A stretch of 26,099 nucleotides of DNA from a virus: positions 1 to 26,099 of IMG/VR virus record IMGVR_UViG_3300027816_000367; one strand, written 5' to 3'. Of this stretch, positions 1 through 26,099 are shown in pieces. The notes beneath the pieces were generated by a model. That model had not been told where the DNA came from, ran no database searches, and was given only the letters and a program-made list of their open reading frames with translations. The position numbers and the translations under genes are program-made. The first letter of the stretch is position 1, and every line of letters starts with the position of its first letter.

Positions 1-2
1 TG

Positions 3-86
3 TCACAGATGTTCGAGCATACGAAGGCGCGGTTGATGCACGTGGCACAAGCGGCGGCACAGGCCAAGCCCACACCGGAGGCGTAA
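3..86 (+). CDS. C-terminal fragment of an upstream tail gene (partial)
   Basis: An open frame enters from the left edge and ends at TAA 84-86, four bases before the tape measure start. The visible 27 residues are Ala/Gln/Lys-rich (…ARLMHVAQAAAQAKPTPEA). By position, the gene directly upstream of a tape measure gene is usually the tail assembly chaperone, so that is the likeliest identity. The fragment itself carries no diagnostic motif, and the assignment rests on gene order only. Confidence 0.5.
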   Translation, partial: SQMFEHTKARLMHVAQAAAQAKPTPEA

Positions 87-89
87 ACG

Positions 90-1868
90 ATGGAAGTCTT
101 TGGTCTTGGCTTAAAGATTCAAGAGCAGGGTGCCGCAACGGTTGAAGCTACGCTAAAGCGGTTAGGTGGCGAGATTGCAAAGACCGCATTGACGGTTGGT
201 TCTATTACCAAAGCGATGCAGTTGTTTGTGCGGGAAACCGCCGAATCACAACGCGTGCAAGCACAATTGGCTTCTGCATTACGCGCTACCAATGGGGCAA
301 GCGGTCAGACTATTGAGGCATTAAACGCGCAAGCTGAAGCGTTGATGAGCGTGAGCGCGTTTGGCGATGAAGCCATTGGCTCTGCGCAAGCATTGTTGCT
401 AATGTATACCAACATTAGCGGAGAAATTTACGAGCGCACTATTCCAGCAATTCTTGACCTTGCGACGCGTTTGGAAATGGATTTGACTAGCGCGGCGTCT
501 ATTGTTGGGAAAGCATTACAAGACCCCGCTAATGGATTGACGGCGCTCAACAGACAGACTCGTTTGTTTAGTGAAGAACAGCAAAAGTTTATTAAACAAC
601 TAGCAGAAGGTGGACGCGTTGCCGAAGCGCAGGGTATCATTCTTGATACTTTACAGGGTCGCGTTATTGGTGCCGCCGCCGCATATCGCAACACACTTGG
701 TGGTGCGTTGAAGGCATTGCAAGAAGCGTTTGGCAATTTGTTTGAGGCCAGCGAAAAAACAGGCGCGTCAATGACAGGCACGGTCAATGCGTTGACCGAT
801 ATGCTGACTGTCTTGCGCGGCCCAATTCAGTTTGTGTTTACCAACTTTACGAAAGGGTTGGTGACAATTGCCTCGCTGGTTGCGCAAGTGGCTATTGCGA
901 TTTTGCGATTCTTTACGGCGGTTGGCGCGGCGGCGGCTACGTTCATTGGAGCATTTGGCGTATTGCTTCCGGGTGTCGGCGATAAGATTGGCACATTCAT
1001 TGATGACTTGAATGCCAAAGTCGCATCGAACGATGAATACTTTGCGGGACTGCAACAACGCCTCGGTGATTGGCGAGCCGAAGTTGTAATGGGTACTACG
1101 GCGGCAAACAATCTGGCTGGCGCATTAGGCAACGTTGCGGGTGAAGGTGGTGGAGCTGGTGGTCGTCGTAAGCCAACCATCGCGGACTTAGGAGCGCGTG
1201 AAGGCGCTACGGCATTTACACGTGAACAATTTGGTGCGGGTCGAGAACGGCGCCAAGAATTGATACGCGGCATGATTCCACAGTTTGGCGCGATTGCGTT
1301 GACCGAAGCGCAAGCTCTTGCCGTTGAGTTGCAGACCACGTTTCAGGAAACGATTGGCAATGCGTTGGTGGGTGGCATTGTCGGTGGCATTGAACAAGCG
1401 GTGGCATCGGGCAACATCAGCGATGGATTCAAGGCGCTATCGTCTATGCTGTTGGCTGGCATTGGCGACGCAATGATAAAGTTTGGTACAAGCACGGCGG
1501 CGTTCTCGCAGTTCATGGCAAAGATTACCACGGCATTGACAACGTTAAATCCCGCCGCTGGTCTTGCCGCATCGCTGGCGTTGATTGGCGTAGGCGCGGC
1601 GTTGAAGGGTGCGGCTCGCGGCATGTTTGGTGGGCAGAGTGGTGGCAACGCGGGAAGCATTGCCAATTTTGGTGGTAACATGGGTGGCTTTGCCAGCGCG
1701 ACACCGACGACGCAAATCATCTTTGGTCAAACATCGGCAACCACGGCGGCTGGCATGCAACCGCGTCAGGCAATGAACGTGACTATCATTGGACCGAATG
1801 ACCCACAAGCGCAACGCGCTTTGCAAGAGATGATGACGAAAGCAAATAGTCGTGGGAGAATTGGCTAA
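90..1868 (+). CDS. Tail tape measure protein
   Basis: A 592-residue protein that would set tail length and be ejected with the DNA. Residues about 35-215 are an Ala/Leu/Gln-rich helical region with the pattern seen in prophage tail-length tape measure proteins, including ALQDPANGLTALNRQ (142-156) and a following EEQQKFIKQLAEGGRVAEAQ stretch. Hydrophobic segments lie at about 258-295 and again around 430-515, as is usual for tape measure proteins, which insert in the host membrane. A Gly-rich stretch (about 350-360) and a Gly/Ala-rich C-terminus follow. At 592 residues it is short for the family, implying a short-to-medium tail. The ATG lies 3 bases after the previous stop, and the stop overlaps the next ATG (TAATG), so the genes are translationally coupled. 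Family assignment is firm; the exact subfamily is not. Confidence 0.88.
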   Translation: MEVFGLGLKIQEQGAATVEATLKRLGGEIAKTALTVGSITKAMQLFVRETAESQRVQAQLASALRATNGASGQTIEALNAQAEALMSVSAFGDEAIGSAQALLLMYTNISGEIYERTIPAILDLATRLEMDLTSAASIVGKALQDPANGLTALNRQTRLFSEEQQKFIKQLAEGGRVAEAQGIILDTLQGRVIGAAAAYRNTLGGALKALQEAFGNLFEASEKTGASMTGTVNALTDMLTVLRGPIQFVFTNFTKGLVTIASLVAQVAIAILRFFTAVGAAAATFIGAFGVLLPGVGDKIGTFIDDLNAKVASNDEYFAGLQQRLGDWRAEVVMGTTAANNLAGALGNVAGEGGGAGGRRKPTIADLGAREGATAFTREQFGAGRERRQELIRGMIPQFGAIALTEAQALAVELQTTFQETIGNALVGGIVGGIEQAVASGNISDGFKALSSMLLAGIGDAMIKFGTSTAAFSQFMAKITTALTTLNPAAGLAASLALIGVGAALKGAARGMFGGQSGGNAGSIANFGGNMGGFASATPTTQIIFGQTSATTAAGMQPRQAMNVTIIGPNDPQAQRALQEMMTKANSRGRIG

Positions 1869-2302
1869 TGGCAACTATTGTATTCAATGACGGCGGCGGG
1901 TCGGTGACGCTTGACAATGGCACGACAGGCATGAGTAGCGGCGTTGGCTCACGCTTTGCGGATTGGGTGCCGTTTCAAAAGCCCATCGGTCCACGCGTGA
2001 CGGCGCTTGGCACGGGCGTGCCGTATCAGTTTCGCTTCCGTACGGACTACGGTGCGAGCTTTGCAATGACCGACATTCCGAATACCAAGATGTCCGATAT
2101 GCTACGGTGTCAGGCATGGTTGTTGACAGGCGGTGCGGTCACCGTCAACACAGGCGACAATGCGACGCGCAGTTATACGGCGTATCTGGCACCCGATGGT
2201 GATATTGGAATCACCTTGCAAGATAAGAATGTGTTGCTGTATGCGATGACGTTTGTGCTTATCAATAGCGCGGCGGCGTCCATGCTTTGCATTTACGACT
2301 GA
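1868..2302 (+). CDS. Small tail protein between tape measure and hub
   Basis: A 144-residue protein with mostly beta-type sequence (alternating Thr/Val/Gly/Tyr, no long helices, no membrane segment until a moderately hydrophobic C-terminus). It starts inside the tape measure stop (TAATG) and its stop overlaps the next gene (TGATG), so it is made in step with both. In siphovirus maps the slot after the tape measure holds distal tail or tail-associated proteins, so a structural role at the tail tip is the best guess. No catalytic motif is visible. It is smaller than most distal tail proteins, and I cannot assign it to a named family. Confidence 0.7.
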   Translation: MATIVFNDGGGSVTLDNGTTGMSSGVGSRFADWVPFQKPIGPRVTALGTGVPYQFRFRTDYGASFAMTDIPNTKMSDMLRCQAWLLTGGAVTVNTGDNATRSYTAYLAPDGDIGITLQDKNVLLYAMTFVLINSAAASMLCIYD

Positions 2303-5300
2303 TGCCTGACCGCTACTATCGCCTTCGGGTACGCAATGCCGAGGATACGGCAGACGCGTTTTCGTTTACGTCCGTGCGGGGCGGCACCAATCCGTATATC
2401 ACGGAACCGCCTAGCGGCGACGGACAAGAAGTGGATTTGCTCACAGGGTCGATTCGTACAGGTGCATATCAAGTCAACGTAGCCGACGCGGTGGTTGGCA
2501 CGGATGACATCGGCACCATTCGCACGGTCACGCAATACTTGTATGACGCGGGGTTTGGCTTTCTCGAAAAGGAAGATGGCTCTGGTTTTATCTTGCTAGA
2601 GAACGGGGACAACATTACCGTATCGGCTGACTATGCTTATGCGCAACCGGACTTGCTTTCGCGTCGCGCTTACATCGAAGTTGGCACCAATGGTTCGACG
2701 TTTCCGACCGTGTGGCAGTCGGGTTACATCACTAACATTACGCAAGTTGATGCCATCACATACAGCTTTACGGTTAGCGACACGCGCCGTGTCGAGCAGA
2801 CGCAACGCATCTTTACGTGGAGCGATACCGACGAGCGCACGGCATTTCCACAACGCGGGTGCATCTTTGGTGGCCCCGTCATTGGTGGCTTTGGTGCCAA
2901 AGTTGGCGCGACAACGACAGCGGTAGATTCGGGTGGGTGGGAGTTTGCCTATAAGTCCATATCGGATAGCACCATCGTGATGCAGTTTGAGGCGGCGTAT
3001 CTTCCGCCATCGTACAACCGCGTACGTGCTATTCCGAACGAGTATTTAAATACGCTGTGGGGCGTGCTAAAGAACTACGTTGAGATGAACAGTCCCGATA
3101 CGTCGGTGCCTGACATTACGGTATGGCAAGCCCTTCGCAATGTCGGCGTGACGTTCTCGTTCCCTAACGTTGTCATCGTCATTGAGGAGCCGGGAACAGC
3201 TAACGTTTGGCGCGGCACATTGCGCGGTTTCTTGACGCCGCAGGGCGGCGCCGCTTACGGTGGCTTGTTGTTGGTCAATACGTATATCTATATCACGTTG
3301 GATGCGTCAAGCATTAGCGGTGGTGCGCCAAGCCCTGCGATGGTAACCGACCGCGTATATCGCGTGCGTGCCATTAGTCGTGAGGTGACGCCCGACTCGC
3401 CGTTGTATTTTGATTTGCATCCGGTCGATGTTGTGACCAAGCTGTATGATATTGTCAACATCCCGTACAAGAGCGATTCGCTTACGGGGTCGTCGCAATG
3501 GATGAAGTTGCAGTTGGGGCCGACGTTGCGCTTGGCGGCTCGCATTACCAAGCCAGACGTGATGGCAGACTTTTTAGAGAAGTCAATTTTTGGGCCGTTT
3601 GGTTTTGCTACGCGCACGAATAGTGCGGGTGTGCGTGAGTTCTTTACGACGCGTCGCTTGTCGTCGAGCTTGCCATCCACAACGATTGCCGATGCCGATA
3701 TCCGCGGCGACACGCCACCCGCTGTCTATGCGTTGGACGAATCAACAGCGGTGACGGGCGTAACCATTACGCAACGCATGTTAAAGCCGTGGGTACAGGT
3801 ACAAGATAGTTCCGAGGTGCCGCCGCCTGACAACTTAATTGAGCAAGTTGTACCGCGTGAGTTTTTGTTTGGCGATACGACGACGTTTTCGACGCGTATG
3901 GTGGCGTACGATGTTCCGGGCATGATACATGACGAAGGCACATTCGTTTCGACGCCCGTGCAATTTGGGTTGAGCGTGGTCGGTGATATGCAACGGCGCT
4001 TTGTCCGTGGGGCGGTGATTGCGGAGTTGCCTGTGTTGGGTACGTCGTCTGCCGCAAGCTTACAGGTGGGCGATGAAGTCCAAGTCAACGTGTCGTATTT
4101 TCCCAACCGTAACTATCGCATTGGAGAAGCGCCGAGCGTCGGGCCGCGTTGCATGCAGATTGTGCGACGCGACGAAACGCCCGAGGGTCCAAACTACAAG
4201 TTGGTGGATTCGGGACTTACCGCACAGCCAACACTCGCGCCGACGGTTTCTATTGCCGCGTCGTCGCAAGATGCACGGCGACGGGCGCAGTTTACCATTA
4301 CGAATGCGGGATTGTTGAACTCGTTGGGTGATGCGACGGTTACGGTGCAATGGGCGACAGGCGCCAGCGCACCGTCTGATGACGGCACGCCGTTTAATGC
4401 GTACGATACGCCAAACGTCCCGACAACGGCGCAGTTGTTACCGCCTGTTATTCCTGGTGCAACGGTGTACGCTCGCGCCAGAGTAATTCAAAAGGGCTTG
4501 CGTCCAAGCAACTGGACGGCATGGACAAGCGTAACGCTGACGACGTGGAACGCGCCGTCGAGTGTGACGACCGACTTTTTGGAGAACAAGTCCACGCAAC
4601 TAAAGTGGTCGCTTGGAAGCCCTGCCAATACCGACGACCAAGTAGAAGTCTATCTCAATACGGGGTCGGTGGCGCCGAGCGATTGGACGCCGTATCGGTT
4701 GAACACGTTGACGGCTGGCTCTACGCAGACCAACCTTATCAATCTGTCTGCCAGTACCGCGTATATTGCGGGTGTGGCGTTTCGCGATACGATATCCAAC
4801 AGTCGCACCACGGTTGCCACAACGACGTTCACCACGCTTTCAACGTCATACTTTCCAAGCGATTCGGCGGCTCGACCGTTTGCGCAGTTTGTAAGCACGG
4901 TACGTGACGTTCGTTTTCCAAGTGGCGTGCCGATTGCGCTCTACGGTGTGCCGGGGCGACCCTTATATTTTGAATTGCAACGGGCGCCTAATGTGGCGGG
5001 AAGCCCTGGCACGTATGCAACCATTGCTATCATCGATGGATTTCAAACGCTTTATACGGACTTGTTGCCTGTCAACAACACGACGTACTGGTATCGCATT
5101 AGGGCTATTGAACTCTTGGTCAATGATTCGGTGTATCTGACGATTGGTTCAACTACCGCTGGCAACATTCCGCCGAACCTTATCATTCCGCCACAGATAC
5201 CGCCGACGATTAACTACAGCATTCGCTTGACCGCAACGCAAGCCATTGTATCGTTTGACATCAACGGCGTTGCTGGTGGTAGCACAAACACCGTCAATGG

Positions 5301-5472
5301 CGGTGGGATATGGACGGGCGATTTGTCTGCGTCGGCATTGCCATTTCCACCTGACTATACGAGTTCTCCCGCGACGTTGGCGCGTGCCGTTGGAAGTGAT
5401 ACGTTATTTACTATTGGCGCACGACGCGACGGGTTTGAGGACCGCGCCTACTTTACCGTTCCAGCACAGTAA
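2302..5472 (+). CDS. Large tail-tip / hub protein with fibronectin-III-like repeats
   Basis: A 1056-residue protein if it starts at ATG 2302, which overlaps the previous stop (TGATG). An in-frame ATG at 2287 would add five residues but has no better support. The first ~600 residues are beta-rich, with recurring tail-hub-like phrases such as VDLLTGSIRTGAYQVNVAD and a VGDEVQVNVSYFPNR segment near the end of that part. From about residue 640 the protein becomes a string of Thr/Ser/Val-rich units resembling fibronectin type III domains (for example SNWTAWTSVTLTTW and AYIAGVAFRDTISNS). The order after the tape measure, the size and the repeats fit the tail-tip or central fibre protein that contacts the host surface. 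No peptidase motif was seen. Host range would depend on this gene and on the fibre-like gene at 24263. Confidence 0.75.
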   Translation: MPDRYYRLRVRNAEDTADAFSFTSVRGGTNPYITEPPSGDGQEVDLLTGSIRTGAYQVNVADAVVGTDDIGTIRTVTQYLYDAGFGFLEKEDGSGFILLENGDNITVSADYAYAQPDLLSRRAYIEVGTNGSTFPTVWQSGYITNITQVDAITYSFTVSDTRRVEQTQRIFTWSDTDERTAFPQRGCIFGGPVIGGFGAKVGATTTAVDSGGWEFAYKSISDSTIVMQFEAAYLPPSYNRVRAIPNEYLNTLWGVLKNYVEMNSPDTSVPDITVWQALRNVGVTFSFPNVVIVIEEPGTANVWRGTLRGFLTPQGGAAYGGLLLVNTYIYITLDASSISGGAPSPAMVTDRVYRVRAISREVTPDSPLYFDLHPVDVVTKLYDIVNIPYKSDSLTGSSQWMKLQLGPTLRLAARITKPDVMADFLEKSIFGPFGFATRTNSAGVREFFTTRRLSSSLPSTTIADADIRGDTPPAVYALDESTAVTGVTITQRMLKPWVQVQDSSEVPPPDNLIEQVVPREFLFGDTTTFSTRMVAYDVPGMIHDEGTFVSTPVQFGLSVVGDMQRRFVRGAVIAELPVLGTSSAASLQVGDEVQVNVSYFPNRNYRIGEAPSVGPRCMQIVRRDETPEGPNYKLVDSGLTAQPTLAPTVSIAASSQDARRRAQFTITNAGLLNSLGDATVTVQWATGASAPSDDGTPFNAYDTPNVPTTAQLLPPVIPGATVYARARVIQKGLRPSNWTAWTSVTLTTWNAPSSVTTDFLENKSTQLKWSLGSPANTDDQVEVYLNTGSVAPSDWTPYRLNTLTAGSTQTNLINLSASTAYIAGVAFRDTISNSRTTVATTTFTTLSTSYFPSDSAARPFAQFVSTVRDVRFPSGVPIALYGVPGRPLYFELQRAPNVAGSPGTYATIAIIDGFQTLYTDLLPVNNTTYWYRIRAIELLVNDSVYLTIGSTTAGNIPPNLIIPPQIPPTINYSIRLTATQAIVSFDINGVAGGSTNTVNGGGIWTGDLSASALPFPPDYTSSPATLARAVGSDTLFTIGARRDGFEDRAYFTVPAQ

Positions 5473-5490
5473 CTCCTTCATCGAGGTGTT

Positions 5491-6606
5491 ATGCGGTTGC
5501 ACTTGCTTGGCATTCCACACACGGTCACGACGAAAGACTTTGCGCATTGCGCGTTTACGCAAAAGGTCTACAAGTTTTCGCGCATGATGGTGCCGTTGGG
5601 CTACGAGGTGCTTCACTACGGCGTCGAGGGCGCCGATTCTGGCGCGTCGGAAGATGTGGTCGTGATGAGTCAAGACGAGCATCAACGCTTGCTTGGGCAT
5701 CCGTACAACCACGATAAGACCGCGTTCTATGGCAACGATGCGCAAGCAGATTCGGATGTGTATCGACAATGGAACCTGTACGCACGCGACGAATTGAAGG
5801 AACGCGTACACGCTGGCGATTGCATCTTGCTTCCGTTCGGTCACGCGCATGCGCCAGCCATTCGTGACTTGCCCAATCTCAAAGCGGGTGCGTCAGCAGT
5901 TGAGTCGGGCATTGGGTACTTTGATACGCTCTTGCCGTGGCGCATCTACGAAAGCGAAGCCGTGCGGCACGGGTGCATGGCAAAGGAAGGACGGGCTGGC
6001 GTGCATACGCATAGCCCACGTTTGGAATTTGTCGTGCCGAATTCGTACGACGTCGATGAGTGGCCCGAGGGTCCGGGCGGGGACGCGGTGGTATTCTTGG
6101 GGCGGTTGACGGAAGGCAAGGGACTGCCGCTGATTCTGGAGCTTGCGCGTCTGCGTCCTGACGTCCCGTTCATCTTGGCGGGGCAAGGCGACCTTACCCA
6201 ATTCGGAGACATTCCTACCAACGTTGAGTATGTCGGGCCGCTCAACGCGGAACGGGCCGCGTATCTTGGCAACGCTCGGGCAATCATTGCTCCATCGCAT
6301 TACGTCGAGCCGTTCTGCGGCACGGTCGTCGAGGCCGCGCTGTGCGGTACGCCAGCCATCACGTCGGCGTTTGGGGCGTTTACAGAAACGGTGGCGCAAG
6401 ACCGCACGGGCTTCCGCTGTCAGACGGTGCGGCAATATCTAGATGCGATTGATGCCGTCGCGTCGCTGAATCGCAAGGACGTACGCGCACGCGCACGACG
6501 GTTGTATGGCATGCGCTCGGTGGGTCGGGCGTATGACGCGGCGTTTCGTGTGATTGAGGAACGAACAAAGGCGGGAGCGTTTCCGTTGACAGGTTGGGCA
6601 TCTTGA
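5491..6606 (+). CDS. Family-4-type (GT-B fold) glycosyltransferase
   Basis: A 371-residue protein. The C-terminal half has the GT4 signature: GRLTEGKG at 204-211 opens the nucleotide-sugar domain, and E273-PFCGTVV-E281 is the E-x7-E motif, followed by ALCGTPAI (283-290). The N-terminal half begins MRLHLLGIPH and would be the acceptor domain; it lacks the usual Gly-rich loop but has a similar strand-helix start. A GAGG Shine-Dalgarno lies 4 bases before the ATG. The gene sits between the tail-tip gene and the lysis genes, an accessory slot. It could glycosylate virion proteins, phage DNA or host surface polysaccharide; sequence alone does not decide. A second glycosyltransferase of another fold lies at 17223. 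Confidence 0.85.
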   Translation: MRLHLLGIPHTVTTKDFAHCAFTQKVYKFSRMMVPLGYEVLHYGVEGADSGASEDVVVMSQDEHQRLLGHPYNHDKTAFYGNDAQADSDVYRQWNLYARDELKERVHAGDCILLPFGHAHAPAIRDLPNLKAGASAVESGIGYFDTLLPWRIYESEAVRHGCMAKEGRAGVHTHSPRLEFVVPNSYDVDEWPEGPGGDAVVFLGRLTEGKGLPLILELARLRPDVPFILAGQGDLTQFGDIPTNVEYVGPLNAERAAYLGNARAIIAPSHYVEPFCGTVVEAALCGTPAITSAFGAFTETVAQDRTGFRCQTVRQYLDAIDAVASLNRKDVRARARRLYGMRSVGRAYDAAFRVIEERTKAGAFPLTGWAS

Positions 6607-6621
6607 CGCCGAGGTATATTT

Positions 6622-6936
6622 ATGCAGACCCTTGATGGAGTACGGCTTATGTCGGGAGAGAAGTCGAGTGTGATGCTGTTGGTTGCCGGGTTTGCTGGTT
6701 CATTAATTGCCGTACTAAAAAAGCCGAGCAATTCGTGGCGCGATGCGTCGCTGTCTATCGCCGCGGGTACGGGGTCGGCCTACTTCCTGACGCCGCTGGT
6801 CTTTGAAGTGACGGGTATTAATGCGTCTGCCAATGTGCAGTCGGGCATGGCGTTCTTGCTTGGCATTCTTGGCATGCGCACGGTGGAGCTATTGGTCGGC
6901 AAACTGTTTGGTTCGACGCCACGCGTTGACCTCTGA
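6622..6936 (+). CDS. Holin-like membrane protein
   Basis: A 104-residue protein with three predicted membrane helices at about 16-32, 43-61 and 73-93, a short charged loop (KKPSNSWRD) after the first and a short polar C-terminus. Small size, three helices and direct overlap with an endolysin gene (its stop TGA 6934-6936 overlaps the amidase ATG at 6936) point to the holin, which permeabilises the inner membrane at the end of infection. Two starts are possible. ATG 6622 has GAGG upstream. ATG 6649 has GGAG upstream and would give a protein nine residues shorter, a dual-start arrangement like that of some holin/antiholin pairs. Holins are diverse, so the function is inferred from topology and neighbours. 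Confidence 0.7.
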   Translation: MQTLDGVRLMSGEKSSVMLLVAGFAGSLIAVLKKPSNSWRDASLSIAAGTGSAYFLTPLVFEVTGINASANVQSGMAFLLGILGMRTVELLVGKLFGSTPRVDL

Positions 6937-7391
6937 TGCCTCGCGTTGACAGCCCGAATCATTCCGCCCGTCCGAACGAGGCGCGGCCTCGGGTGATTGT
7001 GTTGCACGCGACGGGGCCGGGGTCGGTGCGTGGCATACTGGATTGGATAAAAGACCCCGCAAGCAAAGTCAGCTATCACGGGTTAATAGCGCCCGACGGC
7101 ACGTATTACAACGTAGTCAACCCCGAACGCTGTGCGTGGCACGCTGGCGTCAGCGAGTGGAACGACATCAAGAACATCAACGGCATCTCGCTCGGCCTTG
7201 CCTTTGTCAATCCAAATGACGGCGTGATTCCGTTAACGCCGCAACAGATTGCCATTGCCAAAGGCGTCATCCAATACTGGCGGCAGAACTATCCCATCGA
7301 AGCGATTACGACGCACGCGGCGGTGGCCCGACCCGTCGGACGTAAGACGGACCCGAACGCGCCCAACTTTCGCTTGACCGATTACGCATGA
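6936..7391 (+). CDS. Endolysin: N-acetylmuramoyl-L-alanine amidase (Amidase_2)
   Basis: A 151-residue, single-domain zinc amidase that cleaves the bond between muramic acid and the peptide stem of peptidoglycan. Visible family features: VLHAT with H24 as first zinc ligand; YHGLIAPDG (47-55) corresponding to the YHF-x-I-x-x-DG segment of T7-type lysozymes; AWHAG (67-71); TTHAAVA with H127 as second ligand; and GRKTDP (136-140), where K138 and D139 match the catalytic Lys and third ligand. There is no signal peptide or cell-wall-binding domain, which fits release through the holin and a Gram-negative-type target with a thin wall. The ATG overlaps the holin stop, and its own stop overlaps the next ATG (ATGA). 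Confidence 0.92.
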   Translation: MPRVDSPNHSARPNEARPRVIVLHATGPGSVRGILDWIKDPASKVSYHGLIAPDGTYYNVVNPERCAWHAGVSEWNDIKNINGISLGLAFVNPNDGVIPLTPQQIAIAKGVIQYWRQNYPIEAITTHAAVARPVGRKTDPNAPNFRLTDYA

Positions 7392-7936
7392 CAGACAAAG
7401 CGTTTCTTGCGCTGATGGCAGGACTTATTGCGTGGGGGCTATATCTACTACGCCCCCGCCCCGATAGTGCGGCAGACGAGCGTATAGCGCAATTGGAGGG
7501 GCGCGTGGTCGAGCTACAGCATCAGTTAGATATGGCGGTTATCAAGAGCAACGACGCCGCTATCAAGGTGAACGTGGCGCGAAACGCTATCAAGACGCCC
7601 GACTTTCGCTTATCGGTAGACAGCGCGATGTATGTGGCGCTCGACAGCACGGCAACTATCAAGGAACTACGAGTCACGCTTATCAAGACCGTCGAGCAAG
7701 CGGAGCAATATCAGGTCGAGGTCTTGCGCTATCAAGAAGCGGTTGACACTATGGTGGTAGCGCATGTGCAAGAGCGACAGGCGTTTAGCGAAACGATTGA
7801 TACGCTACGCGCATTGGTTCAGGCATCAGCGCCGACGCCATGTAGCTACTTGGGGCTACGGTGTCCTAATCGAAGCACCGCGTTTGTACTTGGCGTTGTG
7901 TCTGCCTTCGTCTTGACGCTCGCGGTGGTATTGTAG
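7388..7936 (+). CDS. Membrane-anchored coiled-coil protein, spanin-like
   Basis: A 182-residue protein with an N-terminal hydrophobic helix (about 4-22, followed by RPRP), a long charged helical region with heptad-like spacing (about 29-60 and 95-145), a small Cys-containing loop (PCSYLGLRCP) and a second hydrophobic helix at the extreme C-terminus (about 163-182). Its ATGA overlap with the endolysin makes it the third member of the lysis cassette. That position and the periplasmic coiled coil fit an inner-membrane spanin or a unimolecular spanin-like protein that helps fuse inner and outer membranes. It has no lipobox, so it is not a classical unimolecular spanin, and a C-terminal transmembrane helix is unusual. 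The role is inferred. Confidence 0.6.
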   Translation: MTDKAFLALMAGLIAWGLYLLRPRPDSAADERIAQLEGRVVELQHQLDMAVIKSNDAAIKVNVARNAIKTPDFRLSVDSAMYVALDSTATIKELRVTLIKTVEQAEQYQVEVLRYQEAVDTMVVAHVQERQAFSETIDTLRALVQASAPTPCSYLGLRCPNRSTAFVLGVVSAFVLTLAVVL

Positions 7937-7948
7937 GAGATGCCGACG

Positions 7949-8176
7949 ATGCCTGATTGCGTGCGTGTGATTTGTCCCGACTGCGGTGGGACGTCTACCG
8001 ATAGCCATTTCCCTGCGTGCGGGTGGTGCATGGACGGCGGGTTCGTGGATGTGGACCGCAACGCCGATGGGTCGGTGCCGCTACTGCACACCGATGGACG
8101 ATTGGTGCATCTATACATTCCCCCTGCGTCGCCGTTCGATGCCACTCCGCCACGACCATATAGCGTGGTCGCGTAA
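7949..8176 (+). CDS. Small zinc-ribbon-like protein
   Basis: A 75-residue protein. Two Cys pairs, CPDC near the N-terminus and CGWC about 13 residues later, suggest a small zinc knuckle or ribbon. The rest is acidic and then Pro-rich. I chose ATG 7949 because AGGAG at 7935-7939 lies 9 bases upstream; the in-frame ATG at 7940 touches that Shine-Dalgarno and would be badly spaced. The 3' end overlaps the start of the metallophosphoesterase gene by 38 bases in another frame. The function is unknown; nucleic-acid binding is possible but not shown. Confidence 0.6.
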   Translation: MPDCVRVICPDCGGTSTDSHFPACGWCMDGGFVDVDRNADGSVPLLHTDGRLVHLYIPPASPFDATPPRPYSVVA

Positions 8177-9464
8177 CGAACTGGCGCGTTGCCAGTTTTT
8201 TACCTCGCTTGGCTATAGCGCGGCAGATACGGCGTCGCGCCTCAACACCGAGTTTCACGATAGCAACGCGGTACGCGGCGAAGCGTCGGTCAAGATGGTA
8301 CGGCAGAAGCAGGGCTGGAAGGTCGGGCCGAAAGCCAAAGCGCCGTTGCCCGACGTGCCGGGAAAGGAAACGGAACAAGAAGTTCAGCACAGCGCCACGG
8401 AGTCGGGCATCGAAGCGCGGTCGAATGGCAAGCGCATTAAGACGGTGGACGATTTGCTGAAGCATATCGGCGCCGACCTGACCAAGTTCGAGGTCGCGGA
8501 AAGTCAGGCGACCAAGTACGAAGTGGCAACCAAAGACCCAAGCACGGGCAAAGTCAGCACGACCGAACTGCACCGCGTGTTCGTCAAGCTTCGCCCAAAG
8601 GCGGGGCCAAATATCTTGGAAGCGGTTGAGGCGTTGATTGCGGGAGCGTACAGCAAACGACGTACAGTCGTGACGCGACGCGTTACGAACGCCACAAGCG
8701 ACACGCTTCATGCTCTTGTGTTGGCGGACCCACACATTGGCAAGTACGCGTGGGGAAAGGAAACAGGTTGGGAGGACTACGACATCACGATTGCCACGCG
8801 CTTGATTCGTGAGTCGGTGGCAGAGTTGTTAGACACCAAGCAACCCGCTGGCAAGTTAGCGTTGTGGTGCTTGGGCGACATCTTGCATTACGACACACCG
8901 CACGGTACGACGACCAAAGGCACGCCACTCGACCGCGATGGGCGCGTCGAGAAGATGTTGGAGGAAGCCGTCGCCACGTTGTGCGATGTGATTACGGACA
9001 TGAGCAAGCGTGCGTCAGTGGATGTGGTGTTGGTTCCCGGCAATCACGATGCGGTCATGACGGTGGCGTTGCGGCAAATTCTTTCCGCAGAATTCAGGGG
9101 ACACGCTGGCGTAACCATAAACACAACCAATACCACCCGTAAATACGTGACGCACGGGCGGTGTTTGATTGGATTGACGCACGGCGATAAAGCGCAAAAG
9201 CATTTGGGCGAGTTGATGGCGTTAGAGGCATCAACGTATTGGGGGATTGCCGCGTTGCGGGAAGTGCATCACGGGCATCGGCACAGCGAAGCGGCGGTCA
9301 CGACGGTCGGCGGCGTGACGGTACGCCAGCACCCTGCGCTCTGTCCACCCGACGGCTGGCATGCGATGGAGGGTTACGTTGGGGCGCCGAGAGCAATGGA
9401 CTCATACACGTATCATGCCGACGGTTATTTGGTGGGCATGACGCGAGCGACGGTCAAACCATGA
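8139..9464 (+). CDS. Calcineurin-like metallophosphoesterase with N-terminal HTH-like region
   Basis: A 441-residue protein from ATG 8139. All motifs of the metallophosphoesterase superfamily are visible in order: ADPHIG (D197, H199), LGDILH (D247), PGNHDA (N302-H303-D304), LTHGD, and GHRH (379-382). This set is found in Mre11/SbcD-type nucleases and other phosphodiesterases and binds two metals. The first ~50 residues (WSRNELARCQFFTSLGYSAA…) look like a helix-turn-helix of the kind that counts residues against a DNA target, followed by a polar linker. Open frame continues back to 7986, but that part overlaps the previous gene and reads as its out-of-frame shadow, so the start at 8139 (38-base overlap) is preferred. 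Likely a DNA exonuclease or phosphatase used in phage replication or host DNA breakdown. Confidence 0.82.
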   Translation: MPLRHDHIAWSRNELARCQFFTSLGYSAADTASRLNTEFHDSNAVRGEASVKMVRQKQGWKVGPKAKAPLPDVPGKETEQEVQHSATESGIEARSNGKRIKTVDDLLKHIGADLTKFEVAESQATKYEVATKDPSTGKVSTTELHRVFVKLRPKAGPNILEAVEALIAGAYSKRRTVVTRRVTNATSDTLHALVLADPHIGKYAWGKETGWEDYDITIATRLIRESVAELLDTKQPAGKLALWCLGDILHYDTPHGTTTKGTPLDRDGRVEKMLEEAVATLCDVITDMSKRASVDVVLVPGNHDAVMTVALRQILSAEFRGHAGVTINTTNTTRKYVTHGRCLIGLTHGDKAQKHLGELMALEASTYWGIAALREVHHGHRHSEAAVTTVGGVTVRQHPALCPPDGWHAMEGYVGAPRAMDSYTYHADGYLVGMTRATVKP

Positions 9465-9691
9465 GCGAGCGTGCGGTATGCCGTGATTGGTCGCCTATCC
9501 CGTGCGCCGAGCGGAAGGCGGCACGCGAGCGCGGCGACATCAATTACGTCTGGGGATTGGGGTGGGTATGGTGGAAGTCGAAGGACGTCACGCAACGGTG
9601 GGAGCGTTGCCCGTGGTGCGACGGCTTATTGCCCACGATGGAAGGGATTGTGAAGCACGGCATTCTTTACGGGTGGCCCGACCATGACTAG
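9461..9691 (+). CDS. Small Cys/Trp-rich hypothetical protein
   Basis: A 76-residue protein starting at ATG 9461, which overlaps the metallophosphoesterase stop (ATGA). It has many tryptophans (GLGWVWWKSKD) and four cysteines, including a CPWC knuckle in the C-terminal half that could bind zinc with Cys7 and Cys15. The 3' end overlaps the next gene by 8 bases. I do not recognise the family. Its tight coupling suggests it is expressed with the metallophosphoesterase. Confidence 0.65.
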   Translation: MSERAVCRDWSPIPCAERKAARERGDINYVWGLGWVWWKSKDVTQRWERCPWCDGLLPTMEGIVKHGILYGWPDHD

Positions 9692-9971
9692 ACGCAAGAC
9701 GAATCCGTTTACAAATCGGAAGGCGACGGTCAGCGTGCATCGCAACGGATTGAGCATTGAGATATCCGACGTCGCGGCAACCGATAGCGGGGCGGTGGCA
9801 AAGGAACTACTTGACATGGTGCGCACGTTGATTCAGGCGGGATACGAGGAGCTTATCGTTGACGCTGGCTCATTGCACGGTGGCGGCTTCGAAACGCCCG
9901 ACGAAGATGACGGCGAAGATTTCGTCTTGCCCGTTGAAGCCAAGCGACGCCCAATGGGGTTCCGCGTGTAG
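9684..9971 (+). CDS. Hypothetical protein
   Basis: A 95-residue protein. The N-terminus is basic (MTRRKTNPFTNRKATV), the middle is a mixed beta/alpha segment (VSVHRNGLSIEISDV… AKELLDMVRTLIQAGYEELIVD) and the C-terminus is acidic (DEDDGED) and then basic. There is no membrane segment and no Cys. It starts 8 bases before the previous stop and is the last gene before the long non-coding block, so it ends the late/lysis-side transcription unit. Family unknown. Confidence 0.6.
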   Translation: MTRRKTNPFTNRKATVSVHRNGLSIEISDVAATDSGAVAKELLDMVRTLIQAGYEELIVDAGSLHGGGFETPDEDDGEDFVLPVEAKRRPMGFRV

Positions 9972-9972
9972 C

Positions 9973-9999
9973 GTAAGTCGTTGGTAGGCAATAGCTTAC
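9973..9999. promoter_or_regulatory. 27-bp palindromic operator, copy 1
   Basis: Inverted half-sites GTAAGTCGTTG (9973-9983) and CAATAGCTTAC (9989-9999) are separated by 5 bp. A second copy with the same half-site and the same spacer length lies at 14303-14329. Each copy begins with the identical 13-mer GCGTAAGTCGTTG and sits at the head of an intergenic region, just upstream of a TTGAC-type -35 sequence. This is the expected look of a dimeric repressor or activator site; the binding protein is unknown. Confidence 0.65.
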
Positions 10000-10022
10000 A
10001 CCGTACGTAGCCGCGTGTAATA

Positions 10023-10051
10023 TTGACTGTGCAATGTCGTCAGAAGCATTG
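10023..10051 (+). promoter_or_regulatory. Weak promoter-like sequence before the non-coding block
   Basis: TTGACT (10023-10028) matches a sigma-70 -35 box in five of six positions and follows the palindrome by 23 bp. The -10 is poor: GCATTG at 17-bp spacing. The case rests on its position between the operator and the hairpin-rich block, and on the shared TATTGAC with the second operator region. Confidence 0.3.
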
Positions 10052-10070
10052 CATCGTAGGAACAAGTGAT

Positions 10071-10138
10071 GGCCCCGCAAGTATCTCTTGGTGTTTCGGC
10101 ACCCTTCTGACAAGAGAGAACGCGGGGCCGTTTCTTTT
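10071..10138 (+). terminator. Extended nested hairpin with U-tract
   Basis: GGCCCCGC (10071-10078) pairs with GCGGGGCC (10122-10129), followed at once by GTTTCTTTT. Inside, TCTCTTG (10084-10090) pairs with CAAGAGA (10111-10117), and GTG/CAC closes a TTTCGG loop. The nested, fully consistent pairing plus the T-rich tail looks like an intrinsic terminator with an unusually long arm, or a small RNA that carries its own terminator. It would end a transcript started near 10050 or stop read-through from the genes before it. Confidence 0.55.
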
Positions 10139-10598
10139 GGGGGTTGTCAACTCAACTTGTAAAGGTTCGGGCTTACTCTCGGTTTCCCGAACGTCATGTA
10201 ATCCGATACGTGACGAGCAATCTTAACCGTGCTTGCGCCTCTTGATGAAAACAAATCCACGCTCTGTCTGCCTACAACGTGGTCGGTCGTTTTAAGAGTG
10301 CGCAGGGAGCAACACGGTGGCATCGCATCACCGTAGGTCACCCGTCGAGGGATTGCGTACGTGGACCCCCGTACCAACGCAGACGGCCCCAATGCGAGAC
10401 TTCGGACTTGACTCTGCTTCACCCCGTTGCGTTGCGCGTCAACGACCGGGAATGGCCGGGGTCTGGTCACCAACTCAACCTATCGCGTGATGCTATACGT
10501 TAAGTGTTGCGAATCGTCGGTAAAGGTTTAGCGATACCGACAAATGACAACCACGTTTGCTATTCGCCGCGCTCCGCTATATCGTGTAGTCGCAACGT

Positions 10599-10649
10599 TC
10601 CCGCGCTCCGTGTCGGGGGATACAGAAATCGCGGGACTTGCCAAGCCCG
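10599..10649 (+). promoter_or_regulatory. Alternative hairpins upstream of the terminator (attenuator-like)
   Basis: TCCCGCG (10599-10605) pairs with CGCGGGA (10630-10636), with an inner CTCCG/CGGGG stem. A competing stem joins CGGG-A-CTT (10632-10639) to AAGCCCG (10643-10649). It takes bases both from the first hairpin and from the left arm (CCCG 10646-10649) of the terminator that follows. Three mutually exclusive stems in a row are the layout of an attenuator. The middle stem is short, with a 3-base loop and a bulge, so this remains tentative. Confidence 0.35.
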
Positions 10650-10680
10650 TCACTCTTGACCGAGTGGCGGGTTTGTTTTT
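10646..10680 (+). terminator. Strong intrinsic terminator
   Basis: CCCGTCACTC (10646-10655) and GAGTGGCGGG (10662-10671) form a 10-bp stem with one G-U pair around the 6-base loop TTGACC, followed by TTTGTTTTT (10672-10680). This is the clearest rho-independent terminator in the window. It separates the non-coding block from the promoter and genes that start at 10726. Confidence 0.88.
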
Positions 10681-10725
10681 ACAAGTCTTTACAAGCCAAC
10701 GGTTTACACGATACCTCACGGAGTA

Positions 10726-10754
10726 TTTACAAACGGCGCGGGTTTTGATATTGT
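10726..10754 (+). promoter_or_regulatory. Sigma-70-type promoter for the early cluster
   Basis: TTTACA (10726-10731), a 17-bp spacer and TATTGT (10749-10754), preceded by TG at the extended -10 position. It lies 27 bases upstream of the ATG at 10782, between a strong terminator and the first gene of the 10782-14283 cluster, as expected for that operon's promoter. Confidence 0.6.
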
Positions 10755-10763
10755 GTTGCTACC

Positions 10764-10777
10764 CCCTCACACGGAGA
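10764..10777 (+). promoter_or_regulatory. Leader/RBS motif, variant copy
   Basis: CCCTCACACGGAGA just before the ATG at 10782 is a variant of the CAACCCCGACACGGAGA leader found before three genes at 14378, 15217 and 15470. The GGAGA part is the Shine-Dalgarno, 4 bases from the start codon. Confidence 0.55.
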
Positions 10778-10781
10778 ACCC

Positions 10782-11030
10782 ATGCAAGAGATTGAATGCC
10801 CGACCTGTGGGAAGCCAATGGAAGTCAGCGTCTACTATTCGCCGCCTGACCCGTCGGTTGGTCTATCGCACGATTACGAAGTCACGATTGTCGATGCCGA
10901 GTGCGACCATGAATTCACGGACAAGCAACACGAAGAAGTATTCAACGGCTTGTGGGACAGACAGCAAGAAGCGAACGCCGCCAACTACGAAGATGAGCCG
11001 CGCTACGCACGGGGCTACGATGACTTATAA
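10782..11030 (+). CDS. Small acidic protein with an N-terminal CxxC
   Basis: An 82-residue protein. It opens MQEIECPTCGKPMEV, a single CPTCGKP zinc-knuckle-like motif, with possible further ligands in DAECDHEF and KQHEE. The C-terminus is strongly acidic and Tyr-rich. It is the first gene after the promoter at 10726 and has the leader-type ribosome-binding sequence (ACGGAGA). Its end overlaps the next gene by 11 bases. First genes of early phage operons are often small host-takeover or regulatory proteins, but no specific function can be read. Confidence 0.7.
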   Translation: MQEIECPTCGKPMEVSVYYSPPDPSVGLSHDYEVTIVDAECDHEFTDKQHEEVFNGLWDRQQEANAANYEDEPRYARGYDDL

Positions 11031-11295
11031 GCGCACGACGGACGAAGTGTTGGCGTTGGTCGAAGCGTTTCGTCAAGACTTACACGAAGTTCAGCGCAAG
11101 TACGACGCGTTCGTGGGCGAGTACGATGCCATCGGGCGTATTGATACGAAGGAAGAATGGCGCACCATGAAAGCGTACGGCATGATTTGGAGCGCGTGGT
11201 GGCACTTAACCGATACGATTGCATTTCTTCGGGCGGCAGACCGTCGCCTCCGTGACGAGGACGGCATCCTCGCAGACGTTTCGAAGGAGAGTTAA
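11020..11295 (+). CDS. Hypothetical alpha-helical protein
   Basis: A 91-residue protein starting at ATG 11020 inside the end of the previous gene. It is charged and helical throughout (TTDEVLALVEAFRQDLHEVQ; later AADRRLRDEDGILAD), with an aromatic stretch MIWSAWWHLTDT in the middle. There is no signal, membrane segment or Cys. An AAGGAG Shine-Dalgarno for the next gene lies within its 3' end. Unrecognised family; expression with the SSB-like gene downstream hints at a DNA-metabolism role but does not prove it. Confidence 0.65.
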   Translation: MTYKRTTDEVLALVEAFRQDLHEVQRKYDAFVGEYDAIGRIDTKEEWRTMKAYGMIWSAWWHLTDTIAFLRAADRRLRDEDGILADVSKES

Positions 11296-11296
11296 C

Positions 11297-11932
11297 ATGG
11301 GCATCATCAAGTTGGTCAACGAAGGCGACACGCACACGATGTTGATTGCGGATTGCAAGGAAGTGGCTGGCAATTATGGCGCACAAGTATTGTTTAGCGA
11401 TGGCACCGATTCGCTCTATCTGCCAAAGGAATCTGCCGACCGCCAGTTGACGCGCATGGGTGCCGACTATTCCAGCGTCGAAGGGTTGATGCTCACGTTC
11501 AGCCGCGACCCCAACCCGAAGAAAGGCGCGAAGCCGTATTGGGGCATCAGCTACGCGGGGACGGAAGCACCCGCCAACAAAGCGTCGCCACGTGTCGAAG
11601 CGCCGAAGTCAGCGTCATCTACGAATAACCCTGTTCAGCCCCGACGCGACGCGATTCTCGCGCAGTATCTCATGCTGTGGGATACGATTGCGGGACACTT
11701 TCAAGTCGTGTGCGACAACCGCAACATCACGCTCGACGCCAGCGCGATTCAAGCCGCCGTTGCGACGGTGTGGATTTCATGGAAGGATAAGGGACTACAG
11801 CCCGACGGATTGCCTGACGCAAAGCCCGTCGAGCAACCACCTGAAATCAAGATGCCAGCCCCAAGCGGAAAGCGATTGGCACCGCCCGTGGTACCCGATG
11901 CGCGTCCCGGCGACGACGACTTACCGTTCTGA
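11297..11932 (+). CDS. SSB-like single-stranded DNA-binding protein
   Basis: A 211-residue protein starting at ATG 11297, 6 bases after AAGGAG. The first ~90 residues are beta-rich with the pattern of a small OB-fold (GAQVLFSDGTDSLYLPKESA; LTFSRDPNPKKGAKPYWGI). A Pro/Ala-rich linker, a helical middle part and a second Pro-rich linker follow. The last residues are GDDDLPF, nearly identical to the acidic DDDIPF tip by which bacterial SSB recruits its partner proteins. The tip, the linkers and the N-terminal pattern together support a phage SSB-like protein that coats single-stranded DNA and uses host SSB partners. The helical middle part is not part of a standard SSB. Confidence 0.68.
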   Translation: MGIIKLVNEGDTHTMLIADCKEVAGNYGAQVLFSDGTDSLYLPKESADRQLTRMGADYSSVEGLMLTFSRDPNPKKGAKPYWGISYAGTEAPANKASPRVEAPKSASSTNNPVQPRRDAILAQYLMLWDTIAGHFQVVCDNRNITLDASAIQAAVATVWISWKDKGLQPDGLPDAKPVEQPPEIKMPAPSGKRLAPPVVPDARPGDDDLPF

Positions 11933-11934
11933 CG

Positions 11935-12141
11935 ATGAAGCGCATCCGACCGGACCACGAATGGTACGAGTTGCGTGGCGCACGCGTGCGTATCTCGCGT
12001 GAGATACGCGACTGCGACATGGCAGACCACGATGGCGATTGGCGTGGTGCCATACGCGACGGCGATACGTACGCGTGGATGTCGCACGGCCTCAACGTCT
12101 GTGCGCAACACTTTAGCACCGAGGACATCATCAATGGATGA
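11935..12141 (+). CDS. Small hypothetical protein
   Basis: A 68-residue protein, two bases after the SSB-like stop and overlapping the next gene by 8 bases. It is rich in Arg, Asp and Trp (ARVRISREIRDCDMADHDGDW) and has two cysteines and several histidines. The sequence reads as a compact beta-type protein of unknown family. Position and spacing place it in the same transcript as its neighbours. Confidence 0.6.
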   Translation: MKRIRPDHEWYELRGARVRISREIRDCDMADHDGDWRGAIRDGDTYAWMSHGLNVCAQHFSTEDIING

Positions 12142-12568
12142 CGTCGAGTACGAACTGCACCGCAAGTATCAAGCGCGGGTCGAGCCGTCCACGATTGGCG
12201 GATTGTTCGCCGCCGCTGTCGAGCAAGTCGAGGAATACGATACCATCAAAAAGCAATGGTGGCGTTGGCATCGGGCGAACCCGCACGTGTACGAATTGTT
12301 TACACGCTTCACATTTGACGTTATCAAGCGTGGGCATAAGCACTATTCTAGCAAGGCCATCTTTGAGCGCATTCGTTGGCACACGGACATCGAAACGGCG
12401 GGAGAAGAATTCAAGATGAGCAACAACTACACGCCGTACTATGCGCGATTGTTTATGAAAGACTTTCCCGACCACGCGGATTTCTTTCGCACCAAGACGT
12501 TGCGTAGTGACGACGACCCTGCGGCTGGCATCCCCCAACCCGCCCGATTGGGCCGGAGTGTGATATGA
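12134..12568 (+). CDS. Conserved phage hypothetical protein
   Basis: A 144-residue protein from ATG 12134. The core (WWRWHRANPHVYELFTRF; IRWHTDIETAGEEFKMSN; YYARLFMKDFPDHADFFRTK) matches the pattern of a protein I know from many phages and prophages, in which a host-like RIRW and NNxxPxYAR segment recurs and ends in FFxTRxL. The biochemical role of that family is not established. The protein is highly helical with no membrane segment. It follows the previous gene by overlap, and its stop overlaps ATG 12565 (ATGA). Confidence 0.7.
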   Translation: MDDVEYELHRKYQARVEPSTIGGLFAAAVEQVEEYDTIKKQWWRWHRANPHVYELFTRFTFDVIKRGHKHYSSKAIFERIRWHTDIETAGEEFKMSNNYTPYYARLFMKDFPDHADFFRTKTLRSDDDPAAGIPQPARLGRSVI

Positions 12569-12738
12569 AAAAGCCAGAACGCGACGAGCAAGAACGTTGC
12601 GAGAACGTCCCTATCGTGACGCTTGACCAGTACCGAGGCAACCGCATCATCCACCGCTTCTTTCCAGTTCACTACGCTCGCGTTATGCTAGCGCGTGACG
12701 TTGCCAACAAGTATCCGAAGGTGGCGCTCAATGGCTGA
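12565..12738 (+). CDS. Small basic hypothetical protein
   Basis: A 57-residue frame starting in an ATGA overlap with the previous stop and ending inside the methyltransferase gene (stop TGA 12736-12738). The product begins MKKPERDEQERCENVP and has an Arg/His-rich middle (RGNRIIHRFFPVHYARVM). Its coupled start and the absence of any other gene in 12569-12730 support it as real. Function unknown. Confidence 0.55.
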   Translation: MKKPERDEQERCENVPIVTLDQYRGNRIIHRFFPVHYARVMLARDVANKYPKVALNG

Positions 12739-13306
12739 CCAGATGATGTTTCATTATCGCGGCGTGTCGATTCAACAGAACGAATATGTGGGCGATGTCT
12801 TTCGGGCGTTGTTCCGCACGTTCAAGCCCGTGCGCGTGCTAGAGATTGGCACGGCAGATGGTGGGCTAACCATCTTGCTTCGTGACTTGCTTGATGAAGC
12901 GGGGCTTAAAGCAACTGACTTGTGGACGTGCGACCCGTCGGTGCGCGAGCGTCCCCATCTGATGCACCCCGGCATCATGTACTACGCCATTGACGCACTC
13001 AACTCGACGGTGCTGGAATACTACGTCAAGTACGCCGAGGGTCCGGTGCTGGTGCTGTGTGACGGCGGCAACAAGATAGCCGAGTTTCACAAGTACGCCC
13101 CATATCTACGGTCAGGCGATGTCATCATGGCGCATGACTACGCGCCAAGCTACGAGTATTTTGACAAGCACATGCGCAATAAGCATTGGAACTGGTTAGA
13201 GATTCAGGCGTTTGACATTCTTGGCGCCGTCATGCAGAACAGTTTGGAACCGTTTATGCAAGATGAGTTTCAGCGCGTCGCGTGGTGCTGTCGGGTCAAG
13301 CGATGA
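12731..13306 (+). CDS. Class I SAM-dependent methyltransferase
   Basis: A 191-residue protein from ATG 12731. VLEIGTADGG (36-45) is the glycine-rich SAM-binding motif I; LWTCDPS marks the following acidic/polar position; LVLCDGGNK and VIMAHDYAPS fit the fourth and fifth strands. The overall pattern resembles small methyltransferases of the Methyltransf_24/CmcI type rather than the DPPY/NPPY DNA amino-methyltransferases, as no such catalytic tetrad is seen. The substrate is therefore open: small molecule, sugar or protein. The start overlaps the previous gene by 8 bases, and the stop overlaps the next ATG. Confidence 0.75.
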   Translation: MADQMMFHYRGVSIQQNEYVGDVFRALFRTFKPVRVLEIGTADGGLTILLRDLLDEAGLKATDLWTCDPSVRERPHLMHPGIMYYAIDALNSTVLEYYVKYAEGPVLVLCDGGNKIAEFHKYAPYLRSGDVIMAHDYAPSYEYFDKHMRNKHWNWLEIQAFDILGAVMQNSLEPFMQDEFQRVAWCCRVKR

Positions 13307-13671
13307 AGCGCACGCCGCTAAAGCGCAAGACGCGCTTGACCAGCACAGCGAAGCCAACGCCGCGTCAGCGTATCAAAGCGAAGCCGCGCACGGGGATTGA
13401 GTTCGCTCGCGTGTACGGAAGCAAGCGTCGCGTCGCGTACATCAAGGAGCTTCCGTGCGTGGCGTGTAGCGGTGGGCCGTGCGAGAACGCGCACATCAAG
13501 TCGGGCGGCATTGGACGCAAGGCGGAGTATACCGACATCATCCCGCTGTGTTTCACGTGCCACAAAAAGCAACATCAACACGGATGGAAAGCGTTGGGCT
13601 TTGACGCGCCGACGTTGCAACACTTGGCATATCTCACGCAATGGCGATGGGCGACGAGGCCAGCGGACTAG
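13303..13671 (+). CDS. HNH-like / Ref-type zinc nuclease
   Basis: A 122-residue protein starting in an ATGA overlap. The first 30 residues are very basic (MKRTPLKRKTRLT…), typical of phage recombination nucleases of the Ref/HNH kind. Zinc or metal ligands are arranged C52-x2-C55, C60, H64 (AHIK) and C83-x2-C86-H87 with H91 and H93. This matches the CxxC … AHI … CxxCHxxxH layout of that superfamily. It probably nicks or cuts DNA during replication, recombination or packaging. It is directly followed by another nuclease-like gene. Confidence 0.75.
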   Translation: MKRTPLKRKTRLTSTAKPTPRQRIKAKPRTGIEFARVYGSKRRVAYIKELPCVACSGGPCENAHIKSGGIGRKAEYTDIIPLCFTCHKKQHQHGWKALGFDAPTLQHLAYLTQWRWATRPAD

Positions 13672-13675
13672 ATAT

Positions 13676-14038
13676 ATGCCTCTTAACCCATCAGGACTGC
13701 CCGCAATTGTCACAAAGATGCCCGTTAATTTCGATGTGTTTTGCGCTGTAAAGGGTCTACCGATTCCCGTAGCGGAGTATTGCTTTCATCCGACGCGCAA
13801 GTGGCGCATGGATTGGGCGTGGGTCGAGCATCGCGTGGCGTTGGAGATTGATGGCGGCGTCTGGGTTCGTGGAGCGCACGGACGCGGGACGGGCATCGTG
13901 CGCGACCAAGAGAAGGGGCGAGAAGCGGCGGCATTGGGCTGGCGCGTCTTGCGTTGTCAACCGAAGGAGTTGTTCACCGCGTCAGTCATTGACGCAATCA
14001 CCCGCGCCCTACGTTGGCGCATTACGGAGGAAGCATGA
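13676..14038 (+). CDS. PD-(D/E)XK-like (Vsr/DUF559-type) nuclease
   Basis: A 120-residue protein from ATG 13676, 4 bases after the HNH gene. Residues 34-80 show E34, FHPTRKWRMDW (D46), VALEIDGGVW (E57) and a following RDQEKGREAAALGWRVLR. This is the layout of small single-domain PD-(D/E)XK nucleases seen in many phages and of Vsr-like proteins: acidic residue on one strand, E-x-D/E-G-G on the next, then the helix with R/K and GWRVLR. Likely an endonuclease acting on DNA junctions or mismatches. Reading frame, length and motif agree; the substrate cannot be read. Confidence 0.7.
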   Translation: MPLNPSGLPAIVTKMPVNFDVFCAVKGLPIPVAEYCFHPTRKWRMDWAWVEHRVALEIDGGVWVRGAHGRGTGIVRDQEKGREAAALGWRVLRCQPKELFTASVIDAITRALRWRITEEA

Positions 14039-14283
14039 CGGACGGAACGATGACGGTCACGGAAGCGGCAAACACGTTGGGACTTTCGCGCCAATTGATT
14101 CACGCATGGTGCAAGAAAGGCAAGTTGATTGCGACGCAAGGCGCTGGCAATCGTGCCGCGTGGCGTATTGATAGAGCAAGCGTCGAATCAATGCAGAATT
14201 CAGACGACCTTGCGAGAGCCCACAAGCATCGCGCTCTACTCGTCGGGCGTCCCAAGCGTCGAGCGACCCCCACGGTTGCATAA
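14035..14283 (+). CDS. Excisionase-like helix-turn-helix protein
   Basis: An 82-residue protein, ATGA overlap with the previous gene. Residues 6-47 form a winged helix-turn-helix of the MerR/excisionase (HTH_17) type: MTVTEAANTLGLSRQLIHAWCKKGKLIA… WRIDRASV. The tail is basic and ends with GRPKRRATPTV, an AT-hook-like GRPK. It stops 20 bp before operator copy 2, so autoregulation or control of the downstream promoter is an attractive idea. No integrase is present in the window, so a true excisionase role is not supported. Confidence 0.75.
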   Translation: MTDGTMTVTEAANTLGLSRQLIHAWCKKGKLIATQGAGNRAAWRIDRASVESMQNSDDLARAHKHRALLVGRPKRRATPTVA

Positions 14284-14302
14284 ATATGCAGGTATGCAGA
14301 GC

Positions 14303-14329
14303 GTAAGTCGTTGTAAATCAATAACTTAA
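14303..14329. promoter_or_regulatory. 27-bp palindromic operator, copy 2
   Basis: GTAAGTCGTTG (14303-14313), 5-bp spacer, CAATAACTTAA (14319-14329). It shares the left half-site exactly with copy 1 at 9973 and differs at a few positions on the right. It lies 9 bp upstream of TTGACA (14338-14343), so a bound protein would touch or flank RNA polymerase. Confidence 0.65.
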
Positions 14330-14337
14330 CTGGGGTA

Positions 14338-14365
14338 TTGACAAATGCTGTGGGGGTTGTAACTT
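14338..14365 (+). promoter_or_regulatory. Promoter-like sequence for the 14401 operon
   Basis: TTGACA (14338-14343) is a perfect -35 box, 9 bp after the palindrome. The best -10 at standard spacing is the weak TAACTT (14360-14365, 16-bp spacer); no good TATAAT follows. A weak -10 would fit a promoter that needs an activator bound at the palindrome. The 117-bp gap between genes here contains nothing else of note except the direct repeat TATGCAG at 14285-14299. Confidence 0.45.
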
Positions 14366-14377
14366 CATTGTGTAGTT

Positions 14378-14394
14378 CAACCCCGACACGGAGA
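14378..14394 (+). promoter_or_regulatory. Leader/RBS repeat, copy 1
   Basis: CAACCCCGACACGGAGA, identical to the copies at 15217-15233 and 15470-15486, ends 6 bases before the ATG at 14401. GGAGA serves as the Shine-Dalgarno; the upstream CAACCCCGACAC has no role in ribosome binding and is conserved nonetheless. Confidence 0.65.
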
Positions 14395-14400
14395 CTGACC

Positions 14401-15210
14401 ATGCAGACCATCACCGAGAACACCAACGAAGTTGAGACCGTTGCCGTTGATTATCAGCCCACGAAGGGCGACCGCGTGTATCTGCGCCGTTTCAATGACA
14501 AGGAGCGTTATGGAATCGCCGCAACGATTGTCAGCGTGCGAAACTTGGCAGACGGGACGAATCGTGTATGGTTTCGATACACGGATGAACAGACGGGCGA
14601 ATCGGAGAAGGATTGTTATGACATTGATTCGTACGACATGCGACGTCGTGGCGTTAAGTGGCGCCATCTGTTTCAGTTAGTTTCAGATAGCACCGAAGCC
14701 GAGCGTGCCGATTATGCGCAACGCGTTTTTGGTCGTCAGCAAAAGCGCGCAGAGTTGGCGCGTAAGAATCAAGAGGAGCGCGAGTATATGGATAAATTTC
14801 GCGCCGAAAATAAGCACCTTGTCGACCGTAAACCCGTTTGGCATCCCATTGAAGTTGTCGAGTTTGTCCCGCGTCGTTTTGAACCACAGCGCGACAGCCG
14901 TGGCATTCGTCTTGGTATGATTTATCGGGAAATTATTGTGCGTCGTGAGTCATGGCAGTTTACGGGGTATGGCAAGACGTATTGTGTGCGCAACAACATT
15001 GACAAAATCAAGTTGAGTGTTATTCGTGGTGGCGACGGCAAGTGGCGCATTAGCACTCTGCCAAGCTACGTAGATATGCGTGGCGATTTTCAGGAACACA
15101 TGGTCAAGTTGATTACGTTTGCCCATGATTGGTGCGTTGAGCGCAACGCAGTCGAGCGCGTCAAGATTGACGAATTGCGTGCGTGGCGTGCGAAGAAGAT
15201 GGCGGCATAA
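14401..15210 (+). CDS. Hypothetical protein, first gene of operator-2 operon
   Basis: A 269-residue soluble protein. The first half has small beta-rich segments around KGDRVYLRRFNDKERYGIAAT and VWFRYTDEQTG, which resembles an SH3- or KOW-like barrel. A charged helical stretch follows (ADYAQRVFGRQQKRAELARK…), then a basic beta/alpha C-terminal part ending RAWRAKKMAA. No catalytic motif is evident. It is the first gene behind operator copy 2 and has the conserved leader. I do not recognise the family; high Arg/Lys content would allow nucleic-acid contact. The start is fixed by the leader and spacing. Confidence 0.68.
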   Translation: MQTITENTNEVETVAVDYQPTKGDRVYLRRFNDKERYGIAATIVSVRNLADGTNRVWFRYTDEQTGESEKDCYDIDSYDMRRRGVKWRHLFQLVSDSTEAERADYAQRVFGRQQKRAELARKNQEEREYMDKFRAENKHLVDRKPVWHPIEVVEFVPRRFEPQRDSRGIRLGMIYREIIVRRESWQFTGYGKTYCVRNNIDKIKLSVIRGGDGKWRISTLPSYVDMRGDFQEHMVKLITFAHDWCVERNAVERVKIDELRAWRAKKMAA

Positions 15211-15216
15211 TTCATA

Positions 15217-15233
15217 CAACCCCGACACGGAGA
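15217..15233 (+). promoter_or_regulatory. Leader/RBS repeat, copy 2
   Basis: CAACCCCGACACGGAGA again, ending 6 bases before the ATG at 15240. The 29 bases between the genes consist almost only of this motif. Confidence 0.65.
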
Positions 15234-15239
15234 ACAACA

Positions 15240-15467
15240 ATGCTCAAAGTTTATGCAATGAATGTTGATGGCAAGCGGCGTGCGATTGTTGCGACTACAT
15301 CATGGCGGAAAGCGGCTGTTGCCGCTGGCATTACCGTCAGTCGGGCGTATCGTTATGGGAGCGTAACCTTCAATTCATTTGAAGTAACGCTTGCCAATTC
15401 TGCGCCCAATGTGTGCTTTATGCGCGAATCAGACAACGCACCATTTTTATCAACTGCGAAGAATTAA
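15240..15467 (+). CDS. Small hypothetical protein with a possible DNA-binding helix
   Basis: A 75-residue protein from ATG 15240, chosen over the longer open frame (GTG 15183), because the conserved leader stands right before it. The middle WRKAAVAAGITVSRAYRYGSV reads like a small helix-turn-helix (alanine-rich helix, turn at GIT, recognition helix VSRAYRYG). The C-terminal third is polar. It may be a small regulator; no family was recognised. Confidence 0.6.
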   Translation: MLKVYAMNVDGKRRAIVATTSWRKAAVAAGITVSRAYRYGSVTFNSFEVTLANSAPNVCFMRESDNAPFLSTAKN

Positions 15468-15469
15468 CC

Positions 15470-15486
15470 CAACCCCGACACGGAGA
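15470..15486 (+). promoter_or_regulatory. Leader/RBS repeat, copy 3
   Basis: CAACCCCGACACGGAGA, third exact copy, ending 8 bases before ATG 15495. The preceding gene stops only 2 bases upstream. Confidence 0.65.
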
Positions 15487-15494
15487 ACAGACCA

Positions 15495-15938
15495 ATGGCA
15501 TACATGAATCAAGAGCGCAAAGCGATAATCGCCGCCGCCGTCAAGCCCATCCTAAAGCAATACGGCGTAAAGGGTACGTTTAGCGTGCGCCATCATTCGA
15601 CCATCGTGCTGACGCTGACGCAGGGCGACGTTGATTTCATCGCAGACTATCCCGCCAACGTGTATTCGTACGGGCAAGACTTCGCCACGGATTACAACCA
15701 CCTACGGAACCAATATTATTTTGACGTTCGGCGGAACTGGCTCGACTTATTTCCCGTAACGTCGGATAGCTATCAACTCCTAAACGCGGTACTGGATGCG
15801 ATGCAAGCGGCGGATTGGTTTGATAAGTCCGACATTACAACGGACTATTTTCACACGGCATATTACATCAACGTCCGTATTGGCAAGTGGAATAAGCCCT
15901 ACGTCTACACGGGCGCGGCGGTAGAGGTGGCGGCATGA
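15495..15938 (+). CDS. Conserved phage protein (LPD29-like pattern)
   Basis: A 147-residue protein. The opening MNQERKAIIAAAVKPILKQYGVKGTFSVRHHSTIVLT is the pattern of a widespread family in large polyvalent and phage proteins, where a helix ending KKYG is followed by SVRNHSTLV and a strand before FDVxRNW. Here YYFDVRRNWLDLF is also present. The biochemical role of the family is not known to me. The protein is soluble, aromatic-rich and has no Cys. It carries leader copy 3, and its stop overlaps the next ATG. Confidence 0.68.
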   Translation: MAYMNQERKAIIAAAVKPILKQYGVKGTFSVRHHSTIVLTLTQGDVDFIADYPANVYSYGQDFATDYNHLRNQYYFDVRRNWLDLFPVTSDSYQLLNAVLDAMQAADWFDKSDITTDYFHTAYYINVRIGKWNKPYVYTGAAVEVAA

Positions 15939-16129
15939 CGTACAAAGGCATTGCCCGTCGCTTACTGACGAAGCACGGGCTTCGCGTTGCGCGGGTTAAG
16001 ATTGGAGCGCGTGCGTTTCGTTATGAGTACGTGCTACCCGCTATCAAGGGCGGCTATGATGCGCACGACATCGCACGCGCTACGCTCTGGCACTCTGTCA
16101 ATCGCGCATTGGATAAGGTGTCGCCGTGA
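15935..16129 (+). CDS. Small basic hypothetical protein
   Basis: A 64-residue protein, ATGA overlap with the gene before it and GTGA overlap with the one after. It is strongly basic with a compact alpha/beta pattern (IARRLLTKHGLRVARVKIGARAFRYEYV, then a helix IARATLWHSVNRALDKV). It is likely a small nucleic-acid-binding or adaptor protein, but no motif allows a name. Confidence 0.62.
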   Translation: MTYKGIARRLLTKHGLRVARVKIGARAFRYEYVLPAIKGGYDAHDIARATLWHSVNRALDKVSP

Positions 16130-16644
16130 CGCAATGGCACTTGATAAACAACGACGGCGACATCGTACGTACTTGTACGGCGTCGTCACGGGCCGATGCC
16201 GTCGCGCTCTTGGGGCGCGGCGGTACGGTCGTATCTGCGCTGTCGTGGAAGCACGACGTTCATCGCTGGCGTGCTGTCAAAACGGTGGTGACGGATATGG
16301 TGCAGACGCAGAAAAAGAAGCCATATGAGAACTTCGTCGAAATCAAGGACGGCTATTTGCGCGTCATGGAAATCGCCAAACGTTTTGACACGCGGGAAGG
16401 GAAGGTCCGCCGCATCATTGACAAGCACAACATCCCTTGCGAAGTTGTGCAACATAAGGGCCGCAAGATTCAGACGTATAGTCCACGAAGCGTAGAGCGT
16501 ATTAAGAAATATTTGGCAAAGGAACCGGAACACTTGGTGCCGCGTGCCATCGTGATGAAGCGACGCAATACGTTTCTTGAAAAGATGCGCACGTATTACC
16601 AGCAGGGCATCCATTCACGTGAGGCACGGAGGAAGGCGCAATGA
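16126..16644 (+). CDS. Hypothetical protein with an internal HTH
   Basis: A 172-residue protein starting at GTG 16126 (GTGA overlap). The first ~55 residues form a small alpha/beta domain (DGDIVRTCTASSRADAVALL). Residues about 74-103 (GYLRVMEIAKRFDTREGKVRRIIDKHNI) look like a helix-turn-helix with a wing in the following VQHKGRKIQTYSPRS. The C-terminal part is basic and helical. A DNA-binding or regulatory role is plausible. It is the largest protein of this stretch of tiny genes. Confidence 0.62.
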   Translation: MTQWHLINNDGDIVRTCTASSRADAVALLGRGGTVVSALSWKHDVHRWRAVKTVVTDMVQTQKKKPYENFVEIKDGYLRVMEIAKRFDTREGKVRRIIDKHNIPCEVVQHKGRKIQTYSPRSVERIKKYLAKEPEHLVPRAIVMKRRNTFLEKMRTYYQQGIHSREARRKAQ

Positions 16645-16835
16645 TGACGACGGCGTTGGTCGCTGGTCTGTGCGGGGCGTTTGTTGGTCTTTTGGTTGCC
16701 AAGATGTATATCGCCAAGCATCAGGACGACGGACGTACGGAAGCGTACGAATCGGGCTGGAACGACGGCTACGATGTCGGCATGAAAACGTATCGCCCGA
16801 AGCGCGTTAGAAAGATTAGCAAGGCCGAGTCGTGA
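16641..16835 (+). CDS. Small single-pass membrane protein
   Basis: A 64-residue protein, starting in an ATGA overlap after a GGAGGA-like ribosome-binding sequence. A hydrophobic helix (residues 4-22, TALVAGLCGAFVGLLVAKMY) is followed by a polar, basic tail (RPKRVRKISK). Topology suggests an inner-membrane anchor with a cytoplasmic tail. Function unknown. Confidence 0.62.
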   Translation: MMTTALVAGLCGAFVGLLVAKMYIAKHQDDGRTEAYESGWNDGYDVGMKTYRPKRVRKISKAES

Positions 16836-16951
16836 TTATCCGTTGCCCCGTGTGCGACGACGGACGCACGGACGCGGCGGCTATCAAAACGCACAACATC
16901 TTGTGCGCCGAGTTTGGTGAACGTTCCTACCCCGCGCCGACACATGCGTAA
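16832..16951 (+). CDS. Tiny Cys-containing peptide
   Basis: A 39-residue frame from GTG 16832 (GTGA overlap with the previous stop). The product begins MIIRCPVCDDGRT with one CPVC knuckle and ends in PAPTHA. Its overlaps at both ends, with 16833-16835 and with ATG 16944, make it fit the run of coupled genes. The size is small, so confidence is modest. Confidence 0.48.
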   Translation: MIIRCPVCDDGRTDAAAIKTHNILCAEFGERSYPAPTHA

Positions 16952-17075
16952 AGCCCTCGACATTCTTGCCACCGTCGCGTTGCTTCTTTGCACCGTGCCG
17001 TTGCTGATTGTGCTGATGATTGCGCGGGTGCCAGCCAACTATCTAAAGCGGAGGAACTTTGGCAGGGGACTTTGA
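16944..17075 (+). CDS. Tiny membrane protein
   Basis: A 43-residue frame from ATG 16944, overlapping the previous stop by 8 bases. The product has a short basic start (MRKALD), one long hydrophobic helix (ILATVALLLCTVPLLIVLMI, about residues 7-26) and a basic tail ending KRRNFGRGL. It is the second small membrane protein within 500 bases. It could be a holin-like, superinfection-exclusion or other membrane factor; nothing decides. Confidence 0.5.
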   Translation: MRKALDILATVALLLCTVPLLIVLMIARVPANYLKRRNFGRGL

Positions 17076-17226
17076 CATTGGGCCAGCCGACTACGAGGCC
17101 GACCGCATGAGCGAGAACGGCAAAGGCGACACGCCGCGCCCGATTGTGGTGGACAGCGAAACGTATAAAAAGAATTGGGAGCATACGTTTCCGAAACAGG
17201 AAACGCTTGGCGACCCAGACGAATGA
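17059..17226 (+). CDS. Small acidic hypothetical protein
   Basis: A 55-residue frame from TTG 17059, preceded by GGAGG (17050-17054). ATG 17107 in the same frame would give 39 residues but lacks a clear ribosome-binding site. The product is acidic and polar (DFDIGPADYEADRMSENGKG), without cysteine. Its stop TGA 17224-17226 overlaps ATG 17223 of the glycosyltransferase, supporting translation. Confidence 0.5.
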   Translation: MAGDFDIGPADYEADRMSENGKGDTPRPIVVDSETYKKNWEHTFPKQETLGDPDE

Positions 17227-17840
17227 TACGCGCATCGGTGTTGATTGCGTCCCATCGGTCGCAATTCTTACAACGTGCCATTGATTCCGTCATGGCGCAG
17301 ACGCTTCCGCGTCACGAATTGCAATTGCTCGTCAACTATTCGCCCGACCCTGAACTCTTTCTGACCAACTGGAACGAGTTGTGTAGCATTGCGAAGGGCG
17401 AGTTCGTCTGCATCTTGGGCGACGATGACACGTTGGAACCACGATATATAGAAAGTTGTATAAAGTGGTTAGAACTTACGCAGGGTGACATCGCGTATAC
17501 GCAAGTCATGGGACGCAACGGTGACGGCAAGCCCACGGGCGTCTACGTTCCGCCATCCGTCATTACGCTTGACACGATGCGGCACGGAAATCACATCTGG
17601 TCAAGCTCAATCGTCAGGCGCGAGCTTTGGCAACGTGTGCATGGCTACGACATGAACATCCCCTACGTTCATGACTACGACTTTTGGGTGCGCTGTTTGC
17701 AAGCGGGTGCCGTTGCCAAGTACGTTCCCATTATTGGCTGGAACCATTACGCGCACAACGAAGGCCGCGTGACCACGACAAGCGACCACCGCGAAGCGTG
17801 GCGCATCTTTGACGAACGCCATCCGGGATATAGACTGTGA
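17223..17840 (+). CDS. Family-2-type (GT-A fold) glycosyltransferase
   Basis: A 205-residue protein. MIRASVLIASHRSQFLQRAIDSVMAQ is the standard opening strand and helix of GT2 enzymes, and CILGDDDTLEP with D67-D69 is the metal-binding D-x-D region. The later IPYVHDYDFWVRCLQAG segment matches the ED/DxxFWxR part where the catalytic base sits. The length is short for GT2 but complete for the catalytic domain. It opens the cluster with the ParB-like and ABC-GNAT proteins. Targets could be modified DNA bases, as in some phages, or surface glycans. Confidence 0.82.
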   Translation: MIRASVLIASHRSQFLQRAIDSVMAQTLPRHELQLLVNYSPDPELFLTNWNELCSIAKGEFVCILGDDDTLEPRYIESCIKWLELTQGDIAYTQVMGRNGDGKPTGVYVPPSVITLDTMRHGNHIWSSSIVRRELWQRVHGYDMNIPYVHDYDFWVRCLQAGAVAKYVPIIGWNHYAHNEGRVTTTSDHREAWRIFDERHPGYRL

Positions 17841-18349
17841 ACATTCAACGCTATCCGTTGCGCGACATCAAGCCCAACCCCAACAACCCGCGCATCATCA
17901 AGGACGACAAGTTCCAAAAGCTGGTGCAAAGCATCAAAGATTTTCCGCAAATGTTGGAGCTACGGCCCATCATCGTCAACGCCGACTTGACGGTGCTTGG
18001 CGGCAACATGCGTTTAAAGGCGTGTCAAGCGGCGGGTCTGACGGAAGTGCCTGTCGTGCGTGCCGATGCGTTGACGCCCGAACAGCAACGCGAGTTCATC
18101 ATCAAAGACAACGTGGGCTTCGGCGAATGGGATTGGGACGCGCTCGGCAATGAATGGGACATGGATGAGTTGTCGCGTTGGGGCGTAGACATCCCCACGT
18201 TTCCCGAAGCGTCAGAGCAGAGCGCACCGCCCGAACTGGATGGAACAACGTTTCAAGTGATTGTCGTTTGCAAATCAGATATTGAGCAAGGCAACATTGC
18301 CTCCGAATTGGAACAACGAGGGTTTGAATGTCGGCTATTGACGTTGTAA
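17837..18349 (+). CDS. ParB/sulfiredoxin-like domain protein
   Basis: A 170-residue protein from GTG 17837 (GTGA overlap). Residues 1-100 are a ParB-like fold: PNPNNPRIIKDDKFQKLVQSI, then PIIVN and the signature GGNMRLKA (55-62) at the nucleotide-binding loop. IIKDNVGFGEWDWDALGNEW and EELxxWG-like MDELSRWGVDIP are the C-terminal features typical of phage ParB-like domains that are elsewhere joined to DNA methylases. Here the methylase is absent, and the next gene, overlapping by 22 bases, is the ABC-GNAT protein. Likely binds DNA or nucleotides as part of a modification system or nuclease. No partition ParA partner is present. Confidence 0.78.
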   Translation: MNIQRYPLRDIKPNPNNPRIIKDDKFQKLVQSIKDFPQMLELRPIIVNADLTVLGGNMRLKACQAAGLTEVPVVRADALTPEQQREFIIKDNVGFGEWDWDALGNEWDMDELSRWGVDIPTFPEASEQSAPPELDGTTFQVIVVCKSDIEQGNIASELEQRGFECRLLTL

Positions 18350-19446
18350 TCGAAAGCACGCCTTCGCGTTCTATTCGTGCGCGTCAGATTGAAGCGATGT
18401 TTGATGTACCAATGCAGACGACGCAACGCTTGGAGTGGAAAGGCGACGCGCCCATCAATGAGCGTCCGTGGAACGTTGGACTTATTGTCGGCCCATCAGG
18501 GTGCGGCAAGTCTACCATTGCCAAGCATTTGTTTGGTGATGCGATGGCGCAACGTTTTACGTGGAACGGTGCCAGCGTCATTGATGATTTCCCAAGCAAC
18601 GTTGGCATTGACAACATCTCCGCTATTTGTCAGGCGGTCGGGTTTAATACGATTCCCGCATGGCTTCGCCCGTTTAATGTGTTGTCAAATGGCGAACAGT
18701 TTCGCGTATCGCTTGCACGCACGTTGATTGAGTCTGGCAACTTGGCGGTCGTGGATGAGTTTACGTCCGTTGTTGATAGACAAGTCGCCAAGATTGCGTC
18801 ACACGCGGTGCAGAAATACGTGCGCAAGCAACAGACGCAATTCGTGGCGGTGTCGTGTCACTACGATATCATCGAATGGTTGCAACCAGATTGGGTGCTG
18901 GAACCCGCGACGATGCAATTCCAATGGAGGGCGGTTCAACGACGACCCACTCTCAATGCAACACTCTGTCGGGTTCCGTATGCCTTCTGGCAACTATTCG
19001 CTCCCTATCACTATCTGACCAGTTCGCTCAATCGCTCGGCGGCGTGCTATTGTCTCTTTGTCGAAGGGCAACCCGCCGCGTTTGGCGGCATGCTGTATCG
19101 TCCACACCCCAAAGTCACGAACGTCTATGGCTTAAGTCGTCTTGTCACGTTGCCAGACTATCAAGGGCTTGGGTTGGCATTCGTCTTGACAGACGCATTA
19201 GCGATGGCATTCAAAGCATTAGGCCAACGCTTTCACACATACCCTGCGCATCCCGCGTTGATTCGTTCCTTTGACCGCTCACTCAAATGGCGCATGGAGA
19301 AACGTCCCGGCGTCTGGTCGGCACGCTCAACGACTAGCTTTAGCGAAGGCGGACGCCCGTGCGCTGTGTTTGAGTACGTCGGCGCACCAATGAATGACAA
19401 GACAGAAGCGCAACGTTTGCTTGCCATTCCGCGTTTGTGTCAGTAA
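18328..19446 (+). CDS. ABC-type ATPase fused to a GNAT-like acyltransferase
   Basis: A 372-residue protein. N-terminal ABC-type ATPase: Walker A GPSGCGKST (55-63), signature-like LSNGEQ (119-124), Walker B LAVVDEF (139-145, catalytic E144) and switch His H178. C-terminal GNAT-like domain, about 212-340: a characteristic HYLTSSLN, then PAAFGGMLYRPHP, and the acyl-CoA loop PDYQGLGL (276-283). This domain order matches the known class of ABC ATPases fused to a predicted acetyltransferase (COG2401), encountered in phages and archaea. There is no transmembrane part, so it is not a transporter. Phage Mu Mom, a DNA-modifying enzyme, also has a GNAT-like fold, so a DNA-modification role is an inference worth testing. 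GAGGG precedes the ATG. Confidence 0.8.
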   Translation: MSAIDVVIESTPSRSIRARQIEAMFDVPMQTTQRLEWKGDAPINERPWNVGLIVGPSGCGKSTIAKHLFGDAMAQRFTWNGASVIDDFPSNVGIDNISAICQAVGFNTIPAWLRPFNVLSNGEQFRVSLARTLIESGNLAVVDEFTSVVDRQVAKIASHAVQKYVRKQQTQFVAVSCHYDIIEWLQPDWVLEPATMQFQWRAVQRRPTLNATLCRVPYAFWQLFAPYHYLTSSLNRSAACYCLFVEGQPAAFGGMLYRPHPKVTNVYGLSRLVTLPDYQGLGLAFVLTDALAMAFKALGQRFHTYPAHPALIRSFDRSLKWRMEKRPGVWSARSTTSFSEGGRPCAVFEYVGAPMNDKTEAQRLLAIPRLCQ

Positions 19447-19478
19447 GCTAACGTCAGTATCAAAGCAGAGATAAAACA

Positions 19479-19805
19479 ATGAGCAAACGCGAACGCAGTC
19501 TTGCCAATCTAAAGCCATTCAAGAAGGGGCAATCCGGTAACCCAAACGGACGCCCCAAGCTACCGGACATCCGTGACGCGTTGGCAAAGATTCTCGCCGA
19601 CGAGAAGGATGGCTACACGGCGCTCGAAGCGACGCTGATGGCGTTACGTGCAAAGGCGGTGCGCGGTGACATCCGTGCCGCGGAAGCGTTGCTCGACCGT
19701 GCGTTTGGCAAGCCCAAGCAAGCGATTGACCACACGACGGGCGGTGACAAGATGTTGCCAAGCGCCATCACGATTGAGTTGGTGACGCACGACAACGACG
19801 AGTAG
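19479..19805 (+). CDS. Terminase small subunit-like DNA-packaging protein
   Basis: A 108-residue protein. FKKGQSGNPNGRPK (residues 14-27) is the signature of the DUF5681 family. Such proteins lie directly before large terminase genes and are thought to act as small terminase or packaging-site DNA-binding proteins. A helical middle part (ALEATLMALRAKAVRGDIRAAEALLDRAFGKP) follows, with an acidic tail. It stops 2 bases before the large terminase GTG. The 32-base gap in front has a GAGA-type ribosome-binding site and no clear promoter. Confidence 0.82.
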   Translation: MSKRERSLANLKPFKKGQSGNPNGRPKLPDIRDALAKILADEKDGYTALEATLMALRAKAVRGDIRAAEALLDRAFGKPKQAIDHTTGGDKMLPSAITIELVTHDNDE

Positions 19806-19807
19806 CG

Positions 19808-20998
19808 GTGCGCGTCAAGACCCCGCCAGCGTTCGCGTTTCTCTACGACCCGCCACTTGGTAGCACACGCTACCGCGTGGCGTACGGCGGTCGTGGCTCT
19901 GCGAAGTCGTGGCAATTCGCACGGGCCGCGCTTGTCTACGGCGTGCAGAAGCCATTGCGTATCTTGTGTGCGCGTGAGTATCAAGCATCCATCCGTGATT
20001 CCGTGCATAGAGTGTTGGCAGACCAAATCACGCGCTTGGGTCTTGATGCGTTCTACACGGTGCAAGAGTCTGCCATACTCGGACTGAACGGCACGGAGTT
20101 TCTATTTAAGGGCTTGCGACGCGACATTGCGCAAATCAAATCCACGGAGGGCATCGACCTGTGTTGGGTCGAAGAAGCCGAAGCCGTCAGCGATACATCG
20201 TGGCGCACGCTTGTCCCGACAATTCGCAAAGCCGACTCCGAAATCTGGGTGACGTTCAACCCCGCGTTGGAATCGGACGCGACGTATCAACGGTTCATTG
20301 CCAAGCCGCCTGACCGTAGCATCATTCGCAAGGTCAACTATCAAGACAACCCGTGGTTCCCTGACGTACTGCGACAAGAAGCGGAAGCGTTGCAACGTGC
20401 CGACCCTGAAGCGTATGCGCACGTGTGGGGCGGTCAGGCGTGGTCTAGGTCAGATGCGCAGGTCTTGTCAGGCAAGTGGCGCGTCATGGACTTTGAGCCG
20501 CAAGCCAATTGGCAAGGGCCGTACTTCGGCGCGGATTGGGGATTCGCCCGTGACGCGACCGCGCTTGTCAAATGCTACATCTACGACAACGTGCTATACA
20601 TCGCGGCGGAAGCGGGTGGCATTCAGCTTGATAGCGATGCGACGGCACGCGCTTTTGACACGATACCCGACTCGCGCAAGTACGTCATCCGTGCCGATTC
20701 TGCGCGACCGGAAACGATTGCCGAAATGCGTAAGCGTGGCTTCCGTACCGAGTCGGCGCCCAAGTGGTCGGGGTCTGTCGAAGATGGCATCCAACACTTA
20801 CGCTCGTATGCAGACATCGTGATTCACCCCAACTGTAAACGAGCGATAGAAGAAGCGCGGCTCTGGCGATACAAGACCGACGCACGCACGGACGAAGTAT
20901 TGCCACATCTAAAAGAGGGCAACGACCACGTATGGGACGCCGTGCGCTATGCGTTGTCGCCGCTTATCAAGAAGGGGCCGAGCGTGTTTGTCGTGTAA
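19808..20998 (+). CDS. terL: Terminase large subunit (PBSX family)
   Basis: A 396-residue motor-nuclease that packages DNA into the prohead. Walker A GRGSAKS (28-34), Walker B LCWVEEAEA with catalytic acidic residues at 122-123, and a C-terminal RNase H-like nuclease domain with acidic residues in GADWGFARD (D243), RADSAR (D297) and DHVWDAVRYAL (D377). These match the PBSX-type (Terminase_3) enzymes. It starts at GTG 19808, the only reasonable start near the previous stop. Length is normal. All catalytic positions appear intact. The stop is followed by a 69-base gap with a hairpin. Confidence 0.95.
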   Translation: MRVKTPPAFAFLYDPPLGSTRYRVAYGGRGSAKSWQFARAALVYGVQKPLRILCAREYQASIRDSVHRVLADQITRLGLDAFYTVQESAILGLNGTEFLFKGLRRDIAQIKSTEGIDLCWVEEAEAVSDTSWRTLVPTIRKADSEIWVTFNPALESDATYQRFIAKPPDRSIIRKVNYQDNPWFPDVLRQEAEALQRADPEAYAHVWGGQAWSRSDAQVLSGKWRVMDFEPQANWQGPYFGADWGFARDATALVKCYIYDNVLYIAAEAGGIQLDSDATARAFDTIPDSRKYVIRADSARPETIAEMRKRGFRTESAPKWSGSVEDGIQHLRSYADIVIHPNCKRAIEEARLWRYKTDARTDEVLPHLKEGNDHVWDAVRYALSPLIKKGPSVFVV

Positions 20999-21021
20999 GG
21001 GGTTGCGCGGTTGCTTGCTCT

Positions 21022-21056
21022 CGCGTTAGTCTTGTGCGTGGCAGACTCCTAACGCG
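21022..21056 (+). other. Stable hairpin between terminase and portal genes
   Basis: CGCGTTAG (21022-21029) pairs perfectly with CTAACGCG (21049-21056); TCT/AGA can extend it inside with a small bulge. There is no T-run after it (GGGGCCG follows), so it is not an ordinary terminator. It stands 12 bases before the TTG start of the portal gene and could tune portal translation or serve as an RNA processing site. Confidence 0.5.
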
Positions 21057-21067
21057 GGGCCGACAAC

Positions 21068-24000
21068 TTGTCCGATAGCAAGCGCAAGCCGTTTTTATTG
21101 CGTGTGAGCGATGCGCTCCGCGCCTTGTCAGATGGCGGTGAATCCGCAAGCGGTGAGCAGACCCGCTCCATCATGCCTGTGACGTACCCGAATTTCCCAA
21201 CTGGCACACAGCAAATGCAGTTGGTTCGCACGGCGGACCCAAGTGAGTATCGCCGCGACGGTCGCACGGTTCGTATTCAAGGGTTCAACGCGCATCCCGT
21301 CGTGCATGCGTGTATGCGTGTCGTCGCGGACATCATGGCAAGCGTGCCGCTGGTCGTGCTGAAAGAGCGTGGCGATTATGAATCGCGTGTGGGTGAGGAC
21401 CACCCGTTGCAAAAGCTCCTCGACTATCCCGGCCCCCGCTTTACGGCGCGGCAGTTCCGTGCGCGGTTTGCGGTAGACTATCTCGGATATGGCAATGCGT
21501 TCTTTGCAATGGAACGCCCCGGCGAGTCGCGCCCTCCGATTGCGTTGCGCCCCGTCAATCCCGAAAGCGTTCAGCAAGTGTGGATTGATACCGAGGGCGA
21601 CCCACGCCGATACGACTACGCGAACTGGGCTGGCATCATCGTCAATGTGCCGACGGAAGATATGTTGCACTTCAAAGACTTGGATATGGGCCGTCCGTTC
21701 GAGGCAGAAGTCTTTGGCTATCCACGTGGCGCCACCGCTATCGGCTCGTTGCTTGCTGACAACGAAGCGACGCAGTACGTTCGCCAAGTCGTCACCAATG
21801 ACGGCACGCCGACGTTTGCGGTGCTGATGTCAGACGAAGCCAGCACCGAAGATGCCGTCGCGATGCAAGACCGCTACACGGCGCGTGTCGTCAGTCGTGG
21901 CAAGCGCGGCGTCCCCGCTTTCTTTGGCGCCGTCAAGGACATCAAGCCACTTGGCTTTACGCTGTCGGACTTGGAGTTCCCCGACCTACGGCGCGTGGCG
22001 CGTGAGGATATTTGCGCGGCGTTCGGCGTGGACCCGCGCATGGTTGGCATTGCGTCGGCGTCGAGCGACGCTGGGCTATCGGGCATCCAATACGCGGAAG
22101 CGCGTGCGCGACTCGTTCAGCATACGATTGAGCCGATGTTCTCGGCGTTCGAGGATGAACTAAATCATTGGCTCGCGCCCGAATTTGGCGATGTGTGGGT
22201 GACGTATGACCACGACATCTTGCGCGACTTGGTGGAGAACGACACCGAGACTTCGACGCGTGTGCGTGCCGAGTACGCCGAGGGTCTACGCACGTGGGAG
22301 GAATCGCGTCGCGCTATCAAGCTTTCGCCGTTGCCCGAGCCGACGGATTCGATTCTGAAGGTGGCGGGACGCGATTTGATTCCCGCCGCGCTTGCGGTCA
22401 TCGACCCGTCGCTCGTACTCGACGAGCCACCCGCAACGGACAACGAAACGCCCGACATGGCGCCGAACGCTGTCAATGCGTTGCCGCCGTCATCCAATGG
22501 CGTAGGGTCTGCCGACGTACAGGGGACCGCGCTCAATGGCGCACAAGTGACGTCGCTGGTGTCGATGCTCACGCAGTTGGCGGCGGGTCAGTTGCCCGAT
22601 GATACGGTCGAGGCGCTTATCAAGGCCGCATTTCCTGCCGTGTCGGATGAGTTGGTCGCGCAGATGTTGTCTGGCATGAAGGGCTTTACGCCAACGACGC
22701 CCATCGAACCCGCGCCCGTGCGTCGCGTGTCGCGTCTGTCTGTGCGTGCGTTTGCGGAAGATGCGCTGAACGGTGAGCAAGTCGAAGCGTTGATGGAGTT
22801 GCTCGAAGAACTGATTGACAAAGAGTTGCCACGCGAGACCGTCGAAGCGTTGATTCAAGCCGCGTTCCCCAAGATGAACCGCGACTTGATTAGCGCGATG
22901 CTTGATGGGCTTGACGGCTTTGAGCCGCCCGAGGATGAGCCAGATGGCGAGATGCCTGACATGCCAGAAGGCGAGGCGTCCTCACGCGCCGAGGTGACGG
23001 ACTTTCCCGAGCAAGGCAACGACAAGAAAGTGTCGCTTCGTAATTCGCAATACGCGTTGTTCCCCGTTGGCGAAGCAGAGGACTTGAAAGAGAACTACCC
23101 CGAAATCTGGCGCAAGGGCGGCAACATCAAGGGCAACGAACAGTTTGCCAAGCTCGCGCCAATCGCCAAGCGCGGCGGTGTGCCTGACGGTGAAGCGGAG
23201 GAGAACGCCGTGCGTCTGCGCGAAGCGTGGGTCGCTCGACACAAGGGCGACTTCCAACTTGCCGGGGTCGTGGCGCAAATCAAGTGGCTGGCGGTCGGTG
23301 ACCGTGGGCTTGACCACATGCGAGCGACGATTCGTAAAGCAAAGGCCAAGCTCAAAGACCGAAGCGATACGCGAAGCGAGGAACGCACGGCAATGCGTCG
23401 AGCGTATTGGGACCGCGCCATGCAAGAGCTTGACCGCACCGAGATGCAATACAAGGCAACGGCGACGGCGCAGTTTGCGCGTGAGAAGAAGCGCGTCACG
23501 CAAGCCATTGCCAGCGCGGGAACTCCCGCGATTGCCGAGTCACGCGTGCGGCAGATGTATCGCACCAATGGCGAATTCGAGGACGATTGGCGCGTGGCAT
23601 TTGAGCCGCTGGTCAGCAAGACGTACGAGACCGGAGCCAAGCAAGTCGCTGGCGCTGGCGCGTCTATCCCTGCCGCGCTCAATGACAAGACCATTCGCGC
23701 TGAAGTGGACTTGCCCATGACGGCTGGCAAGAAGCAAGCGGCGGACGCGGCAAAGAAACTCGCGGCCCCGCAACTCAAAGCCAACGCGCTTGCCGCTATC
23801 AAGGCGCGAACAGTTCGGCTATCGGAACTCATTGGCGACACGACGGCAAAGGAAGTGCTTGCGGCGATTCGTGCGGGTGAGCAGGGCGCGTTGAGCGTTG
23901 CCGAGATTAGCCGTCTGGTCGGGCGTGCCGTGTATGGCGAGGAACGCATCGACGGACGCACCAATGCTATTGCACGCACCGAAGCGGCTGGCGCCATGAG

Positions 24001-24244
24001 TCAAGGGTCGTGGGACCAAGCGCAAGCGGAAGGCGAGTTGTTCCGTAGCAAAACGTGGCTATCATTTAGCGACAACGAAACTCGCGAAACGCATTTGGCG
24101 TTGAACGAAACAACTATCGACATCAACGACCCGTTCATCACGTTAGGCGGCGATGTGTTGATGTATCCGTTGGACCCCGACGCCGAAGCTGGTGAAGTTA
24201 TCAATTGCCGTTGCGTGTTGGCATACAGCGACGAACCCGTTTAA
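21068..24244 (+). CDS. Portal protein fused to MuF-type head morphogenesis protein
   Basis: A 1058-residue fusion if it starts at TTG 21068. Other in-frame starts are GTG 21104 and ATG 21173; none has a strong Shine-Dalgarno. Residues ~60-455 are a HK97-type portal (HACMRVVADIMASVPLVVL; VDYLGYGNAFFAMERP; GVDPRMVGIASASSDAGLSG). Residues 489-542 and 567-620 are two 54-residue repeats, 27/54 identical, each beginning LNGxQV and containing LPxxTVEALIxAAFP. About 665-780 is an insert of the kind WRKGGNIKGNEQFAKL … LAGVVAQIKWLAVGDRGLDHM, found in phage portal/MuF proteins. A coiled, charged region follows, then a MuF-like domain at about 918-1052 (ARTEAAGAMSQGSWDQAQ; NETRETHLALN; INCRCVL). It joins the DNA entry ring to the minor head protein. 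Confidence 0.88.
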   Translation: MSDSKRKPFLLRVSDALRALSDGGESASGEQTRSIMPVTYPNFPTGTQQMQLVRTADPSEYRRDGRTVRIQGFNAHPVVHACMRVVADIMASVPLVVLKERGDYESRVGEDHPLQKLLDYPGPRFTARQFRARFAVDYLGYGNAFFAMERPGESRPPIALRPVNPESVQQVWIDTEGDPRRYDYANWAGIIVNVPTEDMLHFKDLDMGRPFEAEVFGYPRGATAIGSLLADNEATQYVRQVVTNDGTPTFAVLMSDEASTEDAVAMQDRYTARVVSRGKRGVPAFFGAVKDIKPLGFTLSDLEFPDLRRVAREDICAAFGVDPRMVGIASASSDAGLSGIQYAEARARLVQHTIEPMFSAFEDELNHWLAPEFGDVWVTYDHDILRDLVENDTETSTRVRAEYAEGLRTWEESRRAIKLSPLPEPTDSILKVAGRDLIPAALAVIDPSLVLDEPPATDNETPDMAPNAVNALPPSSNGVGSADVQGTALNGAQVTSLVSMLTQLAAGQLPDDTVEALIKAAFPAVSDELVAQMLSGMKGFTPTTPIEPAPVRRVSRLSVRAFAEDALNGEQVEALMELLEELIDKELPRETVEALIQAAFPKMNRDLISAMLDGLDGFEPPEDEPDGEMPDMPEGEASSRAEVTDFPEQGNDKKVSLRNSQYALFPVGEAEDLKENYPEIWRKGGNIKGNEQFAKLAPIAKRGGVPDGEAEENAVRLREAWVARHKGDFQLAGVVAQIKWLAVGDRGLDHMRATIRKAKAKLKDRSDTRSEERTAMRRAYWDRAMQELDRTEMQYKATATAQFAREKKRVTQAIASAGTPAIAESRVRQMYRTNGEFEDDWRVAFEPLVSKTYETGAKQVAGAGASIPAALNDKTIRAEVDLPMTAGKKQAADAAKKLAAPQLKANALAAIKARTVRLSELIGDTTAKEVLAAIRAGEQGALSVAEISRLVGRAVYGEERIDGRTNAIARTEAAGAMSQGSWDQAQAEGELFRSKTWLSFSDNETRETHLALNETTIDINDPFITLGGDVLMYPLDPDAEAGEVINCRCVLAYSDEPV

Positions 24245-24262
24245 CCCCGAGAGAGATTGACA
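24243..24262 (+). promoter_or_regulatory. Leader-like sequence before the fibre gene
   Basis: AACCCCGAGAGAGA just after the portal-MuF stop resembles the AACCCCGACACGGAGA leader of the early genes. The GAGAGA part may bind ribosomes for ATG 24263. It is a looser match than the three exact copies. Confidence 0.4.
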
Positions 24263-25858
24263 ATGGCTGACCAAAAGATTTCGCAACTCACAGGCGGTGG
24301 CGCGGCCCAAGCGACGGACGAATACGTTGTCGCACGCGCTGGCGGCAACAACAAGATTACGGGCGCAAACGTAGCGGCGGCGGCTACCTCGGTCGGCACC
24401 CTGTCCTCGTTGACGGTGAGCGGCAGCCTCGCCGTCGATACCAACACGCTCTACGTCGACGCGGCGAACAACCGCGTGGGCATCGGGACGGCGAGTCCGG
24501 GGTACGCGCTACAAGTTGATGGCGCTTCGACGGCTGGATTCGTGACGCCGCTTGTCCTGAAGAACCCAAGCACCAACGCCGCTAGTGCTACCAAGATTGG
24601 CTTTGACGGCGGCGGCACCGTGTGGGGCGAGATTGGCGTCTCGTACAACACCAACTCGCCGTATATGGCGTTCTTTGTCCGTGCTGGCTCGGAAAAGATG
24701 CGCCTCGACGACAGCGGCAACCTCGGCCTCGGGGTGACGCCGAGTGCGTGGGCGGATTACAAGGCATTGCAGACGACTGGCGCGGCGTTTATGGGCTATT
24801 CCGATGGCGCATCAAACAACCAAGCCATTATTGCCGCCAATGCATTTTTCACTACGGGTAGCACTTGGAAATACATCTACACCGATAACGCATCGTACTA
24901 CCGGCAATTTGACGGACAGCATCAATGGTTCAACGCCCCCTCTGGCACCGCTGGCAACGCCATCTCGTTCACGCAGGCGATGACGCTGGATGCGAGTGGG
25001 AATCTGGGCGTGGGGACGACGAGTCCGAGTGGCAAGTTGAGCGTGTCTGGATTCAAGACAGCCTCGGGCTTGGACAATGTATCAGCGACCTTCTCTGATG
25101 CCACCAACTCATCGGTTGTCATCACGCACGCTGGCGGCAAGGCAAGTCTTGGCACCGACGGCGCACAAGCCCTGTGCTTCTTGACCGACAAGGCCGAACG
25201 CGCCCGCATCACGTCGGGGGGCGAGTTTGTTGTTGGTAAGCAGTCAACTGCCGTAACGGATATTGGCATGTTCGTCACCAATGACGGTCGCGTCATTGCC
25301 ACAACTGGCGACCAAGATTGCTTGGTTTGCAATCGTCAAAACTCTGACGGCACGTTGGTTGAGTTTCGGCAGGCAAATACCACAGAAGGCACCATCTCGG
25401 TCAGCGGCAACACTGTCTCGTACAACGCCTTTGCTGGCTCGCACTGGTCACAGCTTGAGGACGGAAGCAAGCCCGAGATTCTGCGCGGCACGGTGATGGA
25501 AGCCCTCAACGAACTCTGCGAGTGGCCTGACGAAACGAACGAGCGACTGCCGAAGGCGAAGGTCAGCGATACGGCGGGAAGCAAGAAAGTCTACGGCGTC
25601 TTTATGGACTGGGATAACGATTGGACCGAGACGAACGATATGCTCATCACCTCGGTCGGTGCCTTCATCTGCCGCGTTGCCGCCGATGTCGTGGTCGAGC
25701 AGGGCGACTTGCTTGAGTCGAACGGCGATGGGACGGCGCGGGTGCAGGCCGACGATGTGATTCGGTCCAGCACCATCGGCAAGGTCACCAGCACCGTCAA
25801 GACGCATGAGTACGAGGACGGCACCTACTGCGTCCCCACAGTGTTGTACTGCGGCTAA
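24263..25858 (+). CDS. Fibre-like / receptor-interacting structural protein
   Basis: A 531-residue protein from ATG 24263 (TTG 24257 would add two residues). The start MADQKISQLTGGGAAQATDEYVVAR is typical of phage tail fibre and decoration proteins. Three copies of a trimeric-fibre motif follow at about 72 (VGIGTASP), 154 (LGLGVTPS) and 248 (LGVGTTSP), each preceded by a D-x-x-(G/N)N-type turn. From about 390, AFAGSHWSQLEDGSKPEILRG opens a C-terminal domain with KVSDTAGSKKVYGVFMDWD and EQGDLLESNGDGTA. I know that pattern from fibre-like proteins of marine phages; it may be a trimerisation or autocleavage domain, which I cannot prove. A fibre directly after MuF is an unusual place. The next gene overlaps in TAATG. 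Confidence 0.75.
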   Translation: MADQKISQLTGGGAAQATDEYVVARAGGNNKITGANVAAAATSVGTLSSLTVSGSLAVDTNTLYVDAANNRVGIGTASPGYALQVDGASTAGFVTPLVLKNPSTNAASATKIGFDGGGTVWGEIGVSYNTNSPYMAFFVRAGSEKMRLDDSGNLGLGVTPSAWADYKALQTTGAAFMGYSDGASNNQAIIAANAFFTTGSTWKYIYTDNASYYRQFDGQHQWFNAPSGTAGNAISFTQAMTLDASGNLGVGTTSPSGKLSVSGFKTASGLDNVSATFSDATNSSVVITHAGGKASLGTDGAQALCFLTDKAERARITSGGEFVVGKQSTAVTDIGMFVTNDGRVIATTGDQDCLVCNRQNSDGTLVEFRQANTTEGTISVSGNTVSYNAFAGSHWSQLEDGSKPEILRGTVMEALNELCEWPDETNERLPKAKVSDTAGSKKVYGVFMDWDNDWTETNDMLITSVGAFICRVAADVVVEQGDLLESNGDGTARVQADDVIRSSTIGKVTSTVKTHEYEDGTYCVPTVLYCG

Positions 25859-26099
25859 TGCTGAACTGGCTGAAGGGCATCGGGCGGCAGGTGCTTCGTG
25901 CCTTCGGGTTGGGGCCGAAAGCTCTGCCGCTCGACTGGGGCAAGACGGTGTTCCCGGTCCAAGACCGTGCGCCGATTGACGCCCTCTGGTGGACCCAGCA
26001 CGCCATCGTGACCAGCCGTGGCACGGCGGCGGCGTATGCGGACCCGAGCGGCCTGCGCTACGGGGTCTATCAGGGCGACCGCTTCCCCGATGGCTCGAC
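25858..26099 (+). CDS. Start of an unknown gene (runs off the window)
   Basis: An open frame begins in a TAATG overlap and is still open at the window end (80 codons). The product starts MLNWLKGIGRQVLRAFGLG, an amphipathic helix, and continues with PLDWGKTVFPVQDRAPIDAL and a Trp-rich segment. Its leucine codons are CTG x4, CTC x2, CTT x1, TTG x1, unlike the TTG-rich genes at the left end. By position it could be another fibre-associated or head-tail protein. The family is not recognised. Confidence 0.6.
   Translation, partial: MLNWLKGIGRQVLRAFGLGPKALPLDWGKTVFPVQDRAPIDALWWTQHAIVTSRGTAAAYADPSGLRYGVYQGDRFPDGS

Follow-up and report, generated by a model that had tools for sequence, protein, structure and literature searches.

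A conserved pseudoknotted core RNA and its separable leader in a gene-free block of a phage genome

The stretch of DNA analysed here (the window) is a virus record of 26,099 bases that is probably incomplete. Between two small genes at 9684-9971 and 10782-11030, both conserved in relatives, lies the block 9972-10781, which an initial annotation made from the sequence alone took to be free of genes and proposed as one large structured RNA. Upstream of it is a gene for an SbcD-like exonuclease (8175-9464), the product of which matches the PHROG entry ‘DNA repair exonuclease’, and downstream an ORF at 11297-11929 encodes an SSB-like protein with predicted strands and a DDDLPF C-terminal tip. Searches of Pfam and PHROG gave no match to this protein, and AlphaFold2 prediction followed by Foldseek yielded weak OB-fold matches, none at E 0.001; the C-terminus is DDLPF or a close variant in 19 of 19 aligned sequences. 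Further along, going by sequence reading only, the ORF at 18328-19446 looks like a fusion of an ABC-type ATPase with an acetyltransferase-like domain, and is adjoined by a ParB-like ORF (17837-18349). The block itself comprises three elements:

10022-10139, + strand: structured leader (5' domain) of about 115 nt, defined by alignment A3 (14 sequences) and matches to covariance model R2
10160-10468, + strand: core RNA of about 300 nt, running from hairpin P1 to pseudoknot D, defined by 26 homologues (alignment A2), covariation and covariance model R1
10557-10680, + strand: third element, including its promoter-like site

A single RNA of 810 nt must be rejected, because the leader and the core are separable in relatives, where genes may be inserted between or after them, and because the third element has a promoter-like site of its own; the block instead holds a core, a separable leader and a third unit. 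Its gene-free character, on the other hand, was correctly recognised: among the 26 homologues of the core, any given frame is fully open in 4 at most, and with no conserved reading frame a protein-coding block can be discarded. Folding energy is a poor guide here. Relative to shuffled sequences the whole block gives z -2.93 on the + strand and -3.84 on the - strand, while the core alone (z -0.63) is no stabler than its shuffles; as both strands of the block beat shuffles and the core does not, folding energy was rejected as proof of structure, and evidence was therefore sought in homologues.

The starting set consisted of 23 related viral loci, gathered by way of the SbcD-like exonuclease gene. 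BLASTN of the block against these loci revealed that 10168-10466 is conserved independently, at varying positions and, in L018 and L020, in reversed orientation. Pattern scans of IMG/VR brought the number of distinct core homologues to 26 (alignment A2), and the covariance model of the core, R1, which was built in the present analysis (R2 being that of the leader), found two divergent members, L055 and L057, at 100 bits, so that at least 28 distinct sequences keep the core. Each positive record carries one convincing copy according to R1. Among contigs new in a scan with the 5' motif, L074 is real and L071 represents a fragment at the edge of the contig L006, while L069, L070, L072 and L073 are chance matches. 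The divergent members (L055, 80-322; L057, 1689-1931, minus strand) form a subtype that shares the 5' hairpins and differs in the middle, and in which a small HNH endonuclease gene directly follows the core. A host or bacterial origin of the core can be set aside, given that an exact pattern, run on 84,980 species genomes of bacteria and archaea, returned no match, and a looser pattern, run on the same genomes, returned three chance matches in unrelated sequence. The isolated phages searched gave no core match and the plasmids searched only short chance pieces.

RNAalifold applied to the core gave 60 pairs, of which 28 show compensatory changes. A pseudoknotted model was derived by inspecting column covariation, and its features are as follows:

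10165-10192, + strand: hairpin P1 (GUUCGGG/CCCGAAC), 5 of 7 pairs changed on both sides, p 2e-7
10177-10184 (P1 loop) with 10444-10451, + strand: candidate pseudoknot A, 96% paired and nearly invariant
10193-10214, + strand: hairpin P2, 7 of 8 pairs significant, p 1e-31
10202-10206 (P2 loop, UCCGA) with 10402-10406 (UCGGA), + strand: pseudoknot B, p 8e-7
10232-10306, + strand: P3 arm (P3a-P3e), with invariant segments
10315-10333, + strand: hairpin P4, p 1e-3
10323-10328 (P4 loop, UCGCAU) with 10392-10397 (AUGCGA), + strand: pseudoknot C, 4 of 6 pairs significant, p 1.5e-14
10342-10346 with 10382-10386 (10342-10386 overall), + strand: P5, enclosing P6, p 0.005
10357-10361 with 10370-10374, + strand: hairpin P6, its stem rewritten in most members with pairing always kept
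10365-10369 (P6 loop, ACCCC) with 10458-10462 (GGGGU), + strand: pseudoknot D, p 1.4e-6

On A2 this model has 66 pairs in 12 helices, with 97.0% of cells paired and compensatory changes in 39 of the 66 pairs. Its covariation score, 0.432, compares with 0.037-0.063 for control versions slid along the alignment (in which 29-47% of cells are paired) and was reached by none of 500 shuffles, the alignments having been built by sequence and the core structure having been read in part from the same alignment as was used for the scoring. Pseudoknot D adds five further pairs (95.4% paired, score 0.521). A more demanding comparison came from a tree-based null resembling that of R-scape, in our own short implementation, in which the substitutions assigned by parsimony on a FastTree tree are replayed on random columns and columns are compared by a G-test, with average-product correction applied. 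Of the 43,660 column pairs in total, four were significant at E 0.05, every one of them in the model, and at E 1 the model contained 11 of 12; when only the model was tested, 16 of its 71 pairs were significant, as against none in any slid version. The core thus displays covariation beyond phylogeny, a property expected of a structured ncRNA.

Taken individually, P1, P2 and pseudoknots B, C and D are each well supported. The pair 46-253 illustrates the kind of change involved, being CG in 13 sequences and GC in 13. Pseudoknot A remains a candidate, since its near-invariance leaves it without covariation support (helix p 0.56). P6 was misaligned by MAFFT, and a pairing given by RNAalifold between columns 69-71 and 161-163 was dropped in favour of P4, in which the inner pairs covary. 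The ten-pair long-range helix picked out earlier (10234-10243 with 10294-10304) is essentially P3a/P3b (10232-10245/10292-10306) of the structure that covariation supports, and many stems do coexist in the block, as had been proposed: the core has 15 helices, counting P6 and the four pseudoknots, and the leader five. A further hairpin, GTCGGTA/TACCGAC at 10506-10550, lies just 3' of the core; the window, L005, L007 and L056 retain it, and close relatives such as L003 and L006 lack it.

When the pairs are read on the + strand, G-U outnumbers A-C by 107 to 14 (7.6-fold), from which it follows that the RNA is the + strand. This excess and the covariation across homologues bear out the original suggestion that the block encodes structured RNA. 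They also weigh heavily on the notion that what is conserved is an element acting as DNA (a replication origin, or a packaging or recombination site) with hairpins that are merely RNA-like; proximity to the SSB-like gene and the SbcD-like exonuclease gene would suit such an element, but a 7.6-fold preference for G-U is expected for RNA and not for DNA, and several long-range pseudoknots covary, so that we consider this explanation extremely improbable.

The leader, which lies 5' of the core in the window, has an architecture of its own:

10031-10036 with 10047-10052, + strand: hairpin H1
10039-10046, + strand: 5' partner of a kissing loop, GUCAGAAG, pairing with 10104-10111
10071-10078 with 10122-10129, + strand: terminator-like GGCCCC stem
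10080-10083 with 10118-10120, + strand: AGUA/GAA internal loop
10104-10111, + strand: 3' partner of the kissing loop, CUUCUGAC, pairing with 10039-10046

In A3 (n=14), 92% of cells are paired and 13 of 35 pairs show compensatory changes, five of the 35 being significant against the tree-based null; the folding energy gives z -3.66. The strongest helix is the kissing loop, which joins the loop of the first hairpin to an arm of the second and has 5 of 8 pairs changed on both sides (p ~5e-10), the two partners reading GUCAGAAG/CUUCUGAC in the window, CUCGAAAG/CUUUCGAG in L005 and UUCACGG/CCGUGAA in L034. The AGUA and GAA strands are invariant and lie opposite each other, and we take them to resemble a bulged-G motif of the sarcin-ricin or loop E-like kind. 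R2 matches occur at most once per record and always at this locus. L017 and L019 have a leader without a core, the leader there preceding an ORF, and L018 and L051 have a core with no detectable leader; leader and core are therefore linked but separable.

As to transcription signals, the candidate promoter for leader and core in the window is a weak one that was read by eye, and the best site that the scan found in the window is a different, non-significant one. The sites concerned, together with the third element, are:

9996-10023, + strand: candidate leader/core promoter, TTACAC-16-TAATAT
10557-10585, + strand: promoter-like TTGCTA-17-TATCGT of the third element, from the sequence scan
10590-10680, + strand: third conserved element, about 90 nt, outside the core RNA and ending in a terminator; alignment A5, six relatives
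10642-10680, + strand: intrinsic terminator, at the 3' end of the third element

At the same place as 9996-10023, relatives have clear TTGACN-16/17-TANNNT sites. In most members in which the leader directly precedes the core, a sigma-70-like site is found 147-171 nt 5' of the core, although not all of these sites beat shuffles. In L018 and L051, where no leader is detectable, the best promoter-like site is 36 nt 5' of the core, as if transcription were to start at P1. A further promoter-like site occurs 8-140 nt 3' of the core in most members, and no intrinsic terminator is found directly 3' of the core. The strong terminator that had been taken as one boundary of the large RNA belongs instead to the third unit, which has its own promoter-like site. 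This unit may be a small RNA in its own right, about 90 nt long; its promoter-like site, a conserved CUCCGUGUCGGGGGA segment and its terminator all recur in L003 and L005-L009.

A search of the whole window against Rfam at gathering level produced no match, and permissive searches with the block and three homologues produced chance matches or none, the weak hits (MS2 operator, CrfA, miRNAs) being of the former kind. Rfam 15 comprises 4227 models, including ribozymes, riboswitches, introns, RNase P and tmRNA, none of which matched at either level, though a permuted relative could escape such a search. The impression formed by eye that no known consensus fitted, GOLLD and ROOL among them, was thus accurate. 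With a conserved, covarying fold and no known family matched, the core is a new class of viral RNA, filed under no known family; the suggestion that it might be one has come through the Rfam search, the analysis of homologue covariation and the check for a conserved protein frame alike. What is new is the RNA class; ornate phage RNAs of elusive function have, as a kind, their precedents. Large computational surveys of phage contigs could already list this family as an unnamed candidate.

GOLLD is phage-encoded, intergenic and pseudoknot-rich, with a conserved 3' region and a less conserved 5' region; many of its RNAs are longer than 800 nt, and their usual place is close to tRNA islands (PMC12286853). 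The core resembles it in being phage-encoded, intergenic, pseudoknot-rich and non-coding, and in the better conservation of the 3' than of the 5' region, but is only about 300 nt long, has no tRNA near the window copy, and, like its three homologues searched, does not match the Rfam model. ROOL, found in phages and prophages, likewise has multiple pseudoknots and no known protein partner, and one example is 659 nt long (PMC12286853); the core is likewise a phage RNA with several pseudoknots and no known protein partner, but it is about 300 nt long, the neighbourhood is different and again the Rfam model is unmatched. GOLLD, ROOL and OLE form homo-oligomers (PMC12286853), which raises the question of whether the core, with or without its leader, might self-assemble into an oligomer or cage. 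It is phage-encoded, rich in pseudoknots and apparently independent of protein, and some of its covarying loop-loop pairs could in principle be intermolecular. However, it is smaller than either ROOL (659 nt) or GOLLD (many over 800 nt; PMC12286853) and matches neither in Rfam, and self-assembly would seem distinctly unlikely.

The nearest precedent as regards neighbourhood is STAXI, a short pseudoknot that occurs in two or three repeats close to genes for SSB, antirestriction and other DNA-handling functions (PMC2864571). The core shares with it the pseudoknotting and the proximity to SSB and DNA-handling genes, and differs in being a single 300-nt fold present once per record, with no tandem copies among the repeats of the block and no match to the Rfam model. 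For the leader, a comparison of position can be made with the put-type antitermination leaders of lambdoid phages, in which a structured RNA comes immediately after a phage promoter; the likeness is one of position, and the present leader differs in its kissing loop and AGUA/GAA motif.

RNA-positive phages for which the contig is long enough share a cassette of endolysin, SbcD-like exonuclease and SSB-like genes. The core is no more than about 2 kb away from the SSB-like gene, preceding it in the window group and following it in L013, L015, L026, L039, L051, L056 and L074. These phages have two portal types, that of the window and that of P22. ARAGORN called no tRNA or tmRNA in the window; a tRNA-Gln is near the core in L015 and L056, and a T-arm-like GGTTCGATTCC stretch, possibly a degenerate tRNA though ARAGORN does not call it as one, stands just before the core in L013 (about 12210-12270) and in L074 (minus strand, about 7812-7880).

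The genes that adjoin the core encode C5 or N6/N4 methyltransferases, DUF5843 proteins, and PD-(D/E)XK-like or HNH proteins, and the downstream gene is not constant. A methyltransferase (C5 or N6/N4) or DUF5843 gene stands exactly between leader and core in L006, L007, L008, L009, L030 and L057, and a C5 methyltransferase gene follows the core in L022, L029, L035 and L046. The nuclease-type genes (HNH, PD-(D/E)XK-like, DUF5843) that are adjacent in several members, together with the variable position and orientation of the core, its dense pseudoknots and its invariant single-stranded segments, might suggest a ribozyme, or else the RNA component of a mobile element, homing or transposing, that moves together with these genes. 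Such an origin seems to us quite doubtful, as ribozyme and intron models are unmatched, no copy is inserted within a gene, no nuclease family is constant, and there is one copy per record.

A better case can be made for a cis-acting role of leader and core together, as an attenuator or riboswitch-like switch of cotranscribed accessory genes (those for methyltransferases, nucleases and the SSB-like protein). A promoter-like site precedes the leader, an arm of the leader's terminator-like stem takes part in the covarying kissing loop, and in L017 and L019 the leader precedes an ORF with no core present; moreover, most members have an ORF next to the core on one side or both. A DUF5843 or methyltransferase ORF carries the core at its 3' end in L006-L010 (L007 included), L030 and L057, and an ORF starts soon after the core, with no clear promoter, in L025, L026, L034, L055 and L057, so that cis roles are possible in those members. 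Against this, the core is inverted in L018 and L020 and is placed before, after or between different genes, the neighbouring genes belong to unrelated families, and in most members a fresh promoter-like site lies between the core and the next gene. On this evidence a switch acting in cis appears fairly unlikely.

The reading that we prefer, and to which we would give about an even chance, is that the block encodes an undescribed class of phage ncRNA in which the pseudoknotted core would most likely be a stand-alone RNA acting in trans, with a leader of attenuator-like or antiterminator-like type. The conserved structure of the core, its strand and non-coding nature, its single copy, its changing position and the promoter-like sites on both sides have direct support. 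From those promoter-like sites, the inversion, the changing neighbours and the single copy we infer action in trans, and transcription, a binding partner and the role of the leader are inferred too. Some facts point the other way: there is the missing terminator directly 3' of the core, some cores lie behind a methyltransferase or DUF5843 gene, and L017 and L019 retain a leader but no core. In the window, moreover, the terminator-like stem of the leader stands between promoter and core, and transcription of the core would therefore need read-through.

On such a trans-acting scheme the transcript would start near 10030, and the leader of about 115 nt would be made first and close on itself by its kissing loop, after which the core of about 300 nt would fold up compactly, three or more covarying pseudoknots holding it together. 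It might then act as a stable scaffold or decoy, binding a host or phage factor during infection; genes for SSB/recombination and for DNA modification occupy the same locus. The leader itself, which is promoter-proximal and has a covarying kissing helix, looks like a cis-acting attenuator or antiterminator of the unit in which the core usually sits. That the core, as an independent RNA of about 300 nt with several pseudoknots and a leader that can be separated from it, works in trans specifically in the counter-defence and recombination locus of a lineage of uncultivated phages, for instance as a decoy or scaffold directed against a host defence or recombination factor, is put forward tentatively, being in our view possible though on balance unlikely.

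It is rare for a large structured RNA to show covarying tertiary contacts, and of the classes described before, several have proved to be ribozymes, riboswitches or RNA-only assemblies. The core belongs to no curated family, is still one orphan RNA class among others, and adds to the evidence for undescribed RNA classes in uncultivated phages. Its secondary and pseudoknot structure is ready for mutational tests, and its place beside SSB-like, exonuclease and methyltransferase genes makes a role in counter-defence or replication directly testable.
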